From positions 1 to 64,000 of the forward strand of contig SUVA01000004.1 of the NCBI GenBank assembly GCA_015062245.1: 64,000 nucleotides of DNA, written 5' to 3'. Below, piece after piece: positions 1-64,000 of the stretch. Position 1 is the first letter of the stretch. Each line of letters begins with the position of its first letter. The notes under the pieces were generated by a model that searched no databases, was not told the origin of the DNA, and was given only the letters and a program-made list of their open reading frames with translations. This DNA comes from Alphaproteobacteria bacterium (GTDB taxonomy: Bacteria; Pseudomonadota; Alphaproteobacteria; CAAHEQ01; UBA3637). The position numbers and the translations under genes were made by a program.

Positions 1-389
1 GTCTTGGCGTTTTCATCACAAACAATATCTCGAACCATTCCACCCATAGATGATTTCATTTGTTCACAAACATTATCGTCAATATTTGAAATTTTTAACT
101 TGAATGTATTATCGCCGTCCGTATATGTTTCCAATGTAAACGTTCCCAAATCGGAATTGGCAAAACTATCCAATGTGGTCGGATTTTTACCAGTCATAAT
201 TTGCGCCGATACAGTGGATGCTAACATGCTGGCACGGTGTAATAACTCATTGGCTTTGTGTTTTTTCATGGCGACGCCATAGCCGTACACACCGCCCACG
301 GACAAGACACCCATAATAGCCAACACCCCCAGCATTTCCACCATTGAGCGACCGGTTTCGTTTGTTTTTCTTAAATTTTGCATTTTCAT
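1..389 (-). CDS. Type IV pilin (PilS/major-pilin-like), 3' end cut by window edge
   Basis: The product is a class III-signal pilin. It reads MKMQNLRKTNETG and then, after Gly, a mature N-terminus RSMVEMLGVLAIMGVLS. The Glu at mature position 5 and the following hydrophobic stretch of about 20 residues are the hallmarks of prepilin-peptidase substrates that polymerise into pili. A short basic leader precedes the cleavage site. Two ATGs lie close together; the upstream one (389-387) has an AGGA at usual spacing. The visible 129 codons cover the N-terminal helix and part of the globular domain, with a Cys-x(17)-Cys pair near the edge that may form the usual pilin disulphide. No pilus-assembly gene adjoins it here; the matching R64-type assembly operon lies at 25-34 kb. 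The pilin assignment is firm, but which pilus it belongs to is inference. Confidence 0.85.
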   Translation of the reverse strand, partial: MKMQNLRKTNETGRSMVEMLGVLAIMGVLSVGGVYGYGVAMKKHKANELLHRASMLASTVSAQIMTGKNPTTLDSFANSDLGTFTLETYTDGDNTFKLKISNIDDNVCEQMKSSMGGMVRDIVCDENAK

Positions 390-433
390 TTTCCTTTCAC
401 TTTTTTTGCTGACAGTTAGTTAAACAAATAAAC

Positions 434-479
434 CCCACTGTATAGCACATACAGTGGGTCGGTTGTGCTGGCGCACAAC
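434..479 (-). promoter_or_regulatory. Two tandem hairpins in the pilin 5' leader
   Basis: The first hairpin has a perfect 9-bp stem (434-442 with 450-458, CCCACTGTA) and a 7-nt loop. The second has a perfect 7-bp stem (462-468 with 473-479, GTTGTGC) and a 4-nt loop. They lie 45-90 nt upstream of the pilin start and would be in its mRNA leader if transcription starts beyond them. There is no U-run typical of a terminator. A role in pilin expression is inferred. Confidence 0.45.
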
Positions 480-497
480 TTAATATTCAAAACTAAA

Positions 498-514
498 TGT
501 GTGTGTGTGTGTGT
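498..514. repeat. (TG)8 simple sequence repeat
   Basis: A 17-nt uninterrupted TG dinucleotide tract lies about 110 nt upstream of the pilin start. Such tracts can change length by slippage, and in promoters or leaders they are known to cause phase variation. That use here is inference. Confidence 0.8.
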
Positions 515-651
515 ACAAGATCCATCTATTTATACCTTTACCGTGGTTTAAACACATTTTAAATAGCCTCCCGTTTTCTTCTCTTATCCCCACACTAGCA
601 TAAATTATCACACCTTGTCAAGCGATTTTTCCAAACATCAGAAAATAGTTC

Positions 652-680
652 TTGATTTTTTGGGGCAAAAATGATATGCT
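652..680 (+). promoter_or_regulatory. Sigma70-type promoter of trcR-like gene
   Basis: TTGATT (652-657), a 17-nt spacer and TATGCT (675-680) lie 31 nt upstream of the start codon at 712, which has its own AGGA ribosome site. Confidence 0.6.
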
Positions 681-711
681 AAAAGAATAAAATTGAACGA
701 AAGGACACAAG

Positions 712-1233
712 ATGACTTTACCTTTAATGCCCAAAGCAACGGCCGTATGGTTGGTGGAAAATACAGCTTTAACTTTTAAACAAATCGGTGAATTTTGCGG
801 TATGCATTCTTTGGAAATTCAGGCCATTGCCGATGGTGATGTGGCCAGCCATATTATGGGATTAGACCCCATCGCAAACGGCCAATTGACTTGGGAAGAA
901 ATCAAACGTTGTGAAGCCGATGAAAACGCCTGTTTAACGATGGCCGTTCATCCGGAAATTGAAAAGTTATTATCCAAAGGTTCCAAGTTTTTGTCTATGT
1001 CAAAACGTTTGGTGCGTCCGGCGGCTATTTTGTGGCTGATTAAAAATCATCCCCAATTGTCCAACGCCCAAATTATCAAGTTGGTTCGTTCCACAAAGGT
1101 GACTGTTTCGGCCATCCGTGATAAGACATACAAAAAATTAAATCAGATTCAGGCACAAAATCCCGTTACTTTGGGTTTATGCACCGAAGCCGATTTAAAT
1201 CAAGCTGTCGCAATTGCAAACAAAAACAAATAA
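712..1233 (+). CDS. trcR: TrcR-like regulator (DUF1013 family)
   Basis: The protein has 173 residues and matches in length and sequence style the alphaproteobacterial DUF1013 family, annotated as the cell-cycle transcriptional regulator TrcR. The N-terminal third (MPKATAVWLVENTALTFKQI) and the segment around residue 100 (RPAAILWLIKNHPQLS) both look like helix-turn-helix units, the second followed by a basic stretch. It is followed after 18 bases by gapR in the same direction, so the two are probably co-transcribed. Both are chromosome-associated factors in this class. The family is recognised from memory, not by search. Confidence 0.8.
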   Translation: MTLPLMPKATAVWLVENTALTFKQIGEFCGMHSLEIQAIADGDVASHIMGLDPIANGQLTWEEIKRCEADENACLTMAVHPEIEKLLSKGSKFLSMSKRLVRPAAILWLIKNHPQLSNAQIIKLVRSTKVTVSAIRDKTYKKLNQIQAQNPVTLGLCTEADLNQAVAIANKNK

Positions 1234-1251
1234 TTTAACAAGGGGGAGAAA

Positions 1252-1500
1252 ATGACAGAAAATATTACATCCGATGCCGGTCAACTCAATAAGTTTGTAG
1301 AACGCATTGAACGATTGGAAGAAGAACGCCGTGAATTGGGCGCCGATGTGCGTGAAGTTTACGCCGAAGCCAAAGGCGCCGGTTTTGACGTTAAAGTTTT
1401 GCGTCAAATTATTCGCTTGCGTAAAATGGATCCGGCCGATCGCCAAGAAACCGAATTTTTGCGTGATGAGTATAAAAAATTATTGGGCATTGCCGAATAA
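1252..1500 (+). CDS. gapR: GapR nucleoid-associated protein (DUF2312)
   Basis: This is a DNA-binding protein of 82 residues. GapR in Caulobacter binds overtwisted AT-rich DNA ahead of replication and transcription, and members are about 75-90 residues. The visible signature is an N-terminal coiled coil (FVERIERLEEERRELGADV) and the block FDVKVLRQIIRLRKMDPADR, which is diagnostic of the family. A purine-rich AGGGGGAG ribosome site precedes the ATG. It is second in the unit with the trcR-like gene. Confidence 0.92.
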   Translation: MTENITSDAGQLNKFVERIERLEEERRELGADVREVYAEAKGAGFDVKVLRQIIRLRKMDPADRQETEFLRDEYKKLLGIAE

Positions 1501-1524
1501 TAAACTTGAAAAACAAAAAATAAC

Positions 1525-1566
1525 AAACCAGATATTTTTCAGGAGGAATCATGAAATATCTGGTTT
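1525..1566 (+). promoter_or_regulatory. Hairpin that places ribosome site and start codon in its loop
   Basis: A perfect 13-bp inverted repeat (1525-1537 with 1554-1566) encloses a 16-nt loop holding AGGAGG and the ATG of the next gene. The 3' arm is the first coding codons (Lys-Tyr-Leu-Val) and runs into a T-rich stretch. It may therefore be a translation-control structure, or a gapR terminator that overlaps the next gene. Confidence 0.6.
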
Positions 1567-1877
1567 TTATTATATCTTTATTTTTGACTTTTCATTCATA
1601 CGCCGAAACTTTGCACGGGAAAGTAGCTCAAATACGGAACAATGTTGTTTATTTACAAACAAGCGATAGAAAGAAAATTCCTTTAATCACAGATAAAAAT
1701 ACCATCTATCAAAAAGTAAAAATCTTAAACAAAAGCAAAATAAACATCAACCCAACAGAAATATACCTGCCCTTAATTCAAAAAAACGATCAAGTTCAAG
1801 TTACCTATTATCCCGATACATCAGCCAATCAAAACAGCGCCATCACCGCTTCAAAAATCACCGTCATAACCGATTAA
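1551..1877 (+). CDS. Small secreted protein, function unknown
   Basis: The product has 108 residues with a clear Sec signal peptide (MKYLVFIISLFLTFHSYA, likely cut after YA) and a mature part of about 90 residues that is beta-rich and Lys/Asn-rich. I do not recognise the family. Translation starts inside the loop of a strong hairpin. The gene is 50 nt after gapR and overlaps the end of the convergent lipoprotein gene by 4 nt. A periplasmic location is inferred from the signal. Confidence 0.75.
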   Translation: MKYLVFIISLFLTFHSYAETLHGKVAQIRNNVVYLQTSDRKKIPLITDKNTIYQKVKILNKSKININPTEIYLPLIQKNDQVQVTYYPDTSANQNSAITASKITVITD

Positions 1878-2161
1878 TAACACTTATAAAAAGCAACAGA
1901 CGGTAACATCAAGGAACACGAAAAATGTTTTTTAGAATCAAACCGAGCTTGACGTTTTGTCTTTTGACACGCCAATTCGGCCAACTTTTGAACATCTTTT
2001 TCATCTGACCACAAAGGATTATAGCAAATGGCCGGCATATCCTGCGTGGATATTCCTACTGTTTCTTTCTGACCGGCCTCACGACGCATATCCTCAAAAG
2101 GACGCAATTGAGCGCACCCAGATAGAACCAAGAAGATCAAAACAAAAAATATCTTTTTCAT
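1874..2161 (-). CDS. Small lipoprotein, function unknown
   Basis: The 95-residue product has a lipobox (VLSGC, Cys16) after a short basic and hydrophobic leader, so it should be lipidated in the envelope. The mature part holds four further Cys residues, which could form disulphides. Its start overlaps the stop of the MscS gene by 4 nt (ATGA), a sign of translational coupling with that channel. No family is recognised. Confidence 0.75.
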   Translation of the reverse strand: MKKIFFVLIFLVLSGCAQLRPFEDMRREAGQKETVGISTQDMPAICYNPLWSDEKDVQKLAELACQKTKRQARFDSKKHFSCSLMLPSVAFYKCY

Positions 2162-3099
2162 TTTTTCATATGTACCACTTGTTGCGGAAAAGGAATCTCA
2201 ATGCCGTTTTCCTGTAAAGCATTCCAAACCGCAAACATCAAAGCACTGCGAACAGACAATGTATTATTCACATCCTTAATATAAGCACGAATTTCAAAAA
2301 CAACAGCACTGTCCGCAAAATCATTCATCAAAATCATCGCAGCTGGTGATTGTAATACCCCATCTGTTTTTTGCACACAATCCTTCAAAATTTGATGCAC
2401 CTTATTCATATCCGAATCATATGAAACGCCAACGCGAAAAACAATCCGACCTGACTTATTCGGCTTGGTTATATTCAGCACATTGCCCGACAAAATACTG
2501 GAATTCGGAATCAAAACACTGGACTTATCAAATGTTTCCAATTCGGTTGCACGAATTCTAATATTTTTCACAACACCTTCTTGACCATCCACCTGAATCC
2601 AATCACCAACAGCTATCGGGCGTTCAAACAACAACAACAAACCCGAAACAAAATTATTGATGATATTTTGCATACCAAAACCAACACCAACGGATAAAGC
2701 TCCCAAAACAATTGCCAAATTTTGCAATTTTAATCCAAAAAATGACAACATTCCCCACAAAGCGATAATCCACCCAATATAACCAATCAATTTCACCAAA
2801 GAATAAAAAACACTTTTATCTTCTTGCGGATGTTTGTCCACCCAACGAATAATCATTCGTTTGAAAAAACGAAAAACATACAAAACCAATGATACAAATA
2901 TCAACGCTTGTAAAATATTGGCCAAACTGACTTTAGGCAAATCTAATTCAGGGAATATACGCTTAACCATCTCGGGATATTTCCATGTGTACAACATGGA
3001 AAAAATCACGACTCCCCAAATACCAACATGAACCAAAAAGTTAAAAATTTTACGCGCTCTTGAATCCGGCTTTAAAAAAACAACATGCTTCTCTTTCAC
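2158..3099 (-). CDS. Mechanosensitive channel, MscS family
   Basis: This is an inner-membrane pressure-relief channel of 313 residues, slightly longer than E. coli MscS (286). Three or four hydrophobic segments are followed by the pore helix TM3 with its Gly/Ala packing (LGALSVGVGFGMQNIINNF) and the beta domain (ERPIAVGDWIQVDGQEG, then VLIPNSSILSGNVLN), all standard family marks. The start is a GTG at 3099 with a GGGGG ribosome site a few bases upstream; no ATG fits as well. It is the first gene of a unit with the lipoprotein gene. Confidence 0.93.
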   Translation of the reverse strand: MKEKHVVFLKPDSRARKIFNFLVHVGIWGVVIFSMLYTWKYPEMVKRIFPELDLPKVSLANILQALIFVSLVLYVFRFFKRMIIRWVDKHPQEDKSVFYSLVKLIGYIGWIIALWGMLSFFGLKLQNLAIVLGALSVGVGFGMQNIINNFVSGLLLLFERPIAVGDWIQVDGQEGVVKNIRIRATELETFDKSSVLIPNSSILSGNVLNITKPNKSGRIVFRVGVSYDSDMNKVHQILKDCVQKTDGVLQSPAAMILMNDFADSAVVFEIRAYIKDVNNTLSVRSALMFAVWNALQENGIEIPFPQQVVHMKK

Positions 3100-3118
3100 T
3101 TTATCCCCCTTTTAAAAT

Positions 3119-3637
3119 TTAAGCCATCGCTTGTTTTTCGCCAACCGATTGCAAAATAGCTTCCAATTGGACAACGGCTTCATTTTCGGAAATCTTTTGC
3201 ACAACGGCATATTCGGGCGCCAAGCGTGAAAAAGCCTTTTCATACAATTGTTTTTCGCTGTAATTTGACGTCATCACCGATGGATCATGATATAATTCAC
3301 GCACCACCTCGGCCAAAGCAATCGGATCGCCCGAGCTGATTTTAGAAACATATTCAGCCGAACGTTTCGCCCAAGGCAAACGTTTTGCTTTAACTTGACT
3401 TTTTAATGTGGACACAACCGTTTCCATCACAGCCGGAGAAACCACAGAACGCAATCCTTTGCTGACCGCATTTTCGGACGGAATTCGCATTGTAAATTTA
3501 TCTTTTTCAAAATGAATTGCAAGCAAATCCACTTGTTTGCCTTCAATGGACGCACTTTGTCGCTCACTCACTTGCCCCACCCCATGCGCAGGATAAACAA
3601 CAAAATCGCCAGGATTAAACGTAAAATCTTTGGACAT
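3119..3637 (-). CDS. CarD/CdnL-family transcription regulator
   Basis: The protein has 172 residues and opens with the CarD/Mfd RNA-polymerase-interaction domain (FNPGDFVVYPAHGVGQV), followed by an all-helical C-terminal domain with WAKRSAEYVSKISSGDP, as in CarD and CdnL proteins. These bind RNA polymerase beta and stabilise open promoter complexes, usually at rRNA and growth genes. The ATG at 3637 is chosen because AGGA precedes it; a longer in-frame start 13 codons upstream lacks a ribosome site. Confidence 0.92.
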   Translation of the reverse strand: MSKDFTFNPGDFVVYPAHGVGQVSERQSASIEGKQVDLLAIHFEKDKFTMRIPSENAVSKGLRSVVSPAVMETVVSTLKSQVKAKRLPWAKRSAEYVSKISSGDPIALAEVVRELYHDPSVMTSNYSEKQLYEKAFSRLAPEYAVVQKISENEAVVQLEAILQSVGEKQAMA

Positions 3638-3792
3638 TTTTTTCCTTTCGTTTTGTTTTTCAAAAGACAGGAGCATTGTATCATATTTTTATTTATTTTT
3701 CCAGTAAAAAACGCCCAAAAAAAATTTATTTTTAAAAGGGCAAAAAAGGCTTGATTTTTTATTCTTTTTTTGCTAGAATACAGGGTTGTTTG

Positions 3793-3869
3793 GGGCCTGT
3801 AGCTCAGTTGGTTAGAGCTGTCCGCTCATAACGGATAGGTCGTGGGTTCAAGTCCTACCGGGCCCACCA
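3793..3869 (+). tRNA. tRNA with CAU anticodon, probably tRNA-Ile2 (lysidine)
   Basis: A full cloverleaf of 77 nt with encoded CCA. The acceptor GGGCCTG pairs with CGGGCCC, the anticodon stem GTCCG pairs with CGGAT around the loop CTCATAA, and the T stem is GTGGG/CCTAC. CAU may be elongator Met or Ile2. The acceptor and D arm resemble alphaproteobacterial tRNA-Ile, so Ile2 is preferred. It is not initiator Met, because the 1:72 pair is intact. Its 3' end is duplicated twice downstream (see the repeats). Confidence 0.93.
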
Positions 3870-3979
3870 GAATAAAAAGCCACTCCTTTCGGGGTGGCTT
3901 TTTTCATATTTTGCAAGCCATTCGGTGAGTTCGATTTTTCATCCTTCAAAAATCGCTAAAATCCGTAACTTATCGAACT
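3855..3979. repeat. T repeat, copy 0: tRNA 3' end, terminator and 52-bp inverted-repeat box
   Basis: This holds CTACCGGGCCCACCA of the tRNA, a terminator hairpin, the stretch catattttgcaag, and a box bounded by AGTTCGAT (3928-3935) and ATCGAACT (3972-3979). Near copies occur at 5306-5430 and 7471-7594. Confidence 0.85.
3875..3904 (+). terminator. Rho-independent terminator of the tRNA
   Basis: AAAAGCCACTCC and GGGGTGGCTTTT form a 12-bp stem (one G-T pair) with a TTTC loop, followed by a T-run. Confidence 0.9.
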
Positions 3980-4027
3980 TTTGTAAACCTCCCCCTTATA
4001 AAACAAAAAGTTATAAAATCCTAACTG

Positions 4028-4996
4028 CTATTTTAGCTTGTTATAAAGCTGAGTATTATTAACCAAAACAGGATTATTCCTAGGATTCCTACGTGCATAG
4101 ATTAATGGTATATTACCTCTTCTATTTGCCAAATGAGGATCAGCTCCATTTTCCAACAGGACATCTACAATTTCCTCAATCACAGGATTGTCATTATAAA
4201 GCGCAGATATTAAAGGACTTTCATCATTGCCATTAATAAGATTTACATCTGCTCCTTTTTCAATTAATAGCTTTACCATTCGAGAGTCTCTACTAATAAA
4301 GCAAGCATGAGTCAGTGGTGTCCACCCATCTTTTATTTTTTTATTAACATCAAATCCTCGATTTAACACCCATAAAAGCTTTTCCGTATCACCAAGAGAA
4401 ATAGCTGTCTTTAATAACTCTTCCTCATCAATTTTTACTCCTTTTTTTAATAAGAACTCAATCCCATCAAGACTACCTAAAGCCGCTTCCATCGGTGTTA
4501 ACGAAAAATCATCTGATGAAGGATAATTTAAATCAGCTCCATGTTTCAGCAAAACATCAATTATATCTGGATTAATTTCGCCAGGTTGAAGAGCAGAAAG
4601 CAAAAGAGAACTTAACTCTCCTTTGTTTTTGGATTTTTTGCTATGGTTAAGCAATATCTCCAAAATTTCAGGATTCTTGGTATACATTATAGATAAAACA
4701 GAAGGATTCATATCCGATAATGCACCAGGAATCACTTCGTCGGGATCAGCTCCTTCTTTTAATAACTCCTTTACTAATTCTACATCAGCATCAGATGACA
4801 TGAGAGCAAAACTCCAAATTGATTGACCATTACACCCTGCTTTCAAAGAGGCGCCCTGATTTAAAGATTGTCTCAATAATGTAAGATCATTAGCCATCGC
4901 CGCATAACAAAGCTGTGCTTGCTTTGTTAAGTCTGTAGCATTAACGATATTACAAAATAGACAAGACATTATCAATATACAAAAAAATCTTTTCAT
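4028..4996 (-). CDS. Exported ankyrin-repeat protein (cassette 1 cargo)
   Basis: The 322-residue product has a Sec signal peptide (MKRFFCILIMSCLFCNIVNA) and then about eight ankyrin repeats covering the rest of the chain. Typical units are visible, for example DGWTPLTHACFISRDSRMVK and VDVLLENGADPHLANRRGNI. Ankyrin arrays bind protein partners, and a periplasmic or secreted site is inferred from the signal. The ATG at 4996 is chosen for its GGAGT ribosome site and signal peptide; 16 upstream in-frame codons overlap the promoter. The gene has its own promoter at the repeat edge (5016-5044) and lies alone between two repeat copies. Confidence 0.85.
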   Translation of the reverse strand: MKRFFCILIMSCLFCNIVNATDLTKQAQLCYAAMANDLTLLRQSLNQGASLKAGCNGQSIWSFALMSSDADVELVKELLKEGADPDEVIPGALSDMNPSVLSIMYTKNPEILEILLNHSKKSKNKGELSSLLLSALQPGEINPDIIDVLLKHGADLNYPSSDDFSLTPMEAALGSLDGIEFLLKKGVKIDEEELLKTAISLGDTEKLLWVLNRGFDVNKKIKDGWTPLTHACFISRDSRMVKLLIEKGADVNLINGNDESPLISALYNDNPVIEEIVDVLLENGADPHLANRRGNIPLIYARRNPRNNPVLVNNTQLYNKLK

Positions 4997-5015
4997 GACA
5001 TACTCCTTTTTTTCA

Positions 5016-5044
5016 ATTTTATCCGGTAGAAGAAAATATTGCAA
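5016..5044 (-). promoter_or_regulatory. Promoter of cassette 1 spanning the repeat border
   Basis: On the minus strand, TTGCAA (5044-5039) is followed by a 17-nt spacer and TAAAAT (5021-5016), 20 nt before the start at 4996. The -35 lies in the repeated sequence and the -10 in the unique cargo. Confidence 0.65.
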
Positions 5045-5430
5045 GAGTTTTTTCCCCTGGGTGATAAACTTAAAACAGGTTTTGGATTTTGAAAGCTAAT
5101 TCTTTTAAATCAACCGAATGGGTTGCTCGATAAGCGCTAATTGTTCCCCACCATAATCCCCCGATTCGTTCGGGGGTTTTTATATCCGCCCATCGGACTT
5201 TACAATTCCGACATCAATTCGCCTGCATTTCCATTTGGCTCATTGTGTCTCATTGGCTGCGCTACAAAACATCCGAACTCAACGGATGTTTTGCTGACGC
5301 TTGCTCTACCGGGCCCACCAAGATTAAAAGCCACTCCTTTCGGGGTGGCTTTTTTCATATTTTGCAAGCATTGTGGAAAGTTCGATGTTTCCCCTTCCCA
5401 AAATCGCTAAAATCCGTAACTTATCGAACT
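5039..5430. repeat. Intercassette direct repeat, copy 1 (R1 + T)
   Basis: This 392-bp unit is closely matched by 7205-7594. In order it holds TTGCAA and tttttcccctgggtgataaa; an R1 part with a C5/G5 hairpin plus T-run (about 5158-5185); a 10-bp hairpin (AAAACATCCG, 5267-5276, with CGGATGTTTT); CTACCGGGCCCACCA (5306-5320), identical to the tRNA 3' end; a terminator; and a 52-bp box (5379-5430). No open frame in it looks convincing. It separates cassette 1 from cassette 2. Confidence 0.88.
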
Positions 5431-5489
5431 ATTAAACTTTATTTATAATTCAACGACTTATTTAAATTCAACCCAAGTCGGGACAAAAT

Positions 5490-6533
5490 CTAAGTAATGG
5501 GCTTTGTTTTATATTTTGCTAAAAAAGGATTTTCTAACCAAGGATTTCCAAAGCAGTTATCACTGGACGCCTTACACCCACCTTGGCATTTTTTAACCAA
5601 TTTACATTTATCACAAAATTTGGGGTGTGCTTGAATGAAATTTTTTGCTGCTTCTGTTTTAAACATCTGAGACAAAGTCATATCTTTGATATTACCAACA
5701 ATAGTTGGTGAAAAAGGACACAACCTAACATTACCTAAATAATCCAATACAATAATGCTTTGATGAAATCCAACTCCACATAAAGTAAAAGAAATATGTT
5801 TATATTTTTTTGTATCAATAATACATGGTGGAATATTAATGGGTGAATGAAAGGCCATATCAGGGTGTTCAATGGCAAATTTTTCACAAATTTCTAATCC
5901 TTTCATTAACTCTAGGGGCGATAATTGTAATTCTTCCAAATATTTTTTACCATTACCACAAGGGTTAAATCGATTAAAAGAAAAATTTCGTACCCCCAGT
6001 GCATAAGATAAATTGAGTGTATTCAACAAAGTGTGTATATTTTTCTTTGTCGCCACAAAAATATGGGAAACTAATATTTTTTGTTTGACAATTTCTTGTG
6101 TAGCAAACACAGCGTTATCAAAAGCAGAAAAATTTTGGGCCTGTGTTTCGGTATCAAAAATTTTCTTATCTGCTGAAATAAAGGATATTTCAAATAACCG
6201 AACTTGATGTGCTTTCGCAAAAGCAATTTTTTCAGCATCTAAACAGGCTCCATTTGTCATAATATGGATACTTTTAACACCACTTTGTTCTGCGGCTAAA
6301 ATAATTTCATTTGTATCTGGGCGGGTATAAAATTCCCCACCTGTCAGAATTAAATCAGTGCATTTTATTTGTTGAAGCGTCTTTTTTAACAAAAATATAG
6401 TATCATTTGTATTCAAGATTTTTTGTGAATAAGCATTTGTTATTTTTTGTATATTATAGCAATGGCGACAATTCAAACAACACTGTGGGGTTGTTTCAAA
6501 AATCAATTGATGAATAAAATGTTTTGACATCAT
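5490..6533 (-). CDS. Radical SAM protein with SPASM-like C-terminus (cassette 2 cargo)
   Basis: The 347-residue protein carries the radical-SAM cluster motif C18-x3-C22-x2-C25, the GGE-type SAM motif (ILTGGEFYTRPD), and a C-terminal Cys group (LCPFSP ... FCDKCKLVKKCQGGC) like the SPASM auxiliary-cluster domain. Such enzymes commonly modify ribosomal peptides or act as anaerobic maturases. It follows the membrane-protein gene by 5 nt with no strong ribosome site, so it is probably translationally coupled. The start could be either of two adjacent ATGs (6533 or 6530). No precursor peptide is visible nearby, so the substrate is unknown. Confidence 0.88.
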   Translation of the reverse strand: MMSKHFIHQLIFETTPQCCLNCRHCYNIQKITNAYSQKILNTNDTIFLLKKTLQQIKCTDLILTGGEFYTRPDTNEIILAAEQSGVKSIHIMTNGACLDAEKIAFAKAHQVRLFEISFISADKKIFDTETQAQNFSAFDNAVFATQEIVKQKILVSHIFVATKKNIHTLLNTLNLSYALGVRNFSFNRFNPCGNGKKYLEELQLSPLELMKGLEICEKFAIEHPDMAFHSPINIPPCIIDTKKYKHISFTLCGVGFHQSIIVLDYLGNVRLCPFSPTIVGNIKDMTLSQMFKTEAAKNFIQAHPKFCDKCKLVKKCQGGCKASSDNCFGNPWLENPFLAKYKTKPIT

Positions 6534-6538
6534 TCAAA

Positions 6539-7153
6539 TTACTGCTGATAAAAAGGATCATTAGGATCAACCGTCAGATAATCCCCCATAGTTAAGGGTT
6601 CATAATAATCCTCAACGAAATAAGATAAAGGTAGTATCGGAATCACCGTAAATAAAATGACTTTTACCCAAACTTTACGATAACCATCCTTTGATTTTCT
6701 GTAAAAATAATGTAAATACCAAAAAAATAAAAAGGACCATAGCCACGCAGTAAAGCATATTATGTTCAACTCTAATAGGTTACCAGAAGCAATTAGTTCA
6801 AGGAGAAACGTAAAAATAAAGAACATTGATAATATAATCTTGCGACATTTATTCGATAACGGATACTTTGATTTCCAAATGTTTACAGCAGTAATTATAA
6901 CTCCTACGAATATAATAATCAAATTGATAATTCCAGAATCCAATAAAGGAAAAGCTAAATTTAAAGAAGAGGAAAAGTAAAATAGATTACAAAGAAAAAC
7001 AATAAGGGGAAAGACAATGGTTAAAGCCCATCCAATATAAGACAACCATCCCCAAATTCCTTCTTTCTGTTTAAAAAGTGGTTTTTGATTTGACTGAACA
7101 GGGTTCTTTAAAATCTCTTGAACATTTGCTGTTTTTCTTTCTGGTGGTGCCAT
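6539..7153 (-). CDS. Polytopic membrane protein, function unknown (cassette 2 cargo)
   Basis: The product has 204 residues. The N-terminal 45 are hydrophilic and Lys/Gln-rich, then about four hydrophobic segments follow, each Trp/Phe-rich (for example LTIVFPLIVFLCNLFYF and FTAWLWSFLFFWYLHYF). The tail is acidic (DYLTVDPNDPFYQQ). The start is the ATG at 7153 with GGAGT upstream. It is the first gene of cassette 2, directly upstream of the radical-SAM gene, and its promoter lies on the repeat border. No family is recognised. Confidence 0.75.
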   Translation of the reverse strand: MAPPERKTANVQEILKNPVQSNQKPLFKQKEGIWGWLSYIGWALTIVFPLIVFLCNLFYFSSSLNLAFPLLDSGIINLIIIFVGVIITAVNIWKSKYPLSNKCRKIILSMFFIFTFLLELIASGNLLELNIICFTAWLWSFLFFWYLHYFYRKSKDGYRKVWVKVILFTVIPILPLSYFVEDYYEPLTMGDYLTVDPNDPFYQQ

Positions 7154-7181
7154 TTTAAACTCCTTTTTTGGTTTTAAAGGC

Positions 7182-7210
7182 ATTCTACATGAAAAATTTA
7201 TTAATTGCAA
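7182..7210 (-). promoter_or_regulatory. Promoter of cassette 2 spanning the repeat border
   Basis: On the minus strand, TTGCAA (7210-7205) is followed by a 17-nt spacer and TAGAAT (7187-7182), with the start codon at 7153. It has the same geometry as the promoter of cassette 1, again with the -35 in the repeat. Confidence 0.65.
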
Positions 7211-7594
7211 CTTTTTTCCCCTGGGTGATAAACTTAAAACAGGTTTTGGATTTTGAAGGCTAATTCTTTTAAATCAACCGAATGGGTTGTACGATATCCG
7301 CTAATTGCACTCCACCATAATCCCCCCGATTCGTTCGGGGGGTTTCATATCCGCCCATCGGACTTTACAATTCCGACATCAATTCGCCTGCATTTCCATT
7401 TGGCTCATTGTGTCTCATTGGCTGCGCTACAAAACATCCGAACTCAACGGATGTTTTGCTGACGCTTGCTCTACCGGGCCCACCAAGATTAAAAGCCATC
7501 GCGCAAACGGTGGCTTTTTTCATATTTTGCAAGCATTGTGGAAAGTTCGATTGTGAAAGGGCAAAAAATCGCAAATTTCCGTAACTTATCGAAC
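7205..7594. repeat. Intercassette direct repeat, copy 2 (R1 + T)
   Basis: A 390-bp near copy of 5039-5430 in the same orientation. The tRNA 3' end CTACCGGGCCCACCA is at 7471-7485. The terminator differs in sequence (loop side CGCAAA) but keeps its stem. The final box runs from AGTTCGAT (7544-7551) to ATCGAAC (7588-7594), with the same 36-nt interior length. Confidence 0.88.
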
Positions 7595-7641
7595 CCTTAA
7601 AGTAAAATTCAGAGAAATCTCCCCATTATCCAAAAAATTTA

Positions 7642-8061
7642 TCAAAGACTAACATGCGGATATTCTTTTATTTTTTGTTTCAATTTTTCAGTATCTACCG
7701 TCACTTCATCTTCAAAAATCAATTCATCAATCGCACATTTTTCTATTGATTGGTAGGTAGAACCCATTTTATAAAAAGCAATCCTTTTTCCCAATTCCAT
7801 CGCATACTCTATCTCAAAAATGCAACCGTCAGCAATTTCACCAAAAAACCATACTTCATCTGAACGAGCAATCAAATTATTATTTCCATTACGAACCAAA
7901 TCTCTGTCCACAAGTTCATATAGAAAATATCCAAATACATTAAAAGGGTTAAGAGGTATACCTCCATGTTCAAAAACATATTTACAAACAAGCATCCTCA
8001 TAAAAAAATTCTTTTTTGATTGCGCTGTAAAAACAACTGATTTCTTTTCAATTAAGTTCAT
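7642..8061 (-). CDS. Nucleoside 2-deoxyribosyltransferase-like protein (cassette 3 cargo)
   Basis: A 139-residue single-domain protein. The central block (SDEVWFFGEIADGCIFEIE, then YAMELGKRIAFYK) matches the fold signature of deoxyribosyltransferase-like proteins of the DUF4406/DUF7768 kind, where an acidic residue before YAxxLGK is catalytic or substrate-binding. A promoter with TTGACT (8116-8111), an 18-nt spacer and TAGAAT (8092-8087) precedes it, and GAGG is the ribosome site. It occupies the third cassette by itself. Enzyme activity and substrate are not established. Confidence 0.65.
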   Translation of the reverse strand: MNLIEKKSVVFTAQSKKNFFMRMLVCKYVFEHGGIPLNPFNVFGYFLYELVDRDLVRNGNNNLIARSDEVWFFGEIADGCIFEIEYAMELGKRIAFYKMGSTYQSIEKCAIDELIFEDEVTVDTEKLKQKIKEYPHVSL

Positions 8062-8149
8062 ATTTTATCCTCAAAATAGTCAAACAATTCTATCATATTT
8101 TCTTTATTAAAGTCAACAATTTTATCGCTCTTTTCTTCGCTGAAAAAAA

Positions 8150-8297
8150 GTTAAAACAGGTTGTAGATTTTGAAGGCCAATTCTTTGAAATCATCTGAAT
8201 GGGTTGCCCGATAAGTGCTAATTGCACTCCACCATAATCCCCCCGATTCGTTCGGGGGTTTTTATATCCGCCCGTCGGACTTTACAATTCCGACATC
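8150..8297. repeat. Partial intercassette repeat (R1 only), copy 3
   Basis: From ttaaaacagg to cgacatca this matches the R1 part of the two long repeats, including the C6/G5 hairpin with T-run. It stops before the tRNA-like and terminator parts and abuts the virB4 stop codon by about 10 nt. It may serve as the terminator facing the convergent virB4 gene. Confidence 0.85.
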
Positions 8298-8307
8298 AGT
8301 TTTCCTT

Positions 8308-10743
8308 TCACGCACGTTTCAGGTATTCTTGAACAATCTGATCTGTATCGGAAAGTTCACGTTGTAATTTTTCGGCCAATAAAACGTTTTTATTACCTGA
8401 TGAATAAATCTTTAAATACGGCCCCAAGCCCGATAAATCCACATCCAAAATCACCGATTCATGGATGGCGGGGCGGGACACCAAAATAGCATATTTACGG
8501 TCGGTAAATTCTTTACCCAAAATAAAGTTCATTTCACGGGGCGAAAGGTTCCATGTGGCATAATCCGACTCGTTGGCCTGAGGGTTACGGAAAAAGATAA
8601 CCGTTTGACATTGACCACGAATCACATCACCCAAGCCGTTTTCATCCAAAAACTTGGGTTGCTGGAACGCACACAAATAGGCCTGACGTTTTTTACGACC
8701 TTCCCGCAAACCCACGATAAAGCTGTCTTTAAACATGGGGTGTTCCAACATCGGGGCCGTTTCGTCAATCATAATCATGCTGGGTGTGCCTTTGATGGTG
8801 GAAAGCGTTTGAATACGGTGCATCACATAGCTGATAACCGCAGGGGCCAAAATGGGATCTTGAAATATCGTGGTAAAATCAAAGCACATATAACGGCTGT
8901 CAATGTCCAAGTTATCCGAAGGCGAGTTAAAAATACGCCCGTATTGGTCCGTATCAATCCAACGGTTGAGTTCACGGCGCATAAAACTGTTTGGTGCAAA
9001 GCAGGATTTATACAGATTTTTAAGCAAACGCTCCTTTTGGGGCAGATATTCAAAGGCCGTGGTTACCGCACGGGCGATTTCGGCTTCTGATACGGCATCA
9101 TTACCGCCGGTAATATCACGCACCCACGTTCTTAAAAAAGCACGGTTATCCGGTGTATCGGGAATGGCAAAAGGATTTAATGAAACAGAATCTTCGCCAC
9201 CGTCAAAACGCACATAGGGCGCTCCATTCATAATGGCAAAAACTTTGGCACCATTATTGCGATCAAAAAAGTATGTATTTAAATCAGGAATACGCAAAGC
9301 CTGACCGGCCATAAAGCTGAAAAAAGTGGTTTTACCTTGACCGGTCGGACCAATCAATGCCGTATGCGCCACCGCATAAGGTTCTTCCGACACATGGAAT
9401 TGAAAGGCGTAAGGGGTGCCGGTGATGGTTCTGAACCAACTGATGGGAACAGGCCCCCAATCGGATTTTGTGCGTCCTGTCGGGGCTTTATCAATCATCG
9501 TGGCACAGGCCACAACACGTGATAAATACTGATAAGTTCTGGGATAAATGTCAAAGGTGGGGAATTGGCTGAAAAACACGGCCTGAGCCGCCCAACCATC
9601 ACGAACAGGCGTCACATTATACATTCGGCAAATGCGTTCTACTTCTTCTTGACCGAATTTTAATTCTTCCAAACTTTCGCCATACAAAATAATCGTAAGG
9701 GCATATTCATTCCAACTTTGGGCATTGGCATCATTGGCATCCAAGGCCTGCTTGGCTTCTTCAAACTGTTCTACAACGTTTTGCGAAAAGGTTGTAAAAT
9801 AGGCCATTTTTTGTTGTTGCATCACAATGGGCATAATTTTAAAACTGGGAACACCTTTTATGTTATGCATCAACGTCAATTCAATATCCAAACTTAAAAA
9901 ATCGGCAATCATTTGTTCATCCATAAAATCACCGGGTTTGCGAATGCCCATTGTGATGGATAGTTTTTCACGTTCACCGTTAAAATAACGCACCAAGCCT
10001 TCATCTTTGGTAAAATGAACATAATCGCCCGTCAATAAATCATTTAAGCGATCTTTTTTTTCAAAATGAACCATCGGTTTTGGGCGGGACAAAGGACTGG
10101 CCATTTTGGCAAACAACCAAAACGGGCTTTTATCATCATTGTTGATATTATTTTTTTCACTGAGCAATTTCGGTTCATAAACATCCATAATACTGGTCAA
10201 AGCACCGGTGGCCTGATCCAAATCTTTCATGGCATCTTTGCGATCGTTGATGGATAAAATAATGTAATGTTTATTATTAAATATGCGGTTTAAATTTTCC
10301 ATCCATAATTCGGCCACACCTTTTAAAAGTTTATTGTCTTTATAGGCCTCAGGTTCTTTTAATTCCACTTTTTCACGCAATGTTACAACACGGGCAATCA
10401 CCTGTAATTCAACCATTGAATCAATCCAACGTTTGCGTGTTTCCATTAAAACTTCACGGTCTTCGGGCAATACCAAAGTTGTATCGGCACCTTTAACCTC
10501 AAAAACACGGGCCAGACCACCGTTATGTAAATGAATCGTGGCACCGTCTTCATCCAAATAATCAAAGGGTAAAAAGTTGGCCAAACGTGTTTCAACCGGC
10601 TTTGGCAAAACCAATTCGCCCAATTTTGAAATAAAAACAAAAATCAAAAACAAGGCCGCCAAAACACCGAAAATAACCACAACCATAGAAGGGGCTGAGG
10701 CTGTTGTTATAATGTAATCAAAAATTCCGGCATCTAGATTCAT
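8308..10743 (-). CDS. virB4: VirB4-type conjugation/T4SS ATPase
   Basis: An 811-residue ATPase that powers pilus biogenesis or substrate transfer in type IV secretion. It starts with a membrane segment (about 20-42). The C-terminal motor domain has Walker A GPTGQGKTT (about residue 465) and Walker B MIMIDETAPMLE (about 658), followed by the QQPKFL and arginine-finger region typical of VirB4/TraC. The length fits the family (about 790-830). AGGA precedes the ATG, which lies 9 nt after virB3. The rest of a T4SS is not adjacent; a VirB2-like gene is at 34.2 kb. The assignment is strong, but the role in this cell is open. Confidence 0.92.
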   Translation of the reverse strand: MNLDAGIFDYIITTASAPSMVVVIFGVLAALFLIFVFISKLGELVLPKPVETRLANFLPFDYLDEDGATIHLHNGGLARVFEVKGADTTLVLPEDREVLMETRKRWIDSMVELQVIARVVTLREKVELKEPEAYKDNKLLKGVAELWMENLNRIFNNKHYIILSINDRKDAMKDLDQATGALTSIMDVYEPKLLSEKNNINNDDKSPFWLFAKMASPLSRPKPMVHFEKKDRLNDLLTGDYVHFTKDEGLVRYFNGEREKLSITMGIRKPGDFMDEQMIADFLSLDIELTLMHNIKGVPSFKIMPIVMQQQKMAYFTTFSQNVVEQFEEAKQALDANDANAQSWNEYALTIILYGESLEELKFGQEEVERICRMYNVTPVRDGWAAQAVFFSQFPTFDIYPRTYQYLSRVVACATMIDKAPTGRTKSDWGPVPISWFRTITGTPYAFQFHVSEEPYAVAHTALIGPTGQGKTTFFSFMAGQALRIPDLNTYFFDRNNGAKVFAIMNGAPYVRFDGGEDSVSLNPFAIPDTPDNRAFLRTWVRDITGGNDAVSEAEIARAVTTAFEYLPQKERLLKNLYKSCFAPNSFMRRELNRWIDTDQYGRIFNSPSDNLDIDSRYMCFDFTTIFQDPILAPAVISYVMHRIQTLSTIKGTPSMIMIDETAPMLEHPMFKDSFIVGLREGRKKRQAYLCAFQQPKFLDENGLGDVIRGQCQTVIFFRNPQANESDYATWNLSPREMNFILGKEFTDRKYAILVSRPAIHESVILDVDLSGLGPYLKIYSSGNKNVLLAEKLQRELSDTDQIVQEYLKRA

Positions 10744-10752
10744 ATTATTCCT

Positions 10753-11046
10753 TTATGGTGCAAATTTTGTTCCACGACAACGATAAACATTTTTGGTGGA
10801 TGTTGGGCCTGAACGCCCCCACGAAACCAACATTTTTGACAAATGCGGATCCTTTGATCCCCACGCCACAATGGCCGCATGCGCAATAGGAATGCTGATA
10901 ATAAACGGCATCAACGACCTGCCCGTTAAACCAACCCACATCAACATCAATGAAAATTGAACAATCAGGTTTGCCCCGGCCACAATGGCCGGCGCCCAAA
11001 ACAATCTGGGTGGCATACAAACAGCCTTTAAAACGGGTTCCCGCAT
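10753..11046 (-). CDS. virB3: VirB3-like inner-membrane T4SS protein
   Basis: A 97-residue protein with an early motif (MPPRLFWAPAIVAGA) akin to the RPxMxxG start of VirB3, then two hydrophobic segments (about 22-42 and 46-62) and a short basic tail. VirB3 works with VirB4 at the inner membrane, and this gene directly precedes virB4 in the same unit, which supports the call. GGGAG is its ribosome site. Confidence 0.75.
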   Translation of the reverse strand: MREPVLKAVCMPPRLFWAPAIVAGANLIVQFSLMLMWVGLTGRSLMPFIISIPIAHAAIVAWGSKDPHLSKMLVSWGRSGPTSTKNVYRCRGTKFAP

Positions 11047-11115
11047 GTTTTCATCTCCCTTTTTTTTATATATTAGCCCAATTAAATTAAAAAGAAAAGT
11101 AAAAAATGCATTTTT

Positions 11116-11916
11116 TTAATTTAATTTTATTTGCAATCCTATCGGCGCATGGTCTGATGTTTTTTGCCATCCACGCACTTCACGGTAAATAACGGCATTT
11201 TCAACACTTCCTTCCAAATCAGGCGACACAAAGAAAAAATCCAATAAAATACCCAAATTCCGTGGCCATGCCCCCATTTGAAAATCCCAAAACGAATATG
11301 TTTTTTCAGTTGGGTTAAATTGACGAATCATATTTTTAAGTCCCGTCTGATTCAATCGTTCAAACGCTTGGCGCACAAGCGGAACAATCAAAGCACTGCC
11401 ATCAAAAGATTTGGCATTATAAACATCTGTATCACGTTCTATCACATTAAAATCACCACCCAAAATAATTTGACGCCCTGATTGAAGCAAATTTTGAATA
11501 TGGTTTGTTAAAGCGTTAAACCACAAAAGTTTATAATCCAAACGTGAAGTATCAGTCGGATTATTCATTGGTGGCGCACCGTTTGGCGCATAAACACAAA
11601 TAATAATTTTACCATCGGGCAAAGTGGCCTGAATAAATCGGGCCTGAGTTGGATCGGATTTAGGGCCGTTTGGCAATTCTCTTATCACATCCGTCAAAGG
11701 AAACTTTGATAAAAAAGCCACGCCGTTATAGGCTTTTTGTCCCGAAATAACCGCATCATAGCCCAAACCTTTAAAATCCACAAATGGGAAATTTTCTTCG
11801 GTGGCTTTTATTTCCTGTAAAAACACAATATCCGGTTGATATTCTTTTAAAAATTTTTCCAACACAGGCATTCTGGATCGAACAGAAGCAACATTCCATG
11901 AAATTATTCTTTGCAT
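11116..11916 (-). CDS. xthA: Exodeoxyribonuclease III / AP endonuclease
   Basis: A 266-residue member of the Mg-dependent exonuclease-endonuclease-phosphatase family, acting in base-excision repair on abasic sites and 3' blocks. The visible motifs are ISWNVASVRSR at the N-terminus, FLQEIKA with the metal-binding Glu, VYAPNG, the GGDFNV catalytic pair, and the C-terminal SDHAPIG. The usual RIDH block reads LLDFFFVS, a variation. Length fits XthA (about 260-270). The gene diverges from the metallopeptidase-like gene, with only 30 nt between starts. Confidence 0.92.
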   Translation of the reverse strand: MQRIISWNVASVRSRMPVLEKFLKEYQPDIVFLQEIKATEENFPFVDFKGLGYDAVISGQKAYNGVAFLSKFPLTDVIRELPNGPKSDPTQARFIQATLPDGKIIICVYAPNGAPPMNNPTDTSRLDYKLLWFNALTNHIQNLLQSGRQIILGGDFNVIERDTDVYNAKSFDGSALIVPLVRQAFERLNQTGLKNMIRQFNPTEKTYSFWDFQMGAWPRNLGILLDFFFVSPDLEGSVENAVIYREVRGWQKTSDHAPIGLQIKLN

Positions 11917-11946
11917 TTTATTTTCCTTTGTGCTAATATCAAAATC

Positions 11947-12606
11947 ATGACAAACAAAAAAGCTTTATTTTTAGCGATATTATCGCTGTTTTTATCCCAA
12001 AATGCAAGCGCATTTTGCGATAAAATTGCCACACGGGTTCAAATCACAACAAATCCCGGAAACGTTCAATATATCACCACATTGTCCAGATCCGATTTTA
12101 TCCAAGGAAAAAAGCATAAAGTATCACCCAATACTTTGGGATTGACCGTGGCTGATTTAAGTATTTCCATTTCCGGAAAAACTCAGCCCAAAATAGAAAG
12201 ACAGGGCAAACAAATCTGCGTCAGTTTGGATACACTGGCATTTAAAATGGGTTATGAAAAAGGCGGATTAAAAGTTTATATTGATAAAAAATATAAACCC
12301 GGTTCATGCGAATACGAAGTCATTCGTGAACACGAAAATTATCATGTTGCCGTTGCACAACAGGCGATGCTTTTCTTTAAACCGGATATTGAGGCAAAAA
12401 TCCATGAAATTATTTCCAATATGCGTCCGCAAATTGTTACCTCGGAAAAAGATATTGATAAAGTAATTCAGGAACAAACAAAGCATGTTATCACGGAACT
12501 AACACCCCTTTTAACCCATATCAATCAAACGATTGCCAAAAAGAACGCCCAAATTGATACACCTGAATCTTATGAAAAAACACAGGCTTTATGTAAAAAT
12601 TGGTAA
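11947..12606 (+). CDS. Exported putative zinc metallopeptidase (HExxH, DUF922-like)
   Basis: The 219-residue product has a signal peptide (MTNKKALFLAILSLFLSQNA, cut near ASA). In the mature part CEYEVIREHENYHVAVAQQ contains HENYH, an HExxH zinc-protease motif set after a Cys-Glu-Tyr pattern, as in small DUF922-type secreted peptidases. The ATG at 11947 is chosen for the signal peptide although no clear ribosome site precedes it. Activity is inferred from the motif alone. Confidence 0.65.
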   Translation: MTNKKALFLAILSLFLSQNASAFCDKIATRVQITTNPGNVQYITTLSRSDFIQGKKHKVSPNTLGLTVADLSISISGKTQPKIERQGKQICVSLDTLAFKMGYEKGGLKVYIDKKYKPGSCEYEVIREHENYHVAVAQQAMLFFKPDIEAKIHEIISNMRPQIVTSEKDIDKVIQEQTKHVITELTPLLTHINQTIAKKNAQIDTPESYEKTQALCKNW

Positions 12607-13572
12607 TTAAAACCATTTGATGCGTTTAATTAAATACAGCTGAAACGCAACCATACACAACAGTATCACGCAAATAAAAGCAAAGCCGTAAGGATTATCA
12701 TTAAAAGGAATACCACCGATATTGGCCCCCAACAGCCCTGTTACAAAAGTAAGCGGGGTAAAAATAACCATCACCAAGCTCATCAAATACATCGTTCGGC
12801 TGATATTGATATTTGTTTGCGAATCCAATTCTTCTTGTGTCAACTTTGAATGGTCTTTGGCAAATTCCAATCCGTCCACAACGGCCGTTAAATCTCGGGC
12901 ATTTTCACTGAAACGGGCCAAATTTGCTTCGGAAAAAAAGGTAAAATCCGTTTTTTCCAACAAACGCATCACATCCCTTTGGGGCAAAATATAACGCTTT
13001 AAACCAACAACCATATAACGAAGATTACTGAGTGTTTCACGAAGACTTTCATCTTGGCGAATTCCATTGCCACGAATCACATTTTCTTCCAAATCATCCA
13101 AAGAATCATTGATGGTGAAAAAGGATTCTTCTATTTGTTTGGTCATTTGCGATAACAAAAGCGACAAACAATCCCCCAGTGTTTCAGGTCCTTTTTTACG
13201 ACGCAGTTTTTCCAAAATCTTGCTGATGGAAGCAACGGGACGGTGTGACAGGGTCAACAATCGGTTTTGGGTCATCCAAATACGCACGGCAATCATATCG
13301 TCATCTTCACCTTTTCGGGGATTCACACCACGCACCACCAACAGCAGGCCTTTTTTATGACGAAAGCATCGGGGGGTTGTATCCGCATCAATCAGGTTTT
13401 CAAAAACCGTTTCATCAAACTTTAAACTTTTCAACCATTGTAAATTATCTTCATCGGCATAGTCAATATGAATCCAAACCGGTGATTTTAAGCGTGGCTT
13501 AACATCCGACAGGCGAATATTTTTGGCACTGCCATTACCATCCAATACTTTGCAAAATTGAGGCGTGCTCAT
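12607..13572 (-). CDS. CorA/ZntB-family metal transporter
   Basis: A 321-residue inner-membrane metal channel or transporter. A long cytoplasmic alpha/beta and helical funnel is followed by two C-terminal membrane helices. The signature loop between them reads GANIGGIP, not the GMN of Mg-specific CorA; this form is typical of ZntB-like members, so zinc or a broader range is plausible. The tail KRIKWF is basic as in the family. It stands alone between convergent and unrelated genes. Confidence 0.88.
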   Translation of the reverse strand: MSTPQFCKVLDGNGSAKNIRLSDVKPRLKSPVWIHIDYADEDNLQWLKSLKFDETVFENLIDADTTPRCFRHKKGLLLVVRGVNPRKGEDDDMIAVRIWMTQNRLLTLSHRPVASISKILEKLRRKKGPETLGDCLSLLLSQMTKQIEESFFTINDSLDDLEENVIRGNGIRQDESLRETLSNLRYMVVGLKRYILPQRDVMRLLEKTDFTFFSEANLARFSENARDLTAVVDGLEFAKDHSKLTQEELDSQTNINISRTMYLMSLVMVIFTPLTFVTGLLGANIGGIPFNDNPYGFAFICVILLCMVAFQLYLIKRIKWF

Positions 13573-13614
13573 GTGATTTCTCCCCCTTTTTCACAGAACA
13601 ACTTTAAACAAAGT

Positions 13615-14208
13615 TTATTCAATACAACAATCAACGGCTTTACGCACAACCGCTTTTAATTTGCCGAAAATACCAGTGGCAGGCACAGTTTCAACCTCGG
13701 CTTTTTTTTCCGTTTTTTGAGCGACCGATTTTGTCAATTCAGCAACTTCTTTTTGAACGTCTTCCAAATTATCGGGCTTCCATGCGATATCTTTGGTATC
13801 CACCAAGTTCATATTCAAACCCCAAAACAAACAGTATAAATCATAGGCCTGAGTGAACAATTGATTAGCCTTTTCTTTATGTCCCATGGATTGTTGTTTT
13901 GTCCCCACTTCCATCAAACGCATAGAGGTGGCCAACAAATGTTTGGAAATACACCATACTTCGCCTTCATAGGACGGAATAATTTGCAACATTAAATTTT
14001 TGCGCAATTCACGCACATCCTGAACCAAATCATAAAAGCTGTCTTTACCCGTTTTAGCACCGGAAAAAATCAGATGTTCTTCAATGGAAATAAGGTTCAT
14101 GATGGCAATTGTTAAATCCTGATCTGATGACAAATCTTTGGGATTTTTCTTTTTGGTGGCATCCACACGTTCCACAAATTCTTTAACTGATTCTGCTTTT
14201 TTAATCAT
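13615..14208 (-). CDS. Helical cytoplasmic protein, function unknown
   Basis: A 197-residue protein with no signal or membrane segment. It is largely helical and ends in a Lys/Glu-rich linker and a short basic C-terminus with CCIE. Its central part (DLTIAIMNLISIEEHLIFSG) suggests a four-helix-bundle fold. It lies 12 nt after the membrane-protein gene in the same direction, so the two probably form a unit. Not recognised. Confidence 0.7.
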   Translation of the reverse strand: MIKKAESVKEFVERVDATKKKNPKDLSSDQDLTIAIMNLISIEEHLIFSGAKTGKDSFYDLVQDVRELRKNLMLQIIPSYEGEVWCISKHLLATSMRLMEVGTKQQSMGHKEKANQLFTQAYDLYCLFWGLNMNLVDTKDIAWKPDNLEDVQKEVAELTKSVAQKTEKKAEVETVPATGIFGKLKAVVRKAVDCCIE

Positions 14209-14220
14209 TTTTTTACTCCT

Positions 14221-14757
14221 TTAATTTAAAATAAAGACTTCCTTGCATTCGCACAAGTTTGTGCCGCCAAAAATCCAGCACACAAACAAATCCAAAGCGA
14301 TGGGAATTAAAACTTTTTCAAACGGAAAATGGGCATGCCCCCCGTTTTTTTCCTTTAACCAACCATACAAATGAACCCCTGAAATATGGGCAATCGCCCC
14401 CCATAAAGTGGCCCACAAAAATGAATCAATATAAAACAAATTCCAATGCAACATCGGTTTATAGGTCAAAGTATTGATATAAACAAAACCCACCGTTGAC
14501 AAAGATAAAGCCATTAAAATAAAATTACGACCTTTGAAATTCCAATTTCTTTTTTCAAAAAAGCGAATAAACCAATATCCCAAAATGGCCAACAAAGCAC
14601 CAAATAAAACACCGACCACTTCGTCTTTTACACCCAATTTACGGGCAATTCCCAAAGACGCCCCCAACACCAACGGACACAATGTTGTGCAAGCCGGATT
14701 GGCACGCAACGATGTTGCAAACATTGTCAAAATCCCAAGAATCCCTAACTTTTTCAT
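14221..14757 (-). CDS. Polytopic membrane protein with Cys-rich N-terminus
   Basis: A 178-residue protein with a signal-like first helix, then a CTTLCPLVLGASLGIARKLG block in which two Cys precede a membrane helix, and about four more hydrophobic segments. The tail has CWIFGGTNLCEC. The CPxx-type start resembles a family of small membrane proteins seen in several bacterial groups that have Cys pairs near the membrane surface, but no role is established. It is the first gene of the pair with the 197-residue protein. Confidence 0.7.
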   Translation of the reverse strand: MKKLGILGILTMFATSLRANPACTTLCPLVLGASLGIARKLGVKDEVVGVLFGALLAILGYWFIRFFEKRNWNFKGRNFILMALSLSTVGFVYINTLTYKPMLHWNLFYIDSFLWATLWGAIAHISGVHLYGWLKEKNGGHAHFPFEKVLIPIALDLFVCWIFGGTNLCECKEVFILN

Positions 14758-14841
14758 ACTTGACTCCTTTAATATGCCAAAACTTATTGTTGTTTAGCAT
14801 AGTTTTAATTCAATTGCAAGCAAAAAAATCAAAAAGAAAAA

Positions 14842-15477
14842 CTATTGACTCACCCAAATAACACGGGCCATCCACTTGATATCAGCAGGCTTTAACAAAA
14901 CGTCATCACAATCCGGATTTAATGATTTTAATTCAACTTGATTCATGGAACGGCGAATAAATTCTTTGACCATCACTTCACCCGACACTGTTTTGGTTAT
15001 CACACGATCACCTTTGCGGATTTCAGAATCGGGCGCTACAATCAATTTATCACCATCACGATAGACAGGCTCCATACTGTTACCGGAAACTTCCAAAGCA
15101 TAAACTTTTTTATCTATCGTCAAAGGAAATTCAACCGAATCCCAATCATCCGATAGAATCGGCCATCCGTCCGAATCAAAATAACCCGAACGCCCCGCTT
15201 TGGCCAAACCGATAAGCGGTATCATATTCTTTGGCATCGGACAGGGTTGCCCCGCAAACGCCATAAACTCAAAAACAGTTGTATTGGTCGCCTTTAAAAC
15301 TTTATTCATACTTTCGGTGGATGGCCAACGTTTGCGCCCATCAGCACCAATACGTTTGGATTTATTAAAACTGGTGGGATCCAAACCAGCCTTTTGTGCC
15401 AAAGCCGACAAAGACAGACCTTTATTTTGCGCCAATCTTTCCAAACCAAGCCATATTTCATTATAGGATAAGTGCAT
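14842..15477 (-). CDS. HTH - S24 peptidase repressor-like regulator
   Basis: A 211-residue LexA/CI-like regulator. The N-terminal HTH (LAQNKGLSLSALAQKAGLD) is followed by an S24 domain with the nucleophile in VSGNSMEPVYRDGD and the lysine in GEVMVKEF. These proteins can self-cleave on RecA-ssDNA. Similar HTH-S24 proteins are widespread chromosomal genes in Alphaproteobacteria, so it need not be phage-derived. It is nevertheless transcribed away from the phage block, which starts 149 nt beyond its start codon, the usual place for a prophage repressor. Confidence 0.85.
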   Translation of the reverse strand: MHLSYNEIWLGLERLAQNKGLSLSALAQKAGLDPTSFNKSKRIGADGRKRWPSTESMNKVLKATNTTVFEFMAFAGQPCPMPKNMIPLIGLAKAGRSGYFDSDGWPILSDDWDSVEFPLTIDKKVYALEVSGNSMEPVYRDGDKLIVAPDSEIRKGDRVITKTVSGEVMVKEFIRRSMNQVELKSLNPDCDDVLLKPADIKWMARVIWVSQ

Positions 15478-15626
15478 CTTGTTCCTTTCTCTTATTAGTT
15501 GTAAATAACCTTAGCATATTTTCAGATGTTTGTCAATAGGATTTTTTTCTTATTTTTATCTTGACATTCATAAAAAAATATGTTAGTTCTCGTTTTGTTC
15601 TTTTTTTATTAACCGAGGAGAAAAAT

Positions 15627-15986
15627 ATGAAGAATAAATATCTATCATCTGTTGATACCAGACAAACAACACCTTTTTCTTCCAGTGAAGAGGCGTGGTT
15701 TTGGTACTGTTTATGTGAAAATTTAAAACACGAAAGAAGCCATGGGGGAGAATCCAAAATTGCACGCCCGTGCGAATCGGCCGACATCGCCATTGCCGTA
15801 AAAAGATTGATGAAAAACGGCACATTAAAATCAGAACATTTAAAAGTATTAGCCAAATATGGTTACGCCCAAATTCCCCCACACGAACATTTTGGGGACA
15901 CACCGAAAATTTGCCGTCTGTGGCAAGAAGGTTTAAAGTTTTTGGAAAATCTTTTAAAACAAAAAGGAATCGTTTATGCCACATAA
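15627..15986 (+). CDS. Conserved small protein at start of phage block
   Basis: A 119-residue soluble protein, Trp/Cys/His-rich (EEAWFWYCLCENLKHER, ARPCESADIAIAVKRL). It resembles an uncharacterised alphaproteobacterial family whose members have an N-terminal EEAWxWY motif and a PCExxDI motif. The start at 15627 has a GAGGAG site; an in-frame start 22 codons upstream lacks one. It leads the rightward set that runs into the portal gene. Function unknown. Confidence 0.7.
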   Translation: MKNKYLSSVDTRQTTPFSSSEEAWFWYCLCENLKHERSHGGESKIARPCESADIAIAVKRLMKNGTLKSEHLKVLAKYGYAQIPPHEHFGDTPKICRLWQEGLKFLENLLKQKGIVYAT

Positions 15987-16001
15987 AATAAGGAGTTTCA
16001 C

Positions 16002-16409
16002 ATGATAAAGACACCTCAAATAAACGCTTATCGTTTTCCTTTTGCCTATGTGGCCTTTGGTGGAAATCCAACACATTGGTGGACACGTTTTTTAAAAAAG
16101 GGATTTTATCATTGTGTCCTTTTAATCGGAAACGGCTTTGAATGGATTTTAATTGATCCCGTTATGCATTATACGGATTTAATTTTAATGCACCAACGCT
16201 ATGCACCTGAGATTTTAAAGCACAAAGGTTACCGTTTAATTCGCACAACGCTTACCTTGCCACAAACGGTTTCTTTTCATTTAAGACCCATGACATGCGT
16301 TGAAACGGTCAAGCGTTTTTTAGGGATCAGCAATCCCAAAATTTGGACACCATATCAACTGTTTTTATATCTTAAATCACAAAAAAGGAAAATTTTCCTT
16401 GACAAATGA
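16002..16409 (+). CDS. Putative permuted papain-fold (NlpC/P60-like) protein
   Basis: A 135-residue protein. A His in KKGFYHCVLLIG comes before the Cys in RPMTCVETVKRFLGI, the His-then-Cys order of circularly permuted NlpC/P60 (LRAT-like) hydrolases. It is followed by a TPYQLF motif. A wall-hydrolase or peptidase role is inference. AAGGAG precedes the start, 15 nt after the previous gene. The -35 of the portal promoter overlaps its stop codon. Confidence 0.6.
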   Translation: MIKTPQINAYRFPFAYVAFGGNPTHWWTRFLKKGFYHCVLLIGNGFEWILIDPVMHYTDLILMHQRYAPEILKHKGYRLIRTTLTLPQTVSFHLRPMTCVETVKRFLGISNPKIWTPYQLFLYLKSQKRKIFLDK

Positions 16410-16427
16410 AAAATTTTATGCTATAAT
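16399..16427 (+). promoter_or_regulatory. Consensus sigma70 promoter of the portal operon
   Basis: TTGACA (16399-16404), a 17-nt spacer and TATAAT (16422-16427) are a perfect match to the consensus, 100 nt before the portal start. Confidence 0.88.
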
Positions 16428-16459
16428 GCGAATCAATTAAAAGATAGAAGTGTATCCAA

Positions 16460-16492
16460 AAGAACTTTTCACATTGTGAAAGGTTCTTTTTT
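16460..16492 (+). terminator. Leader hairpin with T-run (attenuator-like)
   Basis: A 13-bp stem (16460-16472 with 16476-16488, one G-T pair), a 3-nt loop and a T-run form a strong intrinsic terminator between the promoter and the portal gene. Expression of the operon would need read-through. Confidence 0.8.
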
Positions 16493-16527
16493 CTATTTTT
16501 AGTTGCAATCAACCAAAAGGAGAAAAA

Positions 16528-17994
16528 ATGTCCGATATCAAAAAATTGTATCAAATGTATCAACAAAGCGTTCAACAACGATCTGATTGGGAATCTGTTT
16601 GGCAGGAATGTTATGCCTATGCCCTGCCAAGTCGACAAACAACATTTTCACCCAATGCCGGCAAAATTTCCGATTTATATGATGCCACCGCTTTGGATGC
16701 CACAGACCAATTGGCCGCTTTAATCTTATCCGAATTGACACCGCCTTGGATTCAATGGTTTCAATTAAATGCCGGGGAAGAATTATCCTCAGGTGAAAAA
16801 ATCCAAATCGCACCGACCTTAAATAAAATTTCAAATACCTTGCAATCTCATTTGGACAGATCCAACTTTGCGACCGAAATCCATCAATGTTATTTGGATT
16901 TAATCACGGTCGGAACAGCCTGTTTATTATTTGAACAAAACGATATCGGTTCGTCATCGGCTTTTAAATTCACCGCCATACCGTTAAACGAAATATGTTT
17001 GGCCGAAGGCAAAAACGGCAGATTAGATAAAGTTTTCAGAAGTTTTTCCTTAGACGAAGAAAGTTTCGTTTCCAAATTCGGCATTCATAAACTGCCCAAA
17101 CGTGATAAAAATGACAAAACACCTTTGCGCATTATAGAAGCTTTAATTCCCTGTGCCAAAGGCGGATATACACTCACTTGCTTTTTAGATCCCAATTGCC
17201 AGTCTTTCTCAGGCGATAATCAGGAGTCACCTTTCCTCCTGAGCGAAACACATTACACCACTTCGCCGTTTATCGCTTTCCGCTGGCTGAAAGCACCGGG
17301 GGAAATTTACGGGCGTTCCCCTGTCATGAAAGCTTTACCCGATATTAAAACAGCCAACAAAGTCGTGGAATTGATTTTGAAAAACGCCACGATTGCCGTG
17401 ACAGGTATCTGGTTAGCCGAAGATGATGGTGTGCTCAACCCCGCCACCATCAATCTGACCCCCGGTGCGATTATTCCAAAAGCCGTCGGCTCCAAAGGTT
17501 TAACGCCTTTGGAAGCCCCCGGCAAGTTTGATGTTTCGCAATTGGTCATCAAGGATTTGCGTGAACGTATTCGTCATGCATTATTGGGCGATAAATTAGG
17601 AACGGTTTGTGATGAAATGAAAATGACCGCCACCGAAGTTTTGGAACGAAGCGAAGAAATGATTCGCATTTTGGGTGCCACCTATGGTCGTTTACAATCG
17701 GAACTTTTAACACCATTGATTGAAAGGGCTATTTGTATTTTACGCAAACGTGGCGAAATTCCCGAAATCTTTTTGGACGGCCATTTATTAAACGTCAGCT
17801 ATAAATCACCACGGGCCGAAAATCAGGCCAAAAAAGAAGCGCAAAATGCTTTTGCTTGGCTATCGGCTGTATCAGGTTTAGGAAATGAAGTTTTAAGCAA
17901 AATGAACACTGATGAAATTTTAAAATGGCTGACCGAAAAAATGGGATTGCCCGCCAATTTTGTTCAATTACAACCAACCGAAGGCACACCATGA
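16528..17994 (+). CDS. Phage portal (T7 gp8-like head-tail connector)
   Basis: A 488-residue portal protein that would form the dodecameric ring for DNA passage. It belongs to the podoviral head-tail connector family (T7 gp8, about 536 residues): an N-terminal helical part (WESVWQECYAYALPSR), a LYDATALDATDQLAALILS segment typical of the family, the wing region, and a C-terminal MTATEVLERSEEMIRILGAT helix. AAGGAG is the ribosome site. The stop overlaps the next gene by 4 nt. Confidence 0.92.
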   Translation: MSDIKKLYQMYQQSVQQRSDWESVWQECYAYALPSRQTTFSPNAGKISDLYDATALDATDQLAALILSELTPPWIQWFQLNAGEELSSGEKIQIAPTLNKISNTLQSHLDRSNFATEIHQCYLDLITVGTACLLFEQNDIGSSSAFKFTAIPLNEICLAEGKNGRLDKVFRSFSLDEESFVSKFGIHKLPKRDKNDKTPLRIIEALIPCAKGGYTLTCFLDPNCQSFSGDNQESPFLLSETHYTTSPFIAFRWLKAPGEIYGRSPVMKALPDIKTANKVVELILKNATIAVTGIWLAEDDGVLNPATINLTPGAIIPKAVGSKGLTPLEAPGKFDVSQLVIKDLRERIRHALLGDKLGTVCDEMKMTATEVLERSEEMIRILGATYGRLQSELLTPLIERAICILRKRGEIPEIFLDGHLLNVSYKSPRAENQAKKEAQNAFAWLSAVSGLGNEVLSKMNTDEILKWLTEKMGLPANFVQLQPTEGTP

Positions 17995-18188
17995 TTCGCT
18001 TTGCCCGTGCTTTTACCAGATTGGCCTCAACAACGGACGGCAAAACCGCCTTGGATTATTTGCGTCAAAAAATATCAAACCGCATTTTGCCCCCTCAGGC
18101 ATCCAATCAGGAACTGTGGTATTTGGAAGGTCAACGTGCCTTGATTGCCACAATGGAACGTTTAATTCAAAAAGGAAAACAACCTTAA
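17991..18188 (+). CDS. Small phage protein between portal and scaffold
   Basis: A 65-residue basic protein (MIRFARAFTRLASTTDGKT) with a C-terminal helix LEGQRALIATMERLIQKGK. Its start overlaps the portal stop (ATGA), so it is coupled to the portal. Small genes of unknown function are common at this place in podoviruses. Confidence 0.65.
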   Translation: MIRFARAFTRLASTTDGKTALDYLRQKISNRILPPQASNQELWYLEGQRALIATMERLIQKGKQP

Positions 18189-18202
18189 ACAAAGGAAATT
18201 AT

Positions 18203-18874
18203 ATGAACCAACAAGAAAACAAAATCACCAAAACAAATGATACCCCCGCTATTCCCGAAAAATTTTTAACCAAAGAGGGAGTGTTAAATTCAGATGAATT
18301 ATTAAAATCATATTTAGCTTTGGAAAAAAAGATGAGTGCCCCCAAACAAACACCAAACGGCACTTTGCCCAACAAAGCCGATGATTATAAAATCACCCCA
18401 AAAGACCCATTGTTGGTATCTGATTCAATCATCAACAAACGATTGTTTGAATTAGGATTGACCAACGAACAAGTGCAAGGTGTTTATGATATAGCGGCCG
18501 ATTTTATTTTACCCCAATTGGAAAACTTTGCCCGTCAGGTTGGGTGCGACAAAGAATTAAAAGCTTTGGAAGATGAATTTGGCGGTGCTGATTGTTTTAA
18601 CAATGTCGCCCGTGAATTGTCCGCATGGGGCGAAAAAAATTTAGATCAAAAAACTTTTGAAATTTTATCATCCACAAAAGACGGTGTTTTAACACTTTAC
18701 CGCATGATGCAATCACAACAAGAATCACCCGTCATCAAAGGCAAAAGCCGTTTAAACCCGATGGATGACGAAAAAACTTTGCGCCGATTGATGCAAGATC
18801 CCAAATATTGGAAAGATCAGGATCCCGAATTGGTCGGCCGAATTGAAAAAGGATTTAAACGTTTATACGGTTAA
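18203..18874 (+). CDS. Capsid assembly scaffolding protein (T7 gp9-like)
   Basis: A 223-residue acidic protein with a disordered N-terminus and helical remainder, lying between portal and capsid genes exactly as T7 gene 9. The segment PEKFLTKEGVLNSDELLKSY and the C-terminal basic helix VGRIEKGFKRLYG fit T7-like scaffolds, whose basic tail docks to the capsid protein. AAGGA is the ribosome site. Confidence 0.8.
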   Translation: MNQQENKITKTNDTPAIPEKFLTKEGVLNSDELLKSYLALEKKMSAPKQTPNGTLPNKADDYKITPKDPLLVSDSIINKRLFELGLTNEQVQGVYDIAADFILPQLENFARQVGCDKELKALEDEFGGADCFNNVARELSAWGEKNLDQKTFEILSSTKDGVLTLYRMMQSQQESPVIKGKSRLNPMDDEKTLRRLMQDPKYWKDQDPELVGRIEKGFKRLYG

Positions 18875-18992
18875 ATCTTTTTTTTGACGGATAAGCCCAG
18901 CGCCCCGTTTTTTTCACAGCCCTGAATAAAGGCGAAGATTTTCTTCACAACCTTTGATAAGGATTTTTTAAACTTATAATATGGAGAAAATA

Positions 18993-19841
18993 ATGACAAC
19001 TTCAAACACAATTGACGCTTCATTTGTTAAACACTTTGAAGCCGATGTCCACACTGCCTATCAACAACAAGGTTCTAAATTACGCAACACCGTCCGTTTT
19101 AAAGGCGGTATTACCGGTTCCAGCACAACCTTTCAGGTTATCGGCACACAAACAGCCAACCAAAAATCATCCCGCAACGCCCAATTGACACCGGCCGCCA
19201 TCACGCACGCACCGGTGGAATGCACTTTGTCCGATTGGTATGCCGGTCAATGGATTGATAAATTGGATGAATTAAAGGTCGGCCATGACGAACGCAAAGT
19301 TTTGGCCACAGCCGGTGCCTATGCTTTGGGACGCAAAACAGACGAATTGATTATTTCCGTATTGGAAAATGCCACCCAAACAATCGGGGACGGTTCAACC
19401 GCTTTGACAAAAGAAAACATTTTGCAGGCCTTTCAAAAACTCAACGCCGCCAATGTCCCCGATGATGGCGAACGTTATGCCTTGGTGGGACCGGCACAAT
19501 GGAATCAATTGTTGAGCTTGGATGAATTTTCAAACGCCAACTATGTGGGGGATGCGCATCCTTTATTGACAGGTTCCGAAACACGCAAATGGATGGGAAT
19601 CAATTGGATTATGCACACCGGATTGCCCACAGAAGGTGCCGGTGATTCAGCCGCCACAACCTGTTTTATTTATCATAAATCCGCTGTTGGTTTGGCCGCC
19701 GGTCAGGATATCACAACCGATATCACATGGCATGGCGATTATGCCGCCCATTATGTCAATAATATGATGAGCCAAGGCGCCACTTTGATTGATGATAACG
19801 GTGTTGTCAAAATTGTTTGTCAGGATAAATTCAGCGCCTGA
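18993..19841 (+). CDS. Major capsid protein (T7-like)
   Basis: A 282-residue coat protein, shorter than T7 gp10A (345). The features are the IDASFVKHFEADVHTAYQQ N-terminus followed by a beta region, the block LSDWYAGQWIDKLDELKVG seen in T7-like coats, and a DERKVLATAGAYALGRK helix. The start at 18993 follows GGAG at 6 nt spacing; an ATG at 18981 overlaps that site. A TATAAT at 18975-18980 lies too close to leave the ribosome site in the transcript and is not taken as a promoter. Confidence 0.88.
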   Translation: MTTSNTIDASFVKHFEADVHTAYQQQGSKLRNTVRFKGGITGSSTTFQVIGTQTANQKSSRNAQLTPAAITHAPVECTLSDWYAGQWIDKLDELKVGHDERKVLATAGAYALGRKTDELIISVLENATQTIGDGSTALTKENILQAFQKLNAANVPDDGERYALVGPAQWNQLLSLDEFSNANYVGDAHPLLTGSETRKWMGINWIMHTGLPTEGAGDSAATTCFIYHKSAVGLAAGQDITTDITWHGDYAAHYVNNMMSQGATLIDDNGVVKIVCQDKFSA

Positions 19842-19858
19842 TTTTTTTAAACACTTTC

Positions 19859-19891
19859 CCCCCTTTGTTTTTTTTTTCAAAGGGGGATTTT
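19859..19891 (+). terminator. Terminator after the capsid gene
   Basis: A 9-bp stem (19859-19867 with 19878-19886, CCCCCTTTG) with a ten-T loop is followed by ATTTTTC. It lies between the capsid and tail-tube genes, where a partial terminator would favour capsid expression, as in T7 after gene 10. Confidence 0.75.
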
Positions 19892-19909
19892 TCATACAAA
19901 AGGAACAAT

Positions 19910-20479
19910 ATGTCATACACAAACATTGATTTATGCTCACGGGCTTTGGTTGAATTGGGTGCCAACAGTATCTCTTCTTTTGATGAAGCGTCCGCAGAAG
20001 CCAAAGTAGCCGCCCAACTTTATCAACCGACTTTGGAAAATTTGTTGGCATCTTATCCATGGCGTTTTGCATTAAAACAAAAATCATTGGGCCAATTACA
20101 AACAAAACCCATCAGCGATTATCAATACGCCTTTCAATTACCCAATAATTGTTTGCGTATCTTATCGGCCGGCCAAAATGTCAAAAGTTCAGGATTACAG
20201 TATAAAATTGTCGGGTCTTGTTTATATACCAACGCACCGTCAGTTGTTTTAAGCTATATTGAAAAACCGGATGAAAGCAGTTTTCCGGCTTTTTTTGTGA
20301 AAGCCTTTATTTCTGCATTAGCCGGCGAATTCTGTCTGCCATTGACCGAAAGCACCACACGCACGGATTATATGCGCAAAATTGCCGATACGGAATTAAA
20401 ACAGGCCCGATTGGTGGATTCACAACAATCCGTCAATCCTTGTTTTCAGGATTTTTCTTTAATTGAGGTGCGCACATGA
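19910..20479 (+). CDS. Tail tubular protein A (T7 gp11-like)
   Basis: A 189-residue adaptor (T7 gp11 is 196). The markers are the N-terminal IDLCSRALVELGANSISSF, then LLASYPWRFALKQKSL and DYQYAFQLPNNCLRIL, all typical of the family that joins the portal to the nozzle. The start at 19910 has AGGA. The stop overlaps the next start by 4 nt. Confidence 0.9.
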   Translation: MSYTNIDLCSRALVELGANSISSFDEASAEAKVAAQLYQPTLENLLASYPWRFALKQKSLGQLQTKPISDYQYAFQLPNNCLRILSAGQNVKSSGLQYKIVGSCLYTNAPSVVLSYIEKPDESSFPAFFVKAFISALAGEFCLPLTESTTRTDYMRKIADTELKQARLVDSQQSVNPCFQDFSLIEVRT

Positions 20480-22401
20480 CAAATATGTTCACTGCCAAAA
20501 CGAATTTTACGGCCGGTGAATTATCCCCTGATTTGTTGGGGCGGGTGGATTTAACCAGCTATCACAACGGCGCACAAGTTCTGGAAAATGTTTTTATTGA
20601 ACCCACCGGTGGCGTTCATCGCAGACCTGGGTTAAAATTTATTTATGAATTACAAACGAAGGGAAGATTAATCGGCTATGAACAAGATAGTGGGCATACT
20701 TATTTATTGGTTATACAAAATTACCAAACGAAGATTTTTCAAAACGATATCTTGATTGAAACATTATCAAGCCCGTGGTCAGACGAACAAATCAATCAAA
20801 TTCGGTGGTGTTGTCTGTCGGACGGTATTATTGTGGTGCATCCGGATATTGCCCCGCAACATATCAGGTTGGAAAATGAAAAATGGAATATTCAAGCGTT
20901 TGAATTTTTAACCACCAACGGATACCAACAAATCCCCTATCACCGATTCAATAATAAAAATACATCTTTATCGGCCAGCGGTTGCACCGGAAATGTTTCT
21001 TTAACATCCAGCGCACCTTTATTTGAAACAAAACACATTGACCAAGTTTTTAAATTAGCCTCAGGTTATGTTAAAATCACACAAATTTCAGATGCTCAAC
21101 ATGCCAATGCAACTGTTTTAAAAAAGCTGATTGATGACAAAGATGCCACCAACGAAACAAAATTAGAACCAACACGTTATTGGGGCGAAGTGGCATGGAA
21201 TGATGAACACGGTTGGCCCATCAATGTTACCACTTATCAATCCAGATTGGTTTTCGGCGGTTCCAAAAGCCTGCCCAACACTTTGTGGTTCAGCCAAAGT
21301 AATGATTTAGGAAACTTTGAAGAAGGTGATGCCTTGGATAATCAAGCCATTTGTTTTTCGTTGATGTCCGATCAGGGCAATAAAATAGTCGCCTTGTTTT
21401 CGGGTCGGCATTTACAGGTTTTTACCACCGGTAGTGAATGGATGGTATCGGGCAATCCTTTAACACCTGAATCCATTCAGGTGCATCGTCAAACGCAGGT
21501 TGGTTCGCCCGATGAAAGTTATGTACCGCCCGTTGGTATTGACGGCGCCACCATTTTTGCCAGTGCCAACGGAAAAGAAATTCGTGAGTTTTTGTTTTCG
21601 GATTTGGAAGGCATCTATCAGGCCACCGATTTATCTTTGTTGGCCCACCACCTTATCAACCATCCGATTGATATGGCCTATGATAAATATCAACGTCAGG
21701 CCTATATCATCATGCAGGACGGTTCTATGAGTGCTTTGACCAGCTTTCGTGGAGAAAACATTCAAAGTTGGACACGCCATAAAACACAAGGGAAATTTTT
21801 AAATGTGGCCGTATTGGGTAAAAACACCTATTTCATCATTCAACGAAAAGACAAAACTTATTTGGAAAAAATGGATGATGAAATGTATATGGATTTTGCC
21901 CAAATTCAAACCAGCGAAAATGCCAAAACAAATTGGGACGGCTGGGATTATCTGAACGGATGGAACGTTCAATTGTTGGCCGATGGTCGTGTTCAGGAAA
22001 ATCAAGATATTTCAAACGGAACAATTCAATTGAACATCAACGCACAAAATTTACAATCCGGTTTAGCCTTTACGCATAAGGTTGCCCCATTGCCCCCCGG
22101 CGCCCCAGCCAATAACGGTTCGGCACCTGTGGTCAATTGTCGCTTTGTGCGGGGTGTGTTTCGCCTGATAAACACCAAAAGCTTTGAAATAGATACAGGC
22201 TGTGGCGTACATCAGGAAATAAATGAAAATCTGACCAATTATGTTTTGGACAGCGCCCCCACCACAAAAACAACAGACATTGTTGTGCGGGGGTTGGGTT
22301 GGAAAAGAAAACCAACTGAACCATTATGGATGATTCAAGGCAATAAACCCTTACCATTTCAATTGGTTTCAGTTACCTGCGATATTAAAATAGGAGGATA
22401 A
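20476..22401 (+). CDS. Tail tubular protein B (T7 gp12-like nozzle)
   Basis: A 641-residue protein (T7 gp12 is 794) forming the tail nozzle. The opening TNFTAGELSPDLLGRVDLTS and the motif FIEPTGGVHRRPGLKF are diagnostic of gp12-like tubes. It is beta-rich throughout, and the central RLVFGGSKSLPNTLWFSQS matches the conserved propeller part. It is coupled by ATGA to the gp11-like gene. Confidence 0.92.
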   Translation: MTNMFTAKTNFTAGELSPDLLGRVDLTSYHNGAQVLENVFIEPTGGVHRRPGLKFIYELQTKGRLIGYEQDSGHTYLLVIQNYQTKIFQNDILIETLSSPWSDEQINQIRWCCLSDGIIVVHPDIAPQHIRLENEKWNIQAFEFLTTNGYQQIPYHRFNNKNTSLSASGCTGNVSLTSSAPLFETKHIDQVFKLASGYVKITQISDAQHANATVLKKLIDDKDATNETKLEPTRYWGEVAWNDEHGWPINVTTYQSRLVFGGSKSLPNTLWFSQSNDLGNFEEGDALDNQAICFSLMSDQGNKIVALFSGRHLQVFTTGSEWMVSGNPLTPESIQVHRQTQVGSPDESYVPPVGIDGATIFASANGKEIREFLFSDLEGIYQATDLSLLAHHLINHPIDMAYDKYQRQAYIIMQDGSMSALTSFRGENIQSWTRHKTQGKFLNVAVLGKNTYFIIQRKDKTYLEKMDDEMYMDFAQIQTSENAKTNWDGWDYLNGWNVQLLADGRVQENQDISNGTIQLNINAQNLQSGLAFTHKVAPLPPGAPANNGSAPVVNCRFVRGVFRLINTKSFEIDTGCGVHQEINENLTNYVLDSAPTTKTTDIVVRGLGWKRKPTEPLWMIQGNKPLPFQLVSVTCDIKIGG

Positions 22402-22402
22402 T

Positions 22403-22879
22403 ATGGAAGCAGCAGTCATTGCAACGGCCGTTTCAATTTTGGGATCGGCCTATTACACAAAAGCCAACGCAGATCGGCAAAAAAAAGCCATTAAACGATC
22501 CAATGCCTATATGGCAGAATCAGCCGCCTTACAGGATCAACAGGCAAAATTAGCCTTGGCCGAACGTCAAAGAAAAAACAAAAACCTGTTGGCACAACAA
22601 CAGGCCCGTTATAAGGCCAAACTGGGGTCCATCGGATTGGACGGTAAATCAGGCACGGGTCAGACCTATTTAAACGCCATGCAAAAAGAATATGATATGG
22701 AAGATAAATACTTGGTCAATCAGGCCAAAATTTCATCAGATGCCCTGTTAAACAGCTTGAATCATTCAACCGGTACAAATTTATTAAAATTAAACAGTAT
22801 CAATCAGGCCAGTCAAAATAATATGTATGGCACCTTGGGTAATTTGGTTTCCGGTATCAGCCGAACAATGATCAAGTAG
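22403..22879 (+). CDS. Internal virion protein (gp14-like position)
   Basis: A 158-residue protein with a hydrophobic N-terminal segment, then a long Gln/Ala/Lys coiled coil (QQAKLALAERQRKNKNLLAQ) and a GSIGLDGKSGTGQTYL turn. This pattern is common to podoviral internal or ejection proteins next to gp12. It starts 1 nt after the previous stop. The large ejection proteins gp15 and gp16 of T7 have no counterpart here. Confidence 0.7.
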   Translation: MEAAVIATAVSILGSAYYTKANADRQKKAIKRSNAYMAESAALQDQQAKLALAERQRKNKNLLAQQQARYKAKLGSIGLDGKSGTGQTYLNAMQKEYDMEDKYLVNQAKISSDALLNSLNHSTGTNLLKLNSINQASQNNMYGTLGNLVSGISRTMIK

Positions 22880-22882
22880 GTT

Positions 22883-23170
22883 ATGATGAAAGGGGAACTG
22901 GAAAATCTGAAACCTTTTTTGGAAAAAGCCGTTCAAGCATATCAAGCTTTTGCCCAATCCGATTGCCCCATGCAGGCCAAAGATTTTAACGCCTATCACA
23001 GCGCATGTAAATCAGCATTGTTGCATATCGCTTTGCTGGTGAAAATTTTGGATTTACCCAAAGATAAAAACGAAACACAACAAAATGATTTATTGGATTT
23101 AATTCATCAGGCCAAAAAGGATTTAAAAGATGAAAACGACTTTTCTGGAATTTGTATGGATTTGGGATAA
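22883..23170 (+). CDS. Small helical protein in the terminase small subunit position
   Basis: A 95-residue helical protein that overlaps the start of the large-terminase gene by 41 nt. In T7-like phages the small terminase (gp18, 89 residues) lies shortly before gp19, so position and size suggest TerS. The sequence itself has no recognised motif. Either of two adjacent ATGs may be the start. Confidence 0.55.
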   Translation: MMKGELENLKPFLEKAVQAYQAFAQSDCPMQAKDFNAYHSACKSALLHIALLVKILDLPKDKNETQQNDLLDLIHQAKKDLKDENDFSGICMDLG

Positions 23171-24521
23171 GATGCAAAATCTGATGGTGCCGAATCACCA
23201 CAAAATAATGGGGCGTTTTTTGTCTGAACTTTATTTTTCAAAAGGGCGCAGACAGGCTGTCTTGATGGCCTTTCGCAATTCAGGAAAATCAACCATTGTC
23301 GGATTGTTTTGCGCTTGGCTTTTAACACAAAATCCAAATTTAAGATTATTGGTTTTATCGGCCGATCATGCTTTGGCACAAAAGATGGTCCGGCATATCA
23401 AACATATTTTGGAACAACATCCTTTATGCGATGGTTTAAAACCAAACCATGCCGAAGAATGGGCCGGTGATAAATTGACCGTTCAACGCCCTGTCAAAGG
23501 GCGTGATCCATCTGTGTTGGCCCGTGGTTTAAACGCCAATATCACAGGGTGCCGAGCCGATATTATTTTGTGTGATGATGTGGAAGTTCCCAAAACATGC
23601 AATACCGCATCCAAACGACAGGATTTAATACAAAAACTGGATGAATTGGATTACATATTATCGCCTGACGGATTGATTTTATATATTGGGACACCCCATA
23701 CACGCCAAACAATTTACCACAAACCCGATTGGAAAATTTTAAAATTGCCGATTATGGATAAAAACGGACAATCCGTTTGGCCCGAAAGATTTTCTTTGGA
23801 TAAGATAAACCAAATCAAAAAAACAACACCCCGCTTTAAATTTTTAAGCCAAATGATGTTAGAAGCGGTGGCCTTGGATAATCAACGGCTGGATGATAAA
23901 AAATTAAAAATTTATTCGCAAGGTTTGGATTATACCGAAGCCAATGGAAAAGCCGTTTTAAAATTAAACGGGCATAGGTTGGTTTCAGGTTGCGCCTGGT
24001 GGGATCCGGCCTTTGGTAAAGTCGGTGGTGATAAAAGCGTTGTCGCATGCGTTTTTTCGGACGCAAACGGTTTTCATTACATCCATCAATTATTATATTT
24101 AACCGTTCCAGAAAACGAAGAAGCAACCTCTTATCAATGTCAAAAAGTTGTTCAGTTTTTAAAAGAATTGATGTTGCCGGCCATTCATTTGGAAACAAAC
24201 GGTATCGGGCGATTTTTACCGGCCCTGTTGCGTCAGGAATTATCCCGCCAACGATTGGCGGTGGCCGTGTTGGAAGAAACCGCCCGACAAAATAAAACCG
24301 AACGCATTTTGGGCGCCATAGAACCACCGCTTTTAAACGGCAACCTATACGCCCACGAAAGTGTTTTAAAAACACCTTTTATTTATGAAATGCAAGACTT
24401 TAATACATCGGGAAATACCCATGATGACGGCTTGGATGCCGTGGCGGGATGTTTGTTGAGCGAACCTGTTCGTTTGAAAACTTTACCGTTTTTTTATAAA
24501 CAACGCCCCCTGTGGCGATAA
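23130..24521 (+). CDS. terL: Large terminase subunit (T7 gp19-like)
   Basis: A 463-residue DNA-packaging motor with ATPase and nuclease domains (T7 gp19 is 586). Walker A is FRNSGKST (residues 48-55, the Arg-containing variant of this group), Walker B is IILCDDVE, and the nuclease acids lie in WWDPAFGKVGGDKSV and HDDGLDAVAG. Both catalytic centres look intact. It follows the virion genes as in T7. Confidence 0.92.
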   Translation: MKTTFLEFVWIWDKMQNLMVPNHHKIMGRFLSELYFSKGRRQAVLMAFRNSGKSTIVGLFCAWLLTQNPNLRLLVLSADHALAQKMVRHIKHILEQHPLCDGLKPNHAEEWAGDKLTVQRPVKGRDPSVLARGLNANITGCRADIILCDDVEVPKTCNTASKRQDLIQKLDELDYILSPDGLILYIGTPHTRQTIYHKPDWKILKLPIMDKNGQSVWPERFSLDKINQIKKTTPRFKFLSQMMLEAVALDNQRLDDKKLKIYSQGLDYTEANGKAVLKLNGHRLVSGCAWWDPAFGKVGGDKSVVACVFSDANGFHYIHQLLYLTVPENEEATSYQCQKVVQFLKELMLPAIHLETNGIGRFLPALLRQELSRQRLAVAVLEETARQNKTERILGAIEPPLLNGNLYAHESVLKTPFIYEMQDFNTSGNTHDDGLDAVAGCLLSEPVRLKTLPFFYKQRPLWR

Positions 24522-24530
24522 GGAGAAAAA

Positions 24531-24935
24531 ATGACAGAAGAAGAAATCTTTTCAAAAACAATTTACGGTGAAGCCCGTGGCGAATCTTTGGCCGGTCAAG
24601 AGGCGGTGGCCAATGTGATACTCAATCGGGTTAAAATGAATCTGATTCAACCGATGTGGTGGGGCAAAAATATCCGTGAAGTATGTTTAAAGCCCAAACA
24701 ATTTTCGTGTTGGAATCATAATGATGTCAATTACAAAATTTTAAAAAGCGATTTATCCCAAAATCCCGTTTATCAGATTTGCCAAAGAATTGTCAAACGT
24801 GCTTTGGCCGGTGTATTGACAGATAACACAAACGGTGCCACACACTATCACACCATTGAATGTCATCCCCTGTGGGCCAGACATTTGATTCCGTGCGCCC
24901 AAATCGGCAATCATTTGTTTTATAAAAATGTTTAA
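24531..24935 (+). CDS. Cell-wall hydrolase, SleB/CwlJ type
   Basis: A 134-residue single catalytic domain. The glutamate in IYGEARGE (residue 14) and the motif GQEAVANVILNRV are the signature of Hydrolase_2 (SleB) muramidases. WARHLIPCAQIGNHLFYKN closes the fold. There is no signal peptide, so it would need a holin or virion delivery. AAGGAG lies 9 nt after the terminase stop. Confidence 0.9.
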   Translation: MTEEEIFSKTIYGEARGESLAGQEAVANVILNRVKMNLIQPMWWGKNIREVCLKPKQFSCWNHNDVNYKILKSDLSQNPVYQICQRIVKRALAGVLTDNTNGATHYHTIECHPLWARHLIPCAQIGNHLFYKNV

Positions 24936-24945
24936 GGAGAATTTT

Positions 24946-25176
24946 ATGCCAGCCCCTAACCTATCCATAGAAATCGGAAAATTGATGGCGTCTGTTTCAT
25001 TGTTGCAACAACAACTGGGCGAAATCAAACAACAAGTTGATACGCTGTATGTCAATTTAAAGCAAGAATTTGTTTTAAAAAATGAAATTACACCGATTAA
25101 AAATTTAATCACAATTATTGTGGCCACAACAGGCACTGCCTTGATTATGGCTTTGTTAAACCTTGTTTTAAAATAG
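24946..25176 (+). CDS. Coiled-coil membrane-anchored lysis protein, putative
   Basis: A 76-residue protein with an N-terminal helix, a heptad-rich part (LLQQQLGEIKQQVDTLYVNL) and a single C-terminal membrane helix. This is the build of XhlA-type or gp18.5-like lysis accessory proteins. It lies between the wall hydrolase and a holin-like gene. Confidence 0.6.
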   Translation: MPAPNLSIEIGKLMASVSLLQQQLGEIKQQVDTLYVNLKQEFVLKNEITPIKNLITIIVATTGTALIMALLNLVLK

Positions 25177-25185
25177 GAGAATAAA

Positions 25186-25365
25186 ATGTTAAACTTTATT
25201 ATCAATCACTTTTATGATTTTATCACAGCATTGACATCTATCGTTACGGGGGCCAGCGTTTTAACCGCCATTACCCCCAATTCAAAGGACGACAAAATTG
25301 TATCAAAAATCAAAAACGTTTTGGATGTTTGCGCCCTAAACGTGGCCAATGCCAAGCCGGCCTAA
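25186..25365 (+). CDS. Holin-like small membrane protein
   Basis: A 59-residue protein with one hydrophobic segment (FITALTSIVTGASVLTAIT) and a mixed-charge tail ending ALNVANAKPA. Size, segment and place next to the wall hydrolase suggest a holin. It overlaps the end of the convergent pilR-like gene by 4 nt, which marks the right edge of the phage block. Confidence 0.55.
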   Translation: MLNFIINHFYDFITALTSIVTGASVLTAITPNSKDDKIVSKIKNVLDVCALNVANAKPA

Positions 25366-26483
25366 CCGCCCAAGCCCATACCGCTGACCATTTGATCCTG
25401 CATGGCAAAGGTTCCCCAAACCACCCAACCGATAACACCGGCAATGGACAAAATAGCAATTGAGTTTAAAATTTCCGCCTGCTTTCCGATGGTGCGAACG
25501 GATGATTCCAACCAACCGTTGGCCAAATTTTCCAATGCTTCGGCAAAGGTATCCAATTCCGAATAAATCCGCAAATCGCCAATCACTTCATCATCGGGAA
25601 AACCATATCGGCTATGATACAACGCTTCACCCAAGTTATCACCGTTACTGATAAACATCAAAGCTCGATTTAAACGGCTTTTTAAATAGGGACTGGAATC
25701 ATCACCAATCAAAGAACGAACCGCCTTTGATACCGGCATACCCGCACGCACCAAAGCCGATAAAGCCAGCAACCAGCTGACCCCAACAAAACCACGATAA
25801 ATGGACCAAGGCGGAAATTTATCAAAAGCCGCCCGCCCCCAACCTTTCCAATAAGGAAATGTAATCATCACACAAATACTGATTGTCGGCACAATGGCAA
25901 ACAATAATATCGGGTGTTGGTCCACAAAGTTAGATAAATCAATCAAACTTTTGGCCACACCTTTCCATTGTAAATTTGGCACGGCTTCTTTCATCGGTGG
26001 CACCATAAATTTGGCCACACCCCAAATCAACAAAGCAACCATGCACAGCAAAAACAAAGGATAGGCCACAGCGCCCCATACCAAAGCGCGCATTTTGTTC
26101 ATACCTTCCACCACACGCACCGTATGTTCCAAGGCCAATTCCAAATTCGCCACATCACCCACAGACAGCAACAGCAATTCATTTTGTGGCGCCCATCCAC
26201 GCAAAGATTCAGAAAACGTTTGACCGTTTCGGATTTTTGTCATCCAGTTAGCAACGGCCATCGCCATTGTATCTGTTGGACTTTTACCGTCTTTTGAAGC
26301 AATTTGATACAACCGTTCCAAAGCATCCATCAAAGAGAATCTGTTTTTCAAAAGGGCCGACAATTTACGATACATTTCCAACCGATCTTCGGCGTGTAAG
26401 CGCACCATAAATTGCGCATAGGCCATATTGATAGATTCCAATGTACCGCCTTTTAATCTTATTTCTTCTTTTTTTTGTGCCAT
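25362..26483 (-). CDS. pilR: Pilus inner-membrane platform protein (PilR/GspF-like)
   Basis: A 373-residue polytopic protein with two GspF/T2SSF domains. The first repeat has LLKNRFSLMDALERLYQIA and the second ALVRAGMPVSKAVRSLIGD. Three membrane segments are visible (about 135-160, 195-215 and the C-terminal 345-365). It is the last gene of the operon, after the ATPase, as pilR in R64. Confidence 0.88.
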   Translation of the reverse strand: MAQKKEEIRLKGGTLESINMAYAQFMVRLHAEDRLEMYRKLSALLKNRFSLMDALERLYQIASKDGKSPTDTMAMAVANWMTKIRNGQTFSESLRGWAPQNELLLLSVGDVANLELALEHTVRVVEGMNKMRALVWGAVAYPLFLLCMVALLIWGVAKFMVPPMKEAVPNLQWKGVAKSLIDLSNFVDQHPILLFAIVPTISICVMITFPYWKGWGRAAFDKFPPWSIYRGFVGVSWLLALSALVRAGMPVSKAVRSLIGDDSSPYLKSRLNRALMFISNGDNLGEALYHSRYGFPDDEVIGDLRIYSELDTFAEALENLANGWLESSVRTIGKQAEILNSIAILSIAGVIGWVVWGTFAMQDQMVSGMGLGG

Positions 26484-26495
26484 GTTACACCATCC

Positions 26496-28454
26496 TTAAA
26501 TCAGGTTCGGTTGATTGAGCTGACCACACCAACGTTCCACTTCTTCAATATCAAACTCACCTTTAAACATATGTTCTATGGCCCCTTCTTTCAAGGTACG
26601 GCCATGTAAATCCGTTACCCAATAATTTAAAGCCTTTTGTGTTTCACCTTTTAACATCAAATCCAAAAAGGTTGTATCGGGCAAAATAAATTCCGCCACG
26701 GCCGAACGACCGCTGACACCACGAAAATCACATTCTTCACACCCTGCCCCACGCAAATAGGTGTTTTCCAATCCGATATCCCCATAGGCTTCACGCAAAC
26801 GTTGAACGGCCGGATGATTCAATTGTGTTTTGGTTGCCACACGACAAAACGGACAAACTTTACGGAACAAACGTTGCGCCAACATACCACGCATAATGGA
26901 CGGATCCTGTAATTTAAAATCTTCCACACCGATATCCTTTAAACGCAACAAAACCGCCGAAGCCGTATTGGCGTGCAAAGTTGTCCACACGTTATGACCT
27001 GACAAAGCACCACGGAAAGCCAAATCGGCCGCAGAAAGTGTACGAATTTCACCGATCATCAATGAATCAGGGTCAGAACGCAACGCCGCCGACAAAGCCT
27101 TGGTAAATTCACGGTCTTTGGCTTCTTCTATGCCGGCATTTGTCACCGGCATCTGACGGGCCCCAGGGATGGGATATTCGGGCGGATCTTCCACCGTAAT
27201 CAAGTTGGTTTCATAATTACGTTCTTTTAGCATGGAAATCATATTACGTTGCAAGGTTGTGGATTTTCCCGAACCGGTCGGCCCCGACACAACCACAATT
27301 CCCGTGGGTAATGACCGCAAATATCTGAATTTTTCAATATCATAATCCGAAAAACCCAAACTTTCAAGTGCTTGATCGCCGGTGGCCGCATTTTCATCCG
27401 CATACAATAAACGGATAATCACATAACGTGTACCAAAGGCAATCGGGTTAAATTGCAAACGCAAACCCAAAACAGATTTCGGCAATACCAAACGCCCACC
27501 CGAACCACGCAAGGGCGTACGCCCCAATTTTTGGGCCGCCTGATATTCATTTTGGGCATAGTTGGAATCCGAAACGTCCGCCGAAGCAAAGGCTGCACGC
27601 ACAAAACTTTCGCCCCAATCTTTATTGTATTCCATTTCTGTTTGCATCAAACCGTTGACACGGAATAAAACCGTTGTATGATCGGCCACTACGATATGAA
27701 TATCGGACACGTGATTGATGGCGGCACGGGAAATCACCGTCACAAAGTCCCGTTGCATACGTGTTTGACGTTGTGCCTCTTCGGCACTGATGGTATCCGT
27801 GGCAGTACGAATTTGATCGGCGTATGTATAAATCGCCAACAATTCAGAAGGTGTCACATATTCGGGATCTGAAATTTGCAAACGCCTTTTTTTGGCCAAA
27901 TATTCAAACCCCAAAACACGACCGTCATATTTACTTTCTTCTACCACAAAAAAACGGCCGTTTGAAAACAAAGCCAACAACTTGCGTGTTTCTTCATTGA
28001 CGGGAAAGGATCCTGTTTCCGATGTCATACATTCGTTTGAATTATCATATAAATCCTTTAAAAAACGAACAGAACTATGATCGTTCGGATCCACTTCATA
28101 TGAGTAAAGTTCTTTTTTATTGTCTTCTTCGGCGTGCGGATCTTCTTCAACGGTCAATTTTGTTTGAGCCGTAATTTCCTCAGGCACAACCTCTTGTTGT
28201 GGTTGTTGAGGGGGTGTATCTGAAAATTCCTTTAACGTATCCAATGATTCCGATAAATTTTGACGGGGTGCCAAAATATCGGATGATGAAAACCCCTGAT
28301 TATCACCTGTTTGCGGTTGCTGTGATGATTGTTGAATATCCGAAGAAACGGCTTGCCCCGGTAATACCGGGGACGAAAAAACACCATCGGATTTTTCAAT
28401 ACCGTTGTTTTCAGATACAGTTTCAGAAATGATTTTTTGATCTTCTCCCACCAT
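26496..28454 (-). CDS. pilQ: Pilus assembly ATPase (PilQ/GspE-like)
   Basis: The protein has 652 residues. A long Gln/Ser/Glu-rich leader (about 150 residues) precedes a GspE-type ATPase. Walker A is VSGPTGSGKST (about 390), the Asp and His boxes lie around ALSAALRSDPDSLMIGEIRT, and a zinc-type set (CPFC ... CEEC, about 535-580) is present. It would drive pilus or pseudopilus assembly. The ATG at 28454 is preferred; a TTG 4 codons upstream is possible. No strong ribosome site is seen, and the gene starts 17 nt after the pilP stop. Confidence 0.9.
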   Translation of the reverse strand: MVGEDQKIISETVSENNGIEKSDGVFSSPVLPGQAVSSDIQQSSQQPQTGDNQGFSSSDILAPRQNLSESLDTLKEFSDTPPQQPQQEVVPEEITAQTKLTVEEDPHAEEDNKKELYSYEVDPNDHSSVRFLKDLYDNSNECMTSETGSFPVNEETRKLLALFSNGRFFVVEESKYDGRVLGFEYLAKKRRLQISDPEYVTPSELLAIYTYADQIRTATDTISAEEAQRQTRMQRDFVTVISRAAINHVSDIHIVVADHTTVLFRVNGLMQTEMEYNKDWGESFVRAAFASADVSDSNYAQNEYQAAQKLGRTPLRGSGGRLVLPKSVLGLRLQFNPIAFGTRYVIIRLLYADENAATGDQALESLGFSDYDIEKFRYLRSLPTGIVVVSGPTGSGKSTTLQRNMISMLKERNYETNLITVEDPPEYPIPGARQMPVTNAGIEEAKDREFTKALSAALRSDPDSLMIGEIRTLSAADLAFRGALSGHNVWTTLHANTASAVLLRLKDIGVEDFKLQDPSIMRGMLAQRLFRKVCPFCRVATKTQLNHPAVQRLREAYGDIGLENTYLRGAGCEECDFRGVSGRSAVAEFILPDTTFLDLMLKGETQKALNYWVTDLHGRTLKEGAIEHMFKGEFDIEEVERWCGQLNQPNLI

Positions 28455-28471
28455 CTTAAAATCCAATCAAA

Positions 28472-29392
28472 CTAAAACGTAATCACATATTCGGCATTAT
28501 CACGCAATAAAATAACACTGTCTGGTGTAACGGCTGTTACAATTTCGCCCAGCAAATTTTCACCCGTACGAACAGTGGTAATTTGATTAGAGGCTGTATT
28601 TTTGACACGGGCCTGTAAATTACCACGGGTTCCTTTAACATCCACCAAAACATAAGACGGATGTGTAACGATGGGTTCCAAATCGGCATCTGTTGTTTCG
28701 TCAACAACAACGGCTTCCGGCACCAACTGAACCTGTTGTTGAGCCTGGGCTTGTGCCTGCGCTTGGGCCTCTTGAACAGCCCGTTGCGCCTCAGCTAATT
28801 GTTCTTTTAAGGCCTCGGCTTCCTGACGTTGAGCTTTTAATTCTTCGGCTTCCTGACGTTGTTTTTCGGCTTCCAAACGCAATTTTTCCTGTTCTTGCCA
28901 CCATTGAATACGCGTCCGAATCACATCTTCACGTTTGGCAATTTCATCCAAGCGATTTTGACGATAGGTTGCCCGCAAGTTTTCCAAATCATTTGTCATC
29001 TGAGCCTTTTGAATTTGTAATTTCAAAAAGGCATTATCTCTTTCCAATTCGGCCATTTCTTCAAAAACATCCGGATTTAAACGACCCAATAATTGTTCAC
29101 TGGGATAATCATTATCACCCACAGATTCCGAAAAAGGCGCCGGCCCCGTGATATTTGTTTCACCAACACCGGGTAAGGTTGTCAGTTCCAATTCGTCCAT
29201 AGAAGTACGGGCAGAAAAATCAACCGTTTTTTTATTGCTTAAATCAATATCCGTCAATCCCAACGATTTTGAAACATCCGGTTGAGGTGCTTCGGTTTTG
29301 GGCGGGACAGTTGTATCAATCGTCATTGCCCAAGCGGGTACGGTTAAAAAAGAAATCACGAACAATGTTTTTAAAAATGTTTTATTTTGCAT
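28472..29392 (-). CDS. pilP: Pilus assembly protein PilP-like
   Basis: A 306-residue periplasmic protein with a signal peptide (MQNKTFLKTLFVISFLTVPAWA). A long Gln/Glu/Ala coiled coil (about 115-235) leads to a C-terminal beta domain (YVLVDVKGTRGNLQARVK ... GENLLGEIVTAVTPDSVILL) typical of PilP proteins that link the inner platform to the secretin. GAGGAAG is the ribosome site. The start overlaps the pilO end by 11 nt. Confidence 0.8.
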   Translation of the reverse strand: MQNKTFLKTLFVISFLTVPAWAMTIDTTVPPKTEAPQPDVSKSLGLTDIDLSNKKTVDFSARTSMDELELTTLPGVGETNITGPAPFSESVGDNDYPSEQLLGRLNPDVFEEMAELERDNAFLKLQIQKAQMTNDLENLRATYRQNRLDEIAKREDVIRTRIQWWQEQEKLRLEAEKQRQEAEELKAQRQEAEALKEQLAEAQRAVQEAQAQAQAQAQQQVQLVPEAVVVDETTDADLEPIVTHPSYVLVDVKGTRGNLQARVKNTASNQITTVRTGENLLGEIVTAVTPDSVILLRDNAEYVITF

Positions 29393-30740
29393 AGATTCTT
29401 CCCTCATACTTCCATTTGTTTGTTGCATCGCCGGACGGCGTATATTCCAGTTTTGTTATTTCCAAACCGGAAAACTTTTCAAAAAACGACAACCATTCCA
29501 TCGGGGCATACGGTGATAAAACCACAAAAGAATAGTATGTGTATGTTTTTTGATTGGGTGGACGTGTTCCATCGGCCCGATTGGGCGGATCCAACAGCGT
29601 TTGACGGTTAAATTGAAAACTTAAACCAGTTGCCTGTTGAATTTCACGAATGTCTTCTTCTAATTCTATCGGGGTCATTTTGGGTTCAGATGAAACAGTG
29701 GACAGCTTTGTATCAAAAGTGACCATACCGGTGGCCGATGTTCCATCAGATTTAATATCAATTTTAAAATTCGGATTTAATTGATATTCATTGACACCAT
29801 ATCGCATCCAAGACAAACGCCCCAATTTGGGATCGGACAATCGCCAATTGGTCATCACTTCGCCCGGGGTACATTGGATTGTTCCCATGGTCCACCCCGG
29901 CACAATAACCGAACGCACCTGATAAGCGGTATCCCAACAACGATCAAAAAATTGCTTCATATCCGGCAAAACTTCCCATGGCTTATGGGTGGCAGTTGGC
30001 GGTGGTGCCTGAACCCCTATTCCCGTTGTACCGGTAGGTTTGCGAATCACATCTGTATCATCGGTGAAAACTTCACTTAAAACCTGAACCAACATCCAAA
30101 TTAAATAGCCCAACCCTAAAACAATCAAAAGCGCAATTGCCAACAAAAACTTTGTTCTTTTTTGGGCATTGATGGATTGCAAACGAACCTTGCGGGTACC
30201 ATGAACAAGCTTGGTTAAATCTTCCTGTTGAACGCCTTCAATATTCCATTCGGGCGGTACAATACGAATTCCCCAATCCGGCACCGCCATCATAGAGGCA
30301 TAAGCCTTTTGTGCTTCCACTTCGGTGGCAAAAACAATATCCTCTTCGGCCAAAATTAAATCGTTACGAATGGCAATCAACCACCATCCTTCATCCACAC
30401 GGAAAACAGCACAAACAGAACTGTATTCGGTTAAAACAGACGCCACGGCGGCCGCCAAAGACGGCATACCGTCACGATGCCCTAAATCGCTGTACCCCAT
30501 ACCGTATTGCGGGGTTGCCGCCGGACGCAAACAGTATAAATCGGCCCCTGTTTCGCTGTCGGCAGATTCGCGAATTTCAACAATCGGATCGTCCAGATTT
30601 TGAACCGGTTGCCATACCAAGCCAACCGCATATTTTTGACCGTCAACGGTCACAACACCGGTTGAGGAACGTTTGACGACCTCTTCCCGTGTTGTTTCCA
30701 ATTGGTCAATTAAATTTGCCGGTTGTTCTTCTTTTTCCAT
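29382..30740 (-). CDS. pilO: Pilus assembly protein PilO-like
   Basis: A 452-residue bitopic protein. The N-terminal cytoplasmic part (about 190 residues) resembles a PilM/PilN-type actin-like partner domain of the R64 PilO family, then one membrane helix (FLLAIALLIVLGLGYLIWML) and a periplasmic domain of about 230 residues. Length and place between secretin and PilP match R64 pilO (about 430 residues). AGGAG precedes the ATG. Confidence 0.78.
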   Translation of the reverse strand: MEKEEQPANLIDQLETTREEVVKRSSTGVVTVDGQKYAVGLVWQPVQNLDDPIVEIRESADSETGADLYCLRPAATPQYGMGYSDLGHRDGMPSLAAAVASVLTEYSSVCAVFRVDEGWWLIAIRNDLILAEEDIVFATEVEAQKAYASMMAVPDWGIRIVPPEWNIEGVQQEDLTKLVHGTRKVRLQSINAQKRTKFLLAIALLIVLGLGYLIWMLVQVLSEVFTDDTDVIRKPTGTTGIGVQAPPPTATHKPWEVLPDMKQFFDRCWDTAYQVRSVIVPGWTMGTIQCTPGEVMTNWRLSDPKLGRLSWMRYGVNEYQLNPNFKIDIKSDGTSATGMVTFDTKLSTVSSEPKMTPIELEEDIREIQQATGLSFQFNRQTLLDPPNRADGTRPPNQKTYTYYSFVVLSPYAPMEWLSFFEKFSGLEITKLEYTPSGDATNKWKYEGRIYAK

Positions 30741-30750
30741 ACGGACTCCT

Positions 30751-32388
30751 TTAATAATCCCGCATTAAGGCTTCTTGCGACAAGGGGGATTGCAACACCT
30801 CGGGTGTCATCAAAATTACCAAAACATTTCGGCTACCTTCATTTTTAGCATTGCCACCCAATAATCCCATTTTGGCTTTTCCGACACCTGATGTTTCGGT
30901 TGATTCATCAATATCTTCAAAACCGGTTAAGACCAAGGTTTGACCTGAGCGCATGGCAATTTCTTGCACAAAACCACGCATTTTCAACCAAGGCAATTGC
31001 AAACTTGTTGTGGATGCTTCTTCTTCTGAATCATCCTCAGAATCACCTTCGGAAGAAGAGCTTTCTTCGCTGGAACCGGAAGTGACTGTAAAGTTTTCCA
31101 ATTCCACCAAAGAGGTGATTGACAAATTAAACAACAAAATCAAACGGCCATGATCCAAAATACGGGGCAACACTTCCATCGTAAAACCATAGTTTAAAGT
31201 ATCCACTTCATAATCGGTATCGGTGGATTTATCCTCACCACTGCCCGATGTTGTAACAGTAATTTCCTTTAAATAGTTTCTGGAATCAGAAATCTGCACC
31301 GGTGCCACTTTGTTATTCAAAGTTGTGACCGTAGAACTGGTTACCAATTGCGTTTTACCTTGCTTTGAAAAGGCCTGAATAAAGGCATTAGAACCGCTAA
31401 ATTTGCTGCTGGGTCTAATCAAGGTCATCGCCAAAGAACCAGCCGTTGCAACAGCGCCACCCCCTGTCAATGTTGAGCCCAAACCAGACGGTGATAAATA
31501 TGATGTTTTGATATTATTATTGCCAAAAATCAATCCCAAATCCAAACCATAGTTATCGGAATTGGTCAGAGTTACCTGTAAAATACGCACAGTTACCGCC
31601 ACCTGACGGGATAATTTTTCGTTCCAATTGGCGATATAAGCTGCCACCTTACGCACGATAAAGGGGCTGGCCGTTACGGTTACGGTTCCCGCCACACGGG
31701 AAAAGGACAACTGACCGTTTTCACCGACAACTTGTTTGACACCTTCTTCAATACTTTCCCAAACTTTTAAATCGGAATTGACCGACAAGCTGGACGAAGC
31801 ATTACCGCCCCCACTTTCGCCCATGGTTGCGCCGGTAATGCTGGCCTGTAAGGATGTTTCGGTCGGCAACGCATAAACCGTAAAGACACGTGTTTCTTTT
31901 GTGTAAAAATGTATAGCCCCATCCTTATAGCGCCAATACACATTATAACGATTAGCCAAATAATTCAACAAACCGCTTAAAGAACCGGAATATTTCAACG
32001 GCACGGCATTTTCGGGAATGGCGTTTTCTTGACGCAAATCATCCAAGCGAATATTTATGCCCGTGATATCGGAAATTTCCTGTAAGATATTGGGCAAAGT
32101 CGCATCTTCGGATACAGCCATTGTGATACCGTCATCTTTTTCCAACCAACTGGGCAAAGAATCGCCTTCCATAATTTTGACACTTTGGTTGCCCAAGTAA
32201 ATATCGTTTTGCATGCGCACGGTATCGGTGGGTTCGGGTAAATCAGGAATTTGGGCCATTTCCTTATATTCTTCCACACGGGACAAAGTTTCCTCAATAC
32301 GTTTGTTCGCCTTGGCCACATGCTGATTACATCCGGATAAGGCAACACAACCCGCCAACAAAACAATGGATAATTTTTTAATGAGCAT
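30751..32388 (-). CDS. pilN: PilN-type lipoprotein secretin
   Basis: A 545-residue outer-membrane secretin. The signal ends in a lipobox (VALSGC). N-domains (for example the STN/N1-like region about 90-170) are followed by the secretin core with its VAPVQISDSRNYLKEI and GFTMEVLPRILDHGRLIL strands and GQTLVLTGFED. A Ser/Glu-rich insert (about 445-465) is unusual. The ATG at 32388 with AGGAGG is clear. It overlaps the TcpQ gene by 11 nt. Confidence 0.9.
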   Translation of the reverse strand: MLIKKLSIVLLAGCVALSGCNQHVAKANKRIEETLSRVEEYKEMAQIPDLPEPTDTVRMQNDIYLGNQSVKIMEGDSLPSWLEKDDGITMAVSEDATLPNILQEISDITGINIRLDDLRQENAIPENAVPLKYSGSLSGLLNYLANRYNVYWRYKDGAIHFYTKETRVFTVYALPTETSLQASITGATMGESGGGNASSSLSVNSDLKVWESIEEGVKQVVGENGQLSFSRVAGTVTVTASPFIVRKVAAYIANWNEKLSRQVAVTVRILQVTLTNSDNYGLDLGLIFGNNNIKTSYLSPSGLGSTLTGGGAVATAGSLAMTLIRPSSKFSGSNAFIQAFSKQGKTQLVTSSTVTTLNNKVAPVQISDSRNYLKEITVTTSGSGEDKSTDTDYEVDTLNYGFTMEVLPRILDHGRLILLFNLSITSLVELENFTVTSGSSEESSSSEGDSEDDSEEEASTTSLQLPWLKMRGFVQEIAMRSGQTLVLTGFEDIDESTETSGVGKAKMGLLGGNAKNEGSRNVLVILMTPEVLQSPLSQEALMRDY

Positions 32389-33073
32389 TCTCGTCCTCCT
32401 GTATACTGACAACCAAAACACGATTACCACGATAAAAAGTTCCAATGGGTGCCGGTTTTGCACGGGCAAATGTGCGGATAATAGCACTGGCCACTTCGGT
32501 ATATGTGCCACGGAAAACAACACCGGCTTCCAAATTATAATCACGATCCAATTTCCAAACCAAAGTCCAACCGGATACTTCGGACCATTGGGTCAATAAA
32601 GATTTCAACGTTTCGCCACGGGCCGCATCCCAATCATGAACACCTTCACCAAAGGCCACTTTTTCATTGGTATCATGGGTAACCCATTTCCCCGACAGGG
32701 TTTGATCTTCCAAACGTTCCACTTTGCGTGTCGTTTGAATATCCTTTGCGCCCGTGCGCACACCGGAAACCTGAGTCGTTGTTGTGCGAACAGCCCCGCT
32801 GGGCAAAACTTCCACACGGGTATCGGCCGGCATAGAATAAGCCAAAGGCTGATAAGACGTTTTGGTGATGGCAGGTTCCACCTGAATTTCACCGGCCACA
32901 CAATCCACGCAATCGGGCGCCAAAAACACATCATCCGTGGCATACAACATATCGCAACCCGCCCCACCTTTTGAACAATCAACAAACTGACCGGATTGAG
33001 CATAACCACCAACAGCACTCATAACAACACCGCCGATAACCAGAGCATTTAATAAATTCATTTTTTTTAGCAT
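32378..33073 (-). CDS. TcpQ/PilL-domain periplasmic protein
   Basis: A 231-residue protein with a signal peptide and Cys-rich stretch (CSKGGAGCDML ... CVDCVAG). The C-terminal domain (ETLKSLLTQWSEVSGWTLVW, then a DRDYNLEAGVVFRGTYTEV motif) fits the TcpQ domain found in PilL and TcpQ, which help to localise the secretin. GGGAG is the ribosome site; an ATG 7 codons upstream is less likely. It is directly upstream of, and coupled to, pilN. Confidence 0.75.
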   Translation of the reverse strand: MLKKMNLLNALVIGGVVMSAVGGYAQSGQFVDCSKGGAGCDMLYATDDVFLAPDCVDCVAGEIQVEPAITKTSYQPLAYSMPADTRVEVLPSGAVRTTTTQVSGVRTGAKDIQTTRKVERLEDQTLSGKWVTHDTNEKVAFGEGVHDWDAARGETLKSLLTQWSEVSGWTLVWKLDRDYNLEAGVVFRGTYTEVASAIIRTFARAKPAPIGTFYRGNRVLVVSIQEDENAH

Positions 33074-33133
33074 ATCAATCTCCCTGTTTTTCAAAAAACA
33101 TACACTGTTTTTTTTTATAATACAAGCATTTTT

Positions 33134-33895
33134 TTACCAATTAATTGTTTTTTGTCTTTTTTTATCTTTTTTTACCTCTTTATCAATTGCATTTGCATAA
33201 CCGATTAAAACATTATCCACCGCACGGGGGCTTTTGTAAACATAGATTTGATGGCGTGAAACACCCTGTTCCATCACGGCCTGTAACATCAACGCCACAC
33301 GTTTGCTTTGCAACGGCCAATTTTCATCAGATGCACGAATTTCCACCACCAAACGGGGATCATCACGCACTTTCAACGCAAAAATTTTAATCCATTTTAA
33401 TGCCTGAGCCGACAAAGCCGATTGCCCCGGATAAAAAGAAATGCGAATTTCACGGGGAGCCGAAAAAAAAGTCTTTTTACCGCCTTGTAATTCGGCCAAC
33501 AAATTATTGGCGTATTCGGGCTGTTTTATAAGTGGTGTAATTTTTGTATCCACCACAGGTTCAAAGGTTACCTGAGGCATCGGCAAATCCGGCAACTTCG
33601 TTAAAACATTTTTTTTGGGGTAATATAAACCGGGGGTTGGCGTAATTGTTTTGGATTCAATCGGCCGTATGGGTTGGTTGGCATTTAATTTTAAAGCGTT
33701 TTCGCCAAAAATCTCACTCAATATATCTTTTTGCGGGGGAATTTGGGGCGTTTCAACAAAAACAGGGGCATCCGGCATGGCATAGGTGGGTCCCAAAAAA
33801 TCATCAGCATTGGGCATAGATAAAACATCCGATGTTTGAGCAAAAACCCCAAAAGACCATCCCAATACAGCCCAACCAATTAAAAACTTTTTCAT
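33134..33895 (-). CDS. Exported protein with OmpA-like C-terminal domain
   Basis: A 253-residue protein with signal peptide (cut near VFA-QTS), a Pro-rich middle (Met/Pro/Ile-Thr-Pro repeats, about 20-125) and a C-terminal domain (IRISFYPGQSALSAQALKW, DDPRLVVEIRASDENWPLQS, then RHQIYVY) that fits OmpA peptidoglycan-binding domains. The tail is Lys-rich. It is the first gene of the pilus operon and probably anchors the machine to the wall. The start at 33895 has GGGG upstream. Confidence 0.7.
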   Translation of the reverse strand: MKKFLIGWAVLGWSFGVFAQTSDVLSMPNADDFLGPTYAMPDAPVFVETPQIPPQKDILSEIFGENALKLNANQPIRPIESKTITPTPGLYYPKKNVLTKLPDLPMPQVTFEPVVDTKITPLIKQPEYANNLLAELQGGKKTFFSAPREIRISFYPGQSALSAQALKWIKIFALKVRDDPRLVVEIRASDENWPLQSKRVALMLQAVMEQGVSRHQIYVYKSPRAVDNVLIGYANAIDKEVKKDKKRQKTINW

Positions 33896-33946
33896 GCATC
33901 CCCCGATGCGAATGTTAAAACCGGATTTAATCATAAACATTAAAAA

Positions 33947-33963
33947 GTTAATAATTTATTAAC
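33947..33963. promoter_or_regulatory. CtrA-type binding motif (TTAA-N7-TTAAC)
   Basis: GTTAATAATTTATTAAC is an 8+1+8 perfect palindrome and matches TTAA-N7-TTAAC on both strands. It lies 52 nt upstream of the pilus operon start codon and 46 nt before the virB2 promoter -35. In an AT-rich genome such a match may be chance. Confidence 0.4.
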
Positions 33964-34008
33964 AATTGTGAAATTTTTATTTTTTTTGCATTTTTTTATA
34001 AAAAATAC

Positions 34009-34036
34009 TGGACAAAGGCAAAATTTTGTTTATGAT
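34009..34036 (+). promoter_or_regulatory. Sigma70-type promoter of virB2-like gene
   Basis: TGGACA (34009-34014), a 16-nt spacer and TATGAT (34031-34036). Confidence 0.5.
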
Positions 34037-34193
34037 GTAGTTATGGTTTGGAATGGTTCTGAACCAAAAATCAACCCTTATAAGGAGTCATGAAAATCAA
34101 AATAAAAAATTGGCCGGCGTATCGTAATCGTCAAAAAATTTTTGAATTTGAATTGAATTGATGCATCATAAAAAAAAGAAAGGAATATAAAAA

Positions 34194-34529
34194 ATGAAAA
34201 AATTATTTAAAACTTTGGCCATTGTGGCCATCTTCGGTATCATGGCCTTTGCCGGCAACGCTTGGGCACAAGGTATATCCGGCGTTGTCGATGAACTTTC
34301 AAATGTTTTTAATGACGTCAGAACTGTCTTTTATATTTTGGCCGCTTTTGGTTTGATCGGTATGGCCGCCGGCGCTTTGTTGGGTAAAGTCAAATGGTCA
34401 TGGTTGTGGGCTTTGGTGTTCGGTGTGGCCGTTGTCGCCTGTGCCGATTTCATTGTTAGCTACGCTGCTGGCGGAAGCCAAGGACAAAACACTGTGGATC
34501 TTGGCAATATGGAACAAGGGTATATTTAA
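34194..34529 (+). CDS. virB2: VirB2/TrbC-like pilin
   Basis: A 111-residue protein with a long signal peptide (cut near AWA-QGI) and two membrane helices in the mature part (TVFYILAAFGLIGMAAGALLG and WLWALVFGVAVVACADFIVS), separated by a short KVKWS loop. This is the exact build of VirB2/TrbC pilins. The hydrophilic tail is longer than usual. AAAGGAA is the ribosome site. It is alone, bounded by its own promoter and terminator, and diverges from the pilus operon. Confidence 0.82.
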   Translation: MKKLFKTLAIVAIFGIMAFAGNAWAQGISGVVDELSNVFNDVRTVFYILAAFGLIGMAAGALLGKVKWSWLWALVFGVAVVACADFIVSYAAGGSQGQNTVDLGNMEQGYI

Positions 34530-34545
34530 TGTATCCACCAAAAAG

Positions 34546-34574
34546 ACACTCCGTTTCAACGGGGTGTTTTTTTA
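34546..34574 (+). terminator. Terminator of virB2-like gene
   Basis: An 8-bp stem (ACACTCCG, 34546-34553, with CGGGGTGT, 34560-34567, one G-T) and a run of seven Ts. Confidence 0.9.
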
Positions 34575-34621
34575 TGCCCCGAATAAATTATTTATAAAAA
34601 ATAGCAGAGAGTAAATACTTC

Positions 34622-34650
34622 TTGCTTTTTAATGTAAATCATCATACAAT
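34622..34650 (+). promoter_or_regulatory. ligA promoter, predicted leaderless
   Basis: TTGCTT (34622-34627), a 17-nt spacer and TACAAT (34645-34650). The ATG at 34657 lies at the expected transcription start, and no ribosome site is present. Confidence 0.55.
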
Positions 34651-34653
34651 TGA

Positions 34654-36714
<2,061 letters not shown>

Positions 36715-36745
36715 GGCTATGATACCTTGAAAAAAGGGGAGAATT

Positions 36746-39403
36746 ATGGAAGATTTTAATCAAAATACGCCTAGACCGTCAACTGAGGGCCCTCGCATGA
36801 GCGCCAATCATGGCGAATTGTATGCACAAATCACGGCCGAAGATGAAGAAGTTGTAACCGTTGCCCCCAAAAAACAATCGCACATCATATCTTTGATGGC
36901 CATTTTGATGAAAATCACTTTCCATATTGATGCTTTTCGCAGAAGCAATGAAAGGTTATTTATCTTTTTGCATTCCATTTGGGCCGGCGCCATGAGTGTT
37001 TTGTATTTATCCGGTATCATTACATTATGTTTGTGTATTTTTTCTTTTGCCCAATTGCCGACTTATTTAAAAGATTATTTGGACAAAAACGGCATTCAGT
37101 ATGGTTCTTTGGAAATGCCCGATTATTCACTTTCGCAAATCAATATCACAAACTTAAAAGACATCAATAACAACTATACAATACCAAGTGTTACCATTCA
37201 TTCAACTTTTGCCGACTTGTTGCAAAATAGAATCCGTATGTTGGAAATCAACGGATTAAGAATCAATCTAAATAATAAATCAAACAATGATTTGGAAGGG
37301 GCAAAACTACTCTTCGGATTATTGGAAAAACTGAGCGCTCCCAACAGCGAAAATCAGGATTTAAATATCAATATCGTTCATGTCAATAATGCCGCCTTAA
37401 CCGTTCAGGGAAAAGAACAAAACGTATCTGTGGCCTTTTCTTTGTCCGGCACATATATGAACGAAAATCAGGTTGTTATTCCTTTTTCAATCAACGAAGA
37501 TTTTTTAAGAATAGATGCTTTTTTGCAAATAACAGGCCCACAACAAAATCGTCAAATTGAAATAAAAACAACCAATGTCGGTGAAATTACTTTGCCCCAA
37601 AGATTACCCGAAAAATTGGAAGGAAACATTACCTTAAAAATGCAACAAAACAACATCCAAAATATTTTGATGGATGCAAAATTAAGCCGTTCTAATTCCA
37701 TAAAGAAAATTCAAGTGGATTTAGAAAACAACGGACAAAATAAGTTTGACGGCAACTTTATGTTCGCTGAATCAGCAACGGAAAATGCCGAACCGACAAC
37801 TGATTTGGTTTTATACATAAAAGAATTGGAATTAAACAATGACGGGCAGTTGATTTCAAATGCACCGTTACAATTGAATTTAAAACATTTTGAAAATCAG
37901 TTTGTTGTACTTGACAACTTACAATCCAACTTAAACGGTCAACTGAATTGTTCTTTGAAAAATAAAAAATGTGATTATACCATACAAAAAGAAAGTATGT
38001 TGAATGTCAATGCCTTTTCTTTTGACATCAAAAATCAATCGTTGTTTTTTTCAAATCCAAGCGCTTTTACTTTGAAGTCCGTCAATAAAAAAGCCATAAC
38101 ACTTCAATTTAAAAATCCGTATATGCAACTTGAATTGCCGATTAAAGGGCCAAAGTTAAATGGCTATATCGGCACCAATCAAGAAAAATTATCAATAGAA
38201 GCCGATGATTTAAATTTAATTATCCATTTGGGACAAGACAGAAGCGATAACCATTTACAATTATCCGTCAAAAAAGCCAATTATCAAACATCAGGATTGA
38301 CAATAAACGAAATGGATCTTTTTGTGGAGGATTATTTTAATCCAACCGCCAAAATTCAATTAAATGCGAACAAGCTTCAAACCTCTTCGCCATTGATGTT
38401 AAAACCCGTCAAATTGGATATTTTAAATATAGGCGAACAAACATCCGTAAAAGGTTCTGTTTTGGATACACCCATTGCATTTGAAGCATATGGCATTTTG
38501 AACCCGTTCAAATCTTATTTTTCGGGAAAATTTTCCATCCCTGAATTTGATTTAAATCAGCTACCTTTTGAATTATCCGAACTATCCCAAATTTTCCCAT
38601 CCAAGCTTTCAAATGTTGGCGGGCAAGTTATGGCCTATGGTCAATTAAATCTGTCTGATGCTGATATAACAGGACCAATGAATATCGCATTAAAAGACAT
38701 TGAATTTGATTTAGATGGTACAAATGTATCGGGCCTTAACAGTGTTTTAAAATTAAAATCTTTATTGCCTTTGATTACAAACAACAATCAAAATCTGTTT
38801 GTTCAAAACATTCAAGCATTGGTACCGATTTCCAATTTAGATATGCAATTCCAAATCAACAATCAATCTTTGCGATTGGCCAATTTAAATGCCCAAATTG
38901 CGGGGCAAGACGTTATGATGTCCAGCACATTGATTCCCATGAAAAATCCAAGTGAGATTTTGTCATTAAAAACAGCTGGCACATTTAATTCAGAGGATTT
39001 AAATGATTATATGCAATTGTCCGGCATATCCATAGAAGATGGTAAAGCCTCACTGAACATTCCTGTTTTTATTTCAAATAACGGCATTGACTTTGGAAAT
39101 TTAACGTTAAAACTTTCCAATACAACCTGGCAAAAACAATCCGATGAAACGCTTATTCCAAATTTATTCAGTGTTGCTTCAACGGGCTATACCGTGCGTT
39201 CCGGTCAATTGATTTTAAACGCCGACAATGAATTGGATGTTACTTTGGACGGATGGTTGTTACCCGATAATATTAAAAAATCATATGGTCCAAATCTGAT
39301 TCAATTGGATGAACCGTTATTTTTGAAAAGTCAGAGCTTGCCTGTACCAAGCGAAATTCAAAATGAACAAAATCAATTGTTTGAAACGGAAAATATAAAA
39401 TGA
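36746..39403 (+). CDS. AsmA-like YdbH-family envelope protein
   Basis: An 885-residue protein with one N-terminal membrane helix (about 88-110, after a hydrophilic stretch of roughly 85 residues) and a long beta-rich periplasmic part. The C-terminal third (FSGKFSIPEFDLNQLPFELS, VGGQVMAYGQLNLSDADITG, then LDGTNVSGLNSVLKLKSLLP) follows the YdbH pattern. YdbH, TamB and YhdP are thought to bridge the periplasm for phospholipid transport. The stop overlaps the next gene (ATGA), and that gene is a small lipoprotein as YnbE is in E. coli. Confidence 0.75.
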   Translation: MEDFNQNTPRPSTEGPRMSANHGELYAQITAEDEEVVTVAPKKQSHIISLMAILMKITFHIDAFRRSNERLFIFLHSIWAGAMSVLYLSGIITLCLCIFSFAQLPTYLKDYLDKNGIQYGSLEMPDYSLSQINITNLKDINNNYTIPSVTIHSTFADLLQNRIRMLEINGLRINLNNKSNNDLEGAKLLFGLLEKLSAPNSENQDLNINIVHVNNAALTVQGKEQNVSVAFSLSGTYMNENQVVIPFSINEDFLRIDAFLQITGPQQNRQIEIKTTNVGEITLPQRLPEKLEGNITLKMQQNNIQNILMDAKLSRSNSIKKIQVDLENNGQNKFDGNFMFAESATENAEPTTDLVLYIKELELNNDGQLISNAPLQLNLKHFENQFVVLDNLQSNLNGQLNCSLKNKKCDYTIQKESMLNVNAFSFDIKNQSLFFSNPSAFTLKSVNKKAITLQFKNPYMQLELPIKGPKLNGYIGTNQEKLSIEADDLNLIIHLGQDRSDNHLQLSVKKANYQTSGLTINEMDLFVEDYFNPTAKIQLNANKLQTSSPLMLKPVKLDILNIGEQTSVKGSVLDTPIAFEAYGILNPFKSYFSGKFSIPEFDLNQLPFELSELSQIFPSKLSNVGGQVMAYGQLNLSDADITGPMNIALKDIEFDLDGTNVSGLNSVLKLKSLLPLITNNNQNLFVQNIQALVPISNLDMQFQINNQSLRLANLNAQIAGQDVMMSSTLIPMKNPSEILSLKTAGTFNSEDLNDYMQLSGISIEDGKASLNIPVFISNNGIDFGNLTLKLSNTTWQKQSDETLIPNLFSVASTGYTVRSGQLILNADNELDVTLDGWLLPDNIKKSYGPNLIQLDEPLFLKSQSLPVPSEIQNEQNQLFETENIK

Positions 39404-39798
39404 AAAAGTGGGTTATATGCGGTTTATTGATGCTGACGGGGTGCGCCAAATCTTTTTTGGTTCAACCTGAAATTTCCCGTTCGCAAATATTTTATGGTCA
39501 AACGGTGGCTGAATTGCAGGATAACTTTGGCATCCCGACAAAGGCCGAAAGATTTGCCTATGATGTTATAGTTTATACTTTTGATAACCAAGATATTGTT
39601 GCCGGCCGATTGGATAAAATCGTCAAAAATTGTAATTTGCGCGTCTTTGTTCAAAATGCTCGTGTCATAGATTGGGAATGGAAAGGCAATAATTGTCAAT
39701 TCAAAGTAAAGAAAACGCAGAGTTTGTTGCTGGACGATTTTTATGAAGGCTTTAATACACCCAACCAAACAAAAGAATACGAAGATATGTTTGATTAA
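39400..39798 (+). CDS. Lipoprotein coupled to the YdbH-like gene
   Basis: A 132-residue lipoprotein with lipobox MLTGC at Cys15. It has the motif FYGQTVAELQDNFGIPTKAE, like the SmpA/BamE-type small fold often seen in outer-membrane partners. It is coupled by a 4-nt overlap to the YdbH-like gene, so a shared envelope role is likely. It converges on xerC with a 4-nt overlap. Confidence 0.75.
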   Translation: MKKWVICGLLMLTGCAKSFLVQPEISRSQIFYGQTVAELQDNFGIPTKAERFAYDVIVYTFDNQDIVAGRLDKIVKNCNLRVFVQNARVIDWEWKGNNCQFKVKKTQSLLLDDFYEGFNTPNQTKEYEDMFD

Positions 39799-40742
39799 CC
39801 GGCTCGTGGGTGGGATTTTTGATAAACCCGTTGCATATCACGTGTGGTAATTTTGGTGTATCTTTGCGTGGCCGATAAAGTTTTATGCCCCAACAATTCC
39901 TGAATGCTTTTTAAATCCCCGCCATTTTCCAATAAATGCGTGGCAAAGCTGTGGCGCAGGGCATGTGGCGTGGTTGTTTCAGGCAAAGATAACTTTTCAC
40001 GAATTTTACGCACGGTTCTTTGAACCACACCCGGGTTGATTCTGTCCCCATGAAAACCGACAAAAAGCGGATTGTTCGGGTGTGGATAAGGGTGATGATC
40101 CAAATACGTTTGTAATATCGTTTGAACAGCCGGCAAAACAGGCACCAAACGTTCCTTGTTTCCTTTTCCTTTAATACACAAAACTTCAGGCATCGGCACA
40201 ACGTCTTTCACATCCAAGGCCAAAGCTTCGGCAATACGCAAACCGCAACCGTACATCAATGTAAACAGCGCCCTATCCCGCCAACCTGACCATGGATATT
40301 TATGTAATTCAAAAGCCGTTTTTAAAAACTTTTTCGCCTGTTCCGATGTAATCGGATGGGGTAAATGATGTTTGGGGCGTGCCACGGCAACCGACATAAC
40401 GGCCGTATTTTTTAATATGTTTTGACGCATCAGATATTTAAAAAAGTTTTTTATGGCGGATATGCCACGGGCAACCGTTGTGCGATCCGCCTGATTTTGA
40501 TGGCGCCAAGCCAAAAAAGAACGAAAATCAGTTACACTTAAATCCTGTAATAATTTTTCATCAACCGGTTGCGAAAAAGATGAAAATAAAAAATCACAAA
40601 AGCCTTTCATATCTTCCATATAAGACGAAACGGTTTTATCGGATAAATTACGCTGAACGGATAAATATTCGCACCATTGGTCCAACATTTTTCGGACATT
40701 TTCATCGGTTGTTTCACTTAAAGGGTTGAATTGTGTCGTCAT
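39795..40742 (-). CDS. xerC: Tyrosine recombinase XerC
   Basis: A 315-residue recombinase. The SAM-like N-terminal domain (CEYLSVQRNLSDKTVSSY) is followed by the catalytic domain with all active residues: Arg in YGCGLRIAEAL, Lys in IKGKGNKER, HxxR in HALRHSFATHLLENGG, His in ELLGHKTL and Tyr in TQRYTKI. With XerD it resolves chromosome dimers at dif. Its setting between priA and an envelope gene is that of a core gene, not a phage integrase. Confidence 0.94.
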   Translation of the reverse strand: MTTQFNPLSETTDENVRKMLDQWCEYLSVQRNLSDKTVSSYMEDMKGFCDFLFSSFSQPVDEKLLQDLSVTDFRSFLAWRHQNQADRTTVARGISAIKNFFKYLMRQNILKNTAVMSVAVARPKHHLPHPITSEQAKKFLKTAFELHKYPWSGWRDRALFTLMYGCGLRIAEALALDVKDVVPMPEVLCIKGKGNKERLVPVLPAVQTILQTYLDHHPYPHPNNPLFVGFHGDRINPGVVQRTVRKIREKLSLPETTTPHALRHSFATHLLENGGDLKSIQELLGHKTLSATQRYTKITTRDMQRVYQKSHPRAG

Positions 40743-40787
40743 TTTGTGTATCCTTTATAAAAAGATTTTAAAGGAAAAATAAAAAAA

Positions 40788-42740
40788 ATGCAACGCCTGT
40801 CTGTTTTATTTCCCGTGGCATTAGGGACCTATGATTATTTATCGGATGAAAATTTAACACCTGGGACTTTTGTATCCGCCCAATTGGGGCGTAAAAAATT
40901 GGTGGGCGTTGTTTGGGATAAAAAACCGGATGAATCATATCCCGAAAATAAATTAAAAAAAATTGATGCTGTTTTGCCTGAACCGCCTTTAAACAAACAA
41001 ACCATGCGCTTTATCAACTGGGTGGCCGGTTATACCTTAACACCCGTTGGGGCTGTTTTAAAAATGGCATTAAATCCCGAAATGGGAAAGGTCAGCAAAA
41101 AACCTTTAATCTTTATGCCCCCTAACCCACATCACGACCAGATTCATTTTTCACCATCCCAAGAAAAAGTCGTCCGACAATTATGTCAAATGCAAAAGTT
41201 TCAGGTGGCCCTGTTGGATGGCGTGACGGGCTCAGGCAAAACAGAAGTCTACTTTGAAAAAACCGCTGATGTTTTGGAAAAAACAAATCAACAAATTTTG
41301 GTATTATTGCCCGAAATTATCTTAACAACCGCTTGGTTAAATCGCTTTGAAAAACGTTTTGGTGTTAAACCGGCCCTGTGGCATTCATCACTCACACCCA
41401 AACAAAGGCGGGACACTTGGGAGGCTGTCAGAAACGGTTCAGCCCGTGTAGTGGTGGGGGCTCGTTCGGCTTTATTTTTACCTTTTACGGATTTGGGTTT
41501 AATTATCGTGGACGAAGAACACGATCCATCTTTTAAACAAGAAGAAGGTGTTTTATATCACGCACGGGATATGGCTGTTGTACGTGCCAAAATTGCGGAT
41601 TGCCCTTTGATTTTGGCCAGTGCGACCCCCAGCTTGGAAACCTATGTCCACACCCATCAGGGCGATTATTTACATTTAATTTTAGCCGAACGTTTTGCCG
41701 GCGCCCGATTGCCCGATATTCAAATCACCGATATGCGTCAAAAAGAAAAAGGCCCCATCCAATTTATATCAAAAGATTTACAAGATGCATTAAAAGAAAA
41801 GCTGGATAAAAAAGAACAATCTTTATTGTTTTTAAACCGCCGTGGCTATGCGCCTTTGATGTTGTGTCGCAACTGTGGTCACCGTTTACAATGTCCGCAT
41901 TGTTCGGCATGGCTGGTCACCCATAAAGGCGATAAGAATTTACAATGTCATCATTGCGGTTATCACTTGCCTGTGCCGAAAAAATGCCCAGTTTGTCAGG
42001 CGGAAAATCTGGTGGCCTGTGGGCCGGGGGTGGAACGTGTGGCCGAAGAAACAATTTCTTTGTTTCCTGATGCCAAAATTGCCCAAATCACATCCGAAAC
42101 ATTAAAAAACCCAAAGGATTTTGAAACCATTATTGAACAAATGGATAATGGCGAAATTGACATTTTAATCGGCACTCAAATTTTGGCCAAAGGGCATCAC
42201 TTTTCCAATTTGACATTGGTGGGTGTGATTGATGCCGATATGGGGTTGGCGGGCGGTGATTTACGGGCGGGAGAAAGAACTTTTCAATTGATTCAACAGG
42301 TGATGGGACGGGCCGGTCGTGAAAGTAAAAAAGGCTTGGCGATTTTGCAATCCTATAATCCCGATAATTTAATTATTCAGGCCTTACAAAAAAACGACCG
42401 TTCCGCTTTTTTAAACGAAGAAATGGCCACACGCAAAATATTAAAAATGCCACCATTTGGAAAATTGGCCAGCCTGATTATCAGCGGAAAAAATCAAACC
42501 TTAACCTATCAAACCGTTCAAAAAATCGTGCGCCACGCCCCACAACAAGACGGCGTTTTGGTGATGGGTCCCGTGGTGGCGCCTATTTCAAAATTGCGGG
42601 GCAAATATCGCTATCGTTTATTGGTCAAAACCAACAAGCAAACAAACATTCAAAACTATTTGCATCTGTGGATGGACGGTGCTGTCATTCCACCGTCTGT
42701 GGATGTACGTATTGACATTGACCCTTACAGCTTTTTTTAA
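40788..42740 (+). CDS. priA: Primosomal replication restart helicase PriA
   Basis: A 650-residue helicase, shorter than E. coli PriA (732). It has Walker A GVTGSGKTEVYFE (about 145), the DEEHDPSFKQ box, and two zinc-binding sets (CRNCGHRLQCPHC and CHHCGYHLPVPKKCPVC). Motifs V-VI lie in IGTQILAKGHHF and QVMGRAGR. It reloads DnaB at stalled forks. It diverges from xerC. Confidence 0.95.
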   Translation: MQRLSVLFPVALGTYDYLSDENLTPGTFVSAQLGRKKLVGVVWDKKPDESYPENKLKKIDAVLPEPPLNKQTMRFINWVAGYTLTPVGAVLKMALNPEMGKVSKKPLIFMPPNPHHDQIHFSPSQEKVVRQLCQMQKFQVALLDGVTGSGKTEVYFEKTADVLEKTNQQILVLLPEIILTTAWLNRFEKRFGVKPALWHSSLTPKQRRDTWEAVRNGSARVVVGARSALFLPFTDLGLIIVDEEHDPSFKQEEGVLYHARDMAVVRAKIADCPLILASATPSLETYVHTHQGDYLHLILAERFAGARLPDIQITDMRQKEKGPIQFISKDLQDALKEKLDKKEQSLLFLNRRGYAPLMLCRNCGHRLQCPHCSAWLVTHKGDKNLQCHHCGYHLPVPKKCPVCQAENLVACGPGVERVAEETISLFPDAKIAQITSETLKNPKDFETIIEQMDNGEIDILIGTQILAKGHHFSNLTLVGVIDADMGLAGGDLRAGERTFQLIQQVMGRAGRESKKGLAILQSYNPDNLIIQALQKNDRSAFLNEEMATRKILKMPPFGKLASLIISGKNQTLTYQTVQKIVRHAPQQDGVLVMGPVVAPISKLRGKYRYRLLVKTNKQTNIQNYLHLWMDGAVIPPSVDVRIDIDPYSFF

Positions 42741-42750
42741 AGGATGAAAA

Positions 42751-43023
42751 ATGAACGATAAAACAGTTTTACAAATTCGCCTGAGCCCCGGTGCCAAACG
42801 CTGTGGAGTGGAAGGATTATGGAATAACACCCATTGGAAAATTGCCGTCAAAGAACGGGCGGTGGACGGTCGGGCCAATCAAGCCCTGATTGATTTTTTA
42901 TCGGATGAATTAAAAATCCCCAAAAAAATGATTCAAATCACCGCTGGCCACACCAATCGTTTAAAGCGGGTGGAAATAGCCAAAAGCATTGATTTGCCGT
43001 GGACAGATAATAAAAGTGCATAA
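42751..43023 (+). CDS. YggU family protein (DUF167)
   Basis: A 90-residue protein of the conserved DUF167/YggU family, recognised by SPGAKRCGVEGL, ERAVDGRANQALIDFLSD and AGHTNRLKRVEI. Function unknown despite solved structures in the family. It lies 10 nt after priA. Confidence 0.9.
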   Translation: MNDKTVLQIRLSPGAKRCGVEGLWNNTHWKIAVKERAVDGRANQALIDFLSDELKIPKKMIQITAGHTNRLKRVEIAKSIDLPWTDNKSA

Positions 43024-43038
43024 TTTTTTAAAAAAGGA

Positions 43039-43067
43039 TTGCATTTTAAATGAAAATAAGTTATAAT
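43039..43067 (+). promoter_or_regulatory. tRNA-Thr promoter
   Basis: TTGCAT (43039-43044), a 17-nt spacer and TATAAT (43062-43067), 9 nt before the tRNA. Confidence 0.78.
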
Positions 43068-43076
43068 TACCCTTGT

Positions 43077-43152
43077 GCCGACATAGCTCAGCTGGTAGAG
43101 CAACTGATTTGTAATCAGTAGGTCCTTGGTTCGAATCCGAGTGTCGGCACCA
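43077..43152 (+). tRNA. tRNA-Thr (UGU)
   Basis: A 76-nt cloverleaf with CCA. The acceptor GCCGACA pairs with TGTCGGC, the anticodon stem CTGAT pairs with ATCAG around TTTGTAA, and the anticodon is TGT. Confidence 0.96.
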
Positions 43153-43159
43153 TTTTTAT

Positions 43160-43184
43160 GCCTTGATTTACAAGGCTTTTTTTA
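43160..43184 (+). terminator. Terminator of tRNA-Thr
   Basis: GCCTTG (43160-43165) and CAAGGC (43171-43176) with a 5-nt loop and eight Ts. Confidence 0.88.
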
Positions 43185-43366
43185 TATCAAAGAAATTGTA
43201 TTTTATCTTTTTCTTGTTTTTGTGTTTTCCTTTATTTTCAGGCACTTACATCAAATCCTAACGTTAAAAACAACCGGAAATATACAAAATGAAAAACTGT
43301 GATGCAAAGTGTGATGCAATTAATGCTCCAAGACCTATTCATTTATGGTTGAGAAATAACACATTT

Positions 43367-44005
43367 TTAAATTTTAAGGGGGGCGTATAACGTTTTCCCA
43401 ATCCGTGTGATGACGGCCCATTCAATTTCACCATAACTGAAATGCCACCATTCTTCAAAATAATTTACAAAACCGGCAATTATCATTGCATCGTACAACA
43501 TTTTTCGGTTTTGTTTTTGCTCTTCTGTCAATGTCGGATCCAAAGAAAATGTTTTTGTTTTAGAATTAAACTCACGCCACTTGGTCCCCATATCCAATTC
43601 CCGTCCCTGTTCATCGCACAAAGTTAAATCAATTGCCGCACCAGTTTGGTGTCCACTACCTTGCTTATATGGATTTGCGATAAAGATATTTGCCTTTTCA
43701 TACAATTCTTCATCCGATATATATGGATTTTTATTTCTCAATTCATCCAAAATACACTTCCAATAATATACCTGACTGTGAAAAGGACGGTATAATTCAA
43801 ACGCCTTAAACTTATATCCTTTAGGTAAATGTTTGTGCGCAATAGTCAGCATTTCATAAACCCGTTTACGCAACAAAAAATATTCACAGGATATTTTGTT
43901 AATAAAGATTTCATTATAATCATCGGATACCAATTCCGGTGGATTTTCTGATTCAAATATTTCACATTCAAGGGATAAATCCCCTACACTATGTTTGATT
44001 TTCAT
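43367..44005 (-). CDS. D-Ala-D-Ala dipeptidase (VanX/DdpX-like)
   Basis: A 212-residue zinc dipeptidase. The metal-binding motif SGHQTGAAID (residues 117-126, the SxHxxGxAxD pattern) and EWWH (185-188) are intact, and the Arg in YRPF matches the family. It has no signal peptide, so it should act in the cytoplasm, where DdpX-type enzymes recycle D-Ala-D-Ala as nutrient. Alone it does not indicate vancomycin resistance, because no VanA/VanH are present. It follows alanine racemase by 23 nt in the same direction. Confidence 0.88.
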   Translation of the reverse strand: MKIKHSVGDLSLECEIFESENPPELVSDDYNEIFINKISCEYFLLRKRVYEMLTIAHKHLPKGYKFKAFELYRPFHSQVYYWKCILDELRNKNPYISDEELYEKANIFIANPYKQGSGHQTGAAIDLTLCDEQGRELDMGTKWREFNSKTKTFSLDPTLTEEQKQNRKMLYDAMIIAGFVNYFEEWWHFSYGEIEWAVITRIGKTLYAPLKI

Positions 44006-44028
44006 TTTTGAGCTTTCAATTTAATTAT

Positions 44029-45228
44029 TTATCTTTGGCAACAGCTTTTTTTGATGTTTGTGATGTTGCTGATTTTTTTTTCGCGTTCTCTTTGCAAGCG
44101 ATTGGTATAAACAAGATCCATTGAATTAAAGCAACACATAATTTCACTGTCCAAACGATCTGCATCAACGCAAAAATCGTTGATGGTATATCGTCGATTG
44201 ACAAGGGAAGCTTTTGATTTTTTTAAAGCCGATTGGGGAACCTTTGTTACATCACAATTTAAAAGTCCCATAGATATACGACCAATAATGGGGGCAGAAT
44301 AAAATTCATCACCGTCTTGGAACCAAACTTTTCCGTTATTACTTAAACTTCTGGGAATACCATGACTGTATCCAATCCCCAAAACGGCAACTTTTGTATC
44401 TTTTTCGGCTTGAAAAGTTGCACCATAACCAACATTATCTCCCTTTTTAATTGTTTCAATTTGTAAAAGTGGCGCTTCAATTGTCATAACAGGGGACAAA
44501 TTTAAAACTTTTGGGAACACATTAATTCCATATAATGCAGCACCACTGCGTATTTGAGAAATTGGTGCCTGTTCTGTATTTGCCAAGTGGGCATCCAATG
44601 CCAAGCTTCCGGGCAAGCCAAAATGTTTCAATGCTCTTTGATATGTATCAAATTGTTTTTTATTTTGTTCTTGAACTGTTTTACGGCGTTGTTCATCTTT
44701 ACAATCAGCCATTTCCGGCACATCGCTTGCACATGATAAATGTGACATAATCAAGGAGACTTTGTATTCCTTTAATTTTTCTTTCGTAAAATGGGGCCAT
44801 TCGGATTCCTTTATGCCCAAACGATTAAAGCCTGTTTCTAAATTCAGAATACACCCAGTTTGGGAAGAAGAACAAATTTTTTCCCACAACCGTAATTGTT
44901 CCATACTGTTAATAACAGGAGTTAATGCGTTTTTTTTAAATAAAATCAAATTTGATTTATGCGGACCATTTAATACATTGATTTGAATATCCGGAAAGTG
45001 TTTACGTAAATGAATACCTTCTTGTGCCGTCGAAACGTAAAAATTACGACAACCACATTTGATCAAGGATTCAGTCACTTCTTTTGCCCCTAAACCATAG
45101 GCGTTAGATTTGACAACAGGACAAATTTCTTGTTTTGGAGCATGGCGACACAATTCATCATAATTTTCCTGAACAGCCGCCAAATTCACTGACATTTTTG
45201 GTTGATAAATTTGTTCTTCCGGCATCAC
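44029..45228 (-). CDS. alr: Alanine racemase
   Basis: A 399-residue PLP enzyme making D-Ala for peptidoglycan. The PLP lysine is in CPVVKSNAYGLGAKEV and the second catalytic Tyr region is VLGIGYSHGIPRSLSN. IRSGAALYGINVFP is also typical. The C-terminus carries about 20 extra residues that are basic and end SCCQR. The start may be the GTG at 45228 (better spacing from AGG) or the next codon, ATG. It lies 4 nt after the acetyltransferase gene. Confidence 0.92.
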   Translation of the reverse strand: MMPEEQIYQPKMSVNLAAVQENYDELCRHAPKQEICPVVKSNAYGLGAKEVTESLIKCGCRNFYVSTAQEGIHLRKHFPDIQINVLNGPHKSNLILFKKNALTPVINSMEQLRLWEKICSSSQTGCILNLETGFNRLGIKESEWPHFTKEKLKEYKVSLIMSHLSCASDVPEMADCKDEQRRKTVQEQNKKQFDTYQRALKHFGLPGSLALDAHLANTEQAPISQIRSGAALYGINVFPKVLNLSPVMTIEAPLLQIETIKKGDNVGYGATFQAEKDTKVAVLGIGYSHGIPRSLSNNGKVWFQDGDEFYSAPIIGRISMGLLNCDVTKVPQSALKKSKASLVNRRYTINDFCVDADRLDSEIMCCFNSMDLVYTNRLQREREKKISNITNIKKSCCQR

Positions 45229-45232
45229 TTTT

Positions 45233-45901
45233 TTACCTTTCCTTCATTTGTAAAAAACCTTTTACTTGGATCGTTTTTGTTGAGATTTCTAAATTTTTCT
45301 TTTTTCCCAAATGATTTTTATGTTTAAAAAATTCATCTCTTGAAACTTTTAACAACAACCGTGGCTCAGGCGGATTTCCCGGTTTCATAATTTTCATTGT
45401 TTTTCCATACTGAATCATACCCAAACCGCCCTCTAAAACCTGTCTGGATAGCACATTATCAGGGCGAACGGTTGCGTTGCATTGTTTAAATTTAGGATTT
45501 TCGAAAAAAATCTTTGATAAAAAAGCACGAGACGCTTCGGTTGCATAACCTCGTCTTTGAAATTTAGGATCAATAAAATATCCCAAATCAATACGAGCAT
45601 GTTTATCTTTCCATTTTCTTGAAGAAAGACGAGTTGTTTCACCAATCACAAAACCAATCATGTTATGAGGTGCCGATTTTTCTGCCACCGCCAACGAAAT
45701 AGTTCTTCTTGGAAAAGTTTTCTGTTGATCTATAGCTGATCTATAAAATTTTACAGTGTCTTCTGGATTTGTTAAATCATAATAATTGATATTGTTAGGT
45801 TCTTCATTTATTGAACGACGAATACGTTCAATTGCAAAAACATCCGCTGCTGTAATTTCACGCAAAATAAGATTATCCGTTGAAATATAAATATCCTTCA
45901 T
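45233..45901 (-). CDS. GNAT acetyltransferase (RimJ-like)
   Basis: A 222-residue acetyltransferase of the RimJ/RimL group. The N-terminal LILREITAADVFAIERI and the acetyl-CoA loop FQRRGYATEASRAFLS are clear, as is the NATVRPDNVLSRQVLEGGLG helix. A C-terminal basic extension of about 45 residues is unusual. The substrate is unknown. It is first in the unit with alr and the VanX-like gene. Confidence 0.82.
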   Translation of the reverse strand: MKDIYISTDNLILREITAADVFAIERIRRSINEEPNNINYYDLTNPEDTVKFYRSAIDQQKTFPRRTISLAVAEKSAPHNMIGFVIGETTRLSSRKWKDKHARIDLGYFIDPKFQRRGYATEASRAFLSKIFFENPKFKQCNATVRPDNVLSRQVLEGGLGMIQYGKTMKIMKPGNPPEPRLLLKVSRDEFFKHKNHLGKKKNLEISTKTIQVKGFLQMKER

Positions 45902-46052
45902 AGGCTTTTCCTAGCGTTAGGTATCTAAATCTGTTTAAATTTTAACAAATAATTCAAAGAAAGTCAACATTTTTGTCTTACATCATTTTTTTGTTGCTAT
46001 TCTTTTTTATTTTATGTATCATTTTTAACAGAAGTTTTTTTGTGGGGTGACT

Positions 46053-47240
46053 ATGCAAAAAATGGAACAAATTTTATCAACGCTTATATCCTTTGATACT
46101 TCCAAAAAAGATCAGATTGAAGTGTGTTGTGATTTTGTTCAGTCGTTATTAAAAGAAGCTGGCTTTGAAATTCATCTTTTAAAATCTTCTTCTGGTAAAA
46201 TCCGTGCCTTGTGGGCATGTCGGCCAGATTCGTCTTTAAAAACAACAGGCGGTATTATTCTTTCCGGACACTTGGATGTCGTTCCTTGCAATAAAAAGAA
46301 ATGGAATACGAACCCTTTTGAATTGGTTAAAATTTCCGACAGATACTATGGACGTGGTACATGCGACATGAAAGGATTTATGGCATGTGTTTTGGAAATG
46401 GCAATAACTTTAAAGGATGTTCCCATCAATCGGCCCTTATATATTTCCATTACTTTTGATGAAGAAAGTAAAATGAAAGGAATACGTAAAATTCAATCTG
46501 TTTTAGGGGAATTTTCACCGGCTTGGTGTTGGATTGGAGAACCATCTTGTATGCAAATTATTGATACACACTTTGGATGGTTGGGTGGTAAAATAACAGT
46601 AAGAGGACAGTCATCCCACAGTTCTACCCCTAACAAAGGTTTAAGCGCCATTGAAATCGCATCAGATATCATAAATTATATCAGATTGTTGGCAGAACAA
46701 AAAAAACAAACTCCTTTTAAAAATTCGCACTTTGAAAACCCATATACCTTATTTAATATCGGAACAATTAAAGGTGGAATAGCATCTAATGTCATCGCAG
46801 ACGAATGCTCATTTTTATACGAGGTAAGAACGCACCCAGGGGAAGATTTAACAAAGATTGTGAATGATATTGATAACTTTATTGAAAAAGAAATAAATCC
46901 AAAGTTTGAAAATTTTCCATCAACAGGAATTGAACACAAAAAATACGAAGGTTACGCATTGGAACCATGGCATGGTTTAGCATACAGATGCATGTCAGAA
47001 TTATTGGGGCAAAATGAAACCAAAGCGGTTTGCTATATGACGGAAGCCGGATTTTTCCAAACAAATAATATTCCAACTGTTATCTGTGGCCCCGGCTCTA
47101 TTGAACAGGCACACAAGGATAATGAATTTGTTTCTTTAGAAGATATTCAACATTGCCGAAGCCTTTTAAAAAGGCTGGCAGATTATTTAAAAACAAAAGA
47201 AACAATACATTTGGATGAATATTTAAAAAAAACAAAATAA
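46053..47240 (+). CDS. M20 deacetylase, acetylornithine deacetylase (ArgE)-like
   Basis: A 395-residue zinc hydrolase. The metal-site motifs are SGHLDVVPC, GRGTCDMKGFMACV and TFDEESKMKG, with a dimerisation domain at GQSSHSSTPNKG. These fit ArgE/DapE-type amidohydrolases, and the next gene is an ArgA-like acetyltransferase, which supports a role in arginine synthesis. A GTG two codons upstream is a possible start. Confidence 0.82.
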   Translation: MQKMEQILSTLISFDTSKKDQIEVCCDFVQSLLKEAGFEIHLLKSSSGKIRALWACRPDSSLKTTGGIILSGHLDVVPCNKKKWNTNPFELVKISDRYYGRGTCDMKGFMACVLEMAITLKDVPINRPLYISITFDEESKMKGIRKIQSVLGEFSPAWCWIGEPSCMQIIDTHFGWLGGKITVRGQSSHSSTPNKGLSAIEIASDIINYIRLLAEQKKQTPFKNSHFENPYTLFNIGTIKGGIASNVIADECSFLYEVRTHPGEDLTKIVNDIDNFIEKEINPKFENFPSTGIEHKKYEGYALEPWHGLAYRCMSELLGQNETKAVCYMTEAGFFQTNNIPTVICGPGSIEQAHKDNEFVSLEDIQHCRSLLKRLADYLKTKETIHLDEYLKKTK

Positions 47241-47253
47241 ATGGAGATAATAA

Positions 47254-47703
47254 ATGATACGTAATGCTACAATGGCAGATTCTGTCGCAATTTTGGAATT
47301 AGTCAATTACCATGCAGACAGAGGTTTGATGTTAAAAAAATGTCCTTATGATGTTTATCGGAACATTCAAGGTTTTTTTGTTTATGAAGAAGACGGCAAA
47401 ATTCTTGGTTGCGCACGTGTTTCTGTTGCATGGAAAGATTTGGTTGAAGTTGCTTCCTTGGCTGTTCACAAAGAACATCTCAGAAAAGGAATCGGGAAAA
47501 AATTGGTGGAAAAATGCATAGAACGTGCCAAACAATTAAATGTTCCCAGAATTTTTTCCTTAACATACCAATGTGAATTTTTTGAAAAATGCGGTTTTCA
47601 TGAAGTGGAGCGAGATACCTTACCGCATAAAGTTTTTGGTGAATGTTTAAACTGTGCAAAAGTTGAATGTTGTGATGAACATGCTTTTATAAAAGATATA
47701 TAA
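47254..47703 (+). CDS. N-acetylglutamate synthase-like GNAT
   Basis: A 149-residue short-form N-acetylglutamate synthase. It follows the family closely: IRNATMADSVAILELVNYHA, ASLAVHKEHLRKGIGKKLVE for acetyl-CoA, then FSLTYQCEFFEKCGFHEVER and LPHKVFGECLNCAKVECCDE, including the conserved Cys group. It makes the first intermediate of arginine synthesis, and lies 13 nt after the argE-like gene. Confidence 0.82.
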   Translation: MIRNATMADSVAILELVNYHADRGLMLKKCPYDVYRNIQGFFVYEEDGKILGCARVSVAWKDLVEVASLAVHKEHLRKGIGKKLVEKCIERAKQLNVPRIFSLTYQCEFFEKCGFHEVERDTLPHKVFGECLNCAKVECCDEHAFIKDI

Positions 47704-47721
47704 AAATATAAATAAAAATTC

Positions 47722-47768
47722 TTGACACAAAAAAAAGCATGTGTTACAATCCAATCACATCATTGTGA
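47722..47768 (+). promoter_or_regulatory. Strong promoter with an operator-like palindrome
   Basis: TTGACA (47722-47727), a 17-nt spacer and TACAAT (47745-47750), one base from consensus. TCACA and TGTGA (47755-47768) with a 4-nt centre lie at the predicted transcription start, which suits a repressor site. Confidence 0.7.
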
Positions 47769-47783
47769 CATAGGAGGTTGAAT

Positions 47784-48296
47784 ATGGAATTTGAACATCT
47801 TGAATCACGCATTTCAAAATTGTATAAAGACTTTTTTGATGGGAAAAAAATAAATTTTATCAGTGGTGTACAGCTTTTCCCTTCAATCGCTGATAAAACA
47901 CAAGCTACCACTTCCGATATCTTGGATGTTGCTCAAACGGAAGATAAATTGTTTGGATTATATTCTCTTATCAATTTAAAAACTCAAGATAAAGCCCCTT
48001 CTTTTTTATCCGATAAAGAAGCATTATCTGTGTTAAATCTTTTTTCCGAAAAAGGATATCCTAAAGCCCAGTTTTTATATGCCCATGCTTTGGAAAAACA
48101 AAATGATATTCCTGAACAGGACAAACCATTGTTAATGGTACAATCTTATGGGAAAATTTTGAAAAATCCTTATGCGCTTACGGAATTAAGACATGAAGCG
48201 TCATCTGCTATGAGAAAATGGATGAATTACCTTTCTGAAACGGAAAAAAAGCCTTTCGTTGCTTCTTATATGAAATATCAAAATAAAATGCGCTAA
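47784..48296 (+). CDS. Cytoplasmic helical protein, function unknown
   Basis: A 170-residue soluble protein, mainly helical. The second half (ALSVLNLFSEKGYPKAQFLY, then AHALEKQNDIPEQ) resembles a Sel1/TPR-like repeat, so a scaffolding role is possible. AGGAGG at 6 nt spacing sets the start at 47784. It has its own strong promoter and is the first gene of the region leading into the pseudopilin. Not recognised. Confidence 0.7.
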   Translation: MEFEHLESRISKLYKDFFDGKKINFISGVQLFPSIADKTQATTSDILDVAQTEDKLFGLYSLINLKTQDKAPSFLSDKEALSVLNLFSEKGYPKAQFLYAHALEKQNDIPEQDKPLLMVQSYGKILKNPYALTELRHEASSAMRKWMNYLSETEKKPFVASYMKYQNKMR

Positions 48297-48369
48297 TTTT
48301 AAGTCTTGAATTGTAAAAAACTTGTTTTTTATAAATACATTTTGTATACTCGTAAAAAAGGAGGTTTTG

Positions 48370-48873
48370 ATGCGATTTGAAAAGGGCAGAACGATAACTG
48401 AAATTTTGGTTGTTTTGGGCATTATTGGTGTGTTATCATTGATGGGGGTGTGGTATTATTCTCGTTCAACGCAGGAACAAAAAGTTAACGATATATTGAA
48501 TACAATACATGTTCAAACGGTTCAAATTGCACCCGTATTGTCACAACACAAGTTTGAAACATCAGAAGAAATGGCTGAATTTTTAAAAGCATATACAGTT
48601 GAAACTTCCGGATATCGCATTGAGTTTGAGCCGATTTTGGATGAAACTTCTTTTTCGGGGGAAGATTTTACAGCGCGTGTTTATTCATCAAATGGTCAGC
48701 CGATAAAAGGAAGTATGTGTCGTCGGTTGATAAAAGCGTTATCTGAACAGGAAATGGCCAAGGATGTTGATTTTACATTAAAGGATGAGGAATTGGAAGA
48801 TGGTCAAAAAGGTGATGTTCAAGTTAAACTGAATGAACAAATTATTGATTTAGACGCATTATGTGGAGGTTAG
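48370..48873 (+). CDS. Type IV pilin/pseudopilin
   Basis: A 167-residue prepilin. A very short leader MRFEKG is followed by RTITEILVVLGIIGVLSLMG, with Glu at mature position 5 and a hydrophobic helix, so it is a prepilin-peptidase substrate. The Gly-Arg cleavage site is the same as in the pilin at 1-389. Two Cys near the C-terminus (CRR, LCGG) could form the pilin disulphide. AAGGAGG precedes it. It heads the set of exported Cys-rich proteins, which may be its partners. Confidence 0.82.
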   Translation: MRFEKGRTITEILVVLGIIGVLSLMGVWYYSRSTQEQKVNDILNTIHVQTVQIAPVLSQHKFETSEEMAEFLKAYTVETSGYRIEFEPILDETSFSGEDFTARVYSSNGQPIKGSMCRRLIKALSEQEMAKDVDFTLKDEELEDGQKGDVQVKLNEQIIDLDALCGG

Positions 48874-48874
48874 G

Positions 48875-49738
48875 ATGAAAAGAAAAATTTTAGGTATGTT
48901 GGTCTTTTTGTTTAGTATGCCGGCGTATGCTTCTGTTGATTATATCAATTCCACCGATAGATATGGTAATACTATTTTATGCAGTGCTATTTTAAATGGC
49001 GATATGATGTTTGCTAAAACTTTGATTCAAATGGGGGCAGATCCAAATTCGCCTTGTATGCAAAAAATTCATTTTTCTAAAATTCGTATTCAAAGACAAA
49101 ATATTCAAGAAGGATGGTATAACTCTCATCAAAATCAAGGAACTCAATATTTTTCTGCACCTGTTTACAGCAACAGCGTTGTTCGTCAAAAAAGTTTAAG
49201 TCCATATATATCCGGTAAGTTAGGTGTCAGTTTTCATCGTTCTCAATTACAGGCCTCATACTCTGGCATGAGCGAAAAAGAAAACATTAAAGATACTGCT
49301 TATTCTGGTTCGTTGGCATTTGGTGCCAAGTATAAGTTTTTGCGTGGCGAATTGGAAGGATCATATACCACCAAAGCAGAAGAAAAAATTGGTGATGCAA
49401 CCGCAGGTGTTCAAACGGGTTCATTGATGATGAATTTGTATTTTGATATTCCTGTTTCTGACTCTTTTTTGCCGTATGTTATGTTGGGTGGTGGTGCCGC
49501 CTATAATCATGTTAAATTGGAATATGGCAATCAATCCGTAAGCAATCATAAAATGAATCCGGCATGGCAAGTTGGGGCTGGTATTTCCTATAAAGTGAAT
49601 CAAAAACTGTTTACAGATTTAGGTTATCGTTATTCCGATTATGGCAATGTTGACATTATCCGTGAAGATGGTGTAGACTATACATTGGATAAAATAAAAT
49701 CGCATTCACTGACATTGGGATTAAGGTATCACTTGTAA
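48875..49738 (+). CDS. Outer-membrane beta-barrel with N-terminal ankyrin repeats
   Basis: A 287-residue protein with a signal peptide (MKRKILGMLVFLFSMPAYA). Residues about 20-55 form an ankyrin unit (DRYGNTILCSAILNGDMMFA, then KTLIQMGADPNSPC). After a linker, residues about 105-287 make an eight-strand barrel (SPYISGKLGVSFHRS, then FLPYVMLGGGAAYNHV), ending in LTLGLRYHL with the terminal hydrophobic residue that guides outer-membrane insertion. GGAGG precedes the ATG, directly after the pseudopilin stop. Confidence 0.8.
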   Translation: MKRKILGMLVFLFSMPAYASVDYINSTDRYGNTILCSAILNGDMMFAKTLIQMGADPNSPCMQKIHFSKIRIQRQNIQEGWYNSHQNQGTQYFSAPVYSNSVVRQKSLSPYISGKLGVSFHRSQLQASYSGMSEKENIKDTAYSGSLAFGAKYKFLRGELEGSYTTKAEEKIGDATAGVQTGSLMMNLYFDIPVSDSFLPYVMLGGGAAYNHVKLEYGNQSVSNHKMNPAWQVGAGISYKVNQKLFTDLGYRYSDYGNVDIIREDGVDYTLDKIKSHSLTLGLRYHL

Positions 49739-49751
49739 AAAAGGATAGAGT

Positions 49752-50744
49752 ATGAAAAAGTTATTTTTGGGTATTTTTATTTTGATTTTTGCCACGGCTG
49801 TTTTTGCCGGTGGCAGTATATTTAAGAACAAACGAAAAGAACGCAATACAAATGGTGTTGAATCTATCGGTATGCATATTTGCGGTTCGTTAAAATGCCC
49901 ACCAATAAAAATTATCCAAGGTTCCTGTAAAGATAAAGAAAACGCTTCTTTACATTGGGGCGTTTGTATGTGTAACGAAGGATTTGTATCACAAAACAAC
50001 CAATGTGTTGTGGATAGAGGTAGTTCCTGTAATCAAATGGGTTCTTGCAATGCTGGATATTTTTGCAATTTTGGTGCCGAGAATACACCCAATCAATGTG
50101 AAAAAATAGCCTCGGAAGAATTGGAATACAATGGTGCTATCTACTTACTTAATTCGGCTGCTAGTTTTTCAAATTGGTGTCGTTCATCAGAAGGAACAAA
50201 CGATTGTCAATATGGATATTTGACATATTATTCGGCCTATGATTGGTGTTCAATGCAAGGGGCCCGTTTGTTGAATTCAGAAGAACTTCCATCGGATAAA
50301 ACAGAATGGTTAAGCAAATTGCATTGGGATGGATATATGTCGGCTTATTGGTTAGACAACGGTCGTATTGAAACGGATGGTACCGTTATGGAATTGGGTG
50401 ATGCTACGGGTTTTTCGGGTGCTGGTGGCGTTGTTTGTATAAAAGATGGTGAACAAGAATCAATGAACACAACGGGTGAAGCACGTTGGTTGGAAATTGC
50501 CGATTGTGAATGTGATACCGAAAAGGGAATTTCGTTGGATCCATCGGACGAACTTTGTAATATCCAATGTTGCAAGAATAAACACGGTGATAATTCGTAC
50601 TATACCAAAGGTGTTTGTGCCAAAAATATAGATGATTTATCGGTTGTTTGTGCGGCCAGATGCCCTGATGAAACTTGTCCGACAGGTGATGAATCCACAC
50701 CTATGGATGATTATTGTTGGGCGTATTATGAAGGCTTAATATAG
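49752..50744 (+). CDS. Exported cysteine-rich protein A
   Basis: A 330-residue protein with signal peptide (MKKLFLGIFILIFATAVFA) and over 20 Cys. A central region (about 135-230) with WCSMQGARLLNSEELPSD and SAYWLDNGRI resembles a C-type-lectin or sulfatase-modifying-like fold, flanked by small Cys modules (CMCNEGFVSQNNQC). It is 13 nt after the barrel gene. A surface binding role is possible; no family is recognised. Confidence 0.72.
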   Translation: MKKLFLGIFILIFATAVFAGGSIFKNKRKERNTNGVESIGMHICGSLKCPPIKIIQGSCKDKENASLHWGVCMCNEGFVSQNNQCVVDRGSSCNQMGSCNAGYFCNFGAENTPNQCEKIASEELEYNGAIYLLNSAASFSNWCRSSEGTNDCQYGYLTYYSAYDWCSMQGARLLNSEELPSDKTEWLSKLHWDGYMSAYWLDNGRIETDGTVMELGDATGFSGAGGVVCIKDGEQESMNTTGEARWLEIADCECDTEKGISLDPSDELCNIQCCKNKHGDNSYYTKGVCAKNIDDLSVVCAARCPDETCPTGDESTPMDDYCWAYYEGLI

Positions 50745-50753
50745 GGGGATAGG

Positions 50754-53069
50754 ATGAAAAAGACACTTTGTTTGACGACTTTGATTTTGACATCTGTATC
50801 CGCTTATGCTGTTGAATGTATAAAACCAAAGGAATGTACTTTATGGGCGCATCAAATGTGTACGGAATCTCAAAAATTTTTGGGTGATGATGAATGTTTG
50901 GAATGCGGTTGTTCCACTGGTTATACAGAAATGCCCGATAAAAGTTGTTGTAAAAACGATAGAGTTGCCGAACATGGTGGCGTAAAAGAATGTTGCTTGG
51001 ATTCTCAATCCTATTTAATGGCTTTAAATGGTGAAACTTTTTGTTGTGGAGGTGCTATGAAAGCCGTTACCACATCAGGGGATTGTTGTATGGAACAGGT
51101 ATATATTGATAAGAATAAAAACGAAACCTGTGAAGCGCCCGAAAGTTGTCCGGATGGTTATGAAGATAGAACAACGGCGAATAGTAGTACATCACTCGTC
51201 TGTTGTAAAAATGGATATTTTTTTAGCTTTTTATTTGGGGGAGATATGGTTTCCCCATATTTTTGTGGGTGTCCGGATAATGGCATATCATATGATGATG
51301 GAAGCAATTTAATCTGTTGTCAAAATGGGAAAGCCTATGATGAAAATAAAGGCACATATACTTTGACGAATTCTATTTGTTCAAGTTGTCCTGAAGGAGA
51401 ACAAAAGCTAAACGATGGCAGTTGTTGTAAAAACGAAAATATTTATAATGATCCGAATACCTATGAAGAAAAATGTTGTGGTACAGGTCATCATCTGTCG
51501 GAATATGTTGATGTGTACAATGTAAGCCAAAGAAAAAAACAATGTTGTCCGAATGGGCAAGATGCCTCTTCTTGGGGAACATGTTGCCCAACAAATGATT
51601 TGGTAGATGATTGGAGTCTGGCTCCATATAAGTGTGCTTTTAAAACACCTTATGATGATATAAATAAAGCATGCGAACGCCCAACGCCGAATCAGTATGG
51701 TATTAAAAGATGTATTAGGGGCGCTCAAAGGACAACATATTCATCAACTGGTGCGATTTTGGCATGTAAAAATGGGGTTCCCTTTTGTGGAAATGAAGGA
51801 GGGGTTACATTTGAATCACCTGGTTTATCCTGCCATTGTGGTTGTTATAGTAATGATGATTGTATAAGAATAACGGATGTTGGAATAAAAAGGCGTTGTC
51901 AATCTGATAACACGTGTGGCATTCCTAAGGTGCTTACTTTTGAAAATATAACTGTTGTTTATGATAAATTTGCCGGTGGTGAAATAACCCAAGAAAAAAT
52001 GGAAAAAATTGTGGCAAAAATGAAGGAAAAGTTAGCATTATCAAATGAAGATGCTGTGACTGTTAATTTTACCTCAGTACAGGGAAATGCAGCAATGAAA
52101 GGTTTCGGAGGTTTTTGTTGGGATGGCGATCGTAAAAATATTCACATAAACACAGCTTATTGTGAGGTTGTTAATGAAACTCAATTATCATGTGAAGGAA
52201 CGATTGTTCATGAAAATATTCATCGGATTGACCGAATGAACGAACCACTATGGGGTAACTTGAATGTTGGTTTATCTTCATTCTACCAAGGTATTATAAC
52301 CGAAGTAAATGCGCAAGCAATAGGCACAACAATAGATATTTCTAATGCCATAAAGGCGTGTTATAAAAACAGAGACGGTTTGGTTGTCGGTATTTATCGT
52401 GATGGACCAACGGCATCATCGCCACAAGAAAAACAAGAATGTAAAGACTTTATGAGAGACGTGAACTCTTATGGTAAGGGAGTTGATTATTATGTCAATC
52501 TTGGAAATGCCAAGCGCTATTTTTCGGATCCTGAATATTTTAATCCTAACAATTGCAACGGTTTAAGGGGTGAACTTGAAAGGGATTTTATGAATTCCAC
52601 TTATGCCCGTACAGGCTATTATCAAGAAAATATTGAATGGATTGAAGAAACTCACCAAAATGTTATTGCTTACAATAAAATTAAAGATAAATTACTTGTG
52701 GGATATAACTTAGGTAAATTAGGGTGGAATCCTTTTAAATCAAAGGATTTAAACCTTTCGGATTTATTGGTTGAACTTTATAAAAAGAATGCTAAAATGT
52801 GTATGTCTGCGAATGAATTTACAAACCATCCAATCATGAATATTGAGTTGTTAAAGTCGGATTTAGGGGAAATGGCAGATGCAAATGATTTTACGGTTTC
52901 CAATCGAGAGTGTATGGATTGTTGGACTGGGAAAGGATCACTTGCTTCACAAGTATGTGCCGATTGTCAAAAAAAATTGGAATGTATAACAGATCAATTT
53001 AATGAACAATGTACACCAGTTGAAGATTTTAATAAACTTATTGGAAAAGAATTTTTCTTTACTTTTTAG
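50754..53069 (+). CDS. Exported cysteine-rich protein B with HExxH metallopeptidase motif
   Basis: A 771-residue protein with signal peptide (MKKTLCLTTLILTSVSAYA). Residues 20-400 are small Cys-rich modules with repeated CC pairs (CCKNxx). A segment of about 350 residues follows with few Cys, and HENIH (486-490) in CEGTIVHENIHRIDRMNEPL has the HExxH zinc-protease form. The C-terminus returns to Cys-rich (CMDCWTGKGSLASQVCADCQ). Protease activity is inferred from the motif. It starts 9 nt after the previous gene. Confidence 0.72.
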   Translation: MKKTLCLTTLILTSVSAYAVECIKPKECTLWAHQMCTESQKFLGDDECLECGCSTGYTEMPDKSCCKNDRVAEHGGVKECCLDSQSYLMALNGETFCCGGAMKAVTTSGDCCMEQVYIDKNKNETCEAPESCPDGYEDRTTANSSTSLVCCKNGYFFSFLFGGDMVSPYFCGCPDNGISYDDGSNLICCQNGKAYDENKGTYTLTNSICSSCPEGEQKLNDGSCCKNENIYNDPNTYEEKCCGTGHHLSEYVDVYNVSQRKKQCCPNGQDASSWGTCCPTNDLVDDWSLAPYKCAFKTPYDDINKACERPTPNQYGIKRCIRGAQRTTYSSTGAILACKNGVPFCGNEGGVTFESPGLSCHCGCYSNDDCIRITDVGIKRRCQSDNTCGIPKVLTFENITVVYDKFAGGEITQEKMEKIVAKMKEKLALSNEDAVTVNFTSVQGNAAMKGFGGFCWDGDRKNIHINTAYCEVVNETQLSCEGTIVHENIHRIDRMNEPLWGNLNVGLSSFYQGIITEVNAQAIGTTIDISNAIKACYKNRDGLVVGIYRDGPTASSPQEKQECKDFMRDVNSYGKGVDYYVNLGNAKRYFSDPEYFNPNNCNGLRGELERDFMNSTYARTGYYQENIEWIEETHQNVIAYNKIKDKLLVGYNLGKLGWNPFKSKDLNLSDLLVELYKKNAKMCMSANEFTNHPIMNIELLKSDLGEMADANDFTVSNRECMDCWTGKGSLASQVCADCQKKLECITDQFNEQCTPVEDFNKLIGKEFFFTF

Positions 53070-53078
53070 GAGGATAAA

Positions 53079-53294
53079 ATGAAACCAACGAAAAAATCAC
53101 TTTTGAAAACTTTATTTATTTCGGCATTGGCTGGTCTTTCTGTATTGGGTGGGTGTAAAAAAAATCAATCCAACAATGTACCCCAAAAGGGTGATGGAAC
53201 ACGTCCGTCTGTGGAGGAAATGTGGAAAGAAGCTGCAGAAGTCAAAAAATGGATAAAGGAGAATATTCAACATAGCACTAAACAAAGGGATTAA
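53079..53294 (+). CDS. Small lipoprotein
   Basis: A 71-residue lipoprotein. Its signal ends in a lipobox (VLGGC, Cys27) and the mature part is about 45 charged residues. AGGAGG is the ribosome site. It lies between two Cys-rich genes and starts 9 nt after the first. Confidence 0.78.
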   Translation: MKPTKKSLLKTLFISALAGLSVLGGCKKNQSNNVPQKGDGTRPSVEEMWKEAAEVKKWIKENIQHSTKQRD

Positions 53295-53296
53295 AT

Positions 53297-55054
53297 ATGA
53301 AAATATCATCACGCATTGGCTTATTGGCATTTGTTTCATCTTTGGGATTAAGTTTGTCGGCTTGGGCGGCATGGCAATGTTGTTCATTGGATTCAGTGGC
53401 ATTGTGTGGTGATGTATGTTGTAAAACCGAATGTGCAGGTGATGGTTCTTGTCCAGATTGTCCATCGGATCAGAAAAAATACGGTGATACCTGTTGCGAA
53501 GATGACGACAAAGAATGTATTTGTAATGCAGATCCCGATAATGAAATTTGCACAGATCCTTGTAATGGATCTTGTAACGCCTGTCAAGAATGTCGTCCCA
53601 GCACAGAAGTGAATGGAACAAATGATTGTGTTGATACTTATTCCCCTGAAACATATGCGGATTATGATGGTGTTTGTTGTGCCAAAAATAATAAAGAATG
53701 TATTTGTAATGCAGATCCCGATAATGAAATTTGTGGATGTTCTGGTGATGATTGTTGTAAGGATATTTCCAAACCTGGTTCAGGGTGTAGTTATACCTGT
53801 CAGGGCAGTGATGGTTCTTATTCTTGGGTAAAAACGGATAGCGCCTGTTGCGAAGATGATAGCGAATGTGGAACCAATCAAACTTGTGTCAATAACAAAT
53901 GTCAGGATAAAACCTGTTCAGGTGATGATTGTTGTAAGGATATTGCAAAACCTGGTTCAGGGTGTAGTTATACCTGTCAGGGCAGTGATGGTTCTTATTC
54001 TTGGGTAAAAACGGATAGCGCCTGTTGCGAAAATGATAACCAATGTTTTGGGGGTACTATATGTCAAAATCACAGATGTGAAACACCGACATGCACAGGA
54101 ACAAGACCATCTGTTTGTCATGAATGTAATGGTACTTCATGGGTACAAAGATCTGATTGTTGCACGTCAAATTCAGATTGTACACAAGGTCGTACGCTTT
54201 GTAGCTCTTGTATATCAAATAAATGTCATTATGAAACTACGGATGAATCTTCTGCTTGTTGCCAAAGCAAAGGAAAAAAGTATTGTTCTTCGGACAATAC
54301 CTGTATTGACATGGACGAATGTTGTTATTCTGAACGGATTTGCTCTGGTCGATACGGGAATTCTTGCGTCAACGGCTCTTGGCGTTTGAATGAAGGATAC
54401 AAAAGTTGTGGCGATGGCAGCTGTGTTTCGACATCTTCCTGTTGTGATAATGAAATGCCAACAATTTTACCCGAATGTTATATATGCAATGAAGAGGGAG
54501 AATGGGAATATCGCCACAGCAATAATTATGCCGTTTGTGGGTGTCCATCCGCAGCACCGATCTATTATGATGGACATTGTTGTTCGGCCGATTCTGGTGA
54601 ATGGTTTGGTTATTTAAATAGGGTTGTAAAATTGGGTGATACAGATGGTTATGAGCCAAGCTCTGAATGCGTTTGTCAAGGGAAAAATGGGTTTGTGCAA
54701 ACAGTTGATGAAAAGTGTTATTACTGTTTTCGTGATGGAACAGGTTATAATTATATGACAGATGATATGTATGGAACTTTTTCAATCGAAGAGTCAATGG
54801 GATGTTGTAATGTTTTTGGATGGTCAATTTTTAACGAAGATGATGAAAAGACATGTTATGATCCTGATCGTTACAAAGTCTGTACAATTGACGACGGCTC
54901 GTTTATTACTAGTAAAGATAGTTGCTGTGATGATCCCGATGGGGAATATCCAGATGAATGTTATGATTGTGTAAGTTCTCAATGGGTTTATGATAAAACT
55001 AATGAGTATTGGACAGGAGATTATTGGGAAGACTGTGACTTTGGAGATTCATAA
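53297..55054 (+). CDS. Exported cysteine-rich repeat protein C
   Basis: A 585-residue protein with a signal peptide (cut near AWA-AWQ) and about 100 Cys, arranged in small modules with CC pairs. Two modules of the form CSGDDCCKDIxKPGSGCSYT are near identical in DNA (53741-53860 and 53918-54037), and ECICNADPDNEIC occurs twice. It starts 2 nt after the lipoprotein stop. It looks like a disulphide-rich surface or adhesin-type protein. No family is recognised. Confidence 0.75.
   Translation: MKISSRIGLLAFVSSLGLSLSAWAAWQCCSLDSVALCGDVCCKTECAGDGSCPDCPSDQKKYGDTCCEDDDKECICNADPDNEICTDPCNGSCNACQECRPSTEVNGTNDCVDTYSPETYADYDGVCCAKNNKECICNADPDNEICGCSGDDCCKDISKPGSGCSYTCQGSDGSYSWVKTDSACCEDDSECGTNQTCVNNKCQDKTCSGDDCCKDIAKPGSGCSYTCQGSDGSYSWVKTDSACCENDNQCFGGTICQNHRCETPTCTGTRPSVCHECNGTSWVQRSDCCTSNSDCTQGRTLCSSCISNKCHYETTDESSACCQSKGKKYCSSDNTCIDMDECCYSERICSGRYGNSCVNGSWRLNEGYKSCGDGSCVSTSSCCDNEMPTILPECYICNEEGEWEYRHSNNYAVCGCPSAAPIYYDGHCCSADSGEWFGYLNRVVKLGDTDGYEPSSECVCQGKNGFVQTVDEKCYYCFRDGTGYNYMTDDMYGTFSIEESMGCCNVFGWSIFNEDDEKTCYDPDRYKVCTIDDGSFITSKDSCCDDPDGEYPDECYDCVSSQWVYDKTNEYWTGDYWEDCDFGDS
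53741..54037 (+). repeat. Two 120-bp direct repeats inside Cys-rich gene C
   Basis: 53741-53860 and 53918-54037 differ at only a few positions, with an offset of 177 bp. A shorter 41-bp pair lies at 53510-53550 and 53693-53733. Confidence 0.9.
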
Positions 55055-55093
55055 GTATCGTAAAATTTTTCAACTTCGACCTTTCAAAAAAAC

Positions 55094-55120
55094 GCCCCTT
55101 AAACAAAGGGGCATTTGAAT
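55094..55120 (+). terminator. Terminator of the Cys-rich operon
   Basis: GCCCCTT and AAGGGGC (55094-55100 with 55106-55112) with a 5-nt loop. The following T-run is interrupted (ATTTGAATTTTT). Confidence 0.65.
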
Positions 55121-55421
55121 TTTTAAAATTCATTTTTGTTGTTATTCAAAACAGCCCAAAAATGTTCTATTAAAGAGAACACTTTTACAGTATTTTTGGT
55201 AAGCAAATCAAAACAAAATGAAAGGTAAAAAAACTCGGGCGTCCCTTTTCTGCCCAATCAAAAAAATTAGAGTTTTGATTATTTTTAGATGTTCTAATTT
55301 GATAATTATTCCTCTATATGTATCTTGAATAAATAAATAAAAAAATATACTTAAAGTATTCTTTTATATTCTTTCAATATAACTATTTAAAAAAAAATAT
55401 GGATTTTTAGGAATATTTTCC

Positions 55422-55450
55422 TTGACTTTTTGTGTGATTTATGTTATTAT
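55422..55450 (+). promoter_or_regulatory. Promoter of the tail-fibre gene
   Basis: TTGACT (55422-55427), a 17-nt spacer and TATTAT (55445-55450), 129 nt before the start codon. Confidence 0.72.
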
Positions 55451-55457
55451 TTGGTCG

Positions 55458-55540
55458 ATTAGCAGGCACCGGTGTATCCGGTGTTTTTTTGCTAATCTAT
55501 ATCTAATTCAAAGGCTCTGCTCTATGGCAGAGTCTTTTTT
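55458..55540 (+). terminator. Two leader hairpins with T-runs (attenuator-like)
   Basis: The first hairpin has CACCGG/CCGGTG (55467-55472 with 55478-55483) and seven Ts, inside an outer pair GATTAGCA/TGCTAATC (55458-55465 with 55490-55497). The second has CTCTGC/GCAGAG (55515-55520 with 55527-55532) and a T-run. Both come after the promoter and before the fibre gene. Confidence 0.7.
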
Positions 55541-55578
55541 TAGGGACTTTTTTATTATAATAAAATGGAGAAAAACAA

Positions 55579-56574
55579 ATGTCTAACCATATTAAAATAC
55601 AGGGTACAAGCCCACGAATACAGTATGTGGCGGACGGAAATTTAACAAGTTACGAGTTTCCGTTTGCTATTTTTAAAACATCAGATATTGATGTTTATTT
55701 TAATGATAAAGTGCAGGATTCTGATACCTATACGGTTACAATGAGCAAAAACATAGAAGGTGGGGAAATATCTTTTGAAACATCCCCTACTTCGGGTACA
55801 GTTATTACCATTGTTCGAAATCTAGCCATTAAACGGACAACCACTTTTCAAGAAGGCGGTGCTTTGCGGGCCAAAGTTTTAAATAAAGAATTTGACTATC
55901 AGATGGCCTGTCAACAACAAATAGCGGATAATTTGAACAGGTCTATGGTATTACCGCCTTATGCGGTTGATACAGATGTTGATTTGACCTTACCAACGCC
56001 CAGCGCCGGCAAAGCGATTGTATGGAACAAGGATGGCACGAATTTGGAAAACTCGACCATAAAAATCAACGAGTTGGAAAGTACCTTAAAGGGCTATAAA
56101 GAAAGCGCTGAACATTCTTCAATTATATCCGAAGAGTCGGCAAAAAGCGCTTTACAGCAAGTCATAGAAGCCACAAAACAGGCCGATATCGCCACCGAAA
56201 AAGCACAAGAAGCCGTTTCCACCCTTGCCAGCAAAGCCAACCAAGATATGGATAATTTGTCTGTATTAGGGAAACAAATGTCAGCCAATTTGGCTATGCC
56301 AAGCGATACATATATTGATTACACATTAACAGATCGTTCTTTTACGGCACCAGCCAATGGATATTATTGTGCTAAGGCAAACATGGGAACCAACAGCATG
56401 ATAAAATTGGAAAACTCAACAAATGGAATGATGACATCATATACCAATTCCACAAATGATACCCGAGCAGTGGGAGTATTGCTCCCTGTAAAAAAAGATG
56501 CAGCTGTGCTTCTTACAGTTAATCAAATATCACCATCAATGATAAGATTTATTTATGCACAAGGAGAAATATAA
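55579..56574 (+). CDS. Tail fibre protein (T7 gp17 N-terminus-like)
   Basis: A 331-residue protein. The first 150 residues (VADGNLTSYEFPFAIFKTSD, then VTMSKNIEGGEISFETSPTS, and RTTTFQEGGALRAKVLN) match the T7 gp17-type domain that attaches fibres to the tail. Then come a coiled coil (about 155-240) and a short C-terminal head that would bind the receptor. It is shorter than T7 gp17 (553). GGAG is the ribosome site. The gene lies 30 kb from the phage block. Confidence 0.85.
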   Translation: MSNHIKIQGTSPRIQYVADGNLTSYEFPFAIFKTSDIDVYFNDKVQDSDTYTVTMSKNIEGGEISFETSPTSGTVITIVRNLAIKRTTTFQEGGALRAKVLNKEFDYQMACQQQIADNLNRSMVLPPYAVDTDVDLTLPTPSAGKAIVWNKDGTNLENSTIKINELESTLKGYKESAEHSSIISEESAKSALQQVIEATKQADIATEKAQEAVSTLASKANQDMDNLSVLGKQMSANLAMPSDTYIDYTLTDRSFTAPANGYYCAKANMGTNSMIKLENSTNGMMTSYTNSTNDTRAVGVLLPVKKDAAVLLTVNQISPSMIRFIYAQGEI

Positions 56575-56876
56575 TGATATACTATGAATTACTTTCTGAT
56601 AACACTATCGGCCGTTCCACAAACAGCAAAAAAATTGCACAAGACCTTGGGCTAAATCTTATAACAGATACAGAGATTGTTGCAGGATATGATGGCAAAC
56701 GCCATCTTCAAGGTCAAGAACCCAAAGTTCCTGAACCGACATACACAGAAAAAAGAGTTGCTGAATATCCTCCTATTGCGGAACAGTTGGATATGATTTA
56801 TTGGGATAAAGTAAATGGCACAAATTTGTGGGTTGAAAAAATAGCTAAAATTAAAGCAAAATATCCCAAAGAATAA
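56574..56876 (+). CDS. Tail-fibre accessory protein
   Basis: A 100-residue protein coupled to the fibre gene (TAATG overlap). The C-terminal half (EYPPIAEQLDMIYWDKVNGT, then WVEKIAKIKAKYPKE) matches a pattern seen in phage fibre-assembly or accessory proteins. A chaperone role is inferred from position. Confidence 0.65.
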   Translation: MIYYELLSDNTIGRSTNSKKIAQDLGLNLITDTEIVAGYDGKRHLQGQEPKVPEPTYTEKRVAEYPPIAEQLDMIYWDKVNGTNLWVEKIAKIKAKYPKE

Positions 56877-56885
56877 ATTTATTAG

Positions 56886-56914
56886 AGCCCGTCATTTATT
56901 TGGCGGGCTTTTTC
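56886..56914. terminator. Terminator, shared by convergent genes
   Basis: AGCCCG (56886-56891) and CGGGCT (56904-56909) with two more inner pairs and T-rich on the right. The stop of the leftward gene lies in the loop. Confidence 0.78.
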
Positions 56915-57981
56915 TTTTTATGTAAAACAAACTTGATTCCCAGAACACGATAAATTCTTTTATCGCCCTTTTTACGTTTTGAAAACAAGGTAACACCCAA
57001 CAAACGGATACGACATTTATATTCTTTTTCAATAGGAGATTGGGTATTTTTATGAGACACAGAAAATAGTGTCACCCCAAACAAGCGAAATCGTCTTTTA
57101 TTTTCTTCATCTTTAGGGCAAACTAAAACTTTATTCTCTGCCTGTTCTTTAGATTGTATCAATTCATCAGTTGATACACAAAACACTGGCTTACCTGTAA
57201 GTGCGAAAATTTCTCTTGCTTGTTCAATTTCACTTTCATAGAAAAAAGGAGAGTTCAATTTTTTATAAATTTTTGCTTTAAATTTTGCATGTGCGTTTTG
57301 TTTAAGCCTCTCTTCTCGACTTGGTAAATCAAGCATGTACAGTTTTTCATATTGTACTTCATGTTTTTTTAACCATTCTTCTGTTTCTGGACGATATTTT
57401 TCCAAACGTGATGTCACAAGTGCCTTTATCTTATATTTTGGGATAAATAATGGTTTAGCATTTAAAATAAAGTGTCTATACTTTTCACCATCATCATTCT
57501 CCTCTGGCGTTGGATCATAGCATAGCACACCATCTATATCAAAACAAGCACGGGTGATCTCAGGATGATTGAGATAGTTCCATTGAAACATACGTGGAAC
57601 AGAGGCATATTCAAAAAATCCATCCACCTTATCCTCTGCCCCTGGCATCAAATAAAATGCCCAAAAATGTATCTGATATTTTTTTATTTGTTCTGATAGT
57701 GCTTCCCTTGCTTCGCGAATGGAATTTCCGCTTGATGAACAATCATCCAAAACTAAAACAGTGTGAACATCCTTTATATTGAGCACACGGTGGGAATGAA
57801 TATGAAATATATTTGCTTTGAATTCATCCAATGAACAAACTGGGATATTCGTCAAAAAGCTCAACATATATGCAGGAATCATTCCAGATCGAGGAACGCC
57901 AACGATGAGATCACAAGGAGGCATTTTCCACAAATTCTTTTTTATATCTTGGTTTAAATCTTGGTATGTCTTATACAACAT
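56896..57981 (-). CDS. Phosphoribosyltransferase-HAD-like fusion protein
   Basis: A 361-residue protein. The N-terminal half is a PRTase fold with the PRPP loop VLVLDDCSSSGNSI and VGVPRSGMIPAYMLS. The second half starts with CFDIDGVLCYDP, a HAD-type DxDG motif. The C-terminal 70 residues hold three copies of a short basic motif (FRLFGVTLFS, IRLLGVTLFS, YRVLGIKFVL). The role may be nucleotide or sugar-nucleotide handling for the polysaccharide locus, but this is inference. GGAAATAAA precedes the ATG. Confidence 0.72.
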   Translation of the reverse strand: MLYKTYQDLNQDIKKNLWKMPPCDLIVGVPRSGMIPAYMLSFLTNIPVCSLDEFKANIFHIHSHRVLNIKDVHTVLVLDDCSSSGNSIREAREALSEQIKKYQIHFWAFYLMPGAEDKVDGFFEYASVPRMFQWNYLNHPEITRACFDIDGVLCYDPTPEENDDGEKYRHFILNAKPLFIPKYKIKALVTSRLEKYRPETEEWLKKHEVQYEKLYMLDLPSREERLKQNAHAKFKAKIYKKLNSPFFYESEIEQAREIFALTGKPVFCVSTDELIQSKEQAENKVLVCPKDEENKRRFRLFGVTLFSVSHKNTQSPIEKEYKCRIRLLGVTLFSKRKKGDKRIYRVLGIKFVLHKKKKPAK

Positions 57982-57982
57982 T

Positions 57983-58990
57983 TTATTTCCTTTTTTTCAA
58001 TTTTATACGTATCCCTAAAACGTATGTTTTCTTTTTTATTTCGTTTTTTTTAATTTTAATAATAGGCAAACCAAATACCTTAAACATTTTTTGCCTATAA
58101 TCTGCCTTGTTCTTTGTTTCCCACCCAAATAATTTTGAAAATTGGATTCCATAATGATACCTGTAGATGTAATTAATTGCCTTCATATTGTATTGAATTT
58201 CTTTTGGGTGTACAATTTTATCTATATCAAAAGAGGCTGTATTTAAACTGTTAGAGCCATCATCTTTACCTTTGTAATGTTCACCCTCTAAACCTACATT
58301 TGTAATCATATTTTTATATGGATTGATACAATATCCATCATTAGCAACAATCCAAAAACTCCATGGCCATGCCCAAGTTTCTTTTGGATTGCTTTCTCTT
58401 AAGACCTTTAAAATTCCTTTCATTTTTTTCTGAACAGCTTTATTACGGGAAAATTTTTTAATATTTTCGTCATCCCAACCACTCAAATCTAAAGAAAAGT
58501 ATTTCCATCTATCAGCCCAACTGGCCCAACCCCAACAGTGTTGAATCTTGGAAAAGTAATATGTTTCTGTTGCTTTAGGGTCTTGGTAATAGCCATATCC
58601 TGTGATATGCCAAACCTTTTTGTTATCTTTATATTTATCCAACAACTCTTCGCAATACGGGAAAAAGGATTGACTTGGAACACAATCATCTTCCAAAATT
58701 ATACCATCTTTTTCGTTTTCAAAAAACCAAGTCACTGCACCAGAAACACCATAGGCACATCCACCAGAATTTTTATCTAAAAACCTAGTTTTAACATCAC
58801 ACTTCCAATCAACATGGTCCAAAACCCACTTACGAATCCCCTCTACTTTTTCCTTTTCCCCAACTTTATTATCTCTAGGCCCATCTGATGCCAGATAAAG
58901 TCTCGGTGGTTGTGCTATTCGTACCTGCTCAAACACCTTTTTTAAATTATCCAAACGATTAAAAAAGACCAACAGAACTGCTTTTTTCAT
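57983..58990 (-). CDS. Glycosyltransferase, GT-A type (nucleotide-diphospho-sugar transferase)
   Basis: A 335-residue enzyme. The N-terminal VLLVFFNRLDNLKKVFEQV and the DXD site in GIILEDDCVPSQSFF fit GlcNAc-transferase-I-like bacterial glycosyltransferases, as does CWGWASWADRWK. The C-terminus has the same basic LGIRIKL motif as the preceding gene's product. The start overlaps the upstream GT4 gene by 4 nt. Confidence 0.82.
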   Translation of the reverse strand: MKKAVLLVFFNRLDNLKKVFEQVRIAQPPRLYLASDGPRDNKVGEKEKVEGIRKWVLDHVDWKCDVKTRFLDKNSGGCAYGVSGAVTWFFENEKDGIILEDDCVPSQSFFPYCEELLDKYKDNKKVWHITGYGYYQDPKATETYYFSKIQHCWGWASWADRWKYFSLDLSGWDDENIKKFSRNKAVQKKMKGILKVLRESNPKETWAWPWSFWIVANDGYCINPYKNMITNVGLEGEHYKGKDDGSNSLNTASFDIDKIVHPKEIQYNMKAINYIYRYHYGIQFSKLFGWETKNKADYRQKMFKVFGLPIIKIKKNEIKKKTYVLGIRIKLKKRK

Positions 58991-60267
58991 TTCATCATCT
59001 CCTTTATCATTAAATCAACGGTTTTATCCCAAGAAAATTGCTTGGCACGTTCAAGTCCTTTTTTATGATTTTCATCACGCAATTCTGGATGAAAGTAATA
59101 ATCTTCATAGGCTGTGATGTGTTGTTCATCGCTGTCCCAGTCAATCATAATGCCGGCATCACCAACCACTTCGGGCAAGCTGGAATTGTTACTGGTAATA
59201 ACAGGGCAACCACAGGCCATTGCTTCCAACGGCGGCAGACCAAATCCTTCATATTGGGATGTATAAACGAACCACTCAGCACCACTGTAAAGTGGAGCCA
59301 AATCTTCATCATCAATATAACCCGCCTTGATAATTTTGTTTTTATACTCACCCAATCCTTCAATTTCCTTATCCAATTTTCCAATAAAATCTTCCCAGTG
59401 ACCGCCACCCAAAATAAAGACCATATCTTCAATTTTATTTTTTTTGATAAATTCAATAAAAGTTTTGACAGCCCGAATTAGGTTTTTTCTGGGCTCTAAA
59501 GAACACAAGGAAAAAACGTACCTTTTATCAGTTGGCAAATTGTATTTTTCCAAGGATTTTAAAGTTTCTTCCTTTGAACAAGGATGAAAAGCATCACTGC
59601 ACGCCAAAGGCGTTACAGTGATTTGTTCTGATTTCAGTCCCGGAACAAATTTTAAAAAATCTTTTTTTGTTTGTTCTGAAATAGCAAAGGCATGAATGGA
59701 TGAATCAGATTTCAAGCAATTCACAACATCCAAAAGCCAATACTTTCCATTTTTTATTTGAGGATAATATTCTGGATACAACAATGGTATTGCATCATAT
59801 AACAGGATATATCTTTTTTGTGAATTAATACTTTTTTGTCCGTTTATTGGTGAAAACATAGGTGACAGAAATAACTCTGACTCAACTTTAAATTTCTGGC
59901 ACAACTTTTTTATAATAAAATTACAAATATTAAAAGGTAATTTTGTAAAGAATAATAAATAATGCCAAAATATTTTTTTTACCAATTTATTATTTCTTTT
60001 TGCTATTTGTTTATTAGTTCTCATTTGAACATACCATGTATCAAAAATAGAAACATACGGATAGACAGGGATATCCTGAAAATCATGAATCATTCTTAAT
60101 GAAGTCTGTTTTTTTTCCGAACAAAAAAAAGATAGATTGATATTAGAATTAGACATTAGGTGTTTAGCAATCTGGTATGATGTAAAAAAGATACCACTAC
60201 GAGAAGCATTCTTGGATATTGAGTTTGCCAATATAGTTGCATCAAATGTCAAATTTATTTTTTCCAT
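58987..60267 (-). CDS. Glycosyltransferase family 4
   Basis: A 426-residue GT-B enzyme. The donor domain has [38 protein letters not shown] and [20 protein letters not shown], all typical of GT4. The acceptor half is basic and less conserved. The gene is coupled to gmd by a 1-nt overlap (TAATG) and to the next glycosyltransferase by 4 nt. Confidence 0.92.
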
Positions 60268-61298
60268 TAAAGATTTCCTTTTCTTGAACGTTCAATATCT
60301 TTTTCCATCATCATTTTTGCCAAATCTGCAAAACTAACTTTTCGATGCCACCCCAAAGTGTTTTCAGCTTTCCTGGGATTTCCCAATAAAACTTCCACTT
60401 CCGCTGGACGATAAAATTCAGGATTCACTTTTACAACGGTTTTTCCCGTCTTTTTATCTACTCCAAGTTCATTGATGCCTTCACCTTGCCATTCAATATC
60501 AAAACCTGCCGTTTTACCCGCTTCTTCCACAAATTCACGAATAGAATGTGTTTCATTGGTAGCCAGTACATAAGTATCTGATTTTTCTTGTTGCAACATC
60601 AACCACATACCTTCCACATAATCACCGGCAAAGCCCCAGTCGCGTTTTGCATTCAGATTGCCTAATTCCACAGGTTTATCAGTTTTTCCTGTTACCATCT
60701 CAGCGAAATGGGCAGTGATTTTACGCGTAACAAATTCTTTGCCACGCATTGGACTTTCATGGTTAAATAAAATTCCAGAACAAGCAAAAATATTAAAACT
60801 TTCACGATAATTTGTTACCATCCAATGGGCCATTAATTTTGCAACGCCATAAGGACTGCGGGGATAAAAAGGCGTTGTTTCTGATTGAACAGGTTCTTGA
60901 ATTTTTCCAAACATTTCACTGGTAGATGCTTGATAGAATTTTGTTTTTGGTGAAAATTCACGAATCGCTTCCAAGATATATAAAACCCCCATTCCGTCAG
61001 CCTGTGCAGTATAAACAGGTTCGGCCCAACTGGTTGCCACAAAACTTTGCGCAGCAAGGTTGTAAAATTCATCAGGTTGGTAATTTTTTAACAATCTGGC
61101 AATATTGGAAAATTCCAATAAATCAAAATCCTTCATTTCAATTTGGTTTAAAATTCCGTGTTCTTTTAATTTTTCAAAGGTATCTGTTGCTCCACGACGA
61201 TAAAGCCCAATTACTCTATATCCTTTTTCTAATAAGAACTTGGCTAAATAGCCTCCATCTTGACCTGTAATTCCTGAAATCATTGCTGTTTTTGTCAT
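60267..61298 (-). CDS. gmd: GDP-mannose 4,6-dehydratase
   Basis: A 343-residue short-chain dehydrogenase. The NADP loop is SGITGQDGGYLAKFLLEKGY; the catalytic set is STSEMFG and YPRSPYGVAK. FNHESPMRGKEFVTRKIT and NLNAKRDWGFAGDYVEGMW are diagnostic of GMD. It makes GDP-4-keto-6-deoxymannose, the precursor of GDP-fucose or GDP-rhamnose. AAGGAAA precedes it. Confidence 0.95.
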   Translation of the reverse strand: MTKTAMISGITGQDGGYLAKFLLEKGYRVIGLYRRGATDTFEKLKEHGILNQIEMKDFDLLEFSNIARLLKNYQPDEFYNLAAQSFVATSWAEPVYTAQADGMGVLYILEAIREFSPKTKFYQASTSEMFGKIQEPVQSETTPFYPRSPYGVAKLMAHWMVTNYRESFNIFACSGILFNHESPMRGKEFVTRKITAHFAEMVTGKTDKPVELGNLNAKRDWGFAGDYVEGMWLMLQQEKSDTYVLATNETHSIREFVEEAGKTAGFDIEWQGEGINELGVDKKTGKTVVKVNPEFYRPAEVEVLLGNPRKAENTLGWHRKVSFADLAKMMMEKDIERSRKGNL

Positions 61299-61310
61299 TT
61301 TAGTTTCCTT

Positions 61311-62480
61311 TCATTTTAAGTTAAAAATTTGATTGACTGTTTTTGCCCAACTGAATTGTTGAGCTCTTTTCAAACCGGCCGAGGACATTTTTTGACGCAT
61401 TTTTTCATCTTGATGTATTTCGGCCATTTTTTGAACTGTTTCACTGATATCTTTACCTGAAATGTATTCTGTTGCTTTTCCACCCACTTCTGGCAAAGAA
61501 GTATTATCACATGTTAAAACAGGGGTTCCGCATTGCATAGCCTCCAAAACAGGAAGACCAAAACCTTCAAACAAACTGGGATAAATAAAAAGTTCTGCCT
61601 CAGTATAAAGTGCGGGTAAATCTTCATCCGGCACAAATCCTGTCAAAATAATCTTGTCCTTTAATTCTTTTAAATTAGCAACCAATTCTTCAATTTCATT
61701 AAACTGTTTTTTAGGTCCCACCAAAACCAAGGAAATATCAGATACTTTTTTGGACTTTACAAATTCTATGAATGATTGAATCAGGTGTGGAAAATTCTTG
61801 CGTGGATTGTGATCAGAAACACCCAAGAAATACTTTGCTGTTTGTATATCATATTTTTCTTTTATTTTTGCATTCTGAGTCGGTTTAAATCTTTCATCTG
61901 CCGCCAAATAAACAACTTTTGTTTTTGACGGATGAATATCAGGTCTGAATTTCAAAAAATCAGCTTGCGTATTTTGGGATATACAAATAAATTCATCAAC
62001 CTTTGCCATTTGCATCCAATGGGTATATTTTTGAATAAACTTTTTATCACACGCCTTGGGAAAATTTATAGGGAATAAGTCATGAATAAATAATCTTGTT
62101 TTTAAGTCGGATTCCAAAACCAAAGGAGAAATCGGTGAAAAAATACTGATATACTCATCATATTTTTTCAGTTCTTTCTTGTATTTTTTACCACACAAGA
62201 ATTTCAAAATTTTTGCTTTAATCCTGTATTTTCTTTTTATTCCACCACAGGTTGCCTTTAAATATGGCAGATAAACAATTTTATTCGTCAAACTATCCAA
62301 TCCTTTAGAACTCAAATACTGTTCAACATTTATGCTTGTACGCAAAGAAACCAAAGGATAAATTTCATATTCACGACGCTTTGACAGTTCCTTTAATATC
62401 TGTAAGCAAACACGACAAATGCCCGTTTCTTTGCCCTGAGAATTAAGTAGTATATCAATGTCAAACAATAGCTTTTTCAT
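61311..62480 (-). CDS. Glycosyltransferase family 4
   Basis: A 389-residue GT-B enzyme with DHNPRKNFPHLIQSFIEF, YTEAELFIYPSLFEGFGLP and EAMQCGTPVLTCDNTSLPEV. It starts directly after the stop of the cytidylyltransferase gene. It resembles the other GT4 in this locus in the donor half but not in the first half. Confidence 0.92.
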   Translation of the reverse strand: MKKLLFDIDILLNSQGKETGICRVCLQILKELSKRREYEIYPLVSLRTSINVEQYLSSKGLDSLTNKIVYLPYLKATCGGIKRKYRIKAKILKFLCGKKYKKELKKYDEYISIFSPISPLVLESDLKTRLFIHDLFPINFPKACDKKFIQKYTHWMQMAKVDEFICISQNTQADFLKFRPDIHPSKTKVVYLAADERFKPTQNAKIKEKYDIQTAKYFLGVSDHNPRKNFPHLIQSFIEFVKSKKVSDISLVLVGPKKQFNEIEELVANLKELKDKIILTGFVPDEDLPALYTEAELFIYPSLFEGFGLPVLEAMQCGTPVLTCDNTSLPEVGGKATEYISGKDISETVQKMAEIHQDEKMRQKMSSAGLKRAQQFSWAKTVNQIFNLK

Positions 62481-62912
62481 CTATCTTTTCCATTTTTCTA
62501 AAATCCAACTGGATGAATTGGCTTTGTTATTGCCACCCACACCAAAAACTTTATCCACATGACATTCATGACAAACATCATCTTCACGGATATTATCTTT
62601 TCCCCGATCACCACCGTTGGCGAAAACCAAATGCTCATCAGGATACATAGAACGAACCTTGCGAATCCCATCACTGGCTGAGTTATCGGTATCATCAAAC
62701 CCTAAAGCACAAATAACACCTTTTAAATTTTCACAAATCGTTTTGCGTGTGTGAAAATTTTGAAAAGCTTTTCCCTTTTTGCGAATCAACCAATCATCTG
62801 AATTGACCAAAACAATCACGCCATCGCTTGCTTCAGCTGATGCCTTTATCATTTCAATATGACCTTCGTGAATGGGATCAAAACCACCGCTGACGATATA
62901 GTATGTTTTCAT
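62481..62912 (-). CDS. Cytidylyltransferase-like nucleotidyltransferase
   Basis: A 143-residue enzyme. GGFDPIHEGHIEMIKA is the HxGH motif of the class, and the second motif is partly seen. It resembles the glycerol-3-phosphate or RfaE-type cytidylyltransferases, and the preceding gene is a glycerophosphotransferase-like gene, which favours CDP-glycerol. It overlaps that gene by 4 nt (ATGA). Confidence 0.82.
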   Translation of the reverse strand: MKTYYIVSGGFDPIHEGHIEMIKASAEASDGVIVLVNSDDWLIRKKGKAFQNFHTRKTICENLKGVICALGFDDTDNSASDGIRKVRSMYPDEHLVFANGGDRGKDNIREDDVCHECHVDKVFGVGGNNKANSSSWILEKWKR

Positions 62913-64000
62913 GTTAAATCTAACTCCTTTAAAAAAGTTTTTACTTCTTGATATATTTTTGATGCTGCGGTTGTTGTTTCATCCAAGACAACAGGAATTT
63001 TTGATAAACGTTCTTCTTTTTTATAATCATCTTTATTTAAAATAACTTGATTAAAATCTTTTTCAAATTGTTCAAATGTTAAAGCTGTATAATAAGAACC
63101 GATAAAGGCTTTGGCCAATTTATTCCACGAACACCCTTCGTTTATTAAATGAAAAACAGGGTGTTTACTTGGCAAATATTCGGCCAAAAAGCTACAACAA
63201 TCTGTAATCAAACCATCAGAGTTTTTAAAAAGTTCAATATAATCACCTTTTTCATAGATTCTTCCGATTTTTTCCCAACAAGCGTAATATTTTTCCACCT
63301 CTTCTTCTGTCATAATACCATTTTTTAAAAGTGAAAATTTAAAACGAGGATGCGGTTTAAAGACCCAATCAATTTGATCTTGATATTTTTGGGCCAATTC
63401 TAAAATTTCTTTTCCGTTTTTCTTGAATGTTGCCAAGTTTAACCAATCTAAATCAAACGAATGATGTGGTGCATAAATAATAACCGGTTTATTTCTTTTG
63501 TTTTCCGTTAAATAATGATAATAATCTAACTTCGGCGAACCCACAACAACACAGTTTTTTACATCATCTATTTTTCTTTTATTTCTTCAAGATTTGCCGA
63601 ACTCATTAAAAAATTTATATCCAACCATCTGTCAAAACCTTCGGAGTACATAAAATCCGAATTTAGCAAGCTGAACCCATACGAAATATAGCAAGTAAGA
63701 GCGTATTTTGAAACATCATACGGATGGTGTTCCTTTGCAACATCCCATGGTTGTTGATAAAAAACGATACCAATATCTAATTGATTTAATGGGATAGGAC
63801 ATTTTTTATCTAAATCATAGGCCAATTCAAACGGCATCCCTTTCTTTTTAAAAAAATCACAGCAATTCTGAAAAGAATGACCACAATTTTCACGCTCCTT
63901 ATGTTCTATAAACGTCTTTGTTATTAAAATAATCGGTTCAAAATCTTTGCTTTCTTTAAACAAATCATAAACAGATTGATACCCCCATTTCGAACATTCT
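62909..64000 (-). pseudogene. Glycerophosphotransferase-like gene, frameshifted and cut by the window edge
   Basis: Two pieces of one gene. The upstream piece (63568-64000, open to the edge) ends SANLEEIKEK then a stop. The downstream piece (62909-63567) continues in another frame and reads on into VKNCVVVGSPKLDYYHYLTE. Adding one A in the A-run at about 63570 would join the frames. The C-terminal part (IIYAPHHSF ... WVFKPHPRF ... GLITDCCSFLAEYL) fits CDP-glycerol:poly(glycerophosphate) transferase-like enzymes. It could be a real mutation, a sequence error or a -1 frameshift; a GTG at 63544 could give a short product. Confidence 0.7.

Follow-up and report, generated by a model that had tools for sequence, protein, structure and literature searches.

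Transfer RNA genes are classic integration targets of tyrosine integrases, and tycheposons and other tRNA-anchored islands, in which cargo units are likewise placed serially at tRNA genes, are tyrosine recombinase based and consist of larger units. Recombinase-less pseudo-SCC elements are also known. The SCC, pseudo-SCC, and ECC elements (CcrA/B/C) resemble the array described here in being large serine recombinase (LSR)-driven cassettes at the 3′ end of a conserved gene, where they form composite islands with direct repeats between units of highly variable content (PMC6222049; PMC7029136). The CIMEs at the 3′ end of streptococcal tRNA-Lys(CTT) share att flanks, the absence of recombination genes, and tandem accretion; they derive from ICEs or IMEs, and tyrosine integrases are reported to favor such 3′ ends (PMC7563491). 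In the SSV-type ("suicidal") archaeal integrases and the Mx8 integrase, the recombinase gene itself holds attP and is split on integration, often at tRNAs (PMC8371274; PMC4383910).

The array lies within a 64,000-nucleotide stretch of DNA, referred to as the window, and its host is a gut bacterium. Three cassettes with unrelated cargo stand 3′ of a tRNA-Met(CAT) gene, as a preliminary description of the DNA had proposed, and neither a tyrosine nor a serine recombinase gene is present among them, again as described; the closest tyrosine recombinase within the window (∼39.8–40.3 kb) is probably XerC/D. The features of the array are listed below.

3793–3869, plus strand: tRNA-Met(CAT) (ARAGORN), the target gene, with 3′ end ..CTACCGGGCCCACCA
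3874–3903, plus strand: tRNA terminator that cassette 1 contributes (P side of attL); the terminator type moves along with cassettes
3929–3978, no strand: 50-bp dyad of cassette 1, GTTCGAT-N36-ATCGAAC, 59 bp past CCA
4028–4996, minus strand: cargo 1, ankyrin-repeat protein (Pfam Ank) with a signal-like segment at its N-terminus
5070–5153, minus strand: far end of cassette 1, LSR C-terminal remnant WWGTISAYRATHSVDLKELAFKIQNLF followed by a stop, matching the intact LSR C-terminus in L068; it starts at CCACCA (5148–5153), with the P′ half-site at 5125–5153
5154–5320, plus strand: mini-unit (second repeat family), block AATTCCGACATC..TCATTGTGTCTCATTG, with a terminator at 5158–5176 and the tRNA tail CTACCGGGCCCACCA at its end (5306–5320)
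5326–5353, plus strand: P-side terminator of cassette 2
5380–5429, no strand: 50-bp dyad of cassette 2, 59 bp past CCA
5490–6533, minus strand: cargo 2a, radical SAM/SPASM protein (Pfam; NCBIfam scores below cut-offs)
6539–7210, minus strand: cargo 2b, small membrane protein (DUF1129 match below cut-off)
7234–7317, minus strand: far end of cassette 2, LSR C-terminal remnant WWSAISGYRTTHSVDLKELAFKIQNLF followed by a stop
7318–7485, plus strand: second copy of the mini-unit, tRNA tail at 7471–7485
7545–7594, no strand: 50-bp dyad of cassette 3, 59 bp past CCA
7642–8061, minus strand: cargo 3, DUF7768 protein (Pfam, 28.1 bits against a cut-off of 26)
8151–8234, minus strand: far end of cassette 3, LSR C-terminal remnant WWSAISTYRATHSDDFKELAFKIYNLF followed by a stop
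8235–8297, plus strand: truncated mini-unit closing the array, followed by a VirB4-like gene (8308–10743, minus strand)

The direct repeats that had been reported are present (5047–5225, 7211–7389, and 8128–8306), with a 176-nt core of 99% identity (5158–5333 = 7323–7498), and the tRNA tail, terminator, and downstream sequence recur together (3855–3982, 5306–5433, and 7471–7598). What had been taken for a ∼390-bp repeat does exist, but it is composite, combining the C-terminal remnant of an LSR with a ∼150-bp mini-unit, the 50-bp dyad, and a terminator. The last 15 nt of the tRNA, previously proposed as the junction, are indeed repeated in the window, but they belong to the mini-unit, which carries its own copy, and recombination most probably takes place not in this tail but at the NNNCCA with which the tRNA ends. 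The cargo genes lie on the minus strand as described, the ankyrin protein having a Pfam E-value of 3e-27, and the label "deoxyribosyltransferase-like" for the third cargo holds only insofar as the protein scores just over the DUF7768 cut-off, with nothing found beyond that domain. A separate promoter for each unit was not established, as 26 promoter-like matches compare with 17.1 ± 4.1 in shuffled sequences; nor did the cargo of the window, which gave weak matches only, appear uniformly defensive.

The far end of each cassette in the window encodes the last ∼27 codons of an LSR. About 29 far ends encode the pattern W[YW]..[LI]..[YF]R[AT].. on the minus strand, beginning at the reverse complement of NNNCCA, and their differences are in excess at third positions (0.41 versus 0.28/0.27). 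Relatives carry full-length LSR genes whose products have Resolvase, Recombinase, and Zn-ribbon domains (PF00239, PF07508, and PF13408, all above cut-off in L092). These genes continue through the dyad into the tRNA, which supplies their final residues, while the intact L068 gene, a chromosomal copy in G017, terminates in the cassette-end peptide. Together, these genes indicate that the LSR gene spans attP, from which it follows that integration at NNNCCA splits the gene and that the cassettes are LSR-deleted derivatives with both ends. In cassettes of the 59-bp type the P side is no longer LSR-coding and no intact LSR with 59-bp spacing was found; their best link to an LSR is a deleted gene at tRNA-Thr (L223). 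No LSR relatives were found in viral contigs, and no solved structure matched by sequence. In MAG assemblies, repeats may hold errors.

The dyad stands at the tRNA-side end of the window cassettes, at exactly 59 bp from the CCA of the tRNA. A search of 43 genomes of the family for GTTCGAT-N28..44-ATCGAAC gave 66 matches in 24 of them, 62 exactly 50 bp long, against a single match for the reversed control pattern, and in 66 of 70 site entries a CCA (the tRNA end or an NNNCCA copy) lies exactly 57–59 or 81 bp away. The 81-bp distance is that of distant LSRs, whose dyad arms covary and which include one on a Legionella plasmid; it also held in two genomes found later and used as a test. Degenerate dyads also exist (C17, L175, L188, and L201). 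LSR sites have a 25-bp attP half-site, with the zinc-domain motif in attB shifted 5 bp inward (PMC3783163); the 29 nt from the CCA end to the P′ arm, against 24 nt to the T-loop GTTCRA of the tRNA, fit such a half-site and shift on one side (PMC3783163). On the P side, beside the tRNA, a clear symmetric arm was not seen, and the exact crossover position is therefore not fixed. The dyad was rejected as the crossover itself, since integrated cassettes carry it whole at one end and half-dyads were not seen.

Arrays of this kind stand beside Met, Leu, Lys, Ser, Thr, and Gly tRNAs in 8 of 13 genera; a pattern search at order level added nothing, because the order contained only this one family. As VirB4 does not adjoin tRNA-Met in relatives and could not serve as the conserved flank, empty sites were compared on the CarD–tRNA side and at tRNA-Leu loci. 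Equivalent tRNAs carry one to four cassettes with variable cargo, some loci are empty, and border copies stand beside other tRNAs, which supports the earlier proposal of serial insertion of small cassettes at one tRNA; the same cargo in the same order with no repeat copies elsewhere was seen in none of the relatives. At tRNA-Thr, near-identical LSRs accompany swapped cargo in three species, and homologous cargo is found at different tRNA types. A tRNA-Leu cassette is 88.7% identical across 1.7 kb in two genera whose neighboring SDR genes share 60% amino acid identity, a clear sequence signature of cross-genus transfer.

Beyond an architecture whose LSR-derived ends, constant spacing, variable cargo, and movement between genera are legible in the DNA, the reading we favor, with a probability of about 0.82, is that the window array consists of three recombinase-less cassettes from LSR-clade integrative elements that target the tRNA 3′ (CCA) end. 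The LSR gene of the parent element would run through attP, the circle carrying in order the dyad, TGGNNN (the tRNA end in reverse complement), and the C-terminal peptide. When the element recombined with the tRNA end, the gene would lose its last ∼25–36 codons, which would remain at the element's far end; the tRNA would keep its sequence and gain the element's terminator. Cassettes would have lost the LSR and retained both att halves and the dyad, each new arrival entering beside the tRNA and displacing older ones outward. The crossover would lie ∼4 nt before the tRNA end, the dyad would be a putative accessory LSR-binding site, and an LSR supplied in trans may both integrate and excise the cassettes. 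The same ends recur at many tRNA genes and in relatives, the cargo differing from case to case, which gives the array the look of a gene-shuffling system: cassettes that lack a recombinase would be mobilized by one encoded elsewhere; such trans-mobilization, already suggested in the preliminary description, we infer here for an LSR. There is perhaps an even chance that the LSR family is specialized on the tRNA T-loop/CCA, with a helically phased 50-bp accessory dyad (59, 81, and 104 bp) and trans-acting cassette exchange between genera of gut Alphaproteobacteria.

Set against described systems, the array and those of relatives have the flanking att sites, tandem accretion, and lack of recombination and conjugation genes of CIMEs, but the parent is a serine recombinase element in which conjugation genes were not seen; no relaxase was recognized in the parent LSR elements read. 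SCC targets rlmH, whereas all sites here are at tRNA genes or tRNA-tail copies, with the CCA end of many different tRNAs as target; attP lies within the recombinase gene, which is split, and the cassettes measure ∼0.7–2.5 kb. The clade LSR matches the CcrB, CcrC, and XisF models, all below cut-offs (84 and 68 bits against CcrB/CcrC cut-offs of 900), and we know of no SCC counterpart to a 50-bp dyad at fixed spacing. The split gene recalls the SSV-type and Mx8 integrases, but those are tyrosine recombinases in which much of the enzyme is lost, while this serine recombinase swaps its last ∼25–36 residues for tRNA-encoded ones and keeps all catalytic domains. An integron-type array was rejected: there is no attC-like layout, the order of the palindromic GTTCGAT..ATCGAAC arms is the reverse of that in attC R boxes, the tyrosine recombinases of the genome are not beside the array, and the sites are 50-bp GTTCG dyads with LSR remnants instead of attC. 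XerCD/dif-type elements (IMEX) were likewise set aside, no dif-like 28-bp site being found.

It is possible, if doubtful, that the dyad is a regulatory or structural element (operator, cruciform, or replication or transfer origin) carried with the cassettes and not a recombinase site, as it lies outside the ±25 bp expected of an LSR core site and pairing between the two arms is kept whatever their sequence. Against this, its length equals two 25-bp LSR half-sites (PMC3783163), its arm GTTCG is similar to the P′ arm and the tRNA T loop, and it is missing in the checked related LSRs without tRNA overlap (L134, L135, L136, and L221). It is unlikely that the cassettes are dead relics of old LSR insertions whose recombinase was lost and whose only remaining source of change is homologous recombination between repeated borders. 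No cassette-clade LSR was found in the genome of the window (94% complete), whose sole LSR, a prophage-type enzyme of another clade, was rejected as a helper; the far-end borders in the window are just 72–85% alike, the nearly identical repeat core resembles a recent duplication or gene conversion, and the degenerate dyads also fit decay. LSR-less cassettes nevertheless keep the 50-bp dyad length, its arms, and the 57–59-bp spacing, and both the recent tRNA-Leu transfer between genera and the homologous cargo at different tRNA types speak against the relic reading. That a tyrosine integrase recombined the 15-nt tail, as at ordinary tRNA islands, with the LSR remnants as passengers, is highly improbable: units 2 and 3 are flanked by such tails, tandem mini-units with 12–15-nt tails occur at tRNA-Asp and at tRNA-Met of G016, and tyrosine integrase genes lie beside tRNA-His and tRNA-Val in the genome of the window, but the long tail here is part of an inserted mini-unit, and at other tRNA-Met, Leu, Lys, and Ser arrays the 15-nt tail is missing and NNNCCA alone stands at 58–59 bp.

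With the LSR-cassette reading, the recombinase family acquires a name and the system is family-wide, at no fewer than six tRNA types. Standard island finders that require an integrase or a length >2 kb miss such cassettes, which are very small and lack a recombinase, and LSRs that insert at tRNA ends without gene damage could serve as integration tools. Restriction-modification (R-M) genes are carried by the autonomous parent elements, which points to defense cargo. Serine integrases were not known to use tRNA genes in a 2014 survey (PMC4383910); if the reading is correct, LSRs gained access to the tRNA niche through a match to the T loop and CCA end common to all tRNAs, and one LSR design could thus serve many tRNA genes. 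Should the trans-acting reading also be true, these tiny cassettes stacked at many tRNA genes would represent a serine-recombinase counterpart of integron arrays.

The array in the window comprises three units behind a tRNA gene:

3793-3869, tRNA-Met(CAT), head of the array
Unit 1, minus strand, ankyrin protein
Unit 2, minus strand, radical SAM/SPASM protein and small membrane protein
Unit 3, minus strand, DUF7768 protein

The border repeats of the preliminary description were recovered by sequence comparison within the window, and the array indeed contains no recombinase; the promoter proposed for each unit corresponds to promoter-like matches no better than chance. Each ~390-bp repeat is a composite of a large serine recombinase (LSR) remnant, a ~150-bp mini-unit and the tail, terminator and dyad of the next cassette. 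The 15-nt tRNA tail, earlier taken for the cassette junction, is present but originates from the mini-unit family, which consists of tRNA-tail repeats with 12-15-nt tails. The array ends at ~8297, abutting a VirB4-like gene (8308-10743) whose neighbours differ in congeners (L143-L153 compared), which places this end at a rearrangement breakpoint. The array works like SCC/pseudo-SCC arrays and CIME arrays, though identity with SCC was rejected because Ccr models scored far below the cut-off and the target is different.

When the border was compared with the remaining contigs of its own genome, further tRNA genes showed partial matches to it, and the part common to these is a 50-bp dyad, GTTCGAT-N36-ATCGAAC. 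It occurs nine times in this genome (reversed pattern, 0); the sites lie at tRNA-Met, Leu(CAA), Lys(TTT) and Ser(GCT), and Gly(CCC) has a variant form. The dyad is present in 24 of 43 family genomes, all draft MAGs, the named relatives being uncultured gut Alphaproteobacteria. When spacers of 28 to 44 were allowed across the 43 genomes, 62 of 66 matches measured exactly 50 bp, against a single match for the control. In 66 of 70 entries (a few loci being entered twice), the CCA end of a tRNA, or else a copy NNNCCA, lies exactly 57-59 or 81 bp from the site; three of the four exceptions have a mini-repeat inserted in between, and the fourth is locus L074. Some variant dyads, at tRNA-Gly, Met and Leu, share a similar ~100-bp insertion (..CGCAGACAGGACGCCGTAGGCGGTCCCGAA..; L010 4904-5045, L175, L188, L201). 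Class II cassettes (GTTCGATTG..; L064, L066, L073, L085 and others), at Lys-TTT and Ser, have ~100 bp more conserved sequence past the dyad, terminating in CGAAC, and W..[VI]LCK.R at the far end.

The far ends (~29) share a minus-strand open frame, W[YW]..[LI]..[YF]R[AT].., which begins precisely with the reverse complement of NNNCCA and in which third codon positions change more than first and second. In two other genomes, G010 and G041, a full-length LSR adjoins tRNA-Leu, its gene crossing the dyad and its last residues being tRNA-encoded (..KTWY, then LWPDLNQHSIARNRF), and genome G017 holds an intact LSR copy in a chromosomal contig (L068) whose C-terminal end, ..KTWYSVLSEYRANNIKEIDELYRLIESLSFQLQLEQAI, is the peptide of the cassette ends. 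Aligned LSRs are identical as far as W and swapped after it, and at L060 an LSR remnant is fused directly to the far-end peptide. From the tRNA-ended LSRs and the intact G017 copy it follows that the LSR gene spans attP and that integration at the tRNA end exchanges its last residues. L223 carries an LSR with an internal deletion that continues, from inside the dyad, into an end of the 59-bp type; it represents a step from autonomous element to cassette. The autonomous members encode type III R-M systems or cytosine methylases. No intact LSR belonging to the 59-bp cassettes was found in the draft MAGs of the family, and no LSR of this clade was found in the 94% complete assembly of the window's own genome.

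LSR attP half-sites are 25 bp, and the zinc-domain motif of attB lies 5 bp nearer the centre (PMC3783163). The distance to the CCA end is 29 nt from the start of the arm GYTCGRT on the far (P') side and 24 nt from the start of the T-loop GTTCRA in the tRNAs read; this 5-nt difference matches the attP/attB rule and would place the crossover ~4 nt before the tRNA end, a position that we only infer, since no matching arm was found on the tRNA (P) side. The most likely reading of these sequences is that the LSR recognises the T loop together with the acceptor end as its attB, the dyad, as large as a symmetric attP, serving as an accessory binding site. Because the cassettes retain both ends without the enzyme, they may be mobilised in trans by an LSR encoded elsewhere. 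Serine integrases were described in 2014 as not known to target tRNA genes (PMC4383910), and no contradicting report was found in the part of the literature covered.

The mini-units form a second repeat family; those of 150-175 bp (terminator, AATTCCRACAKCAATTC..TCATTGTGTYTCATTG and small hairpin; window copies 5154-5320 and 7318-7485) are also inserted in other cassettes' terminators. Their core motif has nine copies in the own genome at ≤1 mismatch and ten matches at ≤2 (reversed control, 0), and the tail repeats stand in tandem at tRNA-Asp in the own genome (L229, contig C13) and at tRNA-Met in G016 (L160). Tyrosine recombinases of 193 aa, nearly the catalytic domain alone, sit within islands associated with tRNA-Val and Leu (L029 5647-6228, C26; L056 5439-6020). 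At L026 (4727-5907, C2), another recombinase-less insert, with repeated TGTGATGCAA-like arms at either end, is bounded by tRNA-Lys on one side and a 21-nt repeat of that tRNA's tail on the other and is probably a tyrosine-integrase-type cassette. A second LSR clade occurs at most ~2 kb from tRNA-Lys or tRNA-Pro (L124 in C9, L126, L127, L128, L130, L131), accompanied at L124 by prophage-like genes.

Among relatives, the CarD-flanked tRNA-Met locus and tRNA-Leu hold 0 to 4 cassettes with differing cargo. One terminator type stands beside the tRNA in some genera and within the array in the own genome, indicating that terminators move together with their cassettes. Genera g2 and g12 share at tRNA-Leu a DnaB-like and UDG cassette with 88.7% identity across 1.68 kb, and the neighbouring SDR gene shows 60% protein identity between them, a case of cross-genus transfer. 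Related cargo is found across tRNA types (e.g., Leu/Met, Lys/Ser), and at tRNA-Thr near-same LSRs in three species are followed by different cargo.

Distant LSRs (33-44% identity to that of L068 for the remoter ones) have genes ending in tRNA-Leu(CAG), Glu, Asn (Legionella adelaidensis plasmid), Pro, Lys(CTT) and Thr. Their dyads are 50 bp (one 49) and 81 bp from the CCA (one 82, one 104), with arms that vary by element yet remain complementary (GTTCGCAAA/TTTGCGAAC, GTTCGGAA/TTCCGAAC, GTTCGAAAA/TTTTCGAAC, GTCCGAT/ATCGGAC). The spacings 59, 81 and 104 differ by roughly two helical turns per step, a pattern that is no more than suggestive. For 7-bp arms that begin with G at a length of 50, the background count, true sites included, was 98 in 1.02 million positions. 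An LSR still further removed, whose gene overlaps tRNA-Gln, has no such dyad. Another two families contributed LSRs when 399 genomes of the phylum were searched later: one ends in a truncated tRNA-Asn-like fragment, the other lies beside tRNA-Arg, and both have the dyad at exactly 81 bp (arms GTTCGAGGT and GTTCGCA). As judged from these comparisons, the dyad belongs, as a DNA feature, to a wider LSR clade.
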